Positions 1 through 64,000 of a DNA stretch of 64,000 nucleotides are shown here, in pieces. The notes under the pieces were generated by a model. The model was given only the letters and a program-made list of their open reading frames with translations. It ran no database searches and was not told the DNA's origin. The translations under genes and the position numbers were made by a program. The first letter of the stretch is position 1. Every line of letters starts with the position of its first letter. The DNA comes from an uncultured Sphingomonas sp. (GTDB lineage Bacteria > Pseudomonadota > Alphaproteobacteria > Sphingomonadales > Sphingomonadaceae), in the NCBI RefSeq assembly GCF_937859915.1, contig NZ_CALMAW010000029.1, forward strand, positions 1-64,000, written 5' to 3'.

Positions 1-6
1 CGCTCC

Positions 7-80
7 GGCCCGATGGCGGAGTGGTTACGCAGAGGACTGCAAATCCTTGCACGCCGGTTCGATTCCGGCTCGGGCCTCCA
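7..80 (+). tRNA. tRNA-Cys (GCA)
   Basis: The sequence folds as a full cloverleaf. A 7-bp acceptor stem pairs 7-13 with 70-76, followed by T77 and an encoded CCA at 78-80. The anticodon stem GAGGA/TCCTT encloses the loop CTGCAAA, giving anticodon GCA at 39-41, which reads cysteine codons. The T arm GCCGG-TTCGATT-CCGGC is canonical. No integrase or repeated 3' end was seen next to it, so it does not look like an occupied integration site here. Confidence 0.97.
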
Positions 81-217
81 CTTCCTTTACGACGATGCGC
101 CACGAGTCGGCGGGCCGTGATAGGCCGCGACCTGCGCAGCGCGACGCTCACCGCCGGTGCGCGACCGCTTCTGCGGTGTTGCCCGGCCCGTGCGGGACAT
201 CCCCAGCATCGAAGCCC

Positions 218-248
218 AAAAAGAAACCCCGTCGGCAAGCCGACGGGG
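218..248 (-). terminator. intrinsic terminator, minus strand
   Basis: A perfect stem CCCCGTCGG (227-235) pairs with CCGACGGGG (240-248) around a CAAG loop. On the minus strand it is followed directly by TTTCTTTTT (complement of 218-226). That is the form of a Rho-independent terminator for leftward transcription. On the plus strand there is no T-run after the stem, so it should not terminate the tRNA transcript. Confidence 0.75.
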
Positions 249-370
249 CCAAGTTCGGGGAGGATAGCCGAGCGAGGGGGCGCCCGGGTCCTGACTGCTC
301 AATGCCTCGCCTCTGTGAAGGTTGCATGACGCTACCGAATAATCTTTGTGGAAGACGGGCGTGGTGCGGC
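218..370 (-). ncRNA. candidate minus-strand small RNA
   Basis: There is no minus-strand gene to explain the intrinsic terminator at 218-248, which suggests a short non-coding transcript reading leftwards from roughly 370 or further right. Just upstream of the terminator hairpin, the minus strand reads CTATCCTCCCCGAACTTGG. This contains CCTCCCC, the kind of anti-Shine-Dalgarno motif used by several alphaproteobacterial trans-acting small RNAs. The 5' end is a guess because no clear promoter was recognised. It could instead be the end of an antisense transcript from the DUF4142 region. Confidence 0.3.
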
Positions 371-485
371 GCCGGCGCATCTTTCGTCAGGCTTCGGCGT
401 TCCTCGTGCAGACCGGAAGATGCGACCCGGCGCTACGGTGTCGGTATCGCGCGTTCCTAGTCTCGACTGCTACGGGAGATGAGAG

Positions 486-965
486 ATGAAGCTGCTTTTG
501 ATCGGCGTTGCCGCCCTGACGATGGGCACCGCCGCCGTTGCCGACACGCCCAAGCCCGCCGAATTCGTCGAGAAGGCCGGCGCTTCGGACACGTTCGAGA
601 TCGATTCCGCGCGACTGATGGTGACTTCCAAGAATCCGTCGATCAAGGCGTTCGCGGTGCAGATGATCACCGATCACAGCAAGAGCACCAAAATGGTGAC
701 CGCGGCGGCCAAGGGCGACGGCGTCCATGTCGGCAAACCCTCGCTGACGATCGGCCAGCGCACCGACTTGACCGCGTTGAAGGCGGTGCCGGCCGGCAAG
801 ACCAAGGACGACCTTTACGTCAAGCAGCAGAAGGCGGCGCATGCCGACGCGCTGGCGCTGATGCAGGACTATTCGGCGAACGGCTCGGCGCGCCACCTCA
901 AGATGACGGCGGGTAAGATCGCGCCGGTCGTCGAAAAGCATGAGGCGATGCTCGCCAATCTCTGA
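486..965 (+). CDS. DUF4142 secreted protein
   Basis: A 159-residue protein with an N-terminal signal peptide (about residues 1-19, cleaved after AVA). The rest matches the pattern of DUF4142: FVEKAGASDTFEIDSARL near residue 27, FAVQMITDH, then H...L..L helices, a ferritin-like helical pair. Members are periplasmic or outer-membrane associated; their biochemical function is not established, although they recur with stress genes. GGGAGATGAGAG just upstream serves as ribosome binding site and supports this start. It stands alone between the tRNA and a small minus-strand gene. No metal-binding set could be proven by eye. Confidence 0.85.
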   Translation: MKLLLIGVAALTMGTAAVADTPKPAEFVEKAGASDTFEIDSARLMVTSKNPSIKAFAVQMITDHSKSTKMVTAAAKGDGVHVGKPSLTIGQRTDLTALKAVPAGKTKDDLYVKQQKAAHADALALMQDYSANGSARHLKMTAGKIAPVVEKHEAMLANL

Positions 966-1037
966 TCGCACGCCACGCCGCTACGGTCGGGTCACCTTCG
1001 GTGGCCCGACATGGTGCCGGCCGCGATCGGGCGGCGC

Positions 1038-1265
1038 TCAGCCTCCGGTCGGGCCGAACGACAACTCGCCGGGGCCGCCGCGGCCGCTCACCGCCAATAT
1101 CTTGCGTGGGCCGCACCATAGCTCGATGCGTCGACTCCCCGCCTGCGGGAGCGCGGTGGCGATCGCCTCGTCATCGGACCAGGCGGCGAAATCCTCGAAG
1201 TCGACGATCGCGCCGGTCAAAGCGTTCATGCGATAGAGTCGGTAGCTGTCAGCGGAATGGGTCAC
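1038..1265 (-). CDS. small conserved-type hypothetical protein
   Basis: A 75-residue protein starting at GTG. It opens with SYRLYRMNALTGAIVDFEDF, followed by an acidic D/E-rich turn and IELWCGPRKI. This pattern (a YRLY strand, an acidic 'DDEAIA' helix, then an ELW-x-G-x-R strand) is common in very small alphaproteobacterial proteins of unknown role. There is no signal peptide or membrane segment. The ribosome binding site is weak. The codon pattern is that of a coding frame and the opposite frames are shadow-like. Function unknown. Confidence 0.6.
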   Translation of the reverse strand: MTHSADSYRLYRMNALTGAIVDFEDFAAWSDDEAIATALPQAGSRRIELWCGPRKILAVSGRGGPGELSFGPTGG

Positions 1266-1392
1266 GACGGATAAGCTCGGTCAACGGGATGTCAGCACGC
1301 CCTAGACCGATCGTCGATCCGCGCCAATCTCATCGTCTCGATCTGGACGCAAAACGCGGTCCCGTTGTCGCATCGGAATATGGAGGGATTAT

Positions 1393-2241
1393 ATGCGCGT
1401 AGGATTTGTCGGGCTTGGTGCGATGGGCACCGCGATGGCACGCAACCTGGTCGATGCGGGCCATGAGGTGGTGGCCTGGAATCGCTCCGGCATCGCTGTC
1501 GAAGGTGTCACCGCGGTCGCAGATCCGGGAATGGCGTTCGACGCCGAAGCGGTGTTTACCATGCTCTCCGACGACGCCGCGATCCAGGATGTGATCGTCG
1601 CGCCCGGACTGCTCGACAAAGCGGCACATGGCGTCGTCCATATCGTCTCCTCGACGATCTCGGTCGCCTTTTCGCACGAATTGGTCGCAGCCCACGCCGC
1701 GGCCGGTGTGACCTATGTCGCGGCGCCCGTGCTCGGCCGGCCCGATGTCGCCGCCAAGGGCGAGCTCCACATCCTGGCGGGCGGCCCCGCAGAGGCGATC
1801 GACCGGGTCCGGCCGCTGCTTGAGGTTGTCGGTCTCAAGGTGTGGGCGATGGGCGCCGAGCCGCCGCGCGCCAACGCCGCCAAGGTCGCCTGCAACATGA
1901 TGATCACGATGGCGATCGAGGCGATGGCCGAGGCGGTGGTGCTGACCGAGGCCAATGGCCTTCCGCGCGGCGATTTCTTCGAACTCATCCTCGGCACGCT
2001 GTTCGGCAGCCGCGCCTATCAGGTCTATTCCGCCAATATCGCCGGGCAGCAATATGAGCCGGGCTTCAGGGCGACGCTGGGCCTCAAGGATTTGCGGCTC
2101 GCGCGGGAAGCCGCATCGGCCGCGGGCGCAGCGCTGCCGATGCTCGATGCGGTCCACTCCCGGATGCGCGAAACCGTCGACGCCGGCCATGGCGACCGCG
2201 ACTGGTCGGCGATGGCCGGCCTCACGATCGGGGATCTCTAA
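1393..2241 (+). CDS. NAD(P)-dependent beta-hydroxyacid dehydrogenase
   Basis: A 282-residue enzyme of the 3-hydroxyisobutyrate/6-phosphogluconate dehydrogenase superfamily. The N-terminal Rossmann fold shows GLGAMG at residues 7-12. The substrate segment APVLGRPDVAAKGEL lies near 111-125, and the catalytic lysine is expected in NAAKVACNMM (K164, N168). Such enzymes oxidise a beta-hydroxyacid, or reduce the semialdehyde, with NAD(P). The GRP version of the substrate loop is seen in poorly characterised members, so the substrate cannot be named. GGAGGG precedes the start. It converges with the SBF transporter gene. Confidence 0.87.
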   Translation: MRVGFVGLGAMGTAMARNLVDAGHEVVAWNRSGIAVEGVTAVADPGMAFDAEAVFTMLSDDAAIQDVIVAPGLLDKAAHGVVHIVSSTISVAFSHELVAAHAAAGVTYVAAPVLGRPDVAAKGELHILAGGPAEAIDRVRPLLEVVGLKVWAMGAEPPRANAAKVACNMMITMAIEAMAEAVVLTEANGLPRGDFFELILGTLFGSRAYQVYSANIAGQQYEPGFRATLGLKDLRLAREAASAAGAALPMLDAVHSRMRETVDAGHGDRDWSAMAGLTIGDL

Positions 2242-2251
2242 GCGGCGTCGG

Positions 2252-3247
2252 TCAGGTCTGCGCGACCGGGCGGCTGCCCACGGCGGGCGCGACCGGTTGT
2301 TCGGCATAATGCCGTGCGATCAGCGCGCAGGCGAACAATTGCAGCTGATGGAAAATCATCAGCGGCAGGATGACCATCCCCGCCTGCGCCGGCGCGAACA
2401 GGATCCCCGCCATCGGCACGCCCGAGGCGAGACTCTTCTTGGACCCGCAGAACAGCAGTACGATCGCGTCCGCGCGATCGAAGCGCAACAGGCGGCCGGC
2501 GATCCAGGTGACGACGAGGATAGCCGCCAGGATCGCGGCGCAAGCCGCGACCACCAGCGCCAGCGATGCCGGCGACAGCCGGTGCCACAGGCCCTGCACC
2601 ACGGCCTCGCCGAATGCGGAATAGACGACGAGCAGGATCGAGCCGCGGTCGACGATCGTCGTCAGCGGCTTATGCCGCGCGACGACCCCGCCGATCACCG
2701 GGCGCAGGAAATGACCGAGCGCGAAGGGCAGTAGCAACTGGAGCGCGATCGATTCGACGCTGTGCCAGGACAGAGCGGCGCTGCCGCTGATCCGCATCGT
2801 CAGCGCGACCAGCATCGGCGTCACGACGATCCCGACAAGATTGGAAAAGGACGCGCTGCACACCGCGGCGGCGACATTGCCCCGCGCGATCGCGGTGAAA
2901 GCGATCGAGGATTGGACGGTCGAGGGTAGCAGGGTGAGGAACAGCATCCCCATCGCCAGCGCCGGCGTGAGAAAGGGAAGATGCGACACGCCATAGCCGA
3001 GCAGCGGGAACAGCAGGAAGGTCGCCGCGAACACCGCCGCGTGCAACCGCAAGTTGCTCGCGCCGGCGACGATCGCCTCGCGCGACAGCTTGGCGCCGTG
3101 CAGGAAGAACAGCAGCACGATCGCCGCATTGGCCAGACCCGAGAAAAAGCCGGCAAACGCGCCGCGCGGCGGCACGATCGAGGCGACGGCGACCGTCGTC
3201 AGCAGCATGACGACGAACGGATCGAACAGCGTACGCAAGCGACTCAT
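2252..3247 (-). CDS. SBF-like transporter (bile acid:sodium symporter superfamily, YfeH type)
   Basis: A 331-residue inner-membrane protein with about ten hydrophobic segments. It fits the SBF-like family: an N-terminal LFDPFVVMLLTTVAVASI helix, FFLHGAKLSREA after the second helix, a central LLPSTVQSSIAFTAIARGN crossing, and CGSKKSLASGVPMAGI near the C-terminus. Family members are presumed secondary transporters, but the substrate is unknown. The ATG at 3247 is chosen over an upstream GTG because AGGAT sits at the right distance. It lies 28 bp after the extradiol dioxygenase gene on the same strand, so the two may be co-transcribed. Confidence 0.87.
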   Translation of the reverse strand: MSRLRTLFDPFVVMLLTTVAVASIVPPRGAFAGFFSGLANAAIVLLFFLHGAKLSREAIVAGASNLRLHAAVFAATFLLFPLLGYGVSHLPFLTPALAMGMLFLTLLPSTVQSSIAFTAIARGNVAAAVCSASFSNLVGIVVTPMLVALTMRISGSAALSWHSVESIALQLLLPFALGHFLRPVIGGVVARHKPLTTIVDRGSILLVVYSAFGEAVVQGLWHRLSPASLALVVAACAAILAAILVVTWIAGRLLRFDRADAIVLLFCGSKKSLASGVPMAGILFAPAQAGMVILPLMIFHQLQLFACALIARHYAEQPVAPAVGSRPVAQT

Positions 3248-3278
3248 CACGATATCCTGTAGCTTTAGGCCGAGCGGT

Positions 3279-4103
3279 TCACCCGACGCGAAACGCCGAG
3301 ATGTCCGCCATCATCACGGTGTCGGTGAATGGCCGCGCGCCGGTCGCGTCATAGCCGGCTCCCGCGGCGACCATCAACGGCAGCAGATGCTCTTCGCGGG
3401 GGTGCGCGGCGCGGGCGGCGGGGGCTTCGGCCCAGTGGATCAGTGCCTCGGCGCGGACATCGGGATCGGACTCGACCGCCTGTGTCAGCCAGGCATCGAA
3501 CGTCGCCGAGGCGGCGACCGCCGCGGGGGTCCGATAGCCGCGCATATTGTGATAGCTCATGCCCGAACCGACGATCAGGATGCCCTCGTCGCGCAACGGC
3601 GCGAGCGCCCGTCCGGCGGCGAGGTGCTGCGCAGGATCGAGGTCGGCTTGGAGCGACAGCGGCACGACCGGGATCGTCGCCGCGGGATCGAGCAGCAGGA
3701 ACGGCACGAACACGCCGTGATCGAAGCCGCGGGCGGGATCGAGCGCCGCGGGCAGCCCCGCATCGCGAAGCAGCGAGACAACGCGCGCCGCCAACGTCGG
3801 ATCACCCGGAGCCGGGTAGCTGAGCTCGTAGGTGTGCGGCGGGAAGCCCGAATAGTCGAAGATCATGCCAGGCCGTTCGGCGGTCGCGGCGGTGAACGCG
3901 CGCGCCTCCCAATGGCCCGAAATCACGACGATCCCCTTGGGGCGTTCGGGCAGGGTCGCGACCATCCCGCGCAGCCACGCTTCGGTCTTGTCCCAGGCGT
4001 CGGCCGGTCCGCCCATCAGCGTCCAGTCCATGAAGAAGCAGGGGCCGCCGCCATGTGGAATGAAGACAGTCGGCATTGTCGGCGCGGCGGCGGGCGTGGT
4101 CAT
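3279..4103 (-). CDS. class III extradiol ring-cleavage dioxygenase (DODA/YgiD type)
   Basis: A 274-residue cytosolic enzyme of the LigB/DODA superfamily. Metal-ligand and catalytic histidines appear in the usual order: VFIPHGGGPCFFMDW at the N-terminus, VISGHWEAR, then FDHGVFVPFLLL and GSGMSYHNMRGY. The family opens catecholic rings with non-haem Fe(II), although YgiD-like members often have an unknown or DOPA-like substrate. The start at 4103 was preferred because the frame upstream is low-complexity and the HGGG strand normally begins near the N-terminus. It sits between a TetR gene and an SBF transporter on the same strand. Confidence 0.9.
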   Translation of the reverse strand: MTTPAAAPTMPTVFIPHGGGPCFFMDWTLMGGPADAWDKTEAWLRGMVATLPERPKGIVVISGHWEARAFTAATAERPGMIFDYSGFPPHTYELSYPAPGDPTLAARVVSLLRDAGLPAALDPARGFDHGVFVPFLLLDPAATIPVVPLSLQADLDPAQHLAAGRALAPLRDEGILIVGSGMSYHNMRGYRTPAAVAASATFDAWLTQAVESDPDVRAEALIHWAEAPAARAAHPREEHLLPLMVAAGAGYDATGARPFTDTVMMADISAFRVG

Positions 4104-4224
4104 GCTGCGGTATGTCTCCGATCGTCCCAGGGCCGCTCCATAGGCGCGGGGCTGCTGTTTGTCTCGCGCGGGCGAGTTGCGAACTTCGCCGCTCTGGTTT
4201 CGAAAATGCGACGGCAGTCCGACG

Positions 4225-4905
4225 CTAGCGCGCCCCGTGCGCCAGCACGCCGGACAGGCAGAAATCCCAGATGTCGGTTGCCAGGCGTTCGCGGTGGCCC
4301 CGGTCCGCGCGTTCGGCACTATGCGACAGGAAATCGGTGTGCATCGTGGTGGCGACGAGGTTGTAGATCAAGGGCGCCAGACGCTGTGGTACGCAGGGGC
4401 GGATCATGCCCGCGGCCATGCCTTCCGCCAGCAGCCGTGCGATGACGGCGAGCAGGGGCGCCAATGCTGCCTGCAACGCGTCGGGACGGGTGTCCGCGAG
4501 GCGAAGATGCTCGCGGCTGAGCGCTGCACCCCGACGAATGGGCAGGTTCGACGGGCCATCGGCCTGGCCGCCGTTGCCGAGCGCGATCGACTCGACGACG
4601 AGCTTCAACCGCTCGAGCGGGCTGTCGATCTGTTGCACGGCGCGGTCATAATGATCGGCCGCCGCGCGGATCGTGTGTTCGAACACGGCGAGCAGCAGAT
4701 CATCCTTACCCGTGAACCGCTCGTAAAAGGCGCGGCGGGCGAGCCCGGTCCGCATCAGCACCGCGCGGATCGTCAGTCCTTCGAGCCCGGACTGGCCGAG
4801 CAGCGCATAGCCGGCGTCGATGATCTGAAGCGTCCGTTCGTCCAGTGGTGACGCCGGCGCGGTGCTGGACTCCGCCGAGACTGTCGCTTCGATCAACGCA
4901 CCCAT
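4225..4905 (-). CDS. TetR/AcrR family transcriptional regulator
   Basis: A 226-residue repressor-type protein. The N-terminal helix-turn-helix runs through IIDAGYALLGQSGLEGLTI, then RTGLARRAFYERFTGKDDLL, about residues 25-70. The C-terminal half is a helical ligand/dimer domain. GGGGGAGCGG ends just before the ATG at 4905, so this start is preferred over an upstream TTG. The gene is divergent from ferredoxin-P450, with 97 bp between them holding paired inverted repeats. By family habit it probably represses itself and that operon, with an aromatic or terpenoid-like inducer as a guess. The dioxygenase lies downstream on the same strand. Confidence 0.9.
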   Translation of the reverse strand: MGALIEATVSAESSTAPASPLDERTLQIIDAGYALLGQSGLEGLTIRAVLMRTGLARRAFYERFTGKDDLLLAVFEHTIRAAADHYDRAVQQIDSPLERLKLVVESIALGNGGQADGPSNLPIRRGAALSREHLRLADTRPDALQAALAPLLAVIARLLAEGMAAGMIRPCVPQRLAPLIYNLVATTMHTDFLSHSAERADRGHRERLATDIWDFCLSGVLAHGAR

Positions 4906-4918
4906 CCGCTCCCCCTTC

Positions 4919-4982
4919 GAGAACAATGTTCTTCCACCATAGCGGCGGCGATGCTATGTGCCCATCCGGGAACGCAGTTCTC
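4919..4982. promoter_or_regulatory. paired inverted repeats, likely TetR operators
   Basis: Two near-identical palindromes lie between the divergent TetR and ferredoxin genes: GAGAAC-AAT-GTTCTT (4919-4933) and GGGAAC-GCA-GTTCTC (4968-4982), both of the form GRGAAC-N3-GTTCTY. Their centres are 49 bp apart. Midway lies a third, different perfect repeat, CATAGC-N9-GCTATG (4938-4958). One GAAC site is 14 bp from the regulator start and the other 20 bp from the ferredoxin start, which is where autoregulating TetR operators are expected. Binding is inferred. Confidence 0.6.
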
Positions 4983-5002
4983 CAACGATATGAGGATGCG
5001 CT

Positions 5003-5326
5003 ATGGCAAGGGTCACCTATGTCGAATTCGGCGTTGCGCGGCACGACGTCGTCGTGCCCGAAGGCGACAGCGTCATGCTGGGCGCGGTGACCAACATGGT
5101 CGACGGCATTGCGGCGGAATGCGGCGGCGGGCTCGCCTGCGCGACCTGCCATTGCTATGTCGACGAAGCCTGGATCGCCCGTGTCGCCCCGCCGTCGCAG
5201 ACCGAGCTTGAGATGCTCGACGCGGTCGTCGCCGAACGCAAAGCCGGAAGCCGGCTCAGCTGTCAGATTGTCGTCGACGCCGCGCTCGACGGCCTCGTCG
5301 TGCATCTGCCCGGCGCGCAATATTGA
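5003..5326 (+). CDS. 2Fe-2S ferredoxin (adrenodoxin/putidaredoxin type)
   Basis: A 107-residue soluble electron carrier. Cluster ligands C40, C46 and C49 form C-x5-C-x2-C (CGGGLACATC) and the fourth is C87 in RLSCQI, the standard vertebrate-type spacing. Such ferredoxins pass single electrons from a flavoprotein reductase to a class I bacterial P450. The P450 gene follows 31 bp later, so the pair almost certainly works together. No ferredoxin reductase gene is nearby and it must be supplied from elsewhere. The operon is divergent from a TetR gene with shared palindromes. Confidence 0.95.
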   Translation: MARVTYVEFGVARHDVVVPEGDSVMLGAVTNMVDGIAAECGGGLACATCHCYVDEAWIARVAPPSQTELEMLDAVVAERKAGSRLSCQIVVDAALDGLVVHLPGAQY

Positions 5327-5357
5327 TCGCATGATCGTCGGACCGGGAGAGAAGACC

Positions 5358-6587
5358 ATGGCCACCACAGCCGCGACCGTCCCGCCGGGGCGGCAGATTC
5401 CGTCGCACGTCCCGCCCGAACTGGTCTATTATGCGGGCATCACCGAGAGCGCCGAGTTCCTCGCCGCCCCGCACAAATTCATGGCCGAACTGCACGGCAA
5501 GGCGCCGCCCGTCTTCTTCAGCCCGAGCGAGCATAGCCATGCGTCGTGGCAGCTGCTCAAATATGACGACGCCTTCTTCATGCTGCGCCATCCGGAATAT
5601 TTCACGACCTTCGGTGCCGGCCCGTTCCCCCGCGATCCCGACGATTATTGGCGCATCATCCCGCTCGAGATCGAGCCGCCCGAGCATCGCAAATATCGCG
5701 CGATCGTCGATCCGCTGGTGTCGCCCAAGACGATCGGCACGCTCGAAGTCTCGATCCGCCGGCTCGCCAACGAGCTGATCGACCGCTTCGTCGACACCGG
5801 CAAATGCGAATTCGCCAAGGATTTCGGGCGTCCGTTGCCGGTCGGCGTGTTCCTCGACATCATGGGTCTGCCGCGCAGCATGATGGACGAATTCGTGCGG
5901 TGGGCGATGGGGTTGCTCCACGCGCAGGACCGCGATCTCGCGGTCCGCACGATGGCGGAGGTGACCGCCTATCTCGAGACGGTGATCCAGGAGAAGCGCG
6001 CCAATCCCGATGGCGGCGCGGTCAGCGCGATCGTCCACGGCCGGCCCGGGGGCGAGGAGATGTCGGCCAAGGAGGTCTTCGGCTTCGTCTTCTTCCTCTT
6101 CATTGCCGGGCTCGACACGGTGTTCGCGACGCTCAACAACATCTTCGTCTGGCTCGCCGAAAACCCCGATCGCCGCCGTGAGATCGCCGCGGAGCCCGAC
6201 AATATCGGCAATGTCGTCGAGGAATTGCTCCGCGTCTTCACGGTTACCTTCTCGGGCCGCACGCTGATCCAGGATGTCGAATTGCGCGGCGTCCAGATGA
6301 AGAAGGGCGACCGGGTCACCGCGGTGCTGCCGTCCGCCAATTACGATCCGGATGTGTTTCCCAACCCGCAAGAGGTCGACTTCCACCGGCCCCGCAAGCC
6401 GACGCTCGCCTTTGCCGGCGGCGTACACAGCTGCATGGGCGCCCATCTCGCACGGCTCGAGATCAAGGTCTGCATCGAGCAGTTCCTGCGCCGCATCCCG
6501 GACTTCACCCTCGGTCGGGAGGCACCGATCAGCTATTGGCCGGGCGGGGTGGTCGGACCCAAGGCCGTGCCGCTGACCTGGACATGA
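5358..6587 (+). CDS. cytochrome P450
   Basis: A 409-residue soluble class I P450. The haem-thiolate loop FAGGVHSCMGAHLARLE carries the axial cysteine at C359. The I-helix motif is FFLFIAGLDTVFATL (AGLDT in place of AGxxT), and the K-helix ExxR is in EELLRVF. The N-terminus has no membrane anchor. GGGAGAGAAG precedes the ATG at 5358; an in-frame ATG at 5331 is less well placed. Substrate and CYP family cannot be read from the sequence. Co-operonic with the ferredoxin and probably induced through the divergent TetR regulator. The nearby ring-cleavage enzyme would fit an aromatic or terpenoid catabolic role, which is only inference. Confidence 0.95.
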   Translation: MATTAATVPPGRQIPSHVPPELVYYAGITESAEFLAAPHKFMAELHGKAPPVFFSPSEHSHASWQLLKYDDAFFMLRHPEYFTTFGAGPFPRDPDDYWRIIPLEIEPPEHRKYRAIVDPLVSPKTIGTLEVSIRRLANELIDRFVDTGKCEFAKDFGRPLPVGVFLDIMGLPRSMMDEFVRWAMGLLHAQDRDLAVRTMAEVTAYLETVIQEKRANPDGGAVSAIVHGRPGGEEMSAKEVFGFVFFLFIAGLDTVFATLNNIFVWLAENPDRRREIAAEPDNIGNVVEELLRVFTVTFSGRTLIQDVELRGVQMKKGDRVTAVLPSANYDPDVFPNPQEVDFHRPRKPTLAFAGGVHSCMGAHLARLEIKVCIEQFLRRIPDFTLGREAPISYWPGGVVGPKAVPLTWT

Positions 6588-6597
6588 CCGCGGTGAC

Positions 6598-6637
6598 GCC
6601 GGGGCGGGACGCGCTCGCGGTCTCGTCCCGCCCCGGC
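6598..6637. terminator. hairpin between convergent P450 and GlsB-like genes
   Basis: GCCGGGGCGGGAC (6598-6610) pairs perfectly with GTCCCGCCCCGGC (6625-6637), a 13-bp GC stem with a 14-nt loop. It lies 11 bp after the P450 stop and 9 bp before the convergent gene's stop. There is no T-run on either side, so it is either a bidirectional Rho-assisted terminator or an RNA-stabilising hairpin. Confidence 0.5.
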
Positions 6638-6645
6638 TGATCAGC

Positions 6646-6924
6646 TCATAGGCGTCGCAATACGCGGATCACGACGATCACGATCACCGCGCCGACCACC
6701 GATGCCAGGATCGATCCGATCAGCCCGCCGCCGATCGAGATGCCGAGATGCGGGAACAGCCAGCCCGCGACGACCGAACCGAGGATGCCGATCAGCGCGT
6801 CGAGCACGAAGCCGAAGCCGCCGCCCGCGACGAGCAGCCCCGCAAGCCAGCCGATGATCGCACCGACGACGATCCAAATGAGAAAGGCGATCAACAGGTT
6901 GTCGCTGCCGAGGGTCGTGTGCAT
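6646..6924 (-). CDS. GlsB/YeaQ/YmgE family stress membrane protein
   Basis: A 92-residue, very hydrophobic protein with three predicted membrane helices. It has the family's glycine-rich signature: WIVVGAIIGWLAGLLVAGGGFG, then DALIGILGSVVAGWLF and an IGGGLIGSILASVVGA helix. Members are small inner-membrane proteins (transglycosylase-associated family) linked to envelope or general stress; biochemical role unknown. The ATG at 6924 is chosen over an upstream GTG because GGAGAG precedes it. Converges with the P450 gene. Confidence 0.9.
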   Translation of the reverse strand: MHTTLGSDNLLIAFLIWIVVGAIIGWLAGLLVAGGGFGFVLDALIGILGSVVAGWLFPHLGISIGGGLIGSILASVVGAVIVIVVIRVLRRL

Positions 6925-7138
6925 GGCGCTCTCCACAGGGGGTCTGCGGCATCAAGCCTCGAGGCGGCAGGACGTTCCGCCTCCGTCATCTATCTGAGTT
7001 CGGCTTGCGCGGGGTAAAGCAAAACTCCCGTGCATTCCCGCGCGCGGGACGGGAGTGTCGAGGCGAACGGCAAGTCGGGCGGCCATCGGAATTGCCGTAT
7101 AAATCTGCCCATGAACGCGAACCCGCATCGGAGGCGCA

Positions 7139-8119
7139 ATGATCGAGGATGACGACATCCCGCTGGTCGACGGCCAATATTGGGATATCGACCAACTGGC
7201 TCAGGAGCTTCGATACGCGCGTGACGATTGGCGCGCCGCGCATCGCAGCCACAGCGAACATGGCGATGTTGGCTTCCCGTCGCGGCTGCGGCTCGAGAAG
7301 ATCATCGCCGCGCTATGCGGCGCGCTCTTCCCGCTGCGGCTGGGCCCGAGCTTCGTGCGCGCGCATAATGAGGAGGCGTTCGTCGCCGAGGCGCTGCAGA
7401 CCGCATTGAGCCGTCTCTATGGCCAAATCCGGTTGGAACTCGGCTATTCGCGGCCGGACGAGGGATCGGACGCGCTCGAACGCCATGCCGCCCGGATCAT
7501 CGGCGGCTTTGCCCGCGCGCTTCCGGGGTTGCGCCGGCTGCTCGATCGCGACGTCGAGGCCGCCTATGCGGGCGACCCCGCGGCGCGCAGCGTCGACGAG
7601 GTGCTGCTCTGCTATCCGGGTGTGCTCGCGATCATCCATCATCGGCTCGCGCACCAGCTCTATGCGTTGGGCGCGCCGCTGGTCGCGCGGATCATCGCCG
7701 AGATCGCGCATGGCGAAACCGGGATCGACATCCATCCCGGTGCCACGATCGGCGGCAGTTTCTTCATCGATCATGGCAGCGGCGTGGTGATCGGCGAGAC
7801 CGCGATCATCGGCGATCGCGTCCGGCTGTATCAGGCGGTGACGCTCGGCGCGCGCAGCTTCCCGTCGGACGATAGCGGTGCGCTCACCAAGGGGCTCGCG
7901 CGGCATCCGATCATCGAGGACGATGTCGTCATCTATTCGGGCGCCACCGTCCTCGGCCGCGTGACGATCGGTCAGGGGGCGATCATCGGCGGCAATGTCT
8001 GGCTGACCGAAAGCGTGCCAGCGGGCAGCGTGATCCACCAAGCCTATGCCGAACGCGAGGTCGCGGGCACCGCGCGACTGCCGAGCGGTCACGTCAATCC
8101 CGAGGCGGCGGTGATCTGA
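7139..8119 (+). CDS. serine O-acetyltransferase
   Basis: A 326-residue enzyme predicted to transfer acetyl from acetyl-CoA to L-serine, the first step of cysteine synthesis. The N-terminal half is helical. The family's HRLAHQLYALGAPLVARII helix leads into the left-handed beta-helix with ETGIDIHPGATIGGSFFIDH, GVVIGETAIIGD and YQAVTLGA, which holds the active-site histidines. The long N-terminal region and the GSFFIDHG turn match the EpsC-like type rather than the short E. coli CysE. It stands alone on the plus strand. No cysteine synthase gene is adjacent. Confidence 0.93.
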   Translation: MIEDDDIPLVDGQYWDIDQLAQELRYARDDWRAAHRSHSEHGDVGFPSRLRLEKIIAALCGALFPLRLGPSFVRAHNEEAFVAEALQTALSRLYGQIRLELGYSRPDEGSDALERHAARIIGGFARALPGLRRLLDRDVEAAYAGDPAARSVDEVLLCYPGVLAIIHHRLAHQLYALGAPLVARIIAEIAHGETGIDIHPGATIGGSFFIDHGSGVVIGETAIIGDRVRLYQAVTLGARSFPSDDSGALTKGLARHPIIEDDVVIYSGATVLGRVTIGQGAIIGGNVWLTESVPAGSVIHQAYAEREVAGTARLPSGHVNPEAAVI

Positions 8120-8147
8120 GGCGTGTCTATGGCGACAAGCCGGCCGG

Positions 8148-9590
8148 TCAGCCCGCGGCGTTCCACCCCAGCCCGAGCGCCTTTTGGATCGCGACGAAAT
8201 CACCTGTCAGCCCGGCCTCGGCGACCGACAGATCCTGCTCGGCGTTGATCTGTCGGCGTTCGGTGTCGAGCAGGTCGATCAGCGTCGTGGTGCCCGCCGC
8301 ATAGCGTTGCCGCGACAGCGTCGCCGCCTCGTCGGCAGCGGCCTTGCCGCGCGCCAGGGCCGCGACGGTGATGCGGCGATAGCGGAAGCGCGACAGCGAA
8401 TCCTCCGCGTCGCGCAAGGCGGCGAGTACCGCCGAGCGATATTTGGCCTGGGCTTCGTCACGCACCGCCTCGGCCTGGTGAACCTTGGCGGCGTTTCGGC
8501 CGAAATCGAGGAAATTCCAGGACAATTGTGGGGCGATCAGCGCGGTGAAGTCGTCGAGCTTGGTCAGATCGGACGCGCCCGTGCCGCCGATGCCGACGAT
8601 CCCCATGAACGACAGCTTGGGGAAGCGCGCCGCCTGCGCCTGGCCGATCCTGGCGGTGTCGGCGGCGAGCGTGCGTTCGGCGGCGCGGATGTCGGGGCGG
8701 CGTTGCAGCAGCGCGGCCGGATCGCCGATCGCGACCCGCGCCGGCGGCAGCGGCAGCGCATGCGCGCCCGCCAGCGTCGTATCGAGCGCGCCGGGTTCGT
8801 CGCCGGTCAGCGTCGCGAGCTCGTCGAGATAGGCTTCGAGTTCGGCGCTGAGCGGGGTCACATCGGCATGCGTGCTCTCGAGCTGGTTGCGGAGCCGCTC
8901 GACGTCGAGCCGCGAGGCGGTACCGCGCTGATAGCGTTGCTCGGTGAGCGTCAGCATCTGCGCCTGCATCGCGATCGAGCGCTGGTTGAGTGCGATCCGG
9001 GTCTGGCGGTCGCGGACGTTGACATAGGCCTGCGCGACCTCGGCGGTGAGACTGACCTGCGCGTCGGCGAGATCGGCCTCGGCCTTCTGCGCGGTGGCGC
9101 GCGCGGCCTCGACCGCGCGGTGCTGGCCGCCGAACAGGTCGACCTCCCAGGTCGCATCGAAGCCGACATTGTAGAGATCGATGTTCGACGCGCCGTTGCC
9201 GCCCTGGCCGTTGTCGCCCGACTGTTCGAGATTGAGCCCCGGGAAGCGCGCATGCGCGTAGAGCGCGGTGGCACTGCCGTTGGGCAGCAGGTTCGCCTTC
9301 TGCTGGCGCAGGTCGGCGCGGGCCTGGCGGATGCGCGCCTGCGCCGCCGCCAGATCGGGGTTCGCGGCCAGCGCCCGCGCTTCGATCGCGGACAGCGTGG
9401 GATCGCCGAGCGCCTCCCACCAGCGCGCGACCGGGGGCTGGTCGAGGACCGGCGCGTCGCTGGCGCGGACGAACGTCGGCGATGCGGCCGCGCGAGGGGC
9501 GGCGACCGGGGGCCCCGAATAGTTCGGGCCGACGGTGCAGCCGGCGAGCAGCCCGGCGAGCGAAAGGGCGATAGGGAGGCGGTTCATCAT
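8148..9590 (-). CDS. NodT-family outer-membrane efflux lipoprotein
   Basis: A 480-residue TolC-like outer-membrane channel. The signal peptide ends in the lipobox LLAGC (Cys about residue 18), followed by TVGPNYSGPP, the usual NodT start. Two coiled-coil OEP repeats follow, with RQARADLRQQKANLLP and ISWNFLDFGRNAAKVHQAEA-type segments (here QLSWNFLDFG). It is the last gene of the EmrA-EmrB-NodT operon: only one base separates it from the EmrB stop, so translation is probably coupled. Together the three would form a tripartite pump expelling hydrophobic toxic compounds. Confidence 0.95.
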   Translation of the reverse strand: MMNRLPIALSLAGLLAGCTVGPNYSGPPVAAPRAAASPTFVRASDAPVLDQPPVARWWEALGDPTLSAIEARALAANPDLAAAQARIRQARADLRQQKANLLPNGSATALYAHARFPGLNLEQSGDNGQGGNGASNIDLYNVGFDATWEVDLFGGQHRAVEAARATAQKAEADLADAQVSLTAEVAQAYVNVRDRQTRIALNQRSIAMQAQMLTLTEQRYQRGTASRLDVERLRNQLESTHADVTPLSAELEAYLDELATLTGDEPGALDTTLAGAHALPLPPARVAIGDPAALLQRRPDIRAAERTLAADTARIGQAQAARFPKLSFMGIVGIGGTGASDLTKLDDFTALIAPQLSWNFLDFGRNAAKVHQAEAVRDEAQAKYRSAVLAALRDAEDSLSRFRYRRITVAALARGKAAADEAATLSRQRYAAGTTTLIDLLDTERRQINAEQDLSVAEAGLTGDFVAIQKALGLGWNAAG

Positions 9591-9591
9591 A

Positions 9592-11157
9592 TCAATGGGC
9601 CATCACGGGCTTGGCGTTTTTGGGGATCGGTCGCAGCAGCAGCGCCAGCGGCGTCACGCAGACGATGCCGACCGACAGGATGAAGAACAGGTCGGCATAG
9701 GTCATCGTCAGCGCCTGCGCCTGGATTGCGGCGCCAAGCGACTGGTAGGCCGTGTCCATGCCGCCAAGCGCGTGCGCCTGTCCCGCCATATAGCTCTGCA
9801 CGTCGACCGAATTGGCGGACAGCGTCTCCTCGATCCGGCGGCTGTGCAGCCAGACGCGCTGGTCCTGGATCACCGCGACGCCGGCGAGCGCGAGGCTGCC
9901 GCCGAGGTTGCGCGCGGTGTTGTAGAGGCCCGAGGCGTCGCTCGCCTGGTCGGGCCGTACCGAGCGGATCGACGCCTGGTTCATGAACATCGCCGAGAAT
10001 ACCGTGCCGAAGCCGCGCATGATCTGCGACCCTGCAAAGGCGCTGCCGGTCGAGAGGATGGTGAGGTCGGTCTCGAGATAGGCGCTGATCGCCAGCAGGA
10101 CCATGCCGAAGATCACCGCGGCGCGGAGATCGATCAGCCGCATCAGCCGCGGCAGGAACGGCACCATCGCCATCATCGGCAGGCCCGAGAGCAGCACGAT
10201 CTGCCCCGATTGCAGCGAATTATAGTCGGCGATCTGCGACAGGAATTGGGGGATGACGTAGGAGGTGCCGTAGATCACCATGCCGATCACCGTCGTCATC
10301 GCCACCACCGCGCCGAAATGCCGGTCGCGGAGCAGGCTGAGCCGGATCACCGGGCGCTCGGCGGTGGCCTGGCCGATGGCCAGCAGGATGAAGCCGACCA
10401 GCGAGACGATCGCCATGATGCGGATGTCCGACGAGGCGAACCATTGCTCGCGCTCCCCCTCCTCAAGCACGACGGTGAGCCCGCCGAGCCCCATGATCAG
10501 GCCGAGGATGCCGAGCCAGTCCGCCTGGCGGATGACGTCGAAATCCGGACGCTTGTGCGGCATCGCGACCGCGAGCAGCGTGATCAGCGTGATGCCGACC
10601 GGCAGGTTGATGAAGAAGGCATAGTGCCAGCTGACATTCTCGGTCAGCCAGCCGCCCAGCACCGGTCCGAAGATCGGGCCCAGGATCGCGGTCGCGCCGA
10701 ACATGACGCTGCCGATCGGCTGCTGGTGGCGGGGAAGGCGGGTGGCGATGATCGTCATCGCGGTCGGGATCAGCGCGCCGCCGGTGAAGCCCTGGCCGAC
10801 GCGGCCGATGATCATCATCGGCAACGTCTCGGAGAAGCCGCACAGCATCGAGAAGCCGACGAAGCAGGTCGCCGCGATCAGCAGCAGCGTGCGCAAGCCG
10901 AGCAATCGCTCAAGCCAGCCCGAGAGCGGGATGATGATGATCTCGGCGACCAGATAGGCGGTCGAGATCCAGGTGCCCTCGGTGCCGCTGGCGCCGATCT
11001 CGCCCTGGATGTTGGGCAGCGACGAATTGACGATCGAGACGTCGAGCATCGCCATCAGCGCGCCGAGCGTCCCCGCCGCCACCGCCAGCCACGCCGCGGC
11101 GTCGGCATTCTCGGGTGGTGGCTCGGGCGCCGTCACCTCGGGATGCTCGCTGCTCAC
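9592..11157 (-). CDS. EmrB/QacA-type MFS drug exporter (DHA2 family)
   Basis: A 521-residue inner-membrane transporter with about 14 membrane helices. Motifs of DHA2 drug:H+ antiporters are visible: LMAMLDVSIVNSSLPNIQ in helix 1, TEGTWISTAYLVAEIIIIPLSGWL, and motif C-like GPIFGPVLGGWLTENVSWHYAFFIN. The GTG start overlaps the TGA of the upstream EmrA gene (GTGA at 11154-11157), indicating translational coupling. With EmrA and NodT it makes a complete tripartite efflux system, probably controlled by the divergent MarR gene. Substrates cannot be deduced. Confidence 0.95.
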   Translation of the reverse strand: MSSEHPEVTAPEPPPENADAAAWLAVAAGTLGALMAMLDVSIVNSSLPNIQGEIGASGTEGTWISTAYLVAEIIIIPLSGWLERLLGLRTLLLIAATCFVGFSMLCGFSETLPMMIIGRVGQGFTGGALIPTAMTIIATRLPRHQQPIGSVMFGATAILGPIFGPVLGGWLTENVSWHYAFFINLPVGITLITLLAVAMPHKRPDFDVIRQADWLGILGLIMGLGGLTVVLEEGEREQWFASSDIRIMAIVSLVGFILLAIGQATAERPVIRLSLLRDRHFGAVVAMTTVIGMVIYGTSYVIPQFLSQIADYNSLQSGQIVLLSGLPMMAMVPFLPRLMRLIDLRAAVIFGMVLLAISAYLETDLTILSTGSAFAGSQIMRGFGTVFSAMFMNQASIRSVRPDQASDASGLYNTARNLGGSLALAGVAVIQDQRVWLHSRRIEETLSANSVDVQSYMAGQAHALGGMDTAYQSLGAAIQAQALTMTYADLFFILSVGIVCVTPLALLLRPIPKNAKPVMAH

Positions 11158-12308
11158 TGCGCGTTCCGGTCGCGCGCCTGTTCCTGGTCGCGGATGCGCT
11201 GGAGGTCACCCTTGGCGGCGAAGGTGTCGACGGTGACGTTGACCGACAGGCCGGGCACCAGCACGCGGCGCGCATCGGGGCCGGCGTCGATCGCGATCCG
11301 CACCGGCACGCGCTGGACGATCTTGGTGAAATTGCCCGTCGCATTCTGCGGCGGCAGCAGCGAGAATTGCGCGCCCGTGCCCGGCGAGACGCTCTCGACA
11401 TGGCCGTGCAGCGCGATCCCCGGCAGTGCATCGACCTTGATCGAGGCGGGCTGTCCGGCGCGCATCAGCCCGAGCTGCGTCTCCTTGAAGTTCGCCGTGA
11501 TGTAGAGCGCGCTGATCGGCACCACCGACATCAGCCGCGTGCCCTGCGCGACGAACTGGCCGATGCGCACGCTCTTGTCGCCGATCCGGCCGTCGACCGA
11601 CGCCTTGATCGTCGTCGAGCCAAGATTGACGTCGGCGGCGGACAGCTGCGCACGCGCAGCCTCGCCTTGGGCCTGCGCCTGGCGGACCTGTGCTTGCAGC
11701 GAACCGACCCGGCGCTCGGCCTCGGCGAGCGCGGCGGTCTGCGTGGCGACGGTGCCGGCGGCCTGCGTCGCCTGGTTGCGCAGCGTCACCAGCTTCTCGT
11801 GCGTCTCGGCACCGCTTTCGGCGAGCGGCGCGTAGCGCGCGACCTCGCCGGCGGCGAACTGCGCGTCGGCGCGGTTGGCGGCCAACTGCGCGCGCGCCTG
11901 CTGGATCGCCGCCTCCTGCTCGCGCAAGCCGGCGCGGACATTGTCGGCATTGGCCTCGGCGACATCGATCTGCGCCTGATACTGCGCGGTCTGCGCCTTG
12001 TAGTCGCGGGCATCGATGCGGATCAGCGGCTGGCCGGCCTTCACATCCTGGTTGTCGGCGACGAACACCTGCTCGACATAGCCCGAAACCTTGGGGCTGA
12101 CCGTCACCGCATCCGCCTTGATGTAGGCGTCGTTGGTACCCTCATAATATTTGCCGCGCGTCTGATAATGGATGAACCAGATCGCGAGCGCGACGACGAT
12201 CACGACCAGCGCGACCAGCAGTCCGGTCTTCACGCGCGGGGACAGCCCCTTTTTCTTGGGGGCCGCGTCAATCTGCGGCTGCGAATCTACGTCGTCCATC
12301 GGTACCAT
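11154..12308 (-). CDS. EmrA-like membrane fusion protein (HlyD family)
   Basis: A 384-residue periplasmic adaptor. A short cytoplasmic tail precedes one membrane helix (TGLLVALVVIVVALAIWFI, about residues 28-46). A biotinyl-lipoyl-like half follows (VSGYVEQVFVADNQDVKAGQPL), then a long alanine/glutamine-rich coiled coil and the barrel domain ending in KETQLGLMRAGQPASIKVDA. It links EmrB to the NodT channel. First gene of the operon, 51 bp from the divergent MarR gene. An in-frame ATG three codons downstream is an equally plausible start. Confidence 0.93.
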   Translation of the reverse strand: MVPMDDVDSQPQIDAAPKKKGLSPRVKTGLLVALVVIVVALAIWFIHYQTRGKYYEGTNDAYIKADAVTVSPKVSGYVEQVFVADNQDVKAGQPLIRIDARDYKAQTAQYQAQIDVAEANADNVRAGLREQEAAIQQARAQLAANRADAQFAAGEVARYAPLAESGAETHEKLVTLRNQATQAAGTVATQTAALAEAERRVGSLQAQVRQAQAQGEAARAQLSAADVNLGSTTIKASVDGRIGDKSVRIGQFVAQGTRLMSVVPISALYITANFKETQLGLMRAGQPASIKVDALPGIALHGHVESVSPGTGAQFSLLPPQNATGNFTKIVQRVPVRIAIDAGPDARRVLVPGLSVNVTVDTFAAKGDLQRIRDQEQARDRNAQ

Positions 12309-12359
12309 CCCACGCGCCGCTGCCGGCTTCCCCTTCGCAGTTGCACACTAAACCGGATT

Positions 12360-12839
12360 ATGGCAATGCCCCTTATTATGGTCCCTCAAGATATCGATGC
12401 GAAGCTATCCGCGCGGGTTGATCACGCGGCAGAAGCGCTGCGCGATTTTTATCTCCGCTCGCATCGACTGATGGACCGGATCATGACCGCGAAGGGCGCG
12501 TCCTTCGCGCGGTCGCGGCTGCTGATGCACATCGCGCGCACGACGATGACGCGCTCGATCGATATCGCGTCGAGCTTCGGCTATGCGCCGCGCACCGTCA
12601 CCGAGGCGATCGACGGGCTTGAGCGCGACGGCCTGGTCTGTCGCCACCCCGATCCCGACGATCGCCGCGCCAAGCGCATTGCGCTGACCCCGGCTGGCGC
12701 TGCGGCGGCCGAAGCGGCCGAAGGCTCGAAGCGGGAATATCTCGAGAAGGTGTTCTCGGTGCTCGACGATGAGGAGCGCGGCGAGATCGTGCGACTGATC
12801 GGCAAGCTCAACGCGCGACTTGCCGAACTGGAGCGCTGA
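12360..12839 (+). CDS. MarR family transcriptional regulator
   Basis: A 159-residue winged-helix regulator. The DNA-binding part reads IDIASSFGYAPRTVTEAIDGLERDGLV (recognition helix), followed by the wing RHPDPDDRRAKRIALTPAG, a classic MarR signature; dimer helices flank it. It is divergent from the emrA-emrB-nodT operon with 51 bp between starts and is expected to repress that pump and itself. A direct repeat ATTATGG occurs at 12357-12363 and 12375-12381, each overlapping a possible ATG (12360 or 12378). Neither start has a good ribosome binding site, so the true N-terminus is uncertain. Confidence 0.9.
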   Translation: MAMPLIMVPQDIDAKLSARVDHAAEALRDFYLRSHRLMDRIMTAKGASFARSRLLMHIARTTMTRSIDIASSFGYAPRTVTEAIDGLERDGLVCRHPDPDDRRAKRIALTPAGAAAAEAAEGSKREYLEKVFSVLDDEERGEIVRLIGKLNARLAELER

Positions 12840-13004
12840 CGCTGGCTAACTCGGGCCGGTAGGCGCCGACGGAGAGGGGCCGTCGCTACATGCACCGCGC
12901 CGGCGATACGGCACGCCTCGGCTTGACGGCGTCGGTGGTCGAGCGCGACAGTCGGCACGGTGACAGGCCGATGCAAGGGTCGCGACCGACGAGAGGATCA
13001 GCGC

Positions 13005-13535
13005 ATGACGACGTCCGACAGCGATGGCGACACCGCCGCCTTCACGATCTTCCGCATGAAGGACGCGCGCCCCGAAGTGGGCATTCCGATCATGCGCTAC
13101 GAGCCGCCGACGCCCACGATGATCGCAGGCGGCGAGCGGCTGCGCGCGGCCGGCGTCGGCGCGGGATCGGAGAACCGGCTGCTGTTTTCGGGCGGCGGCT
13201 ACAGCCTGTCCTATGTCTGGTTCAAAAGCGGTTTTCCGCTGCCGCGCCACTCGCACGACACCGACTGCCTCTATTACATCATCGCCGGGTCGTTGCGGCT
13301 GGGACGCGAGGCGCTTGCCGCCGGCGACGGCTTCCTGCTGCCTGGCGGGACGCCCTATACCTATACACCGGGGCCGGACGGCGTCGAAGTGCTCGAATTT
13401 CGCAGCGGCGGCCCGTTCAACATCAAGCTGCTCGCCAATAATCCGGCGTTTTGGGACAAGGCGCTCGCGACCGTCGAGGATCAGCGCGGCGCCTGGCAGG
13501 ATCAGCCACGGCCATCGTCGCTGCCGGTCGAGTGA
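13005..13535 (+). CDS. cupin-domain protein
   Basis: A 176-residue cytosolic protein with a single cupin beta-barrel. The first metal-binding motif is LPRHSHDTDCLYYIIAGSLRLG and the second lies around GDGFLLPGGTPYTYTPGPDG, so H, H, D/E ligands can be placed only tentatively. GAGAGGATCAGCGC precedes the ATG at 13005. No signal peptide. Cupins of this size include small dioxygenases, isomerases and sensors, so no reaction is assigned. It follows the MarR gene but lies 165 bp away and is probably separate. Confidence 0.8.
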   Translation: MTTSDSDGDTAAFTIFRMKDARPEVGIPIMRYEPPTPTMIAGGERLRAAGVGAGSENRLLFSGGGYSLSYVWFKSGFPLPRHSHDTDCLYYIIAGSLRLGREALAAGDGFLLPGGTPYTYTPGPDGVEVLEFRSGGPFNIKLLANNPAFWDKALATVEDQRGAWQDQPRPSSLPVE

Positions 13536-13726
13536 AGGGCGCGTCCAGCCGGTGACGCGACGGTGCCAAGTCGTGCGAACACCAAGCATAGGTAGGCGCA
13601 TGATCGCAACATCGCACCCGCGATTCTCGGCGCGGTGAGATGAAGTCATCCTCGATCTAATGCATAGAAATGCTGGCTCTATCCGGAAGACCGGAGGGGA
13701 TGAAGGCAACAGGGGAGGGTTCGACG

Positions 13727-16060
13727 ATGGCTATCGCTCGATTGGATCGGCGCGCGCTGGCGTGTGGGGTCGCGACATTGGCAATTCTGCTTCCGTCGGC
13801 GGTCGTCGCGCAAACCATACCGCCGGGCACGACGCCCGATGCGACCGCCGCGCGCGCCGTCCCCGCGATGGCGCCGATCGCGACCGAAGCGGGCAATGGC
13901 GAGATCGTCGTGACCGCACAGCGACGCTCGGAACGTCAGGTCGACGTGCCGATCTCGATCACCGCGATTGGTCCGCAGCAGCTCACCACCGCGAACGTTC
14001 AGAATCTCGCCGACATCGGCAAGGTTGCGACCGCGGTGCGCTTCGACAGCCAGGCGGCGTTCGTCCAGCCCTCGATCCGTGGCATCGGCACGGGCATCAC
14101 CACCTCGGGCGGCGGCGCCAATGTCGGCATCTATGTCGACGGCTTCTATTCGCCCAATCCGCTCGCCGCCGACTTTCAGCTGCTCAACGTCTCGAGCATC
14201 CAGGTGCTGAAAGGTCCGCAGGGCACGCTGTTCGGCCGCAACACCACCGGCGGCGCGATCCTCATCTCGAGCGCCGACCCCAGCGAGAAGGCCGCTTTCG
14301 ATGCCAAGGCGAGCTACGCCAGCTTCGGTGCGCAACGCTATCAGGGCTATGGCACCTTCGGGATCGCCAACGGCGTCGCGATGGACGTCGAGGGGATCTA
14401 TGCCAAGGGCGACGGCTTCCAGACCAACATTCTCGACAATGATCATCATGTCGGCGCCTATGAGAATTGGACGGTCCGCACCGGGCTGAAGATTCAGGTC
14501 TCGCCCGACGTCTCGATCCTTGCGCGCTACATCCATTCGCGGATGGACGATCCGTCGAGCCAGCTGACCAATTCGAACACCGATACGACGATCGATCCGA
14601 CGACCGGGCGGCCATGGGGCATCCAGACGCAGACGGTGCCGGGCCTATACACCACCGATAAGGACCAGGTTGCCGCCAACCTGCCGCGCTACACCCGGGT
14701 CACCAGCAATGCCGGACAGCTGACCATCCGCGCCGATCTCGGCTTCGCCAACCTGACCTCCTACAGCCAGTATAAGCACGAAAATTCGGATCAGTCGGAG
14801 GATCTTGACCAGACCGGCCTGCCGATCTTCCAGCTCGGCCTGCCGGTGATCGACACCACCGTCACGCAGGAATTGCTGCTGACCTCCAAGCCCGGCACCC
14901 GCCTGCAGTGGACCGCCGGCGCCTTTTATTACAACAACAAGGACAAGTGGATCACCTTCATCGACAATAATGTCGATACGATCGGGCGAATCCGGCTCGG
15001 CGGCTCGGGGACGACGACGGAAAGCATCGCGGGCTTCGTCGATGCGACCTATCAGCTGACCGACAAGCTCTTTCTGACCGGCGGCGTCCGCTACTCGCAC
15101 GACATCGTCAAGGACGCCTATTACAACGCCCAGTTCGTCGCCGCCAAGACCTTCGTGCCCGGCATCCGCAGTAACAAGGCGACGCCGCGCGCCGTGATCC
15201 GCTTCAAGCCCGACGAGCATAGCAGCGTCTACGCCTCCTACACCAAGGGCTATAAGGCGGCGATCGTCGACGTTGGCGGCTCCTGCCAGGATCCGCCCGC
15301 CTTCGTCTGCAATCCGATCAAGCCCGAGAGCGTCGATGCGTTCGAGGTCGGCTATAAATATGCCGGCCACGGCTTCTCGTTCGAGACGGCCGCCTATTAT
15401 TACAACTACAAGAACCTGCAGGTCTCGGAATATCTCGGGCAGGCGCTGGCCTACATCACCAACGCCGCCAAGTCACAGATCTACGGGCTGGAAGCCTCCG
15501 CGCATTACGACCTTACCCACCATATTTCGGTCGACGTCGGCGGATCGTGGAACCACGCGCGCTACAAGACTTTCGGTACGACCGCGCCCGACGGCACCGT
15601 CACCGGCGCGCCGATCTATGCGAGCTGCCCGACAAACGGCGCGACGCTGTCCGCCAAATATGCCGGCTCGTGCAGCCCCGGCAGCTTCGACTATGTCAAC
15701 ACCGATACGATCCTGCACGACACGCACATGCAGCATACGCCCGATTTCACCGCCAACGCCGACGCGCGCTACACGACGGGTATGACGCGGTCGGGCGAAT
15801 ATTCGCTGTCGGGCAATCTCTATTATACCTCGGCGATCTATTTCAGTCCGTCGGGCACCCAGTTCCGCCAGCCGGGCTACGTGACTCTCGCCCTGCGCGC
15901 GCAGTGGGAGGACGTGTCGCGACGGTTCACGCTCGCCGTGTTCGGCGACAATGTCACGGACACGCGCTACCGGACCCAGGTGCAGTTCAACGCCTTCGGC
16001 ATCGGCGCGCAGTGGAACCAGCCGGCCACCGTCGGCGTCGAGGGCGGGGTGAAGTTCTGA
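13727..16060 (+). CDS. TonB-dependent outer-membrane receptor
   Basis: A 777-residue protein with a signal peptide (cleavage near VVAQ), a plug opening at EIVVTAQRRSERQVDVPISI, the conserved VLKGPQGTLFGRNTTGGAI plug motif, and a 22-strand-type beta barrel ending in a C-terminal aromatic (GVEGGVKF). It imports a large substrate through the outer membrane using TonB energy. GGGGAGGG stands 7 bp before the ATG at 13727. It converges with the galactonate-type operon, so a sugar or sugar-acid oligomer is one possible ligand; siderophores or aromatics are equally possible on sequence alone. Confidence 0.93.
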   Translation: MAIARLDRRALACGVATLAILLPSAVVAQTIPPGTTPDATAARAVPAMAPIATEAGNGEIVVTAQRRSERQVDVPISITAIGPQQLTTANVQNLADIGKVATAVRFDSQAAFVQPSIRGIGTGITTSGGGANVGIYVDGFYSPNPLAADFQLLNVSSIQVLKGPQGTLFGRNTTGGAILISSADPSEKAAFDAKASYASFGAQRYQGYGTFGIANGVAMDVEGIYAKGDGFQTNILDNDHHVGAYENWTVRTGLKIQVSPDVSILARYIHSRMDDPSSQLTNSNTDTTIDPTTGRPWGIQTQTVPGLYTTDKDQVAANLPRYTRVTSNAGQLTIRADLGFANLTSYSQYKHENSDQSEDLDQTGLPIFQLGLPVIDTTVTQELLLTSKPGTRLQWTAGAFYYNNKDKWITFIDNNVDTIGRIRLGGSGTTTESIAGFVDATYQLTDKLFLTGGVRYSHDIVKDAYYNAQFVAAKTFVPGIRSNKATPRAVIRFKPDEHSSVYASYTKGYKAAIVDVGGSCQDPPAFVCNPIKPESVDAFEVGYKYAGHGFSFETAAYYYNYKNLQVSEYLGQALAYITNAAKSQIYGLEASAHYDLTHHISVDVGGSWNHARYKTFGTTAPDGTVTGAPIYASCPTNGATLSAKYAGSCSPGSFDYVNTDTILHDTHMQHTPDFTANADARYTTGMTRSGEYSLSGNLYYTSAIYFSPSGTQFRQPGYVTLALRAQWEDVSRRFTLAVFGDNVTDTRYRTQVQFNAFGIGAQWNQPATVGVEGGVKF

Positions 16061-16070
16061 GCCGGGCTGG

Positions 16071-16694
16071 TCAGCTCCGCCAGGCCGCGACCAAGGCGTC
16101 GGCGCGCTGGCGCACCGTCGCGGCGTCGTCGCCGGCTTTGTAGAGGCCGCCGCCGACGCCGATGCCCTCGGCGCCGGCTGCCAGCCATTCGCCGATATTG
16201 TGGGCACCGGTGCCACCGACCGCCCAGGTCCGCGTCCCCGTCGGCAGCACTTCGCGGATCGCCTTGAGATAGCTGGTCCCGAAGCCGGCCGCCGGGAACA
16301 GCTTGAGCCGCCGTGCGCCGGCCGCGACCGCAGCGAAGGCCTCGGTCGGGGTCGCGAAGCCGGGCATCGGCTCCATGCCGCGCGCGACGCCATGCGCGAT
16401 CACCGCCGGGTCGACATTGGGGGTGACGAGCAGCTTGCCGCCGACCTCGGCGACGGCGTCGACCCCGGATGGTGCGAGCACCGTGCCGGCGCCGCACAGC
16501 GCGCGCGGCCCCATCGCCGCGACCAGCCGGCGGATGCTCTCGATCGGGTCGGGCGAGTTGAGCGGCACCTCGATCAGGCGGATCCCCGCCGCGACAAGCG
16601 CCTCACCGATGCCGACAACGGCGTCCGGCGTCACGCCGCGGAGGATCGCCACGACCGGCGGTGCGCCGTCGGCCAGGATGTCGTCGATCGTCAT
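16071..16694 (-). CDS. dgoA: 2-dehydro-3-deoxy-6-phosphogalactonate aldolase
   Basis: A 207-residue class I aldolase of the KDPG/KDPGal family that splits 2-keto-3-deoxy-6-phosphogalactonate to pyruvate and glyceraldehyde-3-phosphate. Visible are AILRGVTPD at the N-terminus, the catalytic-acid segment LIEVPLNSPDP, the phosphate-binding GAGTVL, and the Schiff-base lysine in RRLKLFPAAGFG. PLNSPDP favours the galacto form over KDPG aldolase (Eda). The ATGA overlap with the kinase gene upstream shows a coupled operon: lactonase, kinase, aldolase. Confidence 0.92.
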   Translation of the reverse strand: MTIDDILADGAPPVVAILRGVTPDAVVGIGEALVAAGIRLIEVPLNSPDPIESIRRLVAAMGPRALCGAGTVLAPSGVDAVAEVGGKLLVTPNVDPAVIAHGVARGMEPMPGFATPTEAFAAVAAGARRLKLFPAAGFGTSYLKAIREVLPTGTRTWAVGGTGAHNIGEWLAAGAEGIGVGGGLYKAGDDAATVRQRADALVAAWRS

Positions 16695-17581
16695 ACTATC
16701 TCCCGTGATGCGAGCAGGCCGAGCCCGGCGATCGCGCAGGCGTCGCCATCGAGATGCGAGATGGCGAGGTCCTGCCGCGCGGCGGCCTGCGAATAGAGCG
16801 CGGCAAGACCCGGGTCGCCGATCAGCGCGATCCGCGCGGGCCTTTCGCCGACGAGCGCCAGCGCCTCGGCGAATTCACCCCCGATCAGCAGTCCGGACAG
16901 CAGGCCGAGAGCCCAGCCGAGACTGCGGCCTTCGAGCAGCTGCGCGGCGCGCGCCTCGAACAGCCCCGCCAGAAGGCCGGTGCCGGCGCGTGCCAGGCCG
17001 ATCGCGAAGCCCTCCTCGCGGCCGGTCGCATCGGTCCCGGCGCGGGTCAGCGTCGAATGATCGCGCAGCAACGCGAACATCTCGCCGGTTGGGAATGTGT
17101 GGAAGCGCGTGACGCGGCCGTCGATGAGTTCGGCCCATTTGCTGTGGGTGCCCGGCAGCACCAGCAGCGCGCGCCCTTCGGCCAGCGTCGGATCCAACGC
17201 AGTGGCGCCGAAGATCTGCGTCTCCTCGCCGCGCATCACGTCGGCATGGCCGGCGAAATTGGCGCTGCACAGACCGGGCGCGACCGAAACCGCGATGCCG
17301 TCGACATCGGTCGTCGCGATCTGTGCGCGCCAGCCGACGACGTCGGCAGGGCAGGGCGCATAGGGCACTTCGATCAGCCCGTTGCGAGATCCCGCCATCC
17401 CGCACAGCAGGACACCCGCGAGCGCCGCGTCGCGCCACGGCGTCAGCGTCGCGGCGAGCGTCTCGGCGGGTGAGGCGGCAAGCTGGCCGATGCCGGGCCC
17501 GTCGAGCCGGTCGACGATCGCCCCGTCCTCCAGGCGGAACAGGCGCAGCCGGGTCGTTCCCCAGTCGCCGAGGATCGTCAT
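16691..17581 (-). CDS. dgoK: 2-dehydro-3-deoxygalactonokinase
   Basis: A 296-residue DgoK-family kinase that phosphorylates 2-keto-3-deoxygalactonate with ATP, feeding the next enzyme in the operon. The N-terminal nucleotide-binding loop is ILGDWGTTRLRLFRL. Other family segments include LLCGMAGSRNG, VLPGTHSKWAELIDGRV and TFPTGEMFALLRDHS. It overlaps by 4 bp (ATGA) with both the SMP-30 gene before it and the aldolase after it, so all three are translated together. Confidence 0.93.
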   Translation of the reverse strand: MTILGDWGTTRLRLFRLEDGAIVDRLDGPGIGQLAASPAETLAATLTPWRDAALAGVLLCGMAGSRNGLIEVPYAPCPADVVGWRAQIATTDVDGIAVSVAPGLCSANFAGHADVMRGEETQIFGATALDPTLAEGRALLVLPGTHSKWAELIDGRVTRFHTFPTGEMFALLRDHSTLTRAGTDATGREEGFAIGLARAGTGLLAGLFEARAAQLLEGRSLGWALGLLSGLLIGGEFAEALALVGERPARIALIGDPGLAALYSQAAARQDLAISHLDGDACAIAGLGLLASREIV

Positions 17582-18435
17582 GCGTCGAGCATCGCAGGGG
17601 TGACGGCCTGGCCGGCCACCTCGACCGGGAAGGCGAAGAGACCGCCAGCCAGCGGTTGCTCGGCCAATGCCGCTTCATCCATGTCGCCGCGCGCGGTGGT
17701 CGCGAACGCGGTCTTGCGGTCCGGTCCGCCGAAGGCGAGCTTGGTGATGTTGGCGCAGGGGAAGCGCACCTCCTGCACGAGCCGGCCGTCGGGCGCATAG
17801 CGCCGCGCCGCCCAGCCGCCCCACAACCCGACCCAGACATGATCTTCGCTGTCGATCGTGACGCCATCGGGATTGCCGGCCGCCGCCTCGATGCGGACGA
17901 ACACCTCGCCCTGGTCGAGCCGGTTGCTGTCGCCGACGTCGAATCGCCAGATCGTCCGCTCGGGCGTGTCGACATGATAGAGCCATCGCCCGTCGCCGCT
18001 CACCGCCGGGCCGTTGGTGATCATGCTCTCACCACCGGCGACGTGGATCGCGCCGTCGGCATGGACGTGGACCGCGCCGGTGACATGCTCCTCGCCATTG
18101 TCCATCGATCCGAACCAGAGCCGGCCATGGATGTCGGTGGTGGCATCGTTGAAGCGGTTGCCGGCGCGCATCGCGACGCGGTCGATCTCGCCGGTGATGC
18201 GCTCGCCGTCGAAATGCTGGAGCGCGCCGACATTGCCGACGACGAAACCGCCGCCGACGCGCGGCAGAATGAAACTCGGCATTCCGCCGACCGCGATGCT
18301 GCGCCGATCGCTGCCGTCCGCCGCGCAGCGATGGATGCGGCCCTGCTTGATGTCGACGAACCACAGCGCCTGCGCGATCGGATCCCACAGCGGCCCTTCG
18401 CCCAGCGTCGCGCCCAGCGGCCAGATACACTCCAT
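17578..18435 (-). CDS. SMP-30/gluconolactonase family sugar lactonase
   Basis: A 285-residue six-bladed propeller enzyme expected to hydrolyse an aldonolactone. Metal ligands are in the family positions: Glu in LGEGPLWDP near the N-terminus, Asn in RFNDATTDIHGRLWFGSMD, and Asp in the NPDGVTIDSEDHVWVGLW region. GGAGA six bases upstream supports the ATG at 18435. As first gene of an operon with dgoK and dgoA it most likely makes galactonate (or arabinonate/fuconate-type acid) from its lactone. The dehydratase and sugar dehydrogenase needed to complete the pathway are not in this window. Confidence 0.9.
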   Translation of the reverse strand: MECIWPLGATLGEGPLWDPIAQALWFVDIKQGRIHRCAADGSDRRSIAVGGMPSFILPRVGGGFVVGNVGALQHFDGERITGEIDRVAMRAGNRFNDATTDIHGRLWFGSMDNGEEHVTGAVHVHADGAIHVAGGESMITNGPAVSGDGRWLYHVDTPERTIWRFDVGDSNRLDQGEVFVRIEAAAGNPDGVTIDSEDHVWVGLWGGWAARRYAPDGRLVQEVRFPCANITKLAFGGPDRKTAFATTARGDMDEAALAEQPLAGGLFAFPVEVAGQAVTPAMLDA

Positions 18436-18567
18436 CACATTCTCCGACTGCTTGGCGGGACGACGTCGATCCGCGTCGGCCCATACCGAGTTGAGGGCGG
18501 CCCGCAAGAGCGGCAGAGTCGCGGCGATGGACCGACGTCTCGTCTGCCGGCTTTGGATCGCGACAGG

Positions 18568-19551
18568 CTAGCCGGGCAAGACAAAGCGATCGCCGGGCGC
18601 GGCCGCGATGAAGCGGGCGGCGTCGATGCCGCGCTCGGCAAGGCACAGGCGTAGGCGGTCCGCAGGCTCGTCGCGCGCTTCGTCGGTCAGCTGCAGGCTG
18701 CCCCAATGGATCCCGATCGCGTGGCGCGCGTCGAGGTCGAGCATGATCCGCACCGCCTCCTCGGGATCGGTGTGCTGCGCGGCCATGAACCAGCGCGGGG
18801 CATAGGCACCGATCGGGATCAGCGCGATGTCGGGCGCGCCATGGCGGTCGCGCATCGCGCGGAAGATCGCGCCGTCGCCATAGCCGGTGTCGCCCGCGAA
18901 ATAGACCGAGCCCGCCGGGGTCTGCAGCATGAAGCCGCCCCACAGCGCCATGCGGCGATCGCCCGGGCCGCGCGCTGACCAATGGTGTGCCGGGACGATA
19001 GCGACCTGCGCATGGCCCGCCAGCGCGACCGTGTCGCCCCAGTCGCCGACGGCGATCCGCGCATCCGCGATATGGCGGCGTATGATGGCGTCGTTGCCGA
19101 GCGGCGTGACGATCAGCGGCCGGTGGCGATCGTGGAGCCGCCTGAGCGTCGCGACGTCGAGATGATCATAATGGTTGTGCGACAGCAGCACCGCATCGAT
19201 CCGCGGCAGATCCTCGAACGCGATGCCGGGGGCGGTGACGCGCCTCGGCCCCGCGAAGCGCACCGGGCTCGCCCGGTCGGACCATAGCGGGTCGGTCAGG
19301 ATGTTGAGGCCGGGCGCCTGGACCAGCGCGGTCGCGTGGCCGACCATCGTGACGCAGAGCCCCGCGACATCGGCATCGGGCACGGCCGGGACGATCGGGA
19401 TATGCGCCGGCCATTTCGCGGTGGTCTCGCCGAACTTCCAGCGCAGCATCTCGCGCAGGCTGCGATCTGTCGGGGGATGGCCTGGATTGTGGAAGCGGAG
19501 GCCATCGAAATGGTCGCTGATTGGGCCGTGGTAATAGCGGTTGCGCGGCAT
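18568..19551 (-). CDS. MBL-fold metallohydrolase, NAPE-PLD/UlaG-like
   Basis: A 327-residue metallo-beta-lactamase-fold protein. The zinc motif is LLSHNHYDHLD (H125, H127, D129, H130), preceded by GHATALVQAPGLNILTDPLW and followed by IVPAHHWSARG and YFAGDTGYGDG with further ligands. The N-terminal NRYYHGPISDHFDGLRFHNP matches the NAPE-hydrolysing phospholipase D-like branch, so action on a lipid phosphodiester is possible, but bacterial members are mostly uncharacterised. It has no signal peptide. Transcribed away from the flavin reductase gene. Confidence 0.9.
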   Translation of the reverse strand: MPRNRYYHGPISDHFDGLRFHNPGHPPTDRSLREMLRWKFGETTAKWPAHIPIVPAVPDADVAGLCVTMVGHATALVQAPGLNILTDPLWSDRASPVRFAGPRRVTAPGIAFEDLPRIDAVLLSHNHYDHLDVATLRRLHDRHRPLIVTPLGNDAIIRRHIADARIAVGDWGDTVALAGHAQVAIVPAHHWSARGPGDRRMALWGGFMLQTPAGSVYFAGDTGYGDGAIFRAMRDRHGAPDIALIPIGAYAPRWFMAAQHTDPEEAVRIMLDLDARHAIGIHWGSLQLTDEARDEPADRLRLCLAERGIDAARFIAAAPGDRFVLPG

Positions 19552-19853
19552 CTGAGGTCCCGGTGGCTGCCGCGACCAGATGGGGATGGGCAGGCGACAA
19601 AGATAGGCGCGAACTCGGACGGCGCTGATTGCGCTCTAGGATCGCGCCGTCCCCGCGCAGCGATGTCAGCGTCTTCACCGGCGGGCCGCGAAGAAAGGCG
19701 GTCGGCCCGCATGCTTTGGGACGAGCCAAGACGCCGGGTGCATCATCCTGGTCGCACATCGGTTTTCGAGCGATCTGCCATTATGTCGCGGTGGCGGATT
19801 ATGTAGAGGGAGGCCGACAGGGCGCGCGTGCCGCGGGCGGGAAGGGTGACAGA
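19552..19853. other. divergent intergenic region, no gene recognised
   Basis: These 302 bp separate the minus-strand MBL hydrolase from the plus-strand flavin reductase and must hold both promoters. I see no convincing coding frame with a ribosome binding site, no strong terminator hairpin and no recognised operator. Confidence 0.5.
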
Positions 19854-20351
19854 ATGAGCATCGCATTGGACAGCGCGGCGTTTCGCAGGATTCTGGGACA
19901 TTATCCGACCGGCGTCTGCGCGGTCACGGCGATGGTCGACGGCGCCCCGATGGGCATGGTCGTCGGCTCGTTCACCTCGGTGTCGCTCGATCCGCCGCTG
20001 GTCGCCTTCCTGCCCGATCGCAAGTCGTCGACCTGGCCCAAGATCCAGGCGGCCGGCCGCTTCTGCGTCAACGTGCTCGCCGAGCACCAGCAGGACGTCT
20101 GCCGCGCGCTGTCGTCGAAGGTCGAGAATAAGTTCGAGGCGGTGCCGTATCGGCTGTCGGACGCGGGCCTCCCGATTCTGGCCGGCGTCGTCGCATGGAT
20201 CGACTGCGACCTCTATGCCGTGCACGAAGCCGGCGATCATTTCATCGCGATCGGGCAGGTGCACGCGCTCGACGTCGAGCATCCGCATCGCCCCCTGCTG
20301 TTCTTCCAGGGCGGCTACGGGCAATTTTCGCCATTCGCGAGCGCGGGATAA
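19854..20351 (+). CDS. flavin reductase family protein (HpaC-like)
   Basis: A 165-residue FMN-binding split-barrel protein. Typical segments are FRRILGHYPTGVCAVTAM, GMVVGSFTSVSLDPPLVAFLPDRKSSTWPKI, and FCVNVLAEHQQDVCRALSS. Such proteins reduce free flavin with NAD(P)H for a partner monooxygenase or bind FMN tightly. No monooxygenase component is adjacent, so the partner is unknown. GGGAAGGG precedes the ATG at 19854. The stop abuts the convergent DoxX-family gene with no spacer. Confidence 0.92.
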   Translation: MSIALDSAAFRRILGHYPTGVCAVTAMVDGAPMGMVVGSFTSVSLDPPLVAFLPDRKSSTWPKIQAAGRFCVNVLAEHQQDVCRALSSKVENKFEAVPYRLSDAGLPILAGVVAWIDCDLYAVHEAGDHFIAIGQVHALDVEHPHRPLLFFQGGYGQFSPFASAG

Positions 20352-20819
20352 TCAGTTCGACGAGCGCTTGGCGTAGCTGCGGAACGGCCAGAGGGTCACT
20401 TCGCCCGCAAACAGCGCCCACCAGACCAGCACAGGCTGCAAGGCCAGCCGGGGACCGTGATAGCCCCAGCCGAGCCGCTGGCCGCCGATGCTGATCCCTT
20501 CGAGCGCGTGTCGGATGTTGGCGGGATAGACGCACACCGCATAGGCGGCGAGCATGCTCCCGGCCAGGCGACGCAGCCGCTGCGTCATCAGCGCGGCGGC
20601 ACCGGCGATCTCGCAGAGCCCGGTGACGAAGATCGTCTGGTGCGGGAACGGCACCCAACCGGGGATGATCGCAAGGAAGCTGCCCGGCGAGCGGATGTGC
20701 GCGACGCCGACAAAGGCATAGACGATCGCAAGCACGCAGCGGGACGCCGTCCGCGACCGAAGAAAACCACGGCCGTACCCCTTCCGGCTGGCCTCTGCGG
20801 CGTCGGGGGTCGTCGTCAT
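20352..20819 (-). CDS. DoxX family membrane protein
   Basis: A 155-residue protein with four predicted membrane helices in the DoxX arrangement. It begins with a basic cytosolic stretch, then LAIVYAFVGVAHI, VTGLCEIAGAAALMTQRLRRLAG, AAYAVCVYPANIRHAL and a last helix near PVLVWWALFAGEV. DoxX-like proteins are inner-membrane proteins of mixed or unknown roles (quinone-linked or redox in the better-known cases). AAAGGTGACGAG precedes the ATG at 20819. It converges with the flavin reductase. Confidence 0.85.
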   Translation of the reverse strand: MTTTPDAAEASRKGYGRGFLRSRTASRCVLAIVYAFVGVAHIRSPGSFLAIIPGWVPFPHQTIFVTGLCEIAGAAALMTQRLRRLAGSMLAAYAVCVYPANIRHALEGISIGGQRLGWGYHGPRLALQPVLVWWALFAGEVTLWPFRSYAKRSSN

Positions 20820-21103
20820 CTCGTCACCTTTCCCGATGCGGTTGCGCACCGCCGTCTCGGATCGTTGCGCGGGCCCGTGACAGGCTCGCGGCGTCTCGTC
20901 AGTCGAACGGCCGACGCGTCGCAAAGACGCATGGCGGTGGCGCCGAAGAGATTTGCGGGCCGATCGCGCCGGGCATGCCGTAGCGCCGCTCTTGCGCACT
21001 TTGTTCTAGACCATGGTCTCAGCTATGAGGGCCGCACCCCCCCAGTTATCGGCTGTTAACGCTTGCCCGGCTTCCTATCCCGGAGGCGAATGGGAAGCTT
21101 GTC

Positions 21104-21553
21104 ATGGGTCATCTGACTGCCGCACGAGGCGCGTTCGGTCGCGCAACAGCGCTCCAGGCGGGATCGCGACCGCCAGAGGACAGGAACGGGGTCTATACCG
21201 TCGCCCCCGTCGCCGCAGCGCTTATCCGCTGCGGCATTGCGGGGTTCTGGACCATGCCAGTTCTCGCGGGTTTCATCCGTGATGCCGAAGCTGCGGTCCG
21301 GGCGCTGGACTGTCCGCCGGGCGAGCATATGGTGCTCTGCGACGTCACGCACGCCGCAATCCAGTCGCAGCCGGTGTTCGCGGCCTTCGTCGCGATGCTG
21401 GTCGCCGCGAAGGATCGCCCACGTCGCGTCGCGCTGGTCTCGAACAGCGCGCTGTCGCGGATGCAGGCGCGCCGGCTGATCGCCGCGCGCCCCGACATTG
21501 CCCTGTTCGACGACGAACACGAAGCGTTCCGCTGGCTCACGACGGCCGCATGA
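21104..21553 (+). CDS. small STAS-like protein of unknown function, first of a paralogous pair
   Basis: A 149-residue protein with no signal peptide. From residue 30 it runs VYTVAPVAAALIRCGIAGFW, then an AEAAVRALDCPPGEHMVLCDVTH segment, a helix, PRRVALVSNSALSRMQARRL and a final IALFDDEHEAFRWL. This alternation of strands and helices resembles SpoIIAA/STAS-like folds, but no catalytic set is visible. It aligns along its length with the next gene, and its TGA overlaps that gene's ATG (ATGA at 21550-21553). Function unknown. Confidence 0.72.
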   Translation: MGHLTAARGAFGRATALQAGSRPPEDRNGVYTVAPVAAALIRCGIAGFWTMPVLAGFIRDAEAAVRALDCPPGEHMVLCDVTHAAIQSQPVFAAFVAMLVAAKDRPRRVALVSNSALSRMQARRLIAARPDIALFDDEHEAFRWLTTAA

Positions 21554-21981
21554 CCGGCCTGACCGCCTCCGCCCTGCGCGTGCAGCAGCCCCCGGTCGGT
21601 GTCGCACCCGACTGCGAATTCACGATCAGCGTCGATCATCCGCACCGGCTGGTGCGCGCGACGCTCATCGGCTTCTTCACCCCGGCCGAGGTCGAGCGCT
21701 TCGCCCGGGAGGAACAAGCGGCCGTCGAGACGCTCGATTGTCCGAAAGGTGAGCACCGCGTACTGATCGACGCCTCGCAATGCCAGGTCCACACGCGGGA
21801 GGTCGCGGAAGCCTTTGCGCGGCTGGCGAGCGATCCGCCGATCAAGGCGCGTCGCATCGCGGTCGTCGCCAACGGCACGCTGCATCGGATCCAGACGCGC
21901 CGCATATTGGACGCGGATCGCAGCGCGATGTTCGACACGCTTGCCGACGCCGAACGATGGATCCTGGCGGATGCGGGGTAG
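21550..21981 (+). CDS. small STAS-like protein of unknown function, second of a paralogous pair
   Basis: A 143-residue protein paralogous to the gene before it: FTISVDHPHRLVRATLIGFFT, ETLDCPKGEHRVLIDASQCQ, RRIAVVANGTLHRIQTRRIL and MFDTLADAERWIL align with its neighbour's ALDCPPGEHMVLCDVTH, RRVALVSNSALSRMQARRL and LFDDEHEAFRWL. The two are translationally coupled by an ATGA overlap, which suggests a heterodimer or two components of one small system. The RVLIDAS strand and the C-terminal AERWIL helix are typical of STAS-like single-domain proteins. No enzymatic motif is seen. Confidence 0.75.
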   Translation: MTGLTASALRVQQPPVGVAPDCEFTISVDHPHRLVRATLIGFFTPAEVERFAREEQAAVETLDCPKGEHRVLIDASQCQVHTREVAEAFARLASDPPIKARRIAVVANGTLHRIQTRRILDADRSAMFDTLADAERWILADAG

Positions 21982-21987
21982 CGATAG

Positions 21988-23742
21988 CTAGGGCGCGACG
22001 CCGAGCGTCTTTGCCCGATCGGGCAGCGTGGGATTGATCGTCGTCGCGGCGGCGACGTCGGCGTCGCCCTGCGGGACGAGCCCCTTGCGCCTTTCCGCGA
22101 GGCCGCGGCCGTAGAGCGACCACGCCAGGCGCGGCGTCAGCGCGAGCGCGGCATCATAGTCGGCGATCGCCTTGTCGAACGCGCCCATCCGCAGATAGAC
22201 GAGCCCGCGGCTGTCGAGGATCATCGCGGTGTGCGGGCGCAGATGCAGCGCGCCGTTGCAATCGGACAGCGCCTTGTCGAGATCGCGTCCCGCCTGCGCG
22301 CGCGCCCAGCAGCGTTGGTTGAGCGCCTCGCCGCGGCGACTGTCGTCGGGATGCGCCTGGATCCACAGATCATATTGCGCGACCGCCGCGTCGAACGCAT
22401 CGACACGATCGTAGAGAGAGCCGATCTCGAGCCGCCTGTCGGACGGCTTCGCGACGAGCTTCTCGGCGGCGTCGATGTCGTCGCGCGCCTCGGCCTTGTC
22501 GGGCACCGCGATCCGCAGCGCCGCGCGGGTGAGATGGGCGTCGACGTTTCCGGGGTCGAGCGCGATGGTCCGATCGAGATCGGCGAGCGCCAGAAAGGTC
22601 TGGCCCGCGGCGAACCGCGCCATCGCCCGCTGATAGACATAGCGGCCGTCGGTCGGCGCAAGGTCACAGGCGCGCGAAAAATCGGCGATCGCCTGGTCAT
22701 ATTGCTTGCGCGATGCGAAGGCGGCGCCGCGGCGGCTGAAGCTCTCGGCGTCGGTGGGCGCTGCCGTCGCATCGGCCGGCACTGTCTCTTCGGTACCGTC
22801 GGACGACACGACACGCTGCGGCGTGATGTTGAAAACGGGGCCGCCGTCATAGGTGAAGAACAGCTTGCGCAGGCCGTTTGCGACATAGACGCGGTGCGAC
22901 AGGAAGAAGTCCGCGCCGATCAGCATGTCGCCGTCGTCGAGCCCGATGTCTCCGATGCGGATGTGGATATTCCTGATCTCCTCATCGCCGATCTTGAGGC
23001 TGGCGATCGGCGCGATCCAGGTCTGGACGATGTGACGACCGAGCCCGCGCGAAAAGCCGGCGGGCTTCACCCCCGGGCTGCTCGGCGTGATGCCCGCACG
23101 GGCGGCAGCGCTGAGCGACAGGATCGAGGTGCCCGCGCCGGTGTCGAAGATCGCCCGGGTGCTGATGCCATTGACCTGAACAGGCCCGATGGTGTGCGGG
23201 TTGCCGGGGTTGCGCGGCGCGACCGTGACGATCGACACCGGTCTGCCGCCCGACCAGTAGGCGAGATTATGGCCGGCGCAATCCTTTGCCCTCATCAGCC
23301 GGATCATGCCGTGCTCGAGATCATATTCGACATCGGCGATGCCCAGCACATTCTGCCCGAGCAGACCGACGCCGCCGACCTCGCTGCCGCCGACCAGAAA
23401 CTGGACGTGCGGGATGGTCACGCCCGCGAGCACGAGCGATTTGACTGTCGTCAGCGACGGGATGGTCTCGCCGCCGATGCCGCGGGTGCGGAAGGACGGT
23501 GACATCGCCTCCAGACCGAGACCCAGTTCGGCGGCGCTGCCCGGCGAGATCGAGCTATAGAAGGCGCCGCTGTCGGCGACGAACTGGACCTCGTGGCCGT
23601 TGATCGTGGCGGAAACCAGCGGCTGCATCCCAGCCATGGTGACCCTGAGTTCGAGCATCTGCCCGATCTGGCAGGCGGCCAGCAGCGGGGCGGGGCAGAG
23701 AAGCGCGATCGCACAGGCCAGCCCTGAAAGCAGTGTCTTCAT
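21988..23742 (-). CDS. double retropepsin-like aspartyl protease with TPR domain
   Basis: A 584-residue exported protein: signal peptide (about 1-23, ending LLAACQ), then two retropepsin-like modules and a TPR region. Module 1 (about 35-150) has FVADSGAFYSSIS; module 2 (about 175-310) has IFDTGAGTSILS and MLIGADFFLSHRVYV. Thus module 1 carries DSG and module 2 the classical DTG, so the two may pair as a pseudo-dimeric active site. Residues about 330-575 form TPR-like repeats (SFSRRGAAFASRKQYDQAIADF and ILDSRGLVYLRMGAFDKAIADY-like). GGGGGGAC precedes the ATG. Periplasmic proteolysis or scaffolding is inferred. Confidence 0.88.
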   Translation of the reverse strand: MKTLLSGLACAIALLCPAPLLAACQIGQMLELRVTMAGMQPLVSATINGHEVQFVADSGAFYSSISPGSAAELGLGLEAMSPSFRTRGIGGETIPSLTTVKSLVLAGVTIPHVQFLVGGSEVGGVGLLGQNVLGIADVEYDLEHGMIRLMRAKDCAGHNLAYWSGGRPVSIVTVAPRNPGNPHTIGPVQVNGISTRAIFDTGAGTSILSLSAAARAGITPSSPGVKPAGFSRGLGRHIVQTWIAPIASLKIGDEEIRNIHIRIGDIGLDDGDMLIGADFFLSHRVYVANGLRKLFFTYDGGPVFNITPQRVVSSDGTEETVPADATAAPTDAESFSRRGAAFASRKQYDQAIADFSRACDLAPTDGRYVYQRAMARFAAGQTFLALADLDRTIALDPGNVDAHLTRAALRIAVPDKAEARDDIDAAEKLVAKPSDRRLEIGSLYDRVDAFDAAVAQYDLWIQAHPDDSRRGEALNQRCWARAQAGRDLDKALSDCNGALHLRPHTAMILDSRGLVYLRMGAFDKAIADYDAALALTPRLAWSLYGRGLAERRKGLVPQGDADVAAATTINPTLPDRAKTLGVAP

Positions 23743-23847
23743 GGCAAATGTCCCCCCTCGCGCCGCCCCCGGCTTATCGCCCTACGCTAGAGCGGACGGC
23801 GGCGGCGGCGCCACGTTTTTCGATTCTGAAACAGATGAAGGGCGCGA

Positions 23848-25173
23848 TCAAAACTGCCCGTGCAGCCGCACCGCGAACACGTTGGCCGGACCGCGGTCCC
23901 GGTTGTAGCCGGGGTTGGCGACGAGCTGATAGTCGAGGCTGATCTCGACGCCCTTGACCGCCTTCCAATCATAATAGGCCTCGCCGATCGCCTCGGCGCC
24001 GGGATGCGGCAGCCGGCCGTCGCCGACCAGCACGCCGAGCCCGCCCGCATCGAGATAACGCTCATGGTCCTTTGAAATGCCGTTGACGACCGCGGCGATC
24101 CCGACCGTGTCTCCGGCGCGGCCCCAACCCTTGCCGTCGATCGCGACGCCGAGCTGCGCGGTGCGATCGATGTCGGTGAAGTCATAGGGCTCGATCTGGC
24201 CGTTCGCGACGCCGGCGCGCGCGAAGAGTCCGACGCTGTCGGACACCGCCTGCTCGATATTGACGCTGGCGCCGACCCGGGTGCGTCGTTCGCGGACGAG
24301 CGCGGTATCGGGCGTCGCACCGGTCGCCGCCGCAAGCGCCAGCGCATCGTCGAAGCGACCGAACTGACCGCGGTTGCGGAACAGCGTGACCCGCACCGCG
24401 CCGTCGCGGCCGGCAATCTGGTGGCGATGCTCGATCTCGCCGTCGAGCTGATACTGGCCGAAGCCCTTCTCGAGCGTTTCGCCATTGGGCACGGTCGAAA
24501 GGTTGAACGCGCCGACGCGAAGCGTCCACGGCCCCTGATACCATTCGGCGGCAACCCCGGTCGAATAGCCCCAGGCGTCGGCGGCATAGTCGAAGCTGCC
24601 GGCGTCGACGAGCGACCAGTTCAGGAAGTCGCCGCGCGGATCGTGCGCATATTTATTGGTGTCGAACACATCGCCGACGCCGAATTTGCCGATCGTCAGC
24701 ACGAGGCGGTCCGCGCTGCGCGTGCCGCCGAGCTGGTTGGCGGCGGCCTCGACCGTCTCGCTGCCGCCGCCGAGATCGACAGTCTGCCGGAAGAAGGCAC
24801 GCTGGAGCCGGAAATAAGGGTGCTTCTTGCCGACCTTATAGGCTTCCGCGCTGGGGAATCCCGCGACGCCCAGCGTGTTGGACAACCCGAACCCCTGGTC
24901 GATCTCGGGGTCGGCCCAGATCTCGGCACCGGCCCAGGGCCGCACACCGACATACAGCGTCGCGTCGATCGTCTCCTTGCGCTGGTCGGGCGTCAGGCTG
25001 TTGGCGCCGCTATAGGGCGAAGCGAAGCCCGGTGTTCCCTGCAGCACGAAGGTCGCCTGACCGTGGACCGCGATGTCCTCGGGCCTGGCAGGCGCATCGT
25101 CGGCGGAGGCTCGCGTCGGTGCGATCGTGGCCACCGCAGACGCCGCCAGCGCAAGAAGCGAGACTCGAAGCAT
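23848..25173 (-). CDS. carbohydrate-selective porin, OprB family
   Basis: A 441-residue outer-membrane barrel with a signal peptide (cleaved near RASADD). OprB features include HGQATFVLQGTPGFASPY, TLYVGVRPWAGAEIWADPE, QGFGLSNTLGVAGFPSAEAYKVG, and VLTIGKFGVGDVFDTNKYAHDPR, ending in the aromatic C-terminus LHGQF. It should let sugars or other small polar solutes cross the outer membrane. AAGGGGAA supports the ATG at 25173. It is divergent from the TonB receptor at 25369 and shares a promoter region with Pho-box-like repeats. Confidence 0.9.
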   Translation of the reverse strand: MLRVSLLALAASAVATIAPTRASADDAPARPEDIAVHGQATFVLQGTPGFASPYSGANSLTPDQRKETIDATLYVGVRPWAGAEIWADPEIDQGFGLSNTLGVAGFPSAEAYKVGKKHPYFRLQRAFFRQTVDLGGGSETVEAAANQLGGTRSADRLVLTIGKFGVGDVFDTNKYAHDPRGDFLNWSLVDAGSFDYAADAWGYSTGVAAEWYQGPWTLRVGAFNLSTVPNGETLEKGFGQYQLDGEIEHRHQIAGRDGAVRVTLFRNRGQFGRFDDALALAAATGATPDTALVRERRTRVGASVNIEQAVSDSVGLFARAGVANGQIEPYDFTDIDRTAQLGVAIDGKGWGRAGDTVGIAAVVNGISKDHERYLDAGGLGVLVGDGRLPHPGAEAIGEAYYDWKAVKGVEISLDYQLVANPGYNRDRGPANVFAVRLHGQF

Positions 25174-25269
25174 AAATTCCCCTTGTTCGCGCGCCCTTAC
25201 CGCCGGGCCAGCGTAGCTGTCCACCGCCGATCCCGAGCGGGAGGGAGCTGGCGAAAATGTTTCGGCCGC

Positions 25270-25309
25270 GCGTCACATAGTCGATACCAAACCGTCACGA
25301 GACTGTCCG
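25270..25309 (+). promoter_or_regulatory. Pho-box-like 11-bp-phased repeats
   Basis: Upstream of the TonB receptor the heptamers GCGTCAC (25270-25276), CCGTCAC (25292-25298) and CTGTCCG (25303-25309) lie at exact multiples of 11 bp, with a degenerate unit TCGATAC at 25281. The Pho box is built of CTGTCAT-like heptamers at 11-bp phase, so this array fits a PhoB site, although no unit is a perfect match. The downstream glycerophosphodiesterase is a typical phosphate-starvation gene. The last unit is 60 bp before the receptor start. Confidence 0.45.
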
Positions 25310-25368
25310 AAACCATCCCTATCGGCCCCTCAACGCTGCACCGCAGCAGCTCCAAGGGGATGTTTTCC

Positions 25369-27873
25369 ATGCGTTTGTCTCGCCCGACCCTGCTTGCCTT
25401 GTCCGCGAGCTGCGCCTTCGGCCTCCCGGTCGCGGCCTATGCCGCCGACGGCACGATTGCCGCCGCCGCACCTGCCGCCGAGCCGACCCAGCCGGGTGCG
25501 GACGCAACCGACAACCAGCCCAATGCCGCGATCATCGTCACCTCGCGCCGGACGCGCTCGGTCGTCACGCTCGAGGGCAAGGAGATCCAGAAGATCCTGC
25601 CGGGCATCAGCCCGCTCAAGGCCCTCCAGACGCTGCCGGGCGTGACCTTCCTCACCGCGGATCCGTGGGGCAATAACGAGCAAAACATCTCGCTCTACGT
25701 TCACGGATTCAGTGCGTCGCAGCTCGGCTATACGCTCGACGGCATCCCGCTCGGCGACCAGACCTACGGCAATTACAACGGCCTCTCGCCACAGCGCGCG
25801 ATCATTTCCGAAGACGTTGGTCGCGTGACGCTGGCGTCCGGCGCGGGCGATCTCGGCACCGCCTCGACCAGCAATCTCGGCGGCACGATCGACACCTTCT
25901 CGAGCGATCCCAAGGCCGAGCGCGGCGCCGTGCTCGAGCAGACCTTCGGCAGCTATTCGGCATTCCGCACCTATGCGCGGATCGACAGCGGTACCTTCGG
26001 CAACGGCAACAGCTTCTATGCCTCGGGCGTGCGGCAGGACGCCAAGGCATGGGACTTCAACGGCCATCAGGGCGGCTATCAGGCCGACGCCAAGTTCGTC
26101 CACGACGACGCGACCGGCAAGCTGACCATATACGGCGTCTATTCGGACAAGACCGAGCCCAACGAAGACGCCACCGTCGTCAATCCGGCCAAGAAGATCG
26201 CCAGCACGGGACTTACCGAGGCGGCGGGCAACGTGCCTTATACGCGCCCCTTCTACTTTCCCAATTTCGCAGGGGCCGAGGCCTATTATCCGTCGGCCCA
26301 AAATGGCTATGCCGGATCCGCCGCGTATAACGCTGCGGGCGACAATTATCGCAACTATTACAGCGACGCCCAGCGCACCGACTATCTCGTCTACGCCAAA
26401 TATGACTGGAACGTCAGCGACAGGGTCCATTGGTCCAACCAGGCTTATTATCATCATGACGATGGCGTCGGCGTCGTCTCGGGACCCGTCTCCGCGGCGG
26501 GTCTGGTCGGGCTGTTCTCCTGCTATTTCCCGGTCGCCGGGCAGGCCTGCTCGACCGCGACGGCGGCGACGCCCGCGAACCTCGCGCGCGTCTCGAACAT
26601 CTTCGGCGGTTCGGGGCTCGCTACGCGCACCACCGAATATCGCATCGACCGCGAAGGCATCCTCTCGACGCTGCACGTCGATCTCGGCAAGCATCAGATC
26701 GAGCTCGGCGGCTGGTACGAGCATCAGAGCTCGTCCGCCTATCGCCGCTGGTATGCCGACGACGTCAACAACCCGACTTCGAACTATACGCGTCCGGCCG
26801 ATTACGAGACGCCGCTGATCACCCAATATGGCAGCCAGGTCCGCGTCGACGAATATCAGACGCACATCCAGGACAGCTGGCACGTGCTGCCGACCGTCAC
26901 CATCCTCGGCGGCTTCAAGAGCACCTTCCAGGACGCCTCGCAGCGCGTACCCGTCCAGCCCATCCCGGGCTCCTTCTCGGGCTCGACCGCGCTGCCGGTG
27001 GGCAAGCTCAACACCAGCACGCCGTTCCTGCCGCAGGTGGGCGGTCTGTGGGACGTGACCCAGCACGAGCAGATCTTCGTCAACGCTCAGAAGAACATCC
27101 GCCAGTTCCAGACCAGCGCCGCCTCGGGCCTGTCGCCCTTCGCGCTGGGCAGCCAGCAGGTGTTCGACCAGTTCAAGCAGAACGTGAAGCCCGAGACGAG
27201 CTGGACCTACGAGGCCGGCGCACGCACGCAGCGCGCGCTCGATCTGGGGCCGATCACCGGTTTCGAGGGCCAGGTCAGCTATTATCATGTCGACTTCAAG
27301 AACCGGTTGCTGGCGATCAGCCCGACCACCGTCATCACCTCGATCGTCAGCGGCGCGGCGATCCTCCAGAACGTCGGCAACGTGAAGACCGACGGCGTCG
27401 ACATCGCAGGTACGCTGCATTTCGGCTCGCATTTCTCGCTCTACGATGCGCTGTCCTACAATAATTCGCGCTTCGAGCAGAATTACACGACGGGTGCGGG
27501 CACCGCGCAGATGCTCGTGCTGACCAAGGGCAAGAAGGTGCCCGGCTCGCCGGCATGGCTGAACAAGTTCGTCGCATCCGCCAACTATGGGATATTCGAC
27601 GCGCAGCTGATCGGCGACTATCTCGGCAAGCGCTACGCGACCTATACGAACGATCTCTCGGTGCCGGGCTATTTCACCATGTCGGCGCGGCTGGGCGCCA
27701 CGATCCCGCTCGACAACCGCTTCATCAAGACGCTGGGCGTCAGCCTCAACGTCACCAACCTGACCAACAAGAAGGCGGATTCGACGCTGACCATCGCGGC
27801 GGCGTCGGGCACCTACAACGCCTTCCCGCTGGCGCCGCGCGAATGGTTCGGTACGGTCCGCTTCGGCTTCTGA
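25369..27873 (+). CDS. TonB-dependent outer-membrane receptor
   Basis: An 834-residue receptor with a signal peptide (cleaved near AAYAAD), a TonB-box-like AAIIVTSRRTRSVVTLEG, a plug with SPLKALQTLPGVTFLTADPW, SLYVHGFSASQLGYTLDGIP and GAGDLGTASTSNLGG, and a long barrel ending in FGTVRFGF. The ATG at 25369 has AAGGGG upstream; another ATG three codons earlier is too close to it. The glycerophosphodiesterase follows 11 bp after the stop, so the receptor probably brings in a phosphate-containing or glycerol-ester compound, an inference from operon context and the Pho-box-like array. Confidence 0.92.
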   Translation: MRLSRPTLLALSASCAFGLPVAAYAADGTIAAAAPAAEPTQPGADATDNQPNAAIIVTSRRTRSVVTLEGKEIQKILPGISPLKALQTLPGVTFLTADPWGNNEQNISLYVHGFSASQLGYTLDGIPLGDQTYGNYNGLSPQRAIISEDVGRVTLASGAGDLGTASTSNLGGTIDTFSSDPKAERGAVLEQTFGSYSAFRTYARIDSGTFGNGNSFYASGVRQDAKAWDFNGHQGGYQADAKFVHDDATGKLTIYGVYSDKTEPNEDATVVNPAKKIASTGLTEAAGNVPYTRPFYFPNFAGAEAYYPSAQNGYAGSAAYNAAGDNYRNYYSDAQRTDYLVYAKYDWNVSDRVHWSNQAYYHHDDGVGVVSGPVSAAGLVGLFSCYFPVAGQACSTATAATPANLARVSNIFGGSGLATRTTEYRIDREGILSTLHVDLGKHQIELGGWYEHQSSSAYRRWYADDVNNPTSNYTRPADYETPLITQYGSQVRVDEYQTHIQDSWHVLPTVTILGGFKSTFQDASQRVPVQPIPGSFSGSTALPVGKLNTSTPFLPQVGGLWDVTQHEQIFVNAQKNIRQFQTSAASGLSPFALGSQQVFDQFKQNVKPETSWTYEAGARTQRALDLGPITGFEGQVSYYHVDFKNRLLAISPTTVITSIVSGAAILQNVGNVKTDGVDIAGTLHFGSHFSLYDALSYNNSRFEQNYTTGAGTAQMLVLTKGKKVPGSPAWLNKFVASANYGIFDAQLIGDYLGKRYATYTNDLSVPGYFTMSARLGATIPLDNRFIKTLGVSLNVTNLTNKKADSTLTIAAASGTYNAFPLAPREWFGTVRFGF

Positions 27874-27884
27874 GGAACGAGACG

Positions 27885-29012
27885 ATGACGATGACGCGGC
27901 GCGAGACGATGACGGCAGCGGGTGCGGCGTTGCTGGCATCGTCCAGCGCCGCGGCGACGCTGGGCAGACCCGCGCGGCGGGACGTGCAGGTGTTCGGGCA
28001 TCGTGGCGTCTCGGCGCTCAGGCCCGAACATACCATCGCCTCCTACGCCAAGGCGGTGCAGGACGGCGCGGACTTCATCGAGCCCGATCTGGTGATCAGC
28101 AAGGATGGCGTGCTGATCATCCGGCACGAAAACAACATCGCCGAGACCACCGACATTGCGCGCCATCCCGAGTTCGCTGATCGCAAGACCGAGAAGATGG
28201 TGGACGGCGAGAAGCAGATCGGCTGGTTCGTCGAGGATTTCACGCTCGCCGAGCTGAAGACGCTGCGCGCGATCGAGCGGCTGCCTAAGCTGCGGCCGCA
28301 AAATGCCGCGCTCGATGGCCGCTTCGATCTCGTCACCTGGCAAGAGATGATCGACTTCGCGGCGGCGGAGTCGCTCGCGCGCGGCCGCAAGATCGGTCTG
28401 GTGCCCGAGCTCAAACACTCGACCTACTTCGCCGGGATCGGCATGCCGCTCGAGGATCGCTTCCTCGCAACGCTGGCGGCGCACGACTATACGCGTCGCG
28501 CGCCGCTGGTGATCCAGTCGTTCGAGATCGCCAACCTCCGCTATCTGCGGTCGAAGCTCGGTCGGCCTACGAACACGCGGCTGATGCAGCTGACCGTCGG
28601 TGCCGACATGCGGCCTGCCGATGTCGTCAAGGCGGGCGGCGCGCTGACCTTCCGGCAGATGATGGCGCCGGCCGGTCTTGCCGAGATCGCGACCTACGCC
28701 GACATCCTCGCACCCGACACGCGTACGATCATCCCGCTTGGGCGTGATGGGCGGCTGGCGGCCGTGGCACCGGTCACCTCGGACGCGCACACGGCCGGGC
28801 TGGTCGTGATGCCGTGGACCTTCCGGCCGGAAAACTATTTCCTCGCCAAGAATTTCCAAACCGACGCCGGGCCTGCCGCACGCAATCCGGCCGGCTCCGT
28901 TGCCGAGATACGTGCCTGCCTCGCGGCGGGCATAGACGGCTTCTTCACCGACGATCCCGCGCTCGGGCGACAGGCCTTGGGAACCTCGGGCTTCGCCGGT
29001 GAACCGCTTTAG
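27885..29012 (+). CDS. exported glycerophosphodiester phosphodiesterase
   Basis: A 375-residue TIM-barrel enzyme that hydrolyses glycerophosphodiesters to glycerol-3-phosphate and an alcohol. Catalytic features: FGHRG (H39), FIEPDLVISKDG (E66, D68 for the metal) and IIRHENNIAETTD with the second histidine. The size and the long inserts fit the GlpQ (periplasmic) type. The N-terminus MTMTRRETMTAAGAALLASS looks like a Tat signal with a twin arginine. GAGGAACGAGACG sits before the ATG. Co-transcribed with the TonB receptor; probably induced by phosphate limitation. Confidence 0.93.
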   Translation: MTMTRRETMTAAGAALLASSSAAATLGRPARRDVQVFGHRGVSALRPEHTIASYAKAVQDGADFIEPDLVISKDGVLIIRHENNIAETTDIARHPEFADRKTEKMVDGEKQIGWFVEDFTLAELKTLRAIERLPKLRPQNAALDGRFDLVTWQEMIDFAAAESLARGRKIGLVPELKHSTYFAGIGMPLEDRFLATLAAHDYTRRAPLVIQSFEIANLRYLRSKLGRPTNTRLMQLTVGADMRPADVVKAGGALTFRQMMAPAGLAEIATYADILAPDTRTIIPLGRDGRLAAVAPVTSDAHTAGLVVMPWTFRPENYFLAKNFQTDAGPAARNPAGSVAEIRACLAAGIDGFFTDDPALGRQALGTSGFAGEPL

Positions 29013-29131
29013 CAGCCCGGTCCGCGATTCCTAGTTGCGGTGCCTATTTGTTGCGCGCAGCGTCTGTGGGGTCCGCCGGCGCGGACATGACGCGCGTATC
29101 GCGCGTCTTCCATCTGACTTGATACCGTGAC

Positions 29132-29157
29132 GGAACCTGTGCGCCAAAGCATACGTT
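29132..29157 (+). promoter_or_regulatory. EcfG-type general stress promoter
   Basis: GGAAC (29132-29136), a 17-bp spacer and CGTT (29154-29157) match the known alphaproteobacterial sigma-EcfG promoter GGAAC-N16/17-CGTT without mismatch. It lies about 60 bp upstream of the 49-residue membrane protein gene, a type of gene often in the general stress response. Transcription would start near 29165. Confidence 0.8.
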
Positions 29158-29218
29158 ACCGAAACAATCCCGACCGGCGCCGATCATGGCAGGCCGGCGG
29201 GTCGCTAGGAGCTTCAAG

Positions 29219-29368
29219 ATGCTGGGAATCATCGCCGCCGTACTCGTCGTCATGTGGCTGCTGGGCTTCTTCGCCTTCCACGTCGCCGGTGGCCTGATCC
29301 ACATCCTGCTCGTGATCGCCGTGATCATGATCGTGCTGCACTTCATCACCGGTCGTCGCGCAATATAG
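29219..29368 (+). CDS. lmo0937-family small membrane protein
   Basis: A 49-residue protein with two hydrophobic helices, LGIIAAVLVVMWLLGFFAF and LIHILLVIAVIMIVLHFI, ending in TGRRAI. This two-helix layout with the GLIHILLVIAVI core is that of the lmo0937-type small inner-membrane proteins. TAGGAGC stands 6 bp before the ATG at 29219, which is preferred over an upstream ATG at 29186. It lies directly behind an EcfG promoter, so it should be expressed under general stress. Molecular role unknown. Confidence 0.88.
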   Translation: MLGIIAAVLVVMWLLGFFAFHVAGGLIHILLVIAVIMIVLHFITGRRAI

Positions 29369-29509
29369 GCCTGTCCGCGCCGCCGTTCCGCGCGCGGAGC
29401 GGCGGCGTGCGATGTCCGCGGCGCGGCGTGCGGCCGCGGGTCGCTCATTCAAGCTGGATACAGGCGGTCTGCGCCAACCGGCGGGTCTCCAATCCTTGCG
29501 GGTGACGTG

Positions 29510-29917
29510 ATGACCAAGACGCTTGCTGCGGCCGCTGCCGCCTTCCTATTCGTAGCTCCCGTGCTGGCGCAGAGCCCCGCTAGCTTACCAGACCGGCCGA
29601 TCGCCCGCAGCGAGGTGATCGGCGTCGTCAAGAAGCAGTTTGCGGCGATGGACGCCAATCACGACGGCATCGTCACCCGCGCCGAATTCGAAGCCTATCA
29701 TGCGGCGCAGGCACCCGGCGCGGGCGGTCCGTTCGGCCATGTCGGCGGCCATTGGTTCGACCATGCCGATGCCAAGGGCGACGGCCGCGTCACGCTTGCC
29801 GAAGCCGAGGCGCACCCGCTGCAATTGTTTGACATGGCCGACACCAACCATGACGGCGTCGTTGACCAGCAGGAGCGCAAGCTTGCGACGATGATGATGA
29901 GCCTGACCGGTAAGTGA
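29510..29917 (+). CDS. secreted EF-hand calcium-binding protein
   Basis: A 135-residue exported protein with a signal peptide (cleaved near PVLAQ). It carries three EF-hand-like calcium loops: DANHDGIVTRAEF, DAKGDGRVTLAEAE and DTNHDGVVDQQE, all with Asp/Asn at positions 1, 3 and 5 and Glu at or near position 12. Likely a periplasmic calcium-binding or buffering protein; a partner is not evident. The ATG at 29510 is preferred to the GTG just before it. Downstream, ACGCCGCGGCGT followed by seven T (29918-29934) may act as a weak terminator. Confidence 0.88.
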   Translation: MTKTLAAAAAAFLFVAPVLAQSPASLPDRPIARSEVIGVVKKQFAAMDANHDGIVTRAEFEAYHAAQAPGAGGPFGHVGGHWFDHADAKGDGRVTLAEAEAHPLQLFDMADTNHDGVVDQQERKLATMMMSLTGK

Positions 29918-30026
29918 CGCCGCGGCGTTTTTTTGACCGGAGGAACGCCGTGAGGCAGGGGAGCCCTGCCGCTGTCGCATCATCCGATCCGGCGAGATCG
30001 CCCTTGTCATCGAAAGGAATGCCCGC

Positions 30027-30773
30027 ATGAAGACCGCGATCGTCACCGGAGCCACGGCAGGAATTGGCGAGGCCGCGGTGCGCGCATTTGCGGGCGCCGG
30101 CTGGCGCGTGATCGGCACCGGGCGCCGCGCCGACCGGCTCGAAGCGCTCGCCGACGAGATCGGCCGCGACACGCTGCACACCATCGCCTTCGATATCCGT
30201 GACGAGGCGGCGCGCGAACAGGCGCTGCGCGACCTGCCCGATGGCTTTCGCGACGTCGATCTGCTGGTCAATAATGCCGGCTTGGCGCTCGGCACAGCCC
30301 CCGCACAGGAGACGAAGCTCGACGACTGGATGACGATGATCGACACCAACGTCGTTGCCCTGGTGGCGATGACGCGGCTGCTGCTTCCCGGCCTGATCGC
30401 GCGCAAGGGGGCGATCATCAACCTGTCGTCGGTCGCTGCCAACTATCCCTATACCGGCGGCAACGTCTACGGCGCGACCAAGGCATTCGCGCGCCAGTTC
30501 AGCCTGTGCCTGCGCTCGGACCTGCACGGCACCGGCGTGCGCGTCACCTCGATCGAGCCAGGGATGGTCGAGACCGAGTTCACGACCGTCCGCACCGGCG
30601 ACAAGGCGGCCTCGGACAAGCTCTATGCGGGGTCTAACCCGATGACCGGCGAAGACATCGCACAGACCATGTTGTGGGTTGCAAGCCTACCGCCGCACCT
30701 CAACATCAACAGTCTCGAGCTGATGCCGGTCAGCCAGTCCTTCGCCGGCTTCCAGGTCGCCCGCGAAGGCTGA
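30027..30773 (+). CDS. short-chain dehydrogenase (YdfG-like)
   Basis: A 248-residue classical SDR. The cofactor loop is TGATAGIGEA (residues 8-17) with RR following strand 2, favouring NADP(H). NNAGLAL is the structural motif. Catalytic Ser lies in INLSSVAA and Tyr/Lys in VYGATKAF. EPGMVETEF follows. The pattern matches the YdfG/serine 3-dehydrogenase-like group acting on 3-hydroxy acids, but the substrate is not provable. AAAGGAATGCCCGC supports the ATG. It stands alone, 222 bp upstream of the isocitrate lyase operon. Confidence 0.92.
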   Translation: MKTAIVTGATAGIGEAAVRAFAGAGWRVIGTGRRADRLEALADEIGRDTLHTIAFDIRDEAAREQALRDLPDGFRDVDLLVNNAGLALGTAPAQETKLDDWMTMIDTNVVALVAMTRLLLPGLIARKGAIINLSSVAANYPYTGGNVYGATKAFARQFSLCLRSDLHGTGVRVTSIEPGMVETEFTTVRTGDKAASDKLYAGSNPMTGEDIAQTMLWVASLPPHLNINSLELMPVSQSFAGFQVAREG

Positions 30774-30873
30774 GCCGGTCGTTCGTCCTTGCGAAGCGAC
30801 TAAGAAACATGCCCGGCGCGCGACGCTCAGGGACGCGGCGCGGCGTTCGCAATAACCGACGGCCCATGTCAGC

Positions 30874-30904
30874 AAGTCACATCATGACACGCAAGACAAG
30901 TCAC
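30874..30904. promoter_or_regulatory. direct and inverted repeats upstream of the isocitrate lyase operon
   Basis: AAGTCAC occurs twice (30874-30880 and 30898-30904), 24 bp apart, and between them TGAC (30885-30888) is an inverted GTCA. They lie about 90-120 bp before the small protein gene that leads the operon, where an operator for glyoxylate-bypass control would be expected. No regulator is known from the sequence; this is a candidate only. Confidence 0.3.
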
Positions 30905-30995
30905 GATCCGACTTCGCGTCACTGATCGTCCTTCCCAGCTGCGCTGATGCGCTCCATCCCGCTGGCATCGCCTGCCAGCCGCAAAGGAGCGCGCA

Positions 30996-31175
30996 ATGTC
31001 TACCCAACCCGAAACCCTGACCCGTCCCGAGCCGGCCCGCGCCCGCGCCGTGTTCTCGACCGAGGATTTCGGCCTGCTGCGCACCGCGGTCTCGCACTAT
31101 CTCCAGGTTATCCAGGACGAACCGGAATCGGTGAAGTTCAGCAATCTCTATCACCGGCTCGGCCGGCTGCGCTGA
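30996..31175 (+). CDS. 59-residue protein preceding isocitrate lyase
   Basis: A small open frame starting at ATG 30996 with AAAGGAGCGCGCA as an excellent ribosome binding site. After a proline-rich start it reads FSTEDFGLLRTAVSHYLQVI, then ESVKFSNLYHRLGRLR: an amphipathic helical protein with no signal or membrane segment. Its stop is 39 bp before the isocitrate lyase start on the same strand, so they are probably co-transcribed. Composition and phase look coding. Function unknown; a small partner or regulator of the bypass enzyme is only a guess. Confidence 0.75.
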   Translation: MSTQPETLTRPEPARARAVFSTEDFGLLRTAVSHYLQVIQDEPESVKFSNLYHRLGRLR

Positions 31176-31214
31176 TCCCGAAAATATCGTTTCGTTCGAG
31201 ATGCCAGGACAATC

Positions 31215-32807
31215 ATGACCTATCAGAGCCATATCACCGACACGCATACGCTGATCCGCAAATACAACGGCACATGGGACGGCATCGACGCCGAGGCGGT
31301 CGCCCGCATGCGGTTGCAGAACCGCTTCCAGACCGGGCTCGACATCGCGCGCTACACCGCTGCGATAATGCGCCGCGACATGGCGGCCTATGACGCCGAT
31401 CCCGCCGCCTACACCCAGTCGCTCGGCTGCTGGCACGGCTTCATCGGCCAGCAGAAGATGATCGCGGTGAAAAAGCATTTCGGCACGACCAAGGGCAGAT
31501 ATCTGTACCTGTCGGGCTGGATGGTCGCCGCGCTGCGCTCCGATTTCGGGCCGCTGCCTGATCAGTCGATGCACGAGAAGACCAGCGTGCCCGCGCTGAT
31601 CGAGGAACTCTACACCTTCCTGCGTCAAGCCGACGCGCGCGAACTGGGCGGCCTGTTCCGGCAACTCGACGCCGTCCGCGATGCGGGTGATGCCGCGAAG
31701 GAAGCCGCGCTGCTCGATCAGGTGGAGAATTTCCAGACTCACGTCGTCCCGATCATCGCGGACATCGACGCCGGCTTCGGCAATGCCGAGGCGACCTATC
31801 TGCTCGCGCGCAAGATGATCGAGGCGGGCGCCTGCGCGCTGCAGATCGAGAACCAGGTCTCCGACGAAAAGCAGTGCGGGCATCAGGACGGCAAGGTCAC
31901 CGTGCCGCACGAGGACTTCCTCGCGAAGGTCCGCGCCTGCCGCTACGCCTTCCTCGAGCTCGGCGTCGAGGACGGGATCATCGTCACGCGCACCGATTCC
32001 CTGGGCGCCGGTCTCACCAAGCAGATCGCGGTCTCGACCGAGCCCGGCGATCTCGGCGACCAGTATAACAGCTTCCTCGACTGCGAGGAGGTCACGCCCG
32101 AGACCGCCCGCAACGGCGACGTGCTGATCAACCGCGACGGCCGGATGCTGCGCCCCAAGCGGTTGCCCAGCAACCTCTACCAGTTCCGCGCCGGGACGGG
32201 CGCCGATCGCTGCGTGCTCGACTGCATCACCTCGCTCCAGCACGGCGCCGACCTGCTGTGGATCGAGACCGAGAAGCCGCATATCGAGCAGATCGCCAGC
32301 ATGGTCGATCGCATCCGCGAGGTCGTCCCCAACGCCAAGCTGGTCTACAACAACTCGCCCTCGTTCAACTGGACGCTCAACTTCCGCCAGCAAGTGTACG
32401 ACGCCTGGGCCGAGGCGGGCAGGGACGTCTCCGCCTATGAGCGTGGCGCGCTGATGAGCGTGATCTACGACACCACCGAACTGGCGCACGAGGCCGACGA
32501 GCGGATCCGCACCTTCCAGAAGGATGCGGCCAAGCGCGCGGGCATCTTCCATCATCTGATCACGCTGCCGACCTATCATACGGCGGCGCTGTCGACCGAC
32601 AATCTCGCCCGCGAATATTTCGGCGAGGCGGGGATGCTGGGCTATGTCCGCGACGTGCAGCGCAAGGAGATCCGCGAGGGCATCGCCTGCGTCCGCCACC
32701 AGAATATGTCGGGGTCGGACCTGGGCGACGATCACAAGGACTATTTTGCCGGCGAGGCCGCGCTCAAGGCGGGCGGCGCGCACAATACGATGAACCAGTT
32801 CGCCTAA
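31215..32807 (+). CDS. aceA: isocitrate lyase
   Basis: A 530-residue enzyme that splits isocitrate into succinate and glyoxylate, the first step of the glyoxylate bypass. The active-site loop is EKQCGHQDGKV with the catalytic cysteine C221; IADIDAGFGNAEATY holds metal-binding aspartates, and NNSPSFNWT the substrate-contact segment. The length and KQCGH (in place of KKCGH) match the longer Pseudomonas-type lyases rather than the 430-residue E. coli enzyme. AGGAC precedes the start. Malate synthase is not in the window. Confidence 0.97.
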   Translation: MTYQSHITDTHTLIRKYNGTWDGIDAEAVARMRLQNRFQTGLDIARYTAAIMRRDMAAYDADPAAYTQSLGCWHGFIGQQKMIAVKKHFGTTKGRYLYLSGWMVAALRSDFGPLPDQSMHEKTSVPALIEELYTFLRQADARELGGLFRQLDAVRDAGDAAKEAALLDQVENFQTHVVPIIADIDAGFGNAEATYLLARKMIEAGACALQIENQVSDEKQCGHQDGKVTVPHEDFLAKVRACRYAFLELGVEDGIIVTRTDSLGAGLTKQIAVSTEPGDLGDQYNSFLDCEEVTPETARNGDVLINRDGRMLRPKRLPSNLYQFRAGTGADRCVLDCITSLQHGADLLWIETEKPHIEQIASMVDRIREVVPNAKLVYNNSPSFNWTLNFRQQVYDAWAEAGRDVSAYERGALMSVIYDTTELAHEADERIRTFQKDAAKRAGIFHHLITLPTYHTAALSTDNLAREYFGEAGMLGYVRDVQRKEIREGIACVRHQNMSGSDLGDDHKDYFAGEAALKAGGAHNTMNQFA

Positions 32808-32834
32808 GCGGACGGTCGTCGCGAGAGGATGCTG

Positions 32835-32862
32835 CGGCCCGGGTGCGTTCGCGCCCGGGCCG
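32835..32862 (+). terminator. hairpin downstream of aceA
   Basis: CGGCCCGGG (32835-32843) pairs perfectly with CCCGGGCCG (32854-32862) around a 10-nt loop, 28 bp after the aceA stop. Only a weak T-containing stretch (TCTCATGT) follows, so termination may be inefficient or Rho-assisted. Confidence 0.5.
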
Positions 32863-32880
32863 TCTCATGTCGCGTGTCTG

Positions 32881-32941
32881 GCAACCCGACCGCTACGCCG
32901 CCTCGGGGGAGCGGTGAGGCGGCGTAGCGGGAGCGGGTTGC
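32881..32941. repeat. long inverted repeat (hairpin) after aceA
   Basis: CCGCTACGCCGCCTC (32890-32904) is perfectly complementary to GAGGCGGCGTAGCGG (32916-32930) with an 11-nt loop. After a small internal loop (A against GAG) the stem continues with GCAACCCG (32881-32888) and CGGGTTGC (32934-32941): 23 base pairs in all. No T-run follows. It could be an RNA-stabilising end, a second terminator or a palindromic element. Confidence 0.7.
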
Positions 32942-33118
32942 TCGATGAGATTAACGGCGATGCGGCGTCGCGCTTAATCGGAAATCGTCCGAATTCGACC
33001 TTTGTCGTGCGCGCACGGTGGATTGGACCGAAAATGGGATCGCGTTCGGCGGGGCGCGGCAACTTTCGCCGGGCCGCTGCCGTTGGAGTGTCCGTCTCCG
33101 TTCGCGAAAGCCCCGATC

Positions 33119-33751
33119 ATGCTCACGCTCCATCATCTCAATTTCTCGCGTTCGACCCGCGTGCTGTGGCTGCTCGAGGAGCTGGGCATCGACTATGATC
33201 TGGTCCGCTACGAGCGCACGCCGGGGTTCCGCGCGCCCGAGACGCTCAAGGCGGTCCACCCGCTTGGCAAGGCGCCGGTGCTGGAAGACGACGAGCTGAC
33301 ACTCGCCGAAAGCGCGACGATCCTGACCTATCTCGCGACCCGCTACGGCGACGGCGATTTCCTGCCGCCCGCCGGCACGGCAGAGGCGGCGCTGCACGAC
33401 GAGTGGCTGCAATATGGCGAGAGCTCGGCGGCGCTGCCGATCATGATGACGCTGTTCGGCGGCATGATGGGCGGGCTGCCCGACGTGATGCGGGGCTTCG
33501 CCGATTCGGAGCGCGAGAAGGCGTTCGCCTATATCGCTGCACGGCTGCGGGCGGGCGGCCCCTATCTGATGGGCGAAACCTTCACCATCGCCGACATCCA
33601 GCTCGCCTATCTGCTCGATGTCGCTCAGTCGTCGGGGATGCTCACCGCGCATCCCCAGCTCGACGCCTATCTCGAGACGCTGCGCGCGCGGCCGGCGCTC
33701 GCCAAGGCGCTCGAGATCGGCGGGCCGATGCATCCGCGCGGCGGCTCATGA
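33119..33751 (+). CDS. glutathione S-transferase
   Basis: A 210-residue cytosolic GST. The N-terminal thioredoxin-like domain has HHLNFSRSTRVLWLLEELG with the serine typical of glutathione activation, GKAPVLEDDELTLAESATI (cis-proline and the ES glutathione contact), and a helical C-terminal domain with MGETFTIADIQLAYLL (N-capping/hydrophobic staple motif). The electrophile is unknown. The ATG at 33119 places the first strand correctly. Its stop adjoins the stop of the convergent membrane-anchored protein gene. Confidence 0.92.
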   Translation: MLTLHHLNFSRSTRVLWLLEELGIDYDLVRYERTPGFRAPETLKAVHPLGKAPVLEDDELTLAESATILTYLATRYGDGDFLPPAGTAEAALHDEWLQYGESSAALPIMMTLFGGMMGGLPDVMRGFADSEREKAFAYIAARLRAGGPYLMGETFTIADIQLAYLLDVAQSSGMLTAHPQLDAYLETLRARPALAKALEIGGPMHPRGGS

Positions 33752-34219
33752 TCAATGTCCCGAGGCGTCACAGGCGGTGATCGACCCATAGGCTCCTGCC
33801 TGCTGGTCGATCGTATAGCGGATCGCGCGGCAGCCATTGGCGCCGGTGGTGAGGCTGGGCACGGCATAGCCGCTCAGCATGCCGTCCTGCCAGCGTTGCG
33901 TCGTGCCGGTGGCAAGCGCGCGGTGGATCGCATCCTTTACCGCCTGTGATTGGAGCGGGGCGAAGCCGCCCGGGCCGACCAGCGGTGGCGGCGTAGCGAC
34001 ACTGGGCGCTGACGGCTGCGATGTCGCAGCGATCGGCGGCGCGGCGACCTCGACGCGCGCCGCCTGATGGCGATACGTCGCGAGCAGGATCAGCACGGCA
34101 AGTGCGAGATAGACGAGGATGGAGAGAAGCAGCGGCAGGCGGCCGTCCGTCCGCCGGGCGGCGGCGCGCCCGCCGAGACGTGTCAGCCAGCGGCCGGGAA
34201 GGGTGAACAGATCGAGCAT
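33752..34219 (-). CDS. hypothetical single-span membrane protein
   Basis: A 155-residue protein with a basic N-terminus (LTRLGGRAAARRTDGR), one membrane helix (LPLLLSILVYLALAVLILLATY, about residues 28-49) and a periplasmic part. That part begins with a proline/alanine-rich linker (to about 85) and ends in a small domain SGYAVPSLTTGANGCRAIRYTIDQQ with two cysteines near the end. The last part faintly resembles the surface-antigen domain of 17-kDa lipoproteins. It is convergent with the GST gene and divergent from the GT-C-like gene. Function unknown. Confidence 0.65.
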   Translation of the reverse strand: MLDLFTLPGRWLTRLGGRAAARRTDGRLPLLLSILVYLALAVLILLATYRHQAARVEVAAPPIAATSQPSAPSVATPPPLVGPGGFAPLQSQAVKDAIHRALATGTTQRWQDGMLSGYAVPSLTTGANGCRAIRYTIDQQAGAYGSITACDASGH

Positions 34220-34302
34220 GACGCGACGAATAGCATGGATCTCCGCCGAAGGAATGACGTCCGGCGATTGACGCGGCCGCGCGCTTCGCGGATCGCTCAG
34301 CG

Positions 34303-35694
34303 ATGATCGAGACGGGGGGCCTTCGAAATCGGAAGATCGGCGCGTGGCACGCCGGCCTGGCGCTGTTGGCGGCGGCGGCGGTGCAGCTGGCGGCGTTCTG
34401 GCCCGGGATCATGATCTGGGACGCGATCCGGCAATATCACCAGGCGCTGAGCGGGCATTACGACGATTGGCACCCGCCGGCGATGAACTGGCTGTGGCGG
34501 CAGCTGCTCGTCATCGATAGCGGGCCGGCGCCGATGCTCGCGCTGCAGGCGCTGCTCTATTGGGGCGGGTTCGCGCTGCTTGCGGCGGCCGCCTTGCGCG
34601 CGGAGCGACGACGCCTCGCGTCTGCGATCCTTGCCTGCGCGCTGCTGCCGATCCCCTTCCTGCTAGTCGGTACGGTGCTCAAGGACAGCCTGATGGCGGG
34701 TGCGTTGCTGTCCGCTGCCGGGCTGATCGCGATCGCGCGTCCCGACCAACGGCTTCCGCGGATCGTCGCCATCCTGCTCCTCGTCGCCGCAGCGACGCTC
34801 CGCTTCAACGCAGTGCCTGCCTGCCTTCCGCTGTTCGTCGCGGCCTTGCCCGGGGGGTGGCGGCGCACGCGCATCCGGCTCGCGCTGGTAACTGCGATCT
34901 CCGCGATCCCGCTGGTGCTGGCGATGCCCGTCGCCAACCGGCTGCTCCATGCCGAGCGCAGCGGAGTCGAATTGTCGCTGGTGATCTTCGATCTCGGCGG
35001 GATTGGCCGGTTCGCCGGAGTCGACGTCTTCCCGCCTGTCGCCATCGCCGATCCGGTCGCGGTCAACGCGCACTGCTACCAGCCGGTGTCGTGGGACGCC
35101 TACGCCTGGTGGGGTCCCGACCCGTGCCCGATCGGCTTTGCCGATCTGCAGCCGGCGTTCGCCGCGCAGCACCTCAACCCGTACCTTGTCTGGGCGAAGG
35201 CGATCGCCGCGCATCCTCTGGCGTACGCACAGCATCGCCTCGCGCATTTCAACGACAACAGCCGTTTCCTCGTCCACGACGCCGATCTGCCGACGCTGTC
35301 GCTCCAGACCGATCCCAATCCCTGGAGCTTTCAGCTTGCGCCGAGCAGGCTGCGCGACGCGATCGCCGCAGTGGCGAGCTGGAGCGGTCGCACGCCGCTC
35401 GGCTGGCCGATCTGCTGGCTCGCGCTCGGATTGGGAACGCTGGCACTCGCCTGGTCTCAGTGCAGCGGATCGATCGCGCTGCCGCTGGCGCTGTCGGCTT
35501 GGCTCTACGGGATGAGCTATCTTCCGCTCAGCGTCGCCTCCGAGGTGCGCTATCATTTTTGGACGATGACGGGGATCGCGCTTGCGACTGTCATCACGCT
35601 CGCCGACGCCCGCGGGGTTGCGCGGCGCGCGCTCATCATGGCCTTCGCGCCGTTGGTGCTCGTCCTCCTCCTGTGCGTCGCCGCACGCCTCTGA
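34303..35694 (+). CDS. multi-spanning membrane protein, GT-C glycosyltransferase-like
   Basis: A 463-residue inner-membrane protein with roughly ten hydrophobic helices. The first extracytoplasmic loop, PGIMIWDAIRQYHQALSGHYDDWHPP, has the acidic residues and HPP that mark uncharacterised GT-C-type proteins. Such enzymes transfer sugars from polyprenyl-phosphate donors on the periplasmic face. The large loop between the later helices contains NAHCYQP and WWGPDPCP with cysteines. The ribosome binding site is weak. The GH63-type glycosidase follows 16 bp after the stop, hinting at a shared role in glycan handling. Exact function unknown. Confidence 0.72.
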   Translation: MIETGGLRNRKIGAWHAGLALLAAAAVQLAAFWPGIMIWDAIRQYHQALSGHYDDWHPPAMNWLWRQLLVIDSGPAPMLALQALLYWGGFALLAAAALRAERRRLASAILACALLPIPFLLVGTVLKDSLMAGALLSAAGLIAIARPDQRLPRIVAILLLVAAATLRFNAVPACLPLFVAALPGGWRRTRIRLALVTAISAIPLVLAMPVANRLLHAERSGVELSLVIFDLGGIGRFAGVDVFPPVAIADPVAVNAHCYQPVSWDAYAWWGPDPCPIGFADLQPAFAAQHLNPYLVWAKAIAAHPLAYAQHRLAHFNDNSRFLVHDADLPTLSLQTDPNPWSFQLAPSRLRDAIAAVASWSGRTPLGWPICWLALGLGTLALAWSQCSGSIALPLALSAWLYGMSYLPLSVASEVRYHFWTMTGIALATVITLADARGVARRALIMAFAPLVLVLLLCVAARL

Positions 35695-35710
35695 ACTCGC
35701 GAAGGACCCC

Positions 35711-38383
<2,673 letters not shown>

Positions 38384-38391
38384 GCGCGGGC

Positions 38392-38493
38392 CGTTCCCCG
38401 GCGAAGGCCGCGGGGCCCAGGCCCCACGTTGCGTATCGGACGGTGCGCCTGCCAGCTGCTCCGGGCCTGGGCATCGGCCTGCGCCGGGGAACG
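38392..38493. repeat. intergenic inverted repeat, family A
   Basis: CGTTCCCCGGCGAAGGCCG (38392-38410) matches the reverse complement of 38475-38493 at 18 of 19 positions, and the inner parts (GGGGCCCAGGCCCC against GGGCCTGGGC) continue the pairing. A similar element lies at 50054-50160. It lies just after the glycosidase stop, between convergent genes, which suits a REP-type palindrome that may also stop transcripts from both sides. Confidence 0.75.
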
Positions 38494-38503
38494 AGTGGAC
38501 GGC

Positions 38504-39916
38504 TCAGAACAGCGAGCCCACCAGCCGCGCCAGATTTTCGAGGAGCTTCTGTAGTTTCGGCCGCTGGCGCCACGTCTCGAGCTCGACCTCGTCGCTCCCC
38601 TCGAGATAGCCGCGCTGGACCTTTTCGAGCGCCGCGACCGACGCCGCGTCGTAGAGCAGCAGGCTTGCCTCTTCGTTGAGCTGGAAGGAGCGCAGGTCGA
38701 CGTTGCTCGATCCGATGATCGCCAGCCGCCCGTCGATGCTGACGTTCTTGGCGTGGAGCAGGAAGTTGCGGAACAGGTGGATGTGCACGCCGGCCTTGAG
38801 CAGGTCGTCATAATAGGAGCGCTGAGCGAGGTTGACCATGCGCTGGTCCACCACCTCGGACAGCACGAGATGCACCTCGACGCCGCGCACCACCGCGGTG
38901 CGCATCGCCCCGAGCACGTCCTCGTCGGGGATGAAATAGGGCGTCGCTATGACAACGCGCTCGCGCGCCTGGTGCGTCTGCCAGACGAGCAGCGTCTCGA
39001 AGCCTTCGAGCGGATAGTCCGATCCGCTCGGCAGCAGCTGCGCCTGCGCGTCGCCTGTGGCGGGCGGGATGTCGAGTTCGCTGTCGGGCAGCGTCTGCGT
39101 CTCCAGAAACCAGTCGCCGCGGATCACCGCCTCGATCTCGGCGACCACCGGCCCGGTGACGCGCACGACCAGTTCGCGGTTGACCACGCCCTTGCGGAAA
39201 GTCTTCGAGACGAGATTCTGCGAGCCCGCGTAGCCGATCGAGCCGTCGATCGCGAACAGCTTGCGATGGTTGCGCATGTCGCGGCGGGTGCGGTCGCGGA
39301 GCAGGCGGAACGGCAGCGCCTCGACGACCTCGACGCCATTGTCGCGCAGCAGGGCGCGCGAGCGGCGGATCCATTTGTGCGAGCCGACCGGGTCGACCAT
39401 CACGCGACAATGCACGCCGCGCTGGACCGCGCGACCGAGCGCGGCGGCGACTTTCTGTCCGACCTCGTCGTCGGCGAAGATATAGACCAGCAGGCGCACG
39501 CAGCGCCGCGCGGCATCGATGTCGGCGACCAGCCGGTCGACGACGCCGTCATAATCGTCGATCATCTCGACCGTGTTGCCGCCGGTCGCGGGCATGTAGC
39601 CAAGCCGGCGCGAGAGGTCGGCGATCGGGTCCGCCGCGCCGCAATCGGCGGGCGCCCGGTCTCGCAGGCGCTGCGCGAGCGCATCGAAAAAGGGTCGCAG
39701 CGCGCGAAAGCGGTCCGTCCGCCATTTGGGAAAACGCGGGCTGCCGATCGCCAGGAACAGCAGCACGCCGGGCACTGGCAGAAAGAAGATCAGCAGCAGC
39801 CAGGCGCGCGCTGCGGCCGGCGGCCGTCGCAGCGGCACGATCGCCACCGCGGCGATGCGGATCGCCCATTCGAGGATATAATAAGCGGTCTCGAGGTGCG
39901 TGCTGGATATCGACAT
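38504..39916 (-). CDS. cardiolipin synthase-type phospholipase D protein
   Basis: A 470-residue membrane enzyme. Two N-terminal helices (AYYILEWAIRIAAVAIVPL and ARAWLLLIFFLPVPGVLLFL) precede two PLD domains with HKD motifs: NHRKLFAIDGSIGYAGSQN and LLHAKNVSIDGRLAIIGSSN. Cls enzymes join two phosphatidylglycerols into cardiolipin and glycerol. The start at 39916 begins at the first helix; upstream codons look non-coding. It stands alone, convergent with the glycosidase gene. Assignment to synthase rather than a hydrolase rests on the two N-terminal helices. Confidence 0.92.
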   Translation of the reverse strand: MSISSTHLETAYYILEWAIRIAAVAIVPLRRPPAAARAWLLLIFFLPVPGVLLFLAIGSPRFPKWRTDRFRALRPFFDALAQRLRDRAPADCGAADPIADLSRRLGYMPATGGNTVEMIDDYDGVVDRLVADIDAARRCVRLLVYIFADDEVGQKVAAALGRAVQRGVHCRVMVDPVGSHKWIRRSRALLRDNGVEVVEALPFRLLRDRTRRDMRNHRKLFAIDGSIGYAGSQNLVSKTFRKGVVNRELVVRVTGPVVAEIEAVIRGDWFLETQTLPDSELDIPPATGDAQAQLLPSGSDYPLEGFETLLVWQTHQARERVVIATPYFIPDEDVLGAMRTAVVRGVEVHLVLSEVVDQRMVNLAQRSYYDDLLKAGVHIHLFRNFLLHAKNVSIDGRLAIIGSSNVDLRSFQLNEEASLLLYDAASVAALEKVQRGYLEGSDEVELETWRQRPKLQKLLENLARLVGSLF

Positions 39917-40115
39917 CGCCGCCGAGCCTAGCCGCATCGCCGCAGCAGGAACATCGCGCTTTTCGGGCGATGGCGATCCCATTTCGACCGATGCCCGATT
40001 AGACGTTGGTCTGAGGACGATAGTCTATGCGGCTTTGGTCCTATCGATCTTAACCGAATTCCCCCAGATGCGATCGACGACCCGGCATCGACGCGGGGAA
40101 AAGTCGGGCGATCTG

Positions 40116-40364
40116 ATGGCTTTTGAGGTGCGATTACTGTTTGCGGACGACGGACCGCCTGAGGTGGCCATCCGCTGCGATACGCTTCGCCAGGCGGTAG
40201 AGTCGGCGTTCGAGATTGCCGACGATCACGGCACCGGCGTGTCGCACCATCGCCGCGCCACCTGGGTCAACGTCTATGACGACCGTCGCCTCGAGCTGTC
40301 GGTCCAGGTCATCGAGGGCGGGCTCAGCGGCGCGCGATCTCAGCGGCGATCGCAGTCCAAGTAA
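40116..40364 (+). CDS. hypothetical small protein
   Basis: An 82-residue frame beginning MAFEVRLLFADDGPPEVAI, then a helix (DTLRQAVESAFEIADDHG) and RATWVNVYDDRRLELSVQVIEGG, with a basic tail. The beta-alpha-beta-beta layout and codon use look coding, but the Shine-Dalgarno sequence is weak and its last 41 bp overlap the convergent small gene at 40324-40500. No function can be given. Confidence 0.5.
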   Translation: MAFEVRLLFADDGPPEVAIRCDTLRQAVESAFEIADDHGTGVSHHRRATWVNVYDDRRLELSVQVIEGGLSGARSQRRSQSK

Positions 40365-40500
40365 GCAGCACCTCGCCGGTGGCGAACCGCATCTGATGAG
40401 CGGCGAAGGCTTGTGCGTCGACGCCAAGATGCGCGATCATCGCGTCGGCCATCTGTTGAATCCGTGTCGCGCGATCGTGCGCGTCGTCAAAGTCACTCAT
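40324..40500 (-). CDS. hypothetical small helical protein
   Basis: A 58-residue frame reading MSDFDDAHDRATRIQQMADAMI, then HLGVDAQAFAAHQMRFATGEV and LLTWTAIAAEIARR: three short amphipathic helices, no signal or membrane span. The start follows GGATATGGG. It overlaps the end of the convergent 82-residue frame, so one of the two could be a shorter gene than drawn. Function unknown. Confidence 0.55.
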   Translation of the reverse strand: MSDFDDAHDRATRIQQMADAMIAHLGVDAQAFAAHQMRFATGEVLLTWTAIAAEIARR

Positions 40501-40758
40501 CCCATATCCGGTGGCGTCGCGGACCCCGTGGCCGCAGAGAAACGAGCGATGCATCGGGCGGCATCGGCGGCAGCCGTGATACGGTCCGCGTCGCGGCGGA
40601 TAGCGTCGCCCCGCGGACGCGTCCCGGACCGCGACCGCGCGCATGTCCCATAATCGCTGCGGTGCGACCAAGGTCTAGTGCGCGGCCGATCTCCCGATTC
40701 GCGGCCGGCCGTCGAGGGGCATGGAAGGGGCCGATACCGTCGTCGGACCCCGCCCTTG

Positions 40759-41646
40759 CTAGCGTGAGACCTGTTTGGCGAAGGCGGTGAGATCGTCCAG
40801 CACGGCGGCGCGCCCGCGAAAGGGTCGGGCAATCGCGGTCACCAGCCCGACATGGCCTATGTCGGGATAGCGCTTGCGCTCGACGGCATCGCCGGCGGCG
40901 CGCAACCGGCGCTCGAGAGAGTCACTGTTCGATGGCCGGACCGTGCCGTCCTTGTCGCCTGTCGCGAGGAACGCCGGCGGATCGCCGGCGCGAACAAAAT
41001 TGACCGGCTGCGTCGAGGCAGCGTCGGCCACGCCGCCGAACGTCGTCGTGGCGATCCCGCTATCGAGCGGCAGGAAATCATACGGTCCGGCAAGCCCGAT
41101 CAGTCCGCGGATACGATCACGATCGGCACCAAGCCAGCGCGGATCGAATGCGAGCATGGCGGCATCATAGGCGCCGGCCGAGTGGCCGGCGAGCAGCAGC
41201 CGACGCGGATCACCGCCGTAGCGGCCCGCATGCCCGACGACCCAGCGCACGGCGGCGGCATTGTCTTCGAGGAAAAACGGATAGGCGATTTGCGGCAGAA
41301 GCCGATAGTCGGGGATCGCGACGAGGAAACCGCGTGCGGCCAGCGCGCGGCCGACAAAGGCATAGCCGTCCTTGGTGCCCGAATTCCACGATCCGCCATA
41401 GAAGAAGACGATCACCGGCAGTGGCGCCGCGCGGGCGCCGATCGGGGCGTAGAGGTCGAGCCGCTGGCGGGGATCCGCGCCGAACGCGACATCATCCGCG
41501 ACCTTCGCGACGCCGCTATCCTTGGGCACCAGCGTGTCGAACGTCTTGAGCGGCGAGCAGGCGACCGCCAGAAGCGCGAGCAGCGCGCCGATCAGCGGAC
41601 GGCGTCCGCGCGTTTCGATCGTCACATCCGTCCCTTTGCGCAACAT
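40759..41646 (-). CDS. alpha/beta hydrolase, esterase/lipase lipoprotein
   Basis: A 295-residue carboxylesterase-type hydrolase. The N-terminus is a lipoprotein signal ending LLAVACSPL. The oxyanion hole is FFYGGSWNSG, the nucleophile elbow AGHSAGAYDA, and the catalytic His DIGHVG, with the acid in the ATGDKDGTV region. This is the BD-FAE/carboxylesterase fold, likely a periplasmic- or outer-membrane-anchored esterase of unknown substrate. A GTG seven codons inside (41625), preceded by AAAGGGACG, is an alternative start that would give a tighter signal peptide. Confidence 0.88.
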   Translation of the reverse strand: MLRKGTDVTIETRGRRPLIGALLALLAVACSPLKTFDTLVPKDSGVAKVADDVAFGADPRQRLDLYAPIGARAAPLPVIVFFYGGSWNSGTKDGYAFVGRALAARGFLVAIPDYRLLPQIAYPFFLEDNAAAVRWVVGHAGRYGGDPRRLLLAGHSAGAYDAAMLAFDPRWLGADRDRIRGLIGLAGPYDFLPLDSGIATTTFGGVADAASTQPVNFVRAGDPPAFLATGDKDGTVRPSNSDSLERRLRAAGDAVERKRYPDIGHVGLVTAIARPFRGRAAVLDDLTAFAKQVSR

Positions 41647-41680
41647 CGCCGTCCCGCGCGCGTCGCCGGGGCTACGGGCT

Positions 41681-43393
41681 CTAACGACTTGTACGACGGG
41701 CGGGATCCACGGATCGGCCGGCCGAAGCGACGTCGCAGGCGACGAGCAGACGGCTCGCCTGGGCGCGGGCCTCGTCGGTGACCTCGGCGCCGGACAGCAT
41801 CCGTGCGATCTCCTCGCGGCGTTCCGCGGCGTCGAGCAGGCGAACACCGGTGCGCGTGACGATGCCGTCGTGGCGCTTGGCGATCAGGAACTGGCGATCG
41901 GCGCGGGCGGCGACCTGTGGGCTGTGCGTGACGACCAGCAGCTGCGCCTTGCCGGCAAGCCGCGCCAGCCGGTCGCCGATCGCGGAAGCCACCGCCCCGC
42001 CGACGCCGCGATCGATCTCGTCGAACACCATTGTCCGCGCGCCGCCCGCCTCCGCCAGCGCGACCTTGAGCGCGAGGATGAAGCGCGACAATTCGCCGCC
42101 GCTGGCGATCTTGATCAGCGGCGCGAACGGCGCACCGGGGTTGGTCGCAATCAGGAACTCGACGCGGTCGCGGCCGTCGGCGCCCCATTGCGCCTCGGGC
42201 AGCCGCTCGACTGCGGTACGGAAGCGCGCGGCATCGAGCTTGAGCGGCGCGAGTTCGCCCGCCACCGCCGCATCGAGCCGGGCGGCGGCTTCGGTCCGCT
42301 CCGCGGTCAACATGGCGGCAGCGGCGTCATAGGCTGCGCGCGAGGTGGCGACGTCGCGCTCGAGCGCGGCCAGGCCTTCGCCGCCGGCTTCGATCCGCTC
42401 GAGCCGCGTGGCCAGTTCTTCGGCGAGTGCGGCAAGTTCGTCGGGTTGGACGCGGTGCTTGCGCGCGAGGCCGCGCAGATCGAACAGCCGCGTCTCCATC
42501 CCCTCGAGCCGCTCGGGGTCGAAGGCGAGCGCGGCGCTGGCCTGGGCCAACGCATCTTCGGCTTCGGACGCCTCGATCACCGCACGATCGAGCGCGGCGA
42601 GCGCCGTTGCCAGTGCCTCATGTTCGTGCGCGATGCGGTCGAGCCGACGCGCCGCCTGCCGCAGGCCCGCCAGCGCGCCGGCGGAACCGTCGAGGTGATC
42701 CGACACGCTGCTCAGCTCCTCGGCGAGCCGCGCGCCCTTCTGCATCGTTGCACGCTCGCTTGCGAGCATCTCTTCCTCGCCGGCTTCGGGGGCCAGCTGG
42801 CGCAGTTCGGCGACGCTGTGCTCGAGCCATTCGCGGTCGCGCTCGGCGGTCTCGAGATCGGCCTGGGCGGCAGCCAGTGCCGCCTCGGCCTGGCGCCAAC
42901 GGGTGTGGGCCGAAGCGACGGCCGTCGTATCGAATCGCCCGAAGGCGTCGAGCAGCGCGCGATGACCGCGCGCCGCGAGCAGCCCGCGATCGTCATGCTG
43001 GCCATGGATCTCGACCAGCCGTCCGCCGAGCTCGCGCAACAGCGCGGCAGAAACCGGCTGATCGTTGACGCTGGCGCGGCTGCCGCCGTCGGCCTTGACG
43101 ATCCGGCGCACGACGAGGGCCTCGCCGGGCTCGCCCTCGAGGCCGTTGTCGGCCAGCAGCGCGGCGATCACGGCATCGCCGTCGACCTCGAAGCTCGCGG
43201 TCACCACCGCCTGCGTCGCGCCGTGGCGGACCAGCGACGTCTCGGCACGCTGGCCGAGGGCAAGCCCCAGAGCGTCGAGCAGGATCGACTTGCCCGCACC
43301 GGTTTCCCCGGTGAGCGCACCGAGCCCAGCGGAGAAATCAAGGTCGAGCGCCTCGATCAGCACGACGTCGCGAATGGCCAGCCGGATCAGCAT
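41681..43393 (-). CDS. recN: DNA repair protein RecN
   Basis: A 570-residue SMC-like ATPase that helps repair double-strand breaks. Walker A is GETGAGKS (residues 29-36). A long alanine/glutamate coiled coil occupies the middle, and Walker B with the D-loop is GARTMVFDEIDRGVGG followed by THSPQVAARA. The LexA-type box GAAC-N7-GAAC lies 34-48 bp before the start, so the gene is under SOS control. It lies behind bamD on the same strand and is possibly also read from that promoter. Confidence 0.97.
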   Translation of the reverse strand: MLIRLAIRDVVLIEALDLDFSAGLGALTGETGAGKSILLDALGLALGQRAETSLVRHGATQAVVTASFEVDGDAVIAALLADNGLEGEPGEALVVRRIVKADGGSRASVNDQPVSAALLRELGGRLVEIHGQHDDRGLLAARGHRALLDAFGRFDTTAVASAHTRWRQAEAALAAAQADLETAERDREWLEHSVAELRQLAPEAGEEEMLASERATMQKGARLAEELSSVSDHLDGSAGALAGLRQAARRLDRIAHEHEALATALAALDRAVIEASEAEDALAQASAALAFDPERLEGMETRLFDLRGLARKHRVQPDELAALAEELATRLERIEAGGEGLAALERDVATSRAAYDAAAAMLTAERTEAAARLDAAVAGELAPLKLDAARFRTAVERLPEAQWGADGRDRVEFLIATNPGAPFAPLIKIASGGELSRFILALKVALAEAGGARTMVFDEIDRGVGGAVASAIGDRLARLAGKAQLLVVTHSPQVAARADRQFLIAKRHDGIVTRTGVRLLDAAERREEIARMLSGAEVTDEARAQASRLLVACDVASAGRSVDPARRTSR

Positions 43394-43426
43394 TGGCCGA
43401 CCCTTACGCGATCAGGCGGCGCAAGA

Positions 43427-43441
43427 GAACAGGGCACGAAC
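43427..43441 (-). promoter_or_regulatory. LexA operator (SOS box) for recN
   Basis: GAAC-AGGGCAC-GAAC, with exactly 7 bp between the two GAAC units, is the known alphaproteobacterial LexA box (GTTC-N7-GTTC on the other strand). It lies 34 to 48 bp upstream of the recN start, between recN and bamD. RecN is SOS-induced in most bacteria, which supports the call. Confidence 0.85.
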
Positions 43442-43461
43442 GGCAGACCGTTCCCCCGCCG

Positions 43462-44292
43462 TCACTTCTGCTTCTTGGCCTTCTCGTGCCGGGCATGACG
43501 CGACAGCGCGTCGGGCGCCTTCTTCTCGACGAGATTATAGGCGCGCTCATACCATTTCGAGCCCGGATAGTTGGCGCCGAGCACCGCCGCCGCATCCTTC
43601 GCCTCGTTGGGAAGGCCCATGGCGAGATAGGATTCGGTCAGGCGCTCGAGCGCCTCGGGCACGTGCGTGGTGGTCTGATATTTGTCGATCACGATCCGGA
43701 ATCGGTAGATCGACGCCAGCCATTGCGAACGGCGCTGGTAGAAGCGGCCGATCTCCATCTCCTTGCCGCCGAGATGGTCGTTGACGAGATCGATCTTGAG
43801 CCGCGCGTCTGCGGCATATTTGGTGTCGGGATAGCGGCGGATCAGCTCGCCCAGCGCATCGAGCGCCTGACTGGTGATCTTCTGGTCGCGCGTGACGTCG
43901 TTGATCTGCTCGTAATAGTCGATCGCGATCAGATAATAGGCGTAGGGCGCGTCGCGGTTGCCGGGATGGATCGACAGGAAGCGCTGTGCGGACTTGATCG
44001 AATCCGAATAGCTGCGCGCGAGATAATAGCTGTAGGCGCTCATCAGCTCGGCGCGGCGTGCCCAGATCGAATAGGGATGCTGGCGCTCGACCTCGTCGAA
44101 CAGCTGGGCCGCGAGCTTATACTGCTTCCGGTCGAGCCGATCGATCGCAAGGCTGTACAGCGTGTCGACGTCGCGCGCGATGAAGCGCGTGTCCGCTTTC
44201 TTCTTGTCGCCATGGGCGCAGCTCGCAAGAGGCGCGAAGGCGACCGCGGCAAGGGCGGCGAGGAGGAGCGGACGGGTGGCGAGACGCTGCAT
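43462..44292 (-). CDS. bamD: outer membrane protein assembly factor BamD
   Basis: A 276-residue lipoprotein. The signal peptide ends in the lipobox LASC (APLASCAHG), then five TPR-like repeats: YSLAIDRLDRKQYKLAAQLFDEVERQHPYSIW-type (first), SYYLARSYSDSI, GELIRRYPDTKYAADA and VLGANYPGSKWYERAY. BamD is the essential lipoprotein that docks on BamA to insert beta-barrel proteins. AAGGAGCGTGTC supports the ATG at 44292. recN follows, and the GT4 gene is divergent. Confidence 0.95.
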   Translation of the reverse strand: MQRLATRPLLLAALAAVAFAPLASCAHGDKKKADTRFIARDVDTLYSLAIDRLDRKQYKLAAQLFDEVERQHPYSIWARRAELMSAYSYYLARSYSDSIKSAQRFLSIHPGNRDAPYAYYLIAIDYYEQINDVTRDQKITSQALDALGELIRRYPDTKYAADARLKIDLVNDHLGGKEMEIGRFYQRRSQWLASIYRFRIVIDKYQTTTHVPEALERLTESYLAMGLPNEAKDAAAVLGANYPGSKWYERAYNLVEKKAPDALSRHARHEKAKKQK

Positions 44293-44417
44293 GACACGCT
44301 CCTTAGCGGCTCGATCCGGATGTGGGAAGCGGCGCGAACGGGGGGTTTGAAAGGTCGTGCAACATTTCGCCGGCGGACTGAATGCGCTCTTAACGCATCT
44401 ATGCGAGAAGGCGAGCC

Positions 44418-45593
44418 ATGCTGCGTGTGCTGACGCTTTCGACCCTGTTCCCCGACCGCGTCCGTCCGACGTTCGGCGTGTTCGTCGAACGCCAGACGCG
44501 CGGGCTCGCGGCCCTATCCGATGTCGAGCTGCAGGTGGTCGCGCCGATCGGGGTGCCGCGTTGGCCGCTGTCGCGGCATCCGAACTGGCGCGGCCTGGCG
44601 GCGATTCCGGAGCGAGAGACATGGCAGGGGCTGACGGTACACCGTCCGCGTTTTCCGGTCCTGCCGGGCATGGGGCGGTTCAACCCGCGCGCTCTGGCGT
44701 CGACGCTGCTGCCGATGCTGCGCGACGTGCGGCGGGACTTCCGCTTCGATGTCATTGACGCCGAATTCTTCTTCCCCGACGGACCGGCCGCGGTACGGCT
44801 GGGGCGTGCGCTCGGCGTGCCGGTGTCGATCAAGGCGCGGGGCGCGGACATCCACCATTGGGGCACGCAGCGCTCGACTGCCAGGCAGGTACGCGAAGCG
44901 GGGCTTGCGGCAGACGGGATGCTGGCGGTGAGCGCGGCGCTCAAGGCGGATATGATCGCGCTCGGGCTGCCGGGGGAGCGGATCGCGGTCCATTATACCG
45001 GTGTCGATCTCGATCGCTTCCGGCCGGCGGCGGACCGGTCGGCGGCGAAGGCTGCGCTAGGCGTTGCGGGGCCGCTGCTACTCTCGGTCGGCGCGCTGAT
45101 CCCGCGCAAGGGGCACGATCTCGTCATCGAGGCGATGCAGGACCTGCCCGCGGCGACCTTGATGATCGCGGGGCAGGGGCCTGAGCGCGCGGCGCTCGAC
45201 GCGCTGGTGAAGGCGCGGGGGCTCGGGGACCGGGTCAAGCTGCTCGGCAGCCAGGCGCATGACGCGCTGCCCGCGTTGGCGGCGGCGGCAGATGTCGGGG
45301 TGCTGGTATCGGCCTCGGAGGGGCTCGCCAATGCGTGGGTCGAGGCGCTCGCCTGCGGGGCGCCGATCGTGATCGCCGACGTCGGCGGTGCGCGCGAACT
45401 GGTCGATCGGCTCGAGGCTGGGCGATTGGTCGCGCGCGAGCCGGCGGCGATCGCGGCGGGGGTGCGCGCGGTGCTGGCGGCGGGCTATGATCCCCAAGCG
45501 GTGCGCGCGACGGCCGAGCGGTTCACGTGGGAGGCGAATGCAGCGGCGTTGCGCGCGCATCTGACAGCAGTGGCCGCAAAGTCCTCTCGTTAG
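44418..45593 (+). CDS. glycosyltransferase family 4 protein
   Basis: A 391-residue GT-B enzyme. The N-terminal domain begins LRVLTLSTLFPDRVRPTFGVFVERQ; the linker has VHYTGVDLDRFRP; the C-terminal nucleotide-sugar domain shows LLSVGALIPRKGHDLVIEAM and the E-x7-E-type segment SASEGLANAWVEALACGAPIV. It transfers a sugar from a nucleotide-sugar donor, probably to an envelope polysaccharide. No polymer cluster surrounds it. Divergent from bamD. Acceptor unknown. Confidence 0.93.
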   Translation: MLRVLTLSTLFPDRVRPTFGVFVERQTRGLAALSDVELQVVAPIGVPRWPLSRHPNWRGLAAIPERETWQGLTVHRPRFPVLPGMGRFNPRALASTLLPMLRDVRRDFRFDVIDAEFFFPDGPAAVRLGRALGVPVSIKARGADIHHWGTQRSTARQVREAGLAADGMLAVSAALKADMIALGLPGERIAVHYTGVDLDRFRPAADRSAAKAALGVAGPLLLSVGALIPRKGHDLVIEAMQDLPAATLMIAGQGPERAALDALVKARGLGDRVKLLGSQAHDALPALAAAADVGVLVSASEGLANAWVEALACGAPIVIADVGGARELVDRLEAGRLVAREPAAIAAGVRAVLAAGYDPQAVRATAERFTWEANAAALRAHLTAVAAKSSR

Positions 45594-45608
45594 AGGGAGA
45601 GGGCGTAT

Positions 45609-45992
45609 TCAGCCGCCCAGCGGCATCAACGCCAAGACGATCTCGCGGCCCTCGGCACGCAGGACGCCCCACGCGCGGGCGGCGGCGCGGCTGTCCATCA
45701 CCTCAAGGCCAAGTCCCTTGGCCTCGACCGCCTTGGCGAAGGCGGGTGAGGGCCGGCGCAGCGCCGCGCCGGTGCCGAGCAGCAGGAACTCCGGCGTCGG
45801 CGCGCGATCGAGCAGGTCGCCCAGCGACGCCAGATCGAGCGCCTCGAGCGTAGGCGCGCTCCAGGCGTGCGCCGCCTCGGGAGTTAGCAGCGCGCCGTCG
45901 GGATAGAGATCGGCATCGATCAGGAAGCCGCCGCTCGTGATCTTGCGGATCGCAGGCCCCGAGGCGACGGGATCGGGCGAGAACTTCGCCAT
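45609..45992 (-). CDS. Mth938-like domain protein (NDUFAF3-like)
   Basis: A 127-residue cytosolic protein of the Mth938/DUF498 fold. The reading is IRKITSGGFLIDADLYPDGALLTPEAAHAW, then FLLLGTGAALRRP, VEAKGLGLEVMDSRAAARAWGVL and EGREIVLALMPL. Mitochondrial relatives (NDUFAF3) help assemble respiratory complex I; bacterial members are often beside secF, as here. Its ATG shares a base with the secF stop (TAATG), so translation is coupled to the Sec genes. Confidence 0.88.
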   Translation of the reverse strand: MAKFSPDPVASGPAIRKITSGGFLIDADLYPDGALLTPEAAHAWSAPTLEALDLASLGDLLDRAPTPEFLLLGTGAALRRPSPAFAKAVEAKGLGLEVMDSRAAARAWGVLRAEGREIVLALMPLGG

Positions 45993-46981
45993 TATGGCTT
46001 GGGTGCGATCCGCTCGGCGCGCTCGCGCGCGGCTTTCTTCTTGTCGACCGCCTGGTTCATCTGCTTGAACCGCGACTTGTCGATCCCCAGCGTGATCAGC
46101 AGCGACGACGACACGTAGATCGACGAATAGGTGCCGACGACCACGCCCAGGATCATCGCCGCGGTGAAGCCGCGCAGCACATGGCCGCCGAACAACAGCA
46201 GCGAGGCGAGCGCGAGGATGATCGTCAGCGAGGTCATGACGGTGCGCGGCAGCGTCTCGTTGACCGAGAGGTCGATTAGCTCGCCGATCGGCATCTGGCG
46301 ATATTTGCGCAGATTCTCCCGAATACGGTCATCGATCACGATCTTGTCGTTGATCGAGTAGCCGATGATCGTCAGCACCGCCGCGACGATGTTGAGATCG
46401 AATTCGAGATAGCTACGGAACAGCGCGAAGAAGCCGAAGGTCATCAGCACGTCGTGGAGGATCGACACGAACGTCGCGACGCCGAACTGCCATTCGAACC
46501 GGAAGATGCCGAACAGCGCGATCCCGAAGATCGCGAGGAACACCGCGAGCGCGCCGTTGCGGATCAGTTCGTTCGACACCTTGCCGCCGACCGCCTGGAC
46601 CTGATTGAACACGACCGTAGGATATTGCGCCTTGAGCGCGCCCTCGACCTTGTTGACCAGCGCGTTGTTGGCGCCTTCGTCGGTCGAGGCGGGGAGCGGC
46701 AGGCGGATCGACACGGTCTGCGCGTCGCCGAACTGCTGGAGCTGCGCCTCGCCGACGTTGAGGCTGTCGATCTTGCTCCGCACCGCGTCGAGCGGCGCCT
46801 GATGGTCGAACTTGGCTTCGATCATCAGGCCGCCGACGAAGTCGACGCCGAAGTTGAGGCCGCGCACGCCGACCAGCACCACCGCGCCGATCGACAGGAA
46901 CAGGGTGAGGCCGAACGCCCAGCGGCGCAGCGCCACGAAGCCGATGTTGGTGTTGTCGGGTACGATCTTGAGCAGGCGCAT
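45992..46981 (-). CDS. secF: protein translocase subunit SecF
   Basis: A 329-residue inner-membrane protein with six helices. Family segments: an N-terminal helix before GLNFGVDFVGGLMIEAKF, a P-domain, then AVLTIIGYSINDKIVIDDRIREN and TLIILALASLLLFGGHV-like stretches in helices 4-6. With SecD and YajC it uses the proton gradient to drive the last stage of protein export. The ATG at 46981 begins the cytosolic LLKIVPDNTNIGF. It lies 120 bp after secD, separated by an inverted repeat. Confidence 0.96.
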   Translation of the reverse strand: MRLLKIVPDNTNIGFVALRRWAFGLTLFLSIGAVVLVGVRGLNFGVDFVGGLMIEAKFDHQAPLDAVRSKIDSLNVGEAQLQQFGDAQTVSIRLPLPASTDEGANNALVNKVEGALKAQYPTVVFNQVQAVGGKVSNELIRNGALAVFLAIFGIALFGIFRFEWQFGVATFVSILHDVLMTFGFFALFRSYLEFDLNIVAAVLTIIGYSINDKIVIDDRIRENLRKYRQMPIGELIDLSVNETLPRTVMTSLTIILALASLLLFGGHVLRGFTAAMILGVVVGTYSSIYVSSSLLITLGIDKSRFKQMNQAVDKKKAARERAERIAPKP

Positions 46982-47000
46982 GGCTTCAATCCTTGCCGGC

Positions 47001-47080
47001 CACCCCGGACCTGATCCGGGGTCCAGGGTTGCAGGCGACAGCTTCTGTGGCCCTGGATGCCGGGTCGAGCCCGGCATGAC
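47001..47080. repeat. intergenic inverted repeat between secD and secF, family B
   Basis: CACCCCGGACCTGATCCGGGGTCCAGGG (47001-47028, given in two parts: CACCCCGGACCTGAT, CCGGGGTCCAGGG) pairs imperfectly with 47051-47080 (CCCTGGATGCCGGG, TCGAGCCCGGCATGAC). A related, perfect copy lies at 51596-51678. Sitting between co-oriented secD and secF, the hairpin might tune expression of the downstream gene. Confidence 0.7.
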
Positions 47081-47101
47081 GAGATATGGCGGTGGGCGTC
47101 A

Positions 47102-48682
47102 TCAGATATGGATCGCTTGCGGGCGCGCGCGGCGGAGCCAGAGCGCGACCATCATCCGCGTGAACAGGACGGCGGTGAACACCGAGGTGGCGATGCCGAG
47201 CAGCAGCACGACCGCGAACCCTTTGACCGGGCCCGAGCCCAGGATCAGCATGATGAACGCGGCGATCGCGTGCGTCACATTGGCCTCGAAGATCGTGCGG
47301 CTGGCTTCCTTATAGCCCATCTCGACCGACTGGACGACGCCGCGGCCACGCCGCCGCTCTTCGCGGATTCGCTCGTTGATCAGCACGTTGGCGTCGACCG
47401 CGGTCCCGATCGTCAGCACGAAGCCCGCGATTCCCGGCAGCGTCAGCGTCGCGTTGAGCAAGGCCATCGCGCCCAGGATGACGAACACGTTGATGATCAC
47501 CGCCATGTTCGCATAGACGCCGAAGCGGCCGTAGGTGACGAACATGAACACGACCACCGCCACCACCGCGATCGTCGAGGCGATCACGCCGGCATGGATC
47601 GAATCCGCTCCGAGGCCGGGGCCGACGGTGCGCTCCTCGACGGTCTTGAGCGCGATCGGCAGCGCGCCCGATTGCAGCGAGATCGCCAGCGCCTGTGCCG
47701 ACTGCGCGGTGAAGCTGCCCGCGATCGACGCCGACCCACCGAGGATCGGCTCGTTGATGTTGGGCGCGGACAGCACGACATTGTCGAGGATGATCGCGAA
47801 CGGCTTGCCGACATTGGCCTGCGTCGCCTCGGCGAAGGCGCGCGCACCGCGGCTGTTGAAGTCGATCGCGACCGACGGCAGATTATTCTGGTCGTAGCTC
47901 TGCTGCGCGTGCTTGAGGTCGGTGCCGGTCAGGATTGCCTGGCGCTGCACCGCGATCGGCGCGCCGGTCTGGAAATGCAGGATCTCGTCGCCGATCGGCG
48001 GCTGGTTGGCGGCGACCTTGGCGGGATCGGCGGTGGTGTCGACGAGCTTGAACTCGAGCTTGGCGGTCTTGCCGATCAGCGCCTTCAGTTCGGCGGGATC
48101 GGAGAAGCCGGGCACCTCGACGAGGATGCGATCGGTGCCCTGGCGGACGATCGTCGGCTCCTTGGTGCCGAGCGCGTCGATGCGCTTGCGCACGATGTCG
48201 ACCGCGCCGGTCATCGCCTGATCGACGAACTGGTCGGTGCCCCCCTGGGTCGGGGTCATGACGATCCGGGTCGAATCGACCACCGCGACGTTCCAGTCGC
48301 GCTGCCCGGTCGAGCCGACCGGTGCGGTCAGAGTCCGCACCTTGTCGACTGCGGCGTCGAGCTGGCCCGAATCGCGGATGAAGAAGGTCAGCGCGTTGTT
48401 CGCGGTCGAGATGTCGCCGATGCCGATATTTTCCTTCCGCATCTCGCTGCGGATCGTGTCCTCCATCGAAGACAACCGCGTCTTGGCGACGTCAGCGGTA
48501 TCGGCCTCGAGCAGGATGTGGCTGCCCCCTGCGAGATCTAGCCCGAGATTGATCCGCGGCGCCCAGCCCAGCCCGAGCGACCGCGCGGTCGCCTCGGGCA
48601 TCAGGCTTGGGATCGCGAGCAGGATGCCGACGAGCAGCACGCCTATGATCGAGGCGATCTTCCAGCGCGGGAAATCGAGCAT
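47102..48682 (-). CDS. secD: protein translocase subunit SecD
   Basis: A 526-residue inner-membrane protein: first helix, P1 head with INLGLDLAGGSHILLEAD, a long periplasmic region (DRILVEVPGFSDPAELKALIG), then five helices including VLTIGTAVDANVLINERIREERRRG and the final GFAVVLLLGIATSVFTAVLF. SecD pulls translocating proteins from the periplasmic side using the proton gradient. GAGGAAACC precedes the ATG. Operon order on the minus strand is yajC, secD, secF, Mth938-like. Confidence 0.97.
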   Translation of the reverse strand: MLDFPRWKIASIIGVLLVGILLAIPSLMPEATARSLGLGWAPRINLGLDLAGGSHILLEADTADVAKTRLSSMEDTIRSEMRKENIGIGDISTANNALTFFIRDSGQLDAAVDKVRTLTAPVGSTGQRDWNVAVVDSTRIVMTPTQGGTDQFVDQAMTGAVDIVRKRIDALGTKEPTIVRQGTDRILVEVPGFSDPAELKALIGKTAKLEFKLVDTTADPAKVAANQPPIGDEILHFQTGAPIAVQRQAILTGTDLKHAQQSYDQNNLPSVAIDFNSRGARAFAEATQANVGKPFAIILDNVVLSAPNINEPILGGSASIAGSFTAQSAQALAISLQSGALPIALKTVEERTVGPGLGADSIHAGVIASTIAVVAVVVFMFVTYGRFGVYANMAVIINVFVILGAMALLNATLTLPGIAGFVLTIGTAVDANVLINERIREERRRGRGVVQSVEMGYKEASRTIFEANVTHAIAAFIMLILGSGPVKGFAVVLLLGIATSVFTAVLFTRMMVALWLRRARPQAIHI

Positions 48683-48698
48683 GGTTTCCTCGTCTCGC

Positions 48699-49034
48699 TC
48701 AATCGTTCGCGGGCTTCGAGGTGGTGCGCACCTCGGTCAGCGTCGACTTGACCGCGCGGACGCGGACGTTGGGGGCGAGCTCGACCTCAACCTCGTCGCC
48801 GTCGATCTTGGTCGCCCGGCCGATCATCCCGCCGCCGGTGACGACGACGTCGCCCTTCTTGACCGCGTCGATCATCATCCGGTGCTGCTTGGCACGCTGC
48901 TGCTGCGGGCGGATCAGCAGGAAGTAGAAGATCCCGACCATCAGCACGATCGGGATGAAGCCCGAATAGGCGGCGAGGCCCGATGCGCCGGCGGGCGAGC
49001 CTGCGGTCTGGGCGAAGGCGGGGGACGAGAACAT
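48699..49034 (-). CDS. yajC: preprotein translocase subunit YajC
   Basis: A 111-residue inner-membrane protein. One helix (GFIPIVLMVGIFYFLLI, about residues 24-40) leads into the invariant RPQQQRAKQHRMM, then a cytosolic KKGDVVVTGGGMIGRATKID domain and acidic VEVELAPNVRVRAVKSTL. It belongs to the SecDF-YajC complex. First gene of the operon, 16 bp before secD. The ribosome binding site is weak. Confidence 0.95.
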   Translation of the reverse strand: MFSSPAFAQTAGSPAGASGLAAYSGFIPIVLMVGIFYFLLIRPQQQRAKQHRMMIDAVKKGDVVVTGGGMIGRATKIDGDEVEVELAPNVRVRAVKSTLTEVRTTSKPAND

Positions 49035-49185
49035 GTGCGGTTCGGCCTGGCTGGGGCGCGCTTCGTCGCGATGACGGCGGCCCTGTTGAAGCGCGGGCGC
49101 CTACCATGGTGCCGTCACCTCTTGCAAGAACAGGCCGCTAGATAAGGTCGCTGCCGAAACAAGAGCGGCGGGACGCGGTCGCGGC

Positions 49186-49214
49186 TTGCCAAGCGCGCGG
49201 GGCTCGCCTAATGG
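49186..49214 (+). promoter_or_regulatory. likely sigma-70 promoter of tRNA-Pro
   Basis: TTGCCA (49186-49191) and TAATGG (49209-49214) are separated by 17 bp and would start transcription about 7 bp before the tRNA-Pro acceptor stem. Position and spacing fit a housekeeping promoter; the hexamers match the -35 and -10 consensus only partly. Confidence 0.45.
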
Positions 49215-49227
49215 CCGCCGCCTAGGT

Positions 49228-49304
49228 CGGGGCGTGGCGCAGCCCGGTAGCGCATTAGACTGGGGGTCTAAGGGTCGCAGGTTCGAATCCTGTCGCCCCG
49301 ACCA
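49228..49304 (+). tRNA. tRNA-Pro (GGG)
   Basis: A 77-nt cloverleaf with acceptor stem CGGGGCG/CGCCCCG, discriminator A and encoded CCA. The anticodon stem TTAGA/TCTAA encloses CTGGGGG, giving anticodon GGG at 49262-49264. The C1:G72 pair is the bacterial tRNA-Pro identity element. The T arm GCAGG-TTCGAAT-CCTGT is standard. A promoter-like pair lies upstream and a strong terminator follows. Confidence 0.98.
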
Positions 49305-49328
49305 GAGGAAACACCGGAGGTTTCCAAC

Positions 49329-49360
49329 AAAAAGCCGGGCCGGCGACGGTCCGGCTTTTT
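49329..49360 (+). terminator. intrinsic terminator after tRNA-Pro
   Basis: AAAAAGCCGG (49329-49338) pairs with CCGGCTTTTT (49351-49360), with a T-run built into the stem's 3' side. The same structure read leftwards also ends in a T-run, so it could act on both strands. It lies 25 bp past the mature tRNA end. Confidence 0.85.
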
Positions 49361-49447
49361 CGTGTCATCCCGACTTCGCGTGAAATCCCTACACACCGCA
49401 TCCGATGAGTGAGCGCGGCGCCGCCGTCGCGGGAATGATGTTGGCGA

Positions 49448-49984
49448 TCAATTGACGTCGACGCGCGTCAGTCCCCGTGCGAACTGACGCTGTCGTGCGA
49501 CATAGCCCTGTGCGCTCAGCGCCAGCCGCGCAATCTCCTCCGCGGTCAGCAGTCGGGCCACCTTGGCCGGCGACCCGATGATCAAACTGCCCGGCGGGAA
49601 GCTTTTGCCCTCGGTGACCAGCGCGCCCGCGCCGATCAGGCAGTCGTCGCCGATCACCGCATCGTTGAGCACGCGCGCACCCATGCCGACCAACACCCGG
49701 TCGCCGAGCGTGCAGCCGTGCAGGATAGCATGGTGACCGATCGTGCAGTCGGTGCCGATCGTGAGCGGGCTGCCCGGATCGGAATGCAGCATCGCGCCCT
49801 CCTGGACGTTCGAGCCGTCGCCGACCAGGATCGGCGTATTGTCCGCGCGGATCACCGCGCCGAACCAGATGCCGACGGTCCGACCGATATGCACGTCGCC
49901 GATCACGTCGGCGGAGGGGGCGATCCACGCCGAGCCGTCCGCGGGCAGGGTGGGGGCGACATCGTCGAGAGCGTAGAGCGGCAT
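49448..49984 (-). CDS. gamma-carbonic anhydrase-like hexapeptide protein
   Basis: A 178-residue left-handed beta-helix protein with repeats such as DVIGDVHIGRTVGIWFGAVIRAD, NVQEGAMLHSDPGSPLTIG, CTIGHHAILHGCTLGDRVLVGMGA. The zinc-binding histidines of gamma-class enzymes are in place (LHSDPG and GHHAILHG). Relatives (PaaY, YrdA, CaiE) may be thioesterases or weak carbonic anhydrases, so activity is uncertain. The C-terminal helix follows GSLIIGSPAKVARLL. A lone gene on the minus strand. Confidence 0.92.
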   Translation of the reverse strand: MPLYALDDVAPTLPADGSAWIAPSADVIGDVHIGRTVGIWFGAVIRADNTPILVGDGSNVQEGAMLHSDPGSPLTIGTDCTIGHHAILHGCTLGDRVLVGMGARVLNDAVIGDDCLIGAGALVTEGKSFPPGSLIIGSPAKVARLLTAEEIARLALSAQGYVARQRQFARGLTRVDVN

Positions 49985-50053
49985 GGGGCCTCCTTGTCAG
50001 GCGATCGCGCGACAGTCGGCGCGGCGAGGCCAATCCGCAAGCGGACATCGCCG

Positions 50054-50160
50054 GCCATGGTCCCCGGCTGAGGCCGAGGCCCAGGCCCCAGCCTGCTGTT
50101 CAAGCGGCGTGTCCGCCACGGATTGCGAGGCTGGACCCCGGCTTTCGCCGGGAAACGGTT
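50054..50160. repeat. intergenic inverted repeat, family A
   Basis: CCCCGGCTGAGGCC, GAGGCCCAGGCCCCAGCC on the left (50062-50093) faces GAGGCTGGACCCCGGC, TTTCGCCGGGAA (50127-50154) on the right. The shared CCCCGGC and GGCCCAGGCCCC blocks also occur at 38392-38493, so these look like two copies of one palindromic family. It lies in the 216-bp gap between the divergent carbonic-anhydrase-like and EI24 genes. Confidence 0.6.
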
Positions 50161-50200
50161 GCTTGCGGGAACCGCTACGCCCGCCGGGGGTACAGCCATC

Positions 50201-50893
50201 ATGATCCGCGCGCTGACGCTTGCCTTTGATGATCTCGGCGATCGCCGTATCCTGGCTATCCTGCTGCGCTCGCTGCTCGCGACGCTGCTGGTCTTCGTCG
50301 CGCTGGGCGTGGCGCTCGCCTATCTGCTGAACGGCGTCGATCCCTGCAGTCTGCTGTCGGCCGACGACAGCTGCCCGCTCGGCGGCTCGACGAGCGGGTT
50401 CGGCGCGCTGCTGCTGACGCTTCTGCTGGTCTGGCTGCTGTTCCCGGCGATCGCGATCGGCGTGATCTCGGCCTATATGGACCGCATCGTCGCGGTGGTC
50501 GAAGCGCGGCACTATCCACAGGCACTCGAACAGGCGCGGCCGCTCGGTTGGGCCCGGGGTGCGTGGCTGGGCGTGCGCTCCTCGCTGCGCCTGCTGCTCT
50601 ATAATCTGATCGCGTCGCCCTTCTATCTGCTGCTGCTCGTGACGGGCGTGGGCACGCCGATCCTGTTCGTCGCGGTCAACGGTCTCGCCTTCGGCCGCGA
50701 TCTCGGCGAGATGGTCGCCAGCCGTCATGGCGATGCCCCGTCGCGCAAGGCGTGGCTCGCCGCGACGCGGATCGAGCGTGCGACGTTGGGCGCGATCGTC
50801 ACCGGGCTGTTCCTCGTCCCCATCGTCAACCTGGTCGCGCCCGTGCTCGGCGCCGCAATGGTGACGCATCTCTACCATCGCGGGCGGCGCTAG
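50201..50893 (+). CDS. EI24 domain (CysZ-like) membrane protein
   Basis: A 230-residue protein with four to five membrane helices: LATLLVFVALGVALAYLL, GALLLTLLLVWLLFPAIAIGVI, LYNLIASPFYLLLLV and a final IVTGLFLVPIVNLVAPVLGA. The last segment (NLVAPVLGAAMVTHL) is the EI24/CysZ signature. E. coli CysZ moves sulfate, but many EI24 proteins have no known substrate. The ATG at 50201 begins IRALTLAFDDL, normal for the family. Confidence 0.88.
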   Translation: MIRALTLAFDDLGDRRILAILLRSLLATLLVFVALGVALAYLLNGVDPCSLLSADDSCPLGGSTSGFGALLLTLLLVWLLFPAIAIGVISAYMDRIVAVVEARHYPQALEQARPLGWARGAWLGVRSSLRLLLYNLIASPFYLLLLVTGVGTPILFVAVNGLAFGRDLGEMVASRHGDAPSRKAWLAATRIERATLGAIVTGLFLVPIVNLVAPVLGAAMVTHLYHRGRR

Positions 50894-50949
50894 TCCGGCT
50901 GTCGGGCCGCGACTTTCCCCGCTAGGAGGCCGGCGAAAGGGGCAGGGTG

Positions 50950-51585
50950 ATGACGTGGGATCGGTGGTGGCTGTTTACGGTGACGGTGTTCCTGATCGCG
51001 GGAACGCCGGGCCCCAACATGCTTCACGTCATGACGCGCAGCGTACGCTTCGGCTTTGGGCGCAGCGTCTGGGCGATGGCGGGATGCCTGACCGCGGTGT
51101 TGTTCGCCTGTTCGGGCTCGGCGCTCGGGCTGGGCGCGCTGCTGCTCGCTATGCCGCGGCTGTTCGATGTGGTGCGCTATGCCGGCGCCGCCTATCTGGT
51201 CTGGTTGGGCGTCAAGGCGTGGCGCGGGGCGGGGAAGGGCGAGGCCGGGCTCGATCCGGACATGCCGGCTGCAGGGCCACGCGTGCCGTCTTATCGGCTC
51301 TATATCGACGCGCTGCTGACCGGGCTGTCCAATCCGAAGCTAATCCTGTTCGCCGCCGCCTTCTTCCCGCAGTTTATCAGCCGTCACGCGCCGGCGGTGC
51401 CGCAGTTCGCCATCCTGGTCGCGACCTTCGCGGCGATCGAAAGCAGCTGGTACGCAACCTATGCGGCGGGCGGACGTCGGCTGGCGCGTTGGCTGGCGTC
51501 GCCTGCACGGCAGAAGCTGTTCGATCGCGCGACCGGCGGGCTGTTCTTCGCCTTCGGCGTGGGGCTGGTGGCGGCGCGGGTGTAG
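50950..51585 (+). CDS. LysE family translocator
   Basis: A 211-residue inner-membrane exporter with six predicted helices. The N-terminal TVTVFLIAGTPGPNMLHVMTRSV contains the PGPN signature; later AAYLVWLGVKAWRG and LYIDALLTGLSNPKLILFAAAFFPQFI match the RhtB/LysE pattern, with FFAFGVGLVAARV at the end. Members export amino acids or homoserine lactone-like compounds; substrate unknown. The ATG at 50950 has a GGGGCAGGG stretch before it; a GTG lies directly upstream. Confidence 0.93.
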   Translation: MTWDRWWLFTVTVFLIAGTPGPNMLHVMTRSVRFGFGRSVWAMAGCLTAVLFACSGSALGLGALLLAMPRLFDVVRYAGAAYLVWLGVKAWRGAGKGEAGLDPDMPAAGPRVPSYRLYIDALLTGLSNPKLILFAAAFFPQFISRHAPAVPQFAILVATFAAIESSWYATYAAGGRRLARWLASPARQKLFDRATGGLFFAFGVGLVAARV

Positions 51586-51595
51586 TGGCGCTCAT

Positions 51596-51678
51596 CGTCA
51601 TGCCGGACTTGATCCGGCATCTGGAGCCGCAGGCGCCGCGCCCGAAGCCCTAGATCCCGGATCAAGTCCGGCATGACG
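51596..51678. repeat. perfect 22-bp inverted repeat, family B
   Basis: The 22 bp at 51596-51617 (CGTCATGCCGGACTTGATCC plus GG) are exactly complementary to 51657-51678. The intervening 39 bp also pair in part. The element starts 11 bp after the LysE-type gene and lies 93 bp before typA. It is related to the secD-secF repeat (47001-47080). It resembles REP-type palindromes and may end LysE transcription. Confidence 0.85.
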
Positions 51679-51770
51679 AAAGGCGGAGGACCCTCCGCCA
51701 CCCCCGCCCTTGTTGCAGCGCGCCATCTCGGCTATGGGCGCGCGCTGAAACTCCGACAGGATCCGAAAAT

Positions 51771-53609
51771 ATGAGCCTCCGCAACGTGGCGATCATCGCC
51801 CACGTCGATCACGGCAAGACGACACTCGTCGATCAGCTGTTCCGTCAGTCCGGCACCTTCCGCGACAACCAGCGCATCGAAGAGCGCGCGATGGATTCGA
51901 ACGACCTTGAGAAGGAGCGCGGGATCACCATTCTCGCCAAGCCGACCTCGGTCGACTGGACGCCCCCCGGCGCCAGCGAGAGCATTCGCATCAACATCGT
52001 CGATACCCCGGGCCACGCCGATTTCGGCGGCGAAGTCGAGCGCATCCTGTCGATGGTCGACGGCGTCGTGCTGCTCGTCGATTCGTCCGAAGGCGCGATG
52101 CCGCAGACCAAGTTCGTGACCGGCAAGGCGCTGGCGCTCGGCCTCAAGCCGATCGTCGTGGTCAACAAGGTCGATCGCCCCGACGCGCGCATCCAGGAGG
52201 TGCTCGACGAGGTGTTCGATCTGTTCGTGTCGCTCGACGCCAATGACGAGCAGCTCGATTTCCCCGTGCTCTACGCCTCGGGCCGCAACGGCTATGCCTC
52301 GACCGACATGGATCGCCGCGAAGGCACGCTGATCCCGATGTTCGAGACGATCGTTTCGCACGTTCCGCCGCCCGCCGTGGAAGTCGCCGGCGTGCCGTTC
52401 ACCTTCCTGGTGACGCTGCTCGACCGCGATCCCTTCCTCGGCCGCATCCTCACCGGCCGCGTCAATTCGGGTGTGGTCAAGACCAACCAGCCGATCCATG
52501 CGCTCGACAATGACGGCAAGATCATCGAGACCGGCCGCGCGTCGAAGATCATGTCGTTCCGCGGGCTCGACCGCGTCCCGGTCGACGAGGCCAAGGCGGG
52601 CGACATCATCAGCCTCGCCGGCCTGACGATCGCGACCGTCGCCAACACCATCTCCGACGTCACCGTGACCGAGCCGCTGCACGCGCAGCCGATCGATCCG
52701 CCGACGCTGTCGATGCGTTTCGCGGTCAACGATTCGCCGATGGCCGGCCGCGAGGGCACCAAGGTGACCAGCCGCATGATCCGCGACCGCCTGTTCCGCG
52801 AGGCCGAGTCCAACGTCGCCGTCAAGGTCACCGAAGCTTCCGACAAGGACAGCTTCGAGGTTGCGGGCCGCGGCGAGTTGCAGCTGGGCGTCCTCATCGA
52901 GACGATGCGCCGCGAGGGCTTCGAACTCGGCATCTCGCGTCCGCGCGTGCTGTTCGGCGAGGACGAGAGCGGCAGCAAGACCGAGCCCTACGAGACCGTG
53001 ATCATCGACGTCGACGACGAATATTCGGGCACCGTCGTCGAGAAGATGAACATTCGTAAAGCCGAGATGACCGACATGCGTCCGTCGGTTGGCGGCAAGA
53101 CGCGGATCACCTTCTCGGCGCCGTCGCGCGGGATGATCGGCTATCACGGCGAGTTCCTGTCGGACACGCGCGGCACCGGCATCATGAACCGCCTGTTCGA
53201 GAAATACGGCCCCCACAAGGGCAAGATCGAAGGCCGCAAGAACGGCGTGCTGATCTCGAACGGATCGGGCGAGGCCAACACCTATGCGCTCGGTCCGCTC
53301 GAGGAGCGCGGCATCCTGTTCGTGGGCCATGGCGAGCAGCTCTACGAGGGCATGATCGTCGGCGAGAACGCCAAGCCGGACGACCTCGAGGTCAATCCGA
53401 TGAAGACCAAGGCGCTGACCAACTTCCGCGCCTCGGGCGGCAAGGACGACCAGGTGCGGCTGACCCCGCCCAAGCGCGCGACGCTCGAGCAGGCGATCGC
53501 CTATATCGACGACGACGAGATGGTCGAGGTGACGCCCAAGTCGATCCGGCTGCGCAAGCGCTTCCTCGATCCCAACGAGCGCAAGCGCAACAAGCGTTCG
53601 GCGGGATAA
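51771..53609 (+). CDS. typA: ribosome-associated GTPase TypA/BipA
   Basis: A 612-residue translational GTPase: G1 AHVDHGKTT (residues 10-18), G2 region ERGITILAKPTSV, G3 VDTPGHADFGGEVERIL, G4 VVNKVDRPDA, then domain II, an EF-G-like domain and the C-terminal BipA-specific region ending LDPNERKRNKRSAG. TypA acts on 70S ribosomes in large-subunit assembly and stress or cold growth. The residue set looks intact and the length is usual. Stop at 53609 is followed at once by a repeat-rich gap. Confidence 0.97.
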   Translation: MSLRNVAIIAHVDHGKTTLVDQLFRQSGTFRDNQRIEERAMDSNDLEKERGITILAKPTSVDWTPPGASESIRINIVDTPGHADFGGEVERILSMVDGVVLLVDSSEGAMPQTKFVTGKALALGLKPIVVVNKVDRPDARIQEVLDEVFDLFVSLDANDEQLDFPVLYASGRNGYASTDMDRREGTLIPMFETIVSHVPPPAVEVAGVPFTFLVTLLDRDPFLGRILTGRVNSGVVKTNQPIHALDNDGKIIETGRASKIMSFRGLDRVPVDEAKAGDIISLAGLTIATVANTISDVTVTEPLHAQPIDPPTLSMRFAVNDSPMAGREGTKVTSRMIRDRLFREAESNVAVKVTEASDKDSFEVAGRGELQLGVLIETMRREGFELGISRPRVLFGEDESGSKTEPYETVIIDVDDEYSGTVVEKMNIRKAEMTDMRPSVGGKTRITFSAPSRGMIGYHGEFLSDTRGTGIMNRLFEKYGPHKGKIEGRKNGVLISNGSGEANTYALGPLEERGILFVGHGEQLYEGMIVGENAKPDDLEVNPMKTKALTNFRASGGKDDQVRLTPPKRATLEQAIAYIDDDEMVEVTPKSIRLRKRFLDPNERKRNKRSAG

Positions 53610-53621
53610 GCTTTCTTCATA

Positions 53622-53757
53622 CTCCCCGGCTTTGGCCGGGGAGGGGGACCGCCGGCGAAGCCGGCGGTGGAGGGGAAAGGCGCGACCGTCGCTTCGCGCC
53701 GGCCCCTCCACCATCCTGCGGATGGTCCCCCTCCCCACCAAAAGGTGGGGAGGATGG
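53622..53757. repeat. composite palindromic repeat, family C
   Basis: Several nested hairpins fill the gap after typA: CTCCCCGGC/GCCGGGGAG (53622-53643), GACCGCCGGC/GCCGGCGGT (about 53647-53670), GGCGCGA/TCGCGCC, and CTCCCCACC/GGTGGGGAG (53731-53752). In addition GGGGAGGGGGACC and its complement GGTCCCCCTCCCC flank the whole. This looks like a dispersed intergenic element; the first hairpin could also end the typA transcript. Confidence 0.7.
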
Positions 53758-53759
53758 TG

Positions 53760-54161
53760 CTATCCCCGCCGCAGCATCACATTCATCCGTGCCCCGGCGA
53801 TCGGTTTTTCCCGATCGTCTTGCCAGGCGAAGGCCTCGACATTGGCGATGCGCGCGCCCAGCCGCGTGACCTTCGCCGCCGCGAAGGTGTCGCGCGGGCG
53901 CCCGCCGCGCATGAAGTCGACCGTGACCGTGATCAGCTTGGCCGAGGTGCCGGGCTCGTCCTCCAACGCGTCGAGCACGGTGCCGATCGCGGCGATCTCG
54001 AGCAGCCCCGCGATCGCGCCGCCGTGCAGGAAGCCCGGGCGGCCGACGACGACATCCGAGAAACCCAGTTTGAACAGCGGCGCGCCGTCGGTATCCCGCG
54101 CGGCGGTAACGCCAAGAAAGTCCGCATAAGGCGGCAGCGTCAGGCGGCCAACGCCGATCAT
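53760..54161 (-). CDS. PaaI-type hotdog thioesterase
   Basis: A 133-residue hotdog protein: VVVGRPGFLHGGAIAGLLEIAAIGTVLD carries the H-G-G-x-x-x central helix of acyl-CoA thioesterases, then KLITVTVDFMRGGRPRDTFAAAKVTRLG. It hydrolyses an acyl- or aryl-CoA of unknown identity. Its ATG overlaps the stop of the other hotdog gene (ATGA at 54158-54161), so the two are coupled and might form a heteromer. Confidence 0.87.
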   Translation of the reverse strand: MIGVGRLTLPPYADFLGVTAARDTDGAPLFKLGFSDVVVGRPGFLHGGAIAGLLEIAAIGTVLDALEDEPGTSAKLITVTVDFMRGGRPRDTFAAAKVTRLGARIANVEAFAWQDDREKPIAGARMNVMLRRG

Positions 54162-54607
54162 TGCGCGTCGGTCATCATGAAGGTCGCGGCGACATGCGCG
54201 ATCGGATCCGCCGGGTCGCCGTCATGCGCCTGGCCGCGGACGAAGGCGACGCGCCGGGTCAGCCGATAGCATTCGCCACGCCCGACCACGGTGCGCCCGG
54301 GGATGGCGGCGCGGAGATAGTCGATGCGCAGGTCGAGGGTCGCCTGCGGCTGGAAGGCGCCGCGCTTGATCCACACGGAAATGCTCGTCGCCATGTCCAT
54401 CAGCGCGACGATCGGCCCCGAGGCGAGCACGCCGGACGCGATGTCGCCGACCAGTTCGGTGCGATAGTCCAGCGCGAGCTCGACCCAGTCGCCGCCATGT
54501 CCGACATAGCGTGCGCCCAGCGCGCCGTTATGCCCGAAGCCGACGATCATGCGGATCGCGGCGTTGGGATCGAAACCGGCGAGGACGGGCGGGGGGCTTT
54601 CGGCCAT
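54158..54607 (-). CDS. PaaI-type hotdog thioesterase, second paralogue
   Basis: A 149-residue hotdog-fold protein with GHGGDWVELALDYRTELVG and SGPIVALMDMATSISVWIKRG (helix with D-M-A instead of HGG), then ATLDLRIDYLRAAIPGRTVVG. The changed central helix suggests its active site differs from the neighbour's. GTG/ATG choice: the ATG at 54607 begins AESPPPVLAGFDPN. It is translationally coupled to the following thioesterase by ATGA. Confidence 0.85.
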   Translation of the reverse strand: MAESPPPVLAGFDPNAAIRMIVGFGHNGALGARYVGHGGDWVELALDYRTELVGDIASGVLASGPIVALMDMATSISVWIKRGAFQPQATLDLRIDYLRAAIPGRTVVGRGECYRLTRRVAFVRGQAHDGDPADPIAHVAATFMMTDAQ

Positions 54608-54745
54608 GATCGCCAGCGATAGCCCGCGCGCAGGCGGCCGGCAACGGACGCCGCAACGGCCGCGGTGCTGCAATTTCCCAGACGGTGGTTGCGGCGCGTC
54701 GGACGGACCGGCAGGTTGCGCATCTGCCCCGATCGGAGTTTGCCC

Positions 54746-56485
54746 ATGCGCCGTGCCGCCCTGCTGTTATTGCCTTTGCTGATCGGCGCCGCGCCCATCG
54801 ATTGGGATGCGCGCTTCCAGTCGATCTACGGTACGGAATATCAATGGCGGCTTGCCAGCTTCGCCGAGCCCGAGGGGCAGGGGCAGGATCGCATCATGAG
54901 CCCGCATCTGCCCGACGTCTCGCCCGCCGCGCAGGCCGGGCGGACGGCGACGTGGACCAAGGTCGAGGCGGCGCTTGCGGCGATCCCGCTCGACAAGCTC
55001 TCGACCGACAATCAGGTCAATTTCGCGGTCTACAAGGGCCAAATTGATGCCTTGCTCGCCGCGCAGCATTTCCAGGAATGGCAGAGGCCCGCCAATTCGG
55101 ATTCGAGCTTCTGGGGTGATCTTGCCGGCTTTGACGACAAGCCGCTGCGCTCGGAACAGGAATATCGCAACTATCTCGCCAAGCTGGCCGAGGTGCCGCG
55201 CTATTTCGACCAGCAGATCGCCAACATGAAGGCGGGCGAGGCGCGTGGCTTCACCCCGCCGCAGGTCACGCTCACGGGCCGCGACCAGTCGATCGCACAG
55301 GTCGCGCAAGCCAAGGCACCGGAGGACACAGGCTTCTGGGCGCCGTTCAGGACGATGCCGAGCAACCTGTCTGCGAGCCGTCAGGCGGCGCTGCGGTCGG
55401 AAGCGCAGCGCGTCATCATGGCAAGCGTCGTGCCCGCCTATGCCAAGCTGCTGTCCTATTGGCGCGACGACTATGTGCCGCACGCCAACCCCGTACTCGG
55501 TGCCGAGCAACTGCCCGACGGCGTCGCCTATTATCGCTCCAAGATCGCGGAATTCACGACGCTCGATCTGACACCCGACCAGATCCACGCGATCGGTCTG
55601 CACGAGGTCGCCGCGATTCATGCCGAGATGCTCGGCGTGATGAAGCAGGTCGGGTTCAAGGGCGATTTCCCCGCCTTCCTCGTCTTCCTGCGCAGCGATC
55701 CGCGCTTCTACGCCAAGACGCCCGACGAATTGCTCAAAGACGCCGCCTGGATCGCCAAACGCTTCGACGGCAAGTCCGAGACCTGGTTCGGGCACCTGCC
55801 GCGAAAGCGCTTCGCGATCGTTCCGGTGCCCCCCGCGATCGCGCCTTTCTATACGGCGGGCCGCGGCGGCGACGGCATTTATCTGGTCAACACCTATGAC
55901 CTTCCCAGCCGCCCCCTCTATCAACTGACCGCGCTGACGCTGCACGAAAGCGCGCCCGGCCATGCCTTCCAGATCCCGCTCGCGGCCGAGCATAAGGACC
56001 AGCCCGAATTTCGGTCGGCGGGCTATATCTCGGCCTATGGCGAGGGCTGGGCACTCTATTGCGAGCGGCTCGGCGACGAGATGGGGATGTACGAAACTCC
56101 CTATGACCGCTTCGGGATGCTGTCGTACCAGATGTGGCGCGCCGCCCGGCTGGTGGTCGATACCGGCATTCACCACAGCGGCTGGACACGGGCGCAGGCG
56201 GTCGCCTTCCTCCACGACAATACCGCGCTCTCGGATCACGAGATCGCGACCGAGGTCGACCGCTATATTTCCTGGCCGGGACAGGCACTGTCCTATTATC
56301 TCGGCGAGAAGACGATCCGCGACGATCGCGCGCGCGCCGAGAAGGCGCTGGGGTCACGGTTCAACATCCGCGCCTTCCACGACGCGCTGCTCGAACTCGG
56401 CTCGGTGCCGATGCGCGAGGTCGACCGGATGACCGATCGCTTCATCGCCGGTGGCGGCCGCGGGCCCTATCCCGGCGAGGAATGA
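54746..56485 (+). CDS. DUF885-family exported peptidase-like protein
   Basis: A 579-residue protein with a short signal peptide (RRAALLLLPLLIGAAP). The DUF885 family has the metal-site-like HESAPGHAFQ (LTLHESAPGHAFQIPL, about residues 395-410), with E in AYGEGWALYCERLG further on, similar to gluzincin metallopeptidases. It is probably a periplasmic zinc peptidase of unknown substrate. GGAGTTTGCCC precedes the ATG. The two thioesterase genes are divergent; putA follows 94 bp downstream. Confidence 0.9.
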   Translation: MRRAALLLLPLLIGAAPIDWDARFQSIYGTEYQWRLASFAEPEGQGQDRIMSPHLPDVSPAAQAGRTATWTKVEAALAAIPLDKLSTDNQVNFAVYKGQIDALLAAQHFQEWQRPANSDSSFWGDLAGFDDKPLRSEQEYRNYLAKLAEVPRYFDQQIANMKAGEARGFTPPQVTLTGRDQSIAQVAQAKAPEDTGFWAPFRTMPSNLSASRQAALRSEAQRVIMASVVPAYAKLLSYWRDDYVPHANPVLGAEQLPDGVAYYRSKIAEFTTLDLTPDQIHAIGLHEVAAIHAEMLGVMKQVGFKGDFPAFLVFLRSDPRFYAKTPDELLKDAAWIAKRFDGKSETWFGHLPRKRFAIVPVPPAIAPFYTAGRGGDGIYLVNTYDLPSRPLYQLTALTLHESAPGHAFQIPLAAEHKDQPEFRSAGYISAYGEGWALYCERLGDEMGMYETPYDRFGMLSYQMWRAARLVVDTGIHHSGWTRAQAVAFLHDNTALSDHEIATEVDRYISWPGQALSYYLGEKTIRDDRARAEKALGSRFNIRAFHDALLELGSVPMREVDRMTDRFIAGGGRGPYPGEE

Positions 56486-56579
56486 GCCGCCGCGTCGCCA
56501 CTGGCCCCGGCGCGTCGGCGTTCCTATAGAGCAGGGCATTGTCGATACACGCTTAGTTGCTTTCCAGCCGAGGATCCCG

Positions 56580-59500
56580 ATGGCCGAACTCTCCGCACCG
56601 CTTGCCGCCGAAATGCGGCGCCTTCACCGCGCGGCGGAGCCCGAGGTGCTCGCGGCGCTGCTGCCCTCGGCGACGCTGCCGCATGCGCAGCGCGAGCGGG
56701 TGGTCGGTCGTGCGCTCGGTCTGCTGGCGGATCTGCGGGCGGCGCAGGCGTCGGGCTGGGTCAACAAATTCCTCCAGCAGTATCGGCTCAACTCGTCCGA
56801 GGGCGTGGCGCTGCTCAGCCTCGCCGAGGCGTTCCTGCGCGTCCCCGATCCCGAGACCGCCGACCTGCTCATCGCCGACAAGCTCGGCGACGCCGACTGG
56901 AAGGCGCACACCGGCAAGTCCGCGTCGGGCCTGGTCAATTCGGCGACCTGGGGCCTGGTGATCGGGCGTGCTCTGGTCTCCGACGAGGGTCGCGGCGGCG
57001 TGCTGCGTCGGCTGGTCAGCCGCGCCGGCGAGCCGTTCGTGCGCCAGGCGGTGGGTGCGGCGATGAAGCTGATGGGCGAGGTGTTCGTGATGGGCCGCAC
57101 CATCGACGAAGCGCTCGGCCGGATGGACAAGCGCGACCAGCGCGGCTTCACCGCCAGCTTCGACATGCTCGGTGAGGCCGCGCGCACCCATGCCGATGCC
57201 GATCGCTATCAGGCGAGCTACCTGGATGCGATCCGCTCGGTGGGCCGCCAGCACAACAAGGGCCACTCGATCTCGGTCAAGCTGTCGGCGCTGCACCCGC
57301 GCTACGAGGTGGCGCGCTGGCACGAATGCGTCGGCGCGCTCAGCGTCCGGCTCGAGGAACTGGCGCTGGCCGCCGCCGAGGCCGGGATCGGGCTCACCGT
57401 CGATGCCGAGGAGTCCGAGCGGCTCGAGATGAGCTTCGAGATCATCGGCGCGGTCGCGCGGCTGCCGGCGCTCAAAGGCTGGGACGGCTATGGCATGGCG
57501 GTGCAGTCCTATGGCAAGCGCGCGCGCGCGACGATCGAATGGGCCGATACGCTGGGCCATGCGGCCGGGCGGCGGATGGCGGTGCGGCTGGTCAAGGGCG
57601 CCTATTGGGACAGCGAGATCAAGCGCACGCAGGAGGCCGGCCTCTCCGACTATCCGCTGTTCACGCGCAAGGCCGCGACCGACGTCTCCTACCTCGCCTG
57701 TGCGGGCGACATGCTCAAGGCGCCGCACATCTATCCGGCGTTCGCCAGCCACAATGCGCTGACCGTCGCGACGATCCTCGAATGGGCGGGCGAGAGCCGC
57801 GACTTCGAGTTCCAGCGGCTGCACGGCATGGGCGAAGGGCTCTACGAGCGGCTGGTGCGCGAGGAGCGATATCGCTGCCGCATCTATGCACCGGTTGGCG
57901 GGCATCGCGACCTGCTCGCTTATCTGGTCCGGCGCCTGCTCGAGAATGGCGCCAATTCGAGCTTCGTCCACCAGCTCGCCGACGAGACGCTGACCGACGC
58001 CGAGCTGCTCGCCGATCCGGCCGAGAAGATCCGCGCGGTCGGCGGCGCGCGCCATCCCTCGATCCCGCTGCCGGTCGACCTGTTCGGCGCGGTGCGGAAG
58101 AATAGTGAAGGCATCGATCTGCAGGACCGCGAGACGCTGGCGGGGGTGGTGCGCGAGATCGGGACGCCGTTCGTGCCGAGCGAAGTCGAGGCACAGGGCT
58201 CGGGCGCGGCGCGTGGAGGACGTCCCTCGACGACGCTCGGGACGAACGGACTGGAATTTGCTCTTGGCGCGACGGAGGCCGTGACCCGCGCCGCGCGCGC
58301 CTTCCCGGCGTGGTCCGCCACCCCCGTGGAGACCCGCGCGCAGGCGCTCGAAAAGCTCGCCGATCTGCTCGAGACGCACCGTCTCGACCTGATGCGCCTA
58401 TGTGTCCATGAAGCGTACAAGACCTATGCGGACGCGATCGGCGAGGTCCGTGAGGCCGCCGATTTCTGCCGCTATTACGCCAATCAGGCGCGCGGGCTGA
58501 TGCAGCCGGTCGAGCTGCCCGGGCCGACCGGCGAGCGCAACGTGCTGCGGCTCGGCGGCCGCGGCGTGTGGGCGTGCATCGCGCCGTGGAATTTCCCGCT
58601 CGCGATTTTCCTGGGGCAGGTCGCGGCGGCACTCGCAACCGGCAACACCGTCGTCGCCAAGCCCGCGCCGCAGACGCCGCGGATCGCCGGCTGGGCGGTC
58701 GCGCTGGCGCATGAGGCGGGCATTCCCGAAGACGCGCTGGTGCTGCTTCCCGGTGGCCCCGAGGAGGGATCGGCGCTGGTCGCCTACGCGCGCGTCGCCG
58801 GCGTCGCCTTCACCGGCTCGACGCGCACCGCCAAGGCGATCGCGCGCGCCCTGCTCGAGGGCGACGACCGCCCGATCGTCCCGCTGATCGCCGAGACCGG
58901 GGGGCTCAACGCGATGATCGTCGATTCGACCGCGCTGCCCGAGCAGGTCGTCGCCGACATCGTCACCTCGGCGTTCCGCTCGGCGGGCCAGCGCTGCTCG
59001 GCGCTACGGCTGCTGGTCCTGCAAGAGGATATCGCCGAGCGCACGCTCGAGATGCTCGGCGGCGCGATGGACACGCTGCAGGTCGGCGACCCCGCGGATC
59101 CCGCGACCGACGTCGGTCCGGTGATCGACCAGCCCGCCTATGACCGGCTGATGACCTATCGCACGCAGGCTGAGGCGCGCTGGGTCAAGACGGTTGCGGT
59201 GCCCGCCGACGGCCTGTTCGTGCCGCCGACGGTGATCCGGCTCGATGCGATCGACCAGTTGAAGCAGGAATGGTTCGGCCCGATCCTCCACGTCGTGACG
59301 TGGGCGGCGGGGGATCTCGCGCGCACGGTCGAGCGGATCAATGCCTCGGGCTTCGGGCTGACCATGGGTCTCCACAGCCGCATCGCGCGCGCCGCCGACG
59401 AGGTCGAGGCACTGGCCGAGGTCGGCAATCTCTACGTCAACCGTTCGATGATCGGCGCGGTGGTCGGCTCGCAGCCGTTCGGCGGCGAGCGGCTGTCGGG

Positions 59501-59630
59501 TACCGGCCCCAAGGCGGGCGGTCCGCACTATCTGGCCCGTTTCTGCGTGGAGCGCGTGACCTCGACCGACACGACCTCGGCGGGCGGCAACGCAACGCTG
59601 CTCTCGCTCGACGACGTCGCCGGGATCTGA
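56580..59630 (+). CDS. putA: bifunctional proline dehydrogenase / delta-1-pyrroline-5-carboxylate dehydrogenase
   Basis: A 1016-residue PutA that turns proline into glutamate. The PRODH barrel (about 60-470) has GHSISVKLSALHPRYE, VRLVKGAYWDSEIKR and YRCRIYAPVGGHRDLLAYLVRRLLENG. The ALDH part (about 560-1010) has IAPWNFPLAIFLGQ, the general base E772 (ETGG) and catalytic Cys C806 (RSAGQRCSALRLL). There is no N-terminal ribbon-helix-helix DNA-binding domain, so it is not a self-repressor. Unusually, residues about 530-557 between the two halves are encoded by an inserted palindromic repeat. Confidence 0.97.
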   Translation: MAELSAPLAAEMRRLHRAAEPEVLAALLPSATLPHAQRERVVGRALGLLADLRAAQASGWVNKFLQQYRLNSSEGVALLSLAEAFLRVPDPETADLLIADKLGDADWKAHTGKSASGLVNSATWGLVIGRALVSDEGRGGVLRRLVSRAGEPFVRQAVGAAMKLMGEVFVMGRTIDEALGRMDKRDQRGFTASFDMLGEAARTHADADRYQASYLDAIRSVGRQHNKGHSISVKLSALHPRYEVARWHECVGALSVRLEELALAAAEAGIGLTVDAEESERLEMSFEIIGAVARLPALKGWDGYGMAVQSYGKRARATIEWADTLGHAAGRRMAVRLVKGAYWDSEIKRTQEAGLSDYPLFTRKAATDVSYLACAGDMLKAPHIYPAFASHNALTVATILEWAGESRDFEFQRLHGMGEGLYERLVREERYRCRIYAPVGGHRDLLAYLVRRLLENGANSSFVHQLADETLTDAELLADPAEKIRAVGGARHPSIPLPVDLFGAVRKNSEGIDLQDRETLAGVVREIGTPFVPSEVEAQGSGAARGGRPSTTLGTNGLEFALGATEAVTRAARAFPAWSATPVETRAQALEKLADLLETHRLDLMRLCVHEAYKTYADAIGEVREAADFCRYYANQARGLMQPVELPGPTGERNVLRLGGRGVWACIAPWNFPLAIFLGQVAAALATGNTVVAKPAPQTPRIAGWAVALAHEAGIPEDALVLLPGGPEEGSALVAYARVAGVAFTGSTRTAKAIARALLEGDDRPIVPLIAETGGLNAMIVDSTALPEQVVADIVTSAFRSAGQRCSALRLLVLQEDIAERTLEMLGGAMDTLQVGDPADPATDVGPVIDQPAYDRLMTYRTQAEARWVKTVAVPADGLFVPPTVIRLDAIDQLKQEWFGPILHVVTWAAGDLARTVERINASGFGLTMGLHSRIARAADEVEALAEVGNLYVNRSMIGAVVGSQPFGGERLSGTGPKAGGPHYLARFCVERVTSTDTTSAGGNATLLSLDDVAGI
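58167..58249. repeat. palindromic repeat translated inside putA
   Basis: CCGTTCGTGCCGAGCG, AAGTCGAGG (58167-58191) matches the reverse complement of 58225-58249 at 22 of 25 positions. The element is read in frame as TPFVPSEVEAQGSG followed by STTLGTNG-like residues, which are typical of translated sphingomonad intergenic repeats. It falls in the linker between the PRODH and ALDH halves, where extra residues are tolerated. Confidence 0.85.
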
Positions 59631-59738
59631 CGCCGACGGCTCTGCGTGAGAGATACCGGTAATCGGCACCATTGCGCGGACCGGCCGGTCCGGTGCATTA
59701 CCGCCGCATACCGAGCATTCGATTCGTGGAGAGGCAGC

Positions 59739-60935
59739 GTGGATCTCAACTTCACTTCCGAGGAGGAGGCGTTCCGCGCCGAGGTGCGCCTGTTCCTCGC
59801 CGAACAGCTGCCGGCGCGCATTGCCGACAAGGTGCGCACCGGCAAGCGACTGACCAAGGCCGACATGGTCGAGTGGCATGCGATCCTCAACGCGCGTGGC
59901 TGGCTTGCCAACCATTGGCCGGTCGAATGGGGCGGGCCGGGCTGGAGCGTCGTTCAGCGCTATATCTTCGACGTCGAGACCGCGCTGGCGCACGCCCCGC
60001 GGATCATTCCCTTCGGCGTGTCGATGCTCGGGCCGGTGCTGCTCGAATATGGTTCGGACGCGCAGAAGCAGCATTGGCTGCCGCGCATTCTCGACGGCTC
60101 CGACTGGTGGTGTCAGGGCTATTCGGAGCCCGGCGCGGGCTCCGATCTCGCCGGCCTCAAATGCGCCGCGGTGCGCGACGGCGACGACTATGTCGTCAAC
60201 GGCCAGAAAACCTGGACGACGCTCGGCCAGTTCGCCGACATGATCTTCTGCCTCGTGCGTACCGATCCCAAGGCGAAGAAGCAGGAGGGTATTTCCTTTT
60301 TGTTGATCGACATGAAATCCCCCGGTGTCGAGGTCCGTCCCATCATCCTGCTGGATGGCGAGCATGAGGTGAACGAGGTCTTCTTCACCGACGTCCGCGT
60401 CCCCGCCGCCAACCTTGTCGGCGAAGAGAACAAAGGCTGGACCTACGCCAAATATCTGCTGACCTACGAGCGCACCAACATCGCCGGCGTCGGCGGATCG
60501 ATGGCCGCGTTCGACTGGCTCAAACATGTCGCCGGCGCGCAGAAGAAGGCGGGCAAGCCGCTGGCGGTCGATCCCTATTTCGCCGCGCGCCTCGCCAAGC
60601 TCGAGATCGATCTCGAAAATATGAAGACGACGAACCTGCGCGTGCTGGCGTCGGTCGCGCACGGCGGCGCGCCGGGTGCGGAGAGTTCGATGCTCAAGAT
60701 CCGCGGCACCGAGATCCGCCAGGAGATTACCGCGCTGACCCGGCGTGCGCTCGGCCCCTATGCGCAGCCCTTCGTCAGCGAGGCGCTCGACGAGGGCTAT
60801 AATGGCGAGCCGATCGGGCCGGACTATGCCGCGCCCGTGGCGGCGGAATATTTCAACAACCGCAAGCTCTCGATTTTCGGCGGATCGAACGAGATCCAGC
60901 GCGAGATCATCACCAAAGCGATCCTGAGGCTCTGA
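59739..60935 (+). CDS. acyl-CoA dehydrogenase, large subunit type
   Basis: A 398-residue FAD enzyme starting at GTG with GGAGAGG before it. It has YSEPGAGSDLAGL and the C-terminal FGGSNEIQREIITKAIL flavin/ADP contact. In two-gene dehydrogenases such as PimC/PimD, one subunit of this size pairs with a shorter one, as here: the next gene begins 2 bp after the stop. The substrate could be a long-chain, dicarboxyl, sterol-type or branched acyl-CoA; it cannot be decided. Confidence 0.9.
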   Translation: MDLNFTSEEEAFRAEVRLFLAEQLPARIADKVRTGKRLTKADMVEWHAILNARGWLANHWPVEWGGPGWSVVQRYIFDVETALAHAPRIIPFGVSMLGPVLLEYGSDAQKQHWLPRILDGSDWWCQGYSEPGAGSDLAGLKCAAVRDGDDYVVNGQKTWTTLGQFADMIFCLVRTDPKAKKQEGISFLLIDMKSPGVEVRPIILLDGEHEVNEVFFTDVRVPAANLVGEENKGWTYAKYLLTYERTNIAGVGGSMAAFDWLKHVAGAQKKAGKPLAVDPYFAARLAKLEIDLENMKTTNLRVLASVAHGGAPGAESSMLKIRGTEIRQEITALTRRALGPYAQPFVSEALDEGYNGEPIGPDYAAPVAAEYFNNRKLSIFGGSNEIQREIITKAILRL

Positions 60936-60937
60936 CG

Positions 60938-62065
60938 ATGGATTTCAACCACAGCGACGATCGCCAGATGCTCGCCGACACGCTCGGTCGCTATCTCGCG
61001 CAGAAATATGATTTCGAGACCTATAAGCGCATCGCCGTCTCCGAATCCGGCTTTTCGCGCGAGACCTGGGGTGCGCTCGCAGAGTTGGGCATCATCGGCG
61101 CCTTGTTCGGCGAGGAGGCGGGCGGCTTCGGGGGCAGCGGCTTCGACATATCCGTCGTATTCGAGGCGCTCGGTCGCGCCCTCGTCGTCGAGCCGTTCCT
61201 GGGAACGCTGATGGCGGGCCGTCTGCTCGCCGATCGGCACGACCTGCTCGAGCAGGTGATCGCCGGGACGTCGATCCTCGCCTTCGCGCATTTCGAGCCG
61301 CAGGGTCGCTACGATCTCACCGAATTGGCGACCACCGCGGTGCGCGCCGGCGACGGCTGGGTGCTGAGCGGTGCCAAGGCGGTGGTGCCCCAGCTCGAGG
61401 CGGCGGACCACATCCTCGTTTCCGCCTGCACGGACGGTGGCCTGGGCAAGAGCGCCGGACTGTCGCTCTTCCTGGTGCCGGCCGATGCGGCGGGCGTGAC
61501 CGTGCGCGGCTATCCGATGATCGACGGCGGCCGGGGCGGCGAGCTGCTGCTCAAGGACGTCACGCTCGGCGCGGACGCGCTGGTCGGTCCCGAGAACGAC
61601 GCCTTCGACGGTATCGAGGCGACGGTCGCCGCCGGCATCGTCGCGCTGTGCGCCGAGGCGGTGGCGGTGATGGCGGTGCTGCGCGACGCGACGCTCGACT
61701 ATCTGCGCACGCGCACGCAGTTCGGCGTGCCGATCGGCAAGTTCCAGGCGCTCCAGCACCGCATGGCGACGGTTGCGCTCGAGATCGAGCAGGCGCGCTC
61801 GGCGGTGATCAATGCCGCCGCTGCGCTCGACGGCGATCGCTGGCACCGCGAGCGCGCGGTCTCCGCCGCCAAATTCACGACCGGCCGGGTCGGCACGCTG
61901 ACCGCCGAGGAGGCGATCCAGATGCATGGCGGGATCGGCATGACCTGGGAGCTGCCGCTGTCGCATTATGCCAAGCGGCTGACGATGATCGATCACCAGC
62001 TTGGCGACGAGGACCATCATCTCGAACGCTATGTGCTGCTTGGCACGGAGGCGGGCGAGGCGTGA
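60938..62065 (+). CDS. acyl-CoA dehydrogenase, small subunit type
   Basis: A 375-residue partner of the preceding gene. The N-terminus (DFNHSDDRQMLADTLGRYL) and QTPFGVPIGKF-like segment (here RTQFGVPIGKFQALQHRMA) match the family, and GGIGMTWELPLSHYAKRL lies near the C-terminus. Compared with its partner the flavin loop is altered, as is usual in heteromeric acyl-CoA dehydrogenases. Coupled 2 bp behind the large subunit. Confidence 0.88.
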   Translation: MDFNHSDDRQMLADTLGRYLAQKYDFETYKRIAVSESGFSRETWGALAELGIIGALFGEEAGGFGGSGFDISVVFEALGRALVVEPFLGTLMAGRLLADRHDLLEQVIAGTSILAFAHFEPQGRYDLTELATTAVRAGDGWVLSGAKAVVPQLEAADHILVSACTDGGLGKSAGLSLFLVPADAAGVTVRGYPMIDGGRGGELLLKDVTLGADALVGPENDAFDGIEATVAAGIVALCAEAVAVMAVLRDATLDYLRTRTQFGVPIGKFQALQHRMATVALEIEQARSAVINAAAALDGDRWHRERAVSAAKFTTGRVGTLTAEEAIQMHGGIGMTWELPLSHYAKRLTMIDHQLGDEDHHLERYVLLGTEAGEA

Positions 62066-62147
62066 TGGCGACGTCGCGGACAGCGCTTGAGCGGCGTGGT
62101 CCGATGCGCCAGAAGACCGTCCGACGAAAGCAGCAGGGAGACATGCC

Positions 62148-62528
62148 GTGTTCAGCCACATGACGATCGGGTCGAACGATCTCGATCGCTCGAAGACCTT
62201 CTACGACAGTCTGTTCGCAGCGCTCGGCGGCAAGCCCGGCTTCGTCGATCCCAAGGGCCGCCTGGTCTATCTCCACAATGGCGCGACCCTGCTCGTCACC
62301 ACGCCGCTCGATGGCCAGCCTGCGACGGCGGGCAATGGTTCGACGATCGGTTTCGCGGTGGACGGGCCGGCGCAGGCGGACGCGTGGCACGACGCCGGTG
62401 TCGCCAATGGCGGCAGGTCGGTCGAGGATCCGCCGGGCGAGCGCACCGGGAATGCCGTGCCGCTCTACCTCGCCTATCTGCGCGACCCCGACGACAACAA
62501 GCTCTGCGCCCTTCACCGCATGGGCTGA
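62148..62528 (+). CDS. VOC/glyoxalase-type protein
   Basis: A 126-residue single-domain VOC protein starting at GTG (FSHMTIGSNDLDRSKTFYDSLF), with GGGAG at the right distance. The end LAYLRDPDDNKLCALHRMG is a typical last strand with E/D-x-x metal contact residues (DPDDNKLCAL). Members include glyoxalases, fosfomycin thiol transferases and ring-cleavage enzymes; no more specific call is possible. It follows the acyl-CoA dehydrogenase pair on the same strand. Confidence 0.88.
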   Translation: MFSHMTIGSNDLDRSKTFYDSLFAALGGKPGFVDPKGRLVYLHNGATLLVTTPLDGQPATAGNGSTIGFAVDGPAQADAWHDAGVANGGRSVEDPPGERTGNAVPLYLAYLRDPDDNKLCALHRMG

Positions 62529-62538
62529 GCCCGCCTGG

Positions 62539-62588
62539 CAAGACGCCGCGCTTCCATTGCCTCGGCGCGACGGAAGCGCGGCGTCTTG
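62539..62588 (+). terminator. long hairpin after the VOC gene
   Basis: CAAGACGCCGCGCTTCC (62539-62555) pairs perfectly with GGAAGCGCGGCGTCTTG (62572-62588), a 17-bp stem with a 16-nt loop, 11 bp after the stop. Only TCATGATTT follows, so it is a stem terminator without a true T-run or a stabilising 3' end. Confidence 0.6.
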
Positions 62589-62704
62589 TCATGATTTAGC
62601 GAAAATTGTTGGTGGCGTTTGCCGGCGCGAGCCGACATGGACGCCGTTCATGTTGATGGCCCCGGATCGGACCGGCGCCGGACGAGTAGGAAGGCGCCCC
62701 GCCG

Positions 62705-63943
62705 ATGACCATCGATCGCGATCAGGACGGCGGCGAAGAGAACAGCATGGTCGACGAATCCTACCGCCGCGGTTTTCGCGATGGATTCGGCGATGGCCAA
62801 GAACAGGCCAAGGGCGGCGAGGAGCCCGACAAGGACGAGACATCCGACGACGATGACAAGGGCGATGGCGATGGCGAGGACAAGGACGGCGACGACAAGC
62901 CGCCGCTCTACAAGCGCCCGCTATTCTGGATCATCCTGATCGTCGTCGCCGCGATACTGATCATCAGCGGCGTGCTGTTCTGGCTGCACAAGCGCCAATA
63001 TCAGTCGACCGACGACGCCTTCGTCGACACGCATATCGTGCGGCTGGCAGCCCAGGTCTCGGGGCAGCTCACCGGCGTCGCGGCGGCCGACAACCGTCAT
63101 GTCGAGGCGGGCGCCTTGCTCGCCACGATCGAGGCCGACGCAACCCAGGCGAACGTCGCGCAGGCCAAGGCGCAGGCGCTGCAGGCGCAGGCGCAGATCG
63201 AGCAGTCGGAGGCGCAGGTGATCTCCGCGCGCGCGCAACGTGCGCAGGCGGTGGCGACCGCGCGCGATCCCGAGGCGCAGGCGGCCAAGGCCGAGGCCGA
63301 TCTCGCCCGCTATCTCCGGCTGCGCCAGCTCGATGCGGCCGCGGTCGCGGGCACGCAGATCGATCAGTCGCGCCAGCAGGCGGCAAGCGCGGAGGCGCAG
63401 GCGGCTGCGGCGCGCAAGAATGTCGCCAATGCCGATGCGCAGATTGCGGTCGCGCAGAAGCAGGTCAAGGCGGCGCGCGCGCAGAAGGCCGGCGCCGAAG
63501 CGCAGATCGCGTCCGCGGGCGTCACCTTCAAGCATCTCGACATCCGCGCCCCCGTCTCGGGCCAGGTGGTCAACCGCTCGGTCAACATCGGTAGCTATGT
63601 CCAGGCCGGCTCGCAGCTGATGGCGATGGTGCCCGACCAGATTTGGGTGACCGCCAATTTCAAGGAAACGCAGATCACGCTCATGCGGATCGGCCAGCCC
63701 GTCGACATTCAGGTCGACGCCTTTCCGGCGGTGCATTTCCACGGCCATGTCGACTCGATCCAGCGCGGCGCGGGCCAAGCGTTCGCGCTGTTGCCGCCGC
63801 AGAATGCGACGGGCAATTACGTCAAGGTCGTGCAGCGCGTGCCGGTGCGCATCCTGTTCGACGGCCGCGACGGCGGCCCCGATCCGCGCGCCTATGCGAT
63901 CGGGCCGGGCATGTCGGTGGTGCCGACCGTCAAGGTCCGCTGA
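62705..63943 (+). CDS. HlyD/EmrA-family membrane fusion protein with acidic N-terminal extension
   Basis: A 412-residue periplasmic adaptor. A long hydrophilic, strongly acidic stretch (about residues 18-70, with DKDETSDDDDKGDGDGEDKD) precedes the membrane helix PLFWIILIVVAAILIISGVLF. Then come the lipoyl-like half (VSGQLTGVAAADNRHVEAGALL), an alanine/glutamine coiled coil, and the barrel with FKETQITLMRIGQPVDIQVDAFP. It resembles the EmrA at 11154-12308 but for the acidic tail. An ATG 15 codons in (62750) is a possible alternative start. An exporter gene appears to follow. Confidence 0.9.
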   Translation: MTIDRDQDGGEENSMVDESYRRGFRDGFGDGQEQAKGGEEPDKDETSDDDDKGDGDGEDKDGDDKPPLYKRPLFWIILIVVAAILIISGVLFWLHKRQYQSTDDAFVDTHIVRLAAQVSGQLTGVAAADNRHVEAGALLATIEADATQANVAQAKAQALQAQAQIEQSEAQVISARAQRAQAVATARDPEAQAAKAEADLARYLRLRQLDAAAVAGTQIDQSRQQAASAEAQAAAARKNVANADAQIAVAQKQVKAARAQKAGAEAQIASAGVTFKHLDIRAPVSGQVVNRSVNIGSYVQAGSQLMAMVPDQIWVTANFKETQITLMRIGQPVDIQVDAFPAVHFHGHVDSIQRGAGQAFALLPPQNATGNYVKVVQRVPVRILFDGRDGGPDPRAYAIGPGMSVVPTVKVR

Positions 63944-63945
63944 GC

Positions 63946-64000
63946 TTGGCCAAGGCGGCCACCAAGGGCGGGGGCGGCGGTCCGGACGCGGGCTGGAGCG
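63946..64000 (+). CDS. start of a further gene, probably EmrB-type exporter (partial)
   Basis: A TTG start at 63946, two bases after the HlyD-type stop, opens AKAATKGGGGGPDAGWS with no stop before the window ends. The position directly after an EmrA-like gene and the flexible basic N-terminus are what an EmrB-type DHA2 transporter would show, but only 18 codons are visible, so the identity is an inference from operon habit. Confidence 0.4.
   Translation, partial: MAKAATKGGGGGPDAGWS

Follow-up and report, generated by a model that had tools for sequence, protein, structure and literature searches.

A palindromic repeat is translated in frame inside putA

The window, a stretch of 64,000 nucleotides from an uncultured Sphingomonas sp., carries a putA gene whose two enzymatic halves are joined by a segment encoded by a palindromic repeat. 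The features that concern us are the following:

56580..59630, + strand: putA, bifunctional proline dehydrogenase / pyrroline-5-carboxylate (aldehyde) dehydrogenase (Pfam, structure matches)
57114..57974, + strand: proline dehydrogenase domain, residues 179-465 counted from ATG 56580 (Pfam PF01619, E 3.1e-92)
58167..58249, + strand: palindromic repeat of class A, residues 530-557, PFVPSEVEA...STTLGTNG (self-complementarity, 46 further places in its own genome, in-frame translation)
58167..58191, + strand: left arm of the palindrome (mismatch-tolerant inverted-repeat scan)
58192..58224, + strand: non-palindromic centre of the repeat (same scan)
58225..58249, + strand: right arm of the palindrome (same scan)
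58182..58256, + strand: predicted disordered linker stretch, residues 535-559, pLDDT <50 (AlphaFold2 model m3384eca83679)
58272..59546, + strand: aldehyde dehydrogenase domain, residues 565-989 (Pfam PF00171, E 1.9e-103)

The mechanical ORF extends over 56451-59630 (+) and opens with a GTG at 56451. Because the matches of the closest relatives begin at about residue 44 or later, ATG 56580 is the probable start of putA. Pfam recognizes Pro_dh-DNA_bdg, Pro_dh and Aldedh in the product, with PRODH just below the cut-off. The protein sequence matches the structures 4q73/3haz, and the AlphaFold2 model (83 sequences, mean pLDDT 83.6) matches Bradyrhizobium PutA 4q71 at 49% identity as well as Sinorhizobium PutA structures. 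The model drops below a pLDDT of 50 at residues 535-559, flanked by helices 517-528 and 564-580. Since the repeat encodes residues 530-557, most of the insert is predicted to form a loose interdomain loop.

A preliminary description of the window had placed an 83-bp palindromic element at these positions, in frame inside putA, and had assigned its roughly 28 residues to the connection between the proline and aldehyde dehydrogenase halves. Both statements hold, and Pfam domains lie on either side. It had also called the palindrome near-perfect. The palindrome is real, but that wording is too strong over 83 bp, where 29 of 41 pairs are complementary; pairing is closer in the two 25-nt arms that enclose the 33-nt centre (22 of 25, 58167-58191 against 58225-58249), which score 16 at +1 for a match and -2 for a mismatch. 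The element escaped a ready-made repeat finder run with default settings and was recovered by a custom scan tolerating mismatches. At our cut-off of at least 14, the window contains seven palindromes compared to 1, 0 and 0 in three mononucleotide shuffles. Folded as single-stranded DNA, the 83-bp strand reaches -32.8 kcal/mol (z -4.33), and none of 200 shuffles was equally stable.

Only one other 83-mer in the window, at 51596, is more self-complementary than the putA element. The strongest palindrome of the window lies at 51595-51679 (28-nt arms, score 25), has CGTCATGCCGG at its ends and resembles CGTC-tagged REP dimers; it sits just after, or overlaps, the ends of mechanical ORFs at 51585 and 51653. 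Two more, at 53618-53756 and 38392-38493 (scores 15 and 16), resemble CCCCGGCGAAGGCCGGGG and CTCCCC classes, and each starts about 9 bases past the end of a + strand ORF.

The element is dispersed in its own genome and enters other conserved genes

In the source genome, a draft of 137 contigs that is 80% complete, the element matched 63 rows at E <= 1e-3 with both strands counted. Rescanning the window and 39 fetched stretches gave 49 rows, two of them seen twice in overlapping loci, and thus 47 distinct places including putA. In all but one of these copies, three to six of the six frames are open. The element is poor in stops, so an open frame by itself is weak proof of coding. We checked 33 of the 47 places for coding-like codon-position GC on both flanks and searched the best seven besides putA against Pfam. 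At least 8 of the 47 copies are in frame, in seven conserved genes, putA included:

PutA: one copy, between Pro_dh and Aldedh
DNA polymerase III alpha: one copy, between the PHP and polymerase matches
LigD: one copy, between the phosphoesterase and ligase domains
CarA: one copy, between its two domains
2-oxoacid dehydrogenase E2: one copy, between the lipoyl and E3-binding domains
MiaB-like protein (L229, C67:35000-37700): two copies in one frame, between UPF0004 and Radical_SAM
sarcosine-oxidase-alpha-like protein: one copy, inside the Pyr_redox_2 match

The copies lie between Pfam matches in six of the seven genes, the exception being the sarcosine-oxidase-like protein. No Pfam family was found in the remaining stretch (L237). 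Six of the seven genes have one or more copies with the reading PFVPSxVEx...STxLxTNG, and the left half of the E2 copy reads TVRPEPVEG; arginine-rich readings such as VRPERSRGT occur in none of the seven. The preliminary description had taken TPFVPSEVEA and STTLGTNG for strings of translated intergenic repeats; PFVPSEVEx and STTLGTNG both recur in other copies of this genome. The search for further in-frame copies that it had proposed finds them in these genes.

In relatives the same joint is empty or filled by other palindromes

To place the insert among relatives, we collected PutA genes by similarity to the window PutA. The set draws on 106 of 397 genomes of the family (11 of 107 places, at 52-55% identity, were left out), 73 of 151 genomes of one genus, and a named-contig scan in which the best 80 matches were kept, 33 loci taken and 29 used (without L105, L113, L115 and L117). 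Exact or same-genome duplicates (L124, L147, L207, L209, L302, L308, L324, L356 and L362) and mis-cut loci (L168 and L201) were excluded, and the tree additionally omits L065 and L208. It was built from 182 rows by a quick LG+G4 search with the linker omitted; in an earlier tree of 184 rows, 46 of 179 inner branches were weakly supported. We call a linker short, or "empty", when the stretch from GIDL to FPAW has 44-48 residues and no assigned class. By visual comparison of arm sequences and peptides we distinguished five classes of insert:

class A: FVPSEVEG/STSLDTNG
class B: SRESGNP/DSRFRGNDG and VIPANAGTH/VRGDDG
class C: PLPxxGGxGxG/NPSPEGEG, with a similar palindrome in other frames
class D: HPGEGRGP/LDPGLRRGG
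class E: FAASRE/REDAKG

Forty-two of the 49 class rows contain a palindrome scoring at least 14; the others (L040, L130, L152, L163, L320, L333 and L340) were placed by peptide or partial motif. Classes B and D have a common stem-GAAx-stem-CCA plan and, judged from sequence, may be one super-family.

The tree comprises 93 short linkers, 49 with classes A-E (A 12, B 3, C 23, D 8, E 3), 13 of ancestral type and 27 others. The preliminary description would have failed had all PutAs of the family carried equivalent residues with no palindrome in the DNA. Instead, 93 of 182 linkers are short and without the insert, and many filled relatives have a different palindrome. The palindromic element in putA is thus read in frame as part of a conserved protein and is missing from orthologues, and a native PutA linker can be set aside because the orthologues differ.

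Classes and their absence require at least 37 state changes on the tree, with the 27 rows marked "long?" left out. Counted by single class, the changes number 11 for A, 3 for B, 17 for C, 7 for D and 3 for E, and merging B with D leaves the 37 as they are. None of the 49 insert-bearing rows has an in-frame stop; two short-linker rows, L060 and L328, have one each. Among 184 PutA genes, 42 palindromes scoring at least 14 fall in the linker and 5 elsewhere. The linker makes up 30,678 of 543,354 bases (5.6%), which by length would be expected to hold 2.7 of the 47. Measured from the conserved glycine codon of GIDL, the 42 linker palindromes start 45-85 nt downstream (median 57.5). L129 is an exception to the linker rule, having a second strong palindrome (score 25) at about nt 2657 of the gene, far from the linker.

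More distant PutAs have another kind of linker. In 25 PutAs at approximately 47-54% identity it contains a longer conserved segment, VxGxxxxG...NPAD...VG, also present in a group that includes Asticcacaulis and Caulobacter and missing from the sphingomonad PutAs nearest the window PutA. Bradyrhizobium PutA (3haz/4q73) has a short linker by alignment. Genome G270 has two PutA genes, L125 and L206, one with a class C linker and one with an ancestral-type linker. A clade of six (L195, L349, L358, L366, L367 and L368) shares a 69-residue linker (DAVHADPxxxSGR etc.) with no strong palindrome. None of nine same-genus genomes (G001-G009) has a window-type PutA at E <= 1e-299, their PutAs being about 50% identical; the window putA may have been acquired, or differently lost.

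Representative inserts of classes A-D are also multicopy at home, with rows counted on both strands. Class A gave 76 rows in G180 and 62 in G030; class B, 83 in G260; class C, 80 in G424, 78 in G426 and 51 in G270; and class D, 85 in G517 and 88 in G486. Several genomes gave few: for class A, 3 in the L040 genome and 1 in G123; for class B, 5 in the L077 genome and none in G235; for class C, 1 in the L055 genome, 2 in G418 and 4 in G171; and for class D, 6 in G113. Such low counts may result from divergence, since the query came from another genome's insert.

Close relatives carry different classes between common flanks

In close species whose putA DNA is approximately 89-93% identical, different classes lie between common flanks. 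L045 and L142 (92.5%) hold classes C and A, with both flanks common, and in L142 about the first 12 bases of a C arm remain before the class A repeat. Classes C and D alternate, again between common flanks, in L049/L317 (93.3%), L313/L319 (89.7%) and L125/L126 (88.7%), and L041 and L049 likewise hold D and C. L303 and L304 (92.2%) both contain class C with different cores and frames, and the downstream frame is kept. In genus g102, four fillings (C-like, C, D and A) are found in four of six genomes, and the other two are short. A single ancient insertion inherited by all is ruled out, as close species hold different classes.

Some comparisons are less simple. Three class C loci (L312, L314 and L311) are without part of a loop that is present in the short L341, L067 and L338. 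Next to the insert, the loop of the filled L312 and L314 also differs from that of these short loci in about 24 nt, and decay could therefore account for some "empty" linkers.

The CarA linker shows a similar pattern

The source genome's own CarA reads PFVPSEVEG...STALGTNG in its interdomain linker, whereas the carA loci of the same-genus genomes G002 and G009 (L279 and L280) read GYATHAANPEG there and are empty of the repeat. We read 30 carA loci, taken from 75 matching genomes of 149 searched, and recognized repeats by reading. Ten of the 30 hold recognizable class A or C repeats in the linker, in both orders; the loci were ranked by an insert-holding query, so filled linkers are over-represented and 10 of 30 is not a frequency. 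Three of the 30 translations (L265, L279 and L280) contain stops, none of them beyond codon 29 of the stretch read.

Palindrome arms change less than their surroundings

We compared five groups of loci that share an insert: L049/L313/L322/L323/L325, L317/L319, L312/L314, L122/L123 and L318/L321. Across them, 12 of 322 columns vary in the arms compared to 39 of 211 in the centres (Fisher P 3e-8). The arms change less than third codon positions in all five groups and less than the centres in four. L122 and L123 differ by 0.000 in the arms, 0.100 in the centre and 0.273 at third positions, and L317 and L319 by 0.000, 0.116 and 0.226; in the L049 group the arms differ by 0.048 and third positions by 0.149. 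L318/L321 show no difference between arms and centre (0.028 and 0.025). Because pairing in a single member served to define the arms, they are biased toward conservation, although we judge this bias not to be fivefold. In a set of five class C sequences (195 cells), 5 cells are G-T, 2 are broken and 2 are compensatory.

A passive passenger should change more than these arms do, which makes simple tolerance insufficient as an explanation. The pattern could arise by conversion from other copies, by template switching within the hairpin, or by selection on the hairpin. The insert common to L317 and L319, which stand apart on the tree, may point to recent exchange.

Comparison with known palindromic repeats

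Palindromic repeats read in frame within proteins are known. In the portions of the literature consulted here, Rickettsia RPEs (Ogata, Claverie; PMC2229807) are palindromic repeats in frame inside proteins, and one RPE-bearing guanylate kinase is reportedly active. The putA repeat resembles them in being tolerated in frame inside a conserved protein and, by predicted disorder only, in occupying an unstructured part. The host differs, the likeness is one of behavior and not of sequence, and those portions describe no case in which several classes repeatedly replace one another at a single joint.

The sections of PMC3733652 that we cover describe intragenic REPs in many genomes, sphingomonads included, with cases in DNA ligase and DnaE2. 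There, REP dimers code for 20-30 residues in frame, linkers and loops are proposed as tolerant places, and two Xanthomonas species have different REPs at about the same recB site. The window repeat agrees with these GTAG/CGTC REPs in forming in-frame dimers at linker and loop locations, and with the CGTC type in having tens of dispersed, mostly paired copies, some inside ORFs (47 places, at least 8 in frame). A terminal tag is not clear: CGTC occurs once, at the inner end just before the right arm and not at the outer ends, and no GTAG is present in the element. It differs from CGTC REPs in its unit stems, which by eye are 5 bp (GTGCC/GGCAC and GTCCC/GGGAC around 12 nt), compared to 8-9 bp with a loop of 4-5 nt. 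In L077, by contrast, the class B insert has CGTC and fits the REP unit, with stem ATTCCCGC, loop GAAA and tail CCA. Within the same sections, neither PutA nor CarA is among the examples, and no single site is described as turning over through several classes.

The mover is a separate question. REPINs and their RAYTs, as described in the part of PMC3116915 used here, are similar in being short dispersed inverted-repeat units in tens per genome. Y1_Tnp (PF01797) had no match in the source genome and none in 11 of 14 other insert-bearing genomes; it is found in the other three. A Y1-type RAYT was accordingly rejected as mover in the source genome, a draft that is 80% complete. CGTC repeats likewise seem to be without a dedicated transposase, according to the sections covered of PMC3733652. 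The nematomorph mitochondrial palindromes of PMC6649704, as far as that source was covered, also lie inside coding genes and are long, but they are mitochondrial and are not dispersed bacterial repeats at one linker. In the open-licence literature we found neither repeats in the interdomain joints of PutA and CarA nor turnover of many classes at a single site reported, which is a weak null. The comparison across relatives goes further than the in-frame palindromic repeats already known.

Interpretation

Taken together, the results make it highly probable that dispersing repeats survive where a protein tolerates them and that the PutA joint is a recurrent landing or exchange site. The putA element would be one copy of a dispersed sphingomonad palindromic repeat that entered the short unstructured joint between the two helices linking the PutA halves. 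It would have stayed because the frame was kept, the frame used has no stop and an unstructured loop is tolerated by both domains, and in related species repeats of other classes occupy the joint. We infer that the repeats are themselves mobile, that the places where they survive are set by selection on the protein, and that PutA still works. The preliminary description's central idea, a dispersed repeat accommodated as the segment linking the two dehydrogenases, is supported; it overlooked the repeated refilling of this linker by other repeat classes.

An extension of this scheme would treat sphingomonad interdomain linkers such as those of PutA and CarA as exchange sites. Palindrome families would swap there in place and in frame, directed by the palindromes through hairpin cleavage and template switching or through conversion from other copies, and the same process would keep the arms alike. 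We regard this as possible but doubtful. If true, selfish palindromes would act as interchangeable linker parts.

The conserved arms could also mean that the hairpin itself is kept for a role at the nucleic-acid level, such as translation pausing between domains or mRNA stability, with the peptide as a by-product. Both the comparison with third positions and centres and the fact that the classes have little in common except palindromic form speak for such a role. We nevertheless consider it unlikely: the 93 short rows contain no palindrome scoring at least 14, compensatory cells in the class C set (2 of 195) do not exceed broken ones and are fewer than G-T ones, the choice of arms by pairing lowers their apparent change, and arms and centre change alike in L318/L321. 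A different emphasis would be placed on the DNA, with a mover recognizing a motif in putA and protein tolerance secondary. The narrow zone of palindrome starts after the GIDL glycine codon would fit such a target, but this zone coincides with the predicted loop between the two helices. Within it the exact start varies. Flanking sequences are far from uniform across species, inspection by eye revealed no target duplication, and other genes of the source genome also hold copies between domains, so that we find a DNA target quite unlikely.

The inserts might instead be adaptive, the repeats being raw material from which longer disordered linkers were selected for their effect on channelling or domain motion. 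The same joint has been refilled many times, and ancestral-type PutA has a conserved segment that short-linker sphingomonad PutAs are missing. Short linkers are, however, commoner than filled ones (93 versus 49), and the short-linker Bradyrhizobium PutA has solved structures; we hold adaptation to be very unlikely. A peptide native to PutA, with a palindrome that arose by chance, is scarcely credible. Although the 25 PutAs at about 47-54% identity also have a longer linker and the default repeat finder passed over the palindrome, the element recurs at 46 other places in the genome, its fold is unusually stable against shuffles, and relatives are without it or have other repeats.

Recurrent arrival or exchange of tolerated repeats at the PutA joint has consequences beyond this gene. 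A linker of unusual length and sequence in a sphingomonad protein can be a translated repeat, and should be read with that warning in mind. PutA also offers a natural series of close species in which one enzyme joint either is empty or holds a palindromic repeat, with no fewer than three clearly distinct classes represented. Such a series makes testable both how non-autonomous palindromes move without a known transposase and how proteins tolerate or use inserted selfish DNA.
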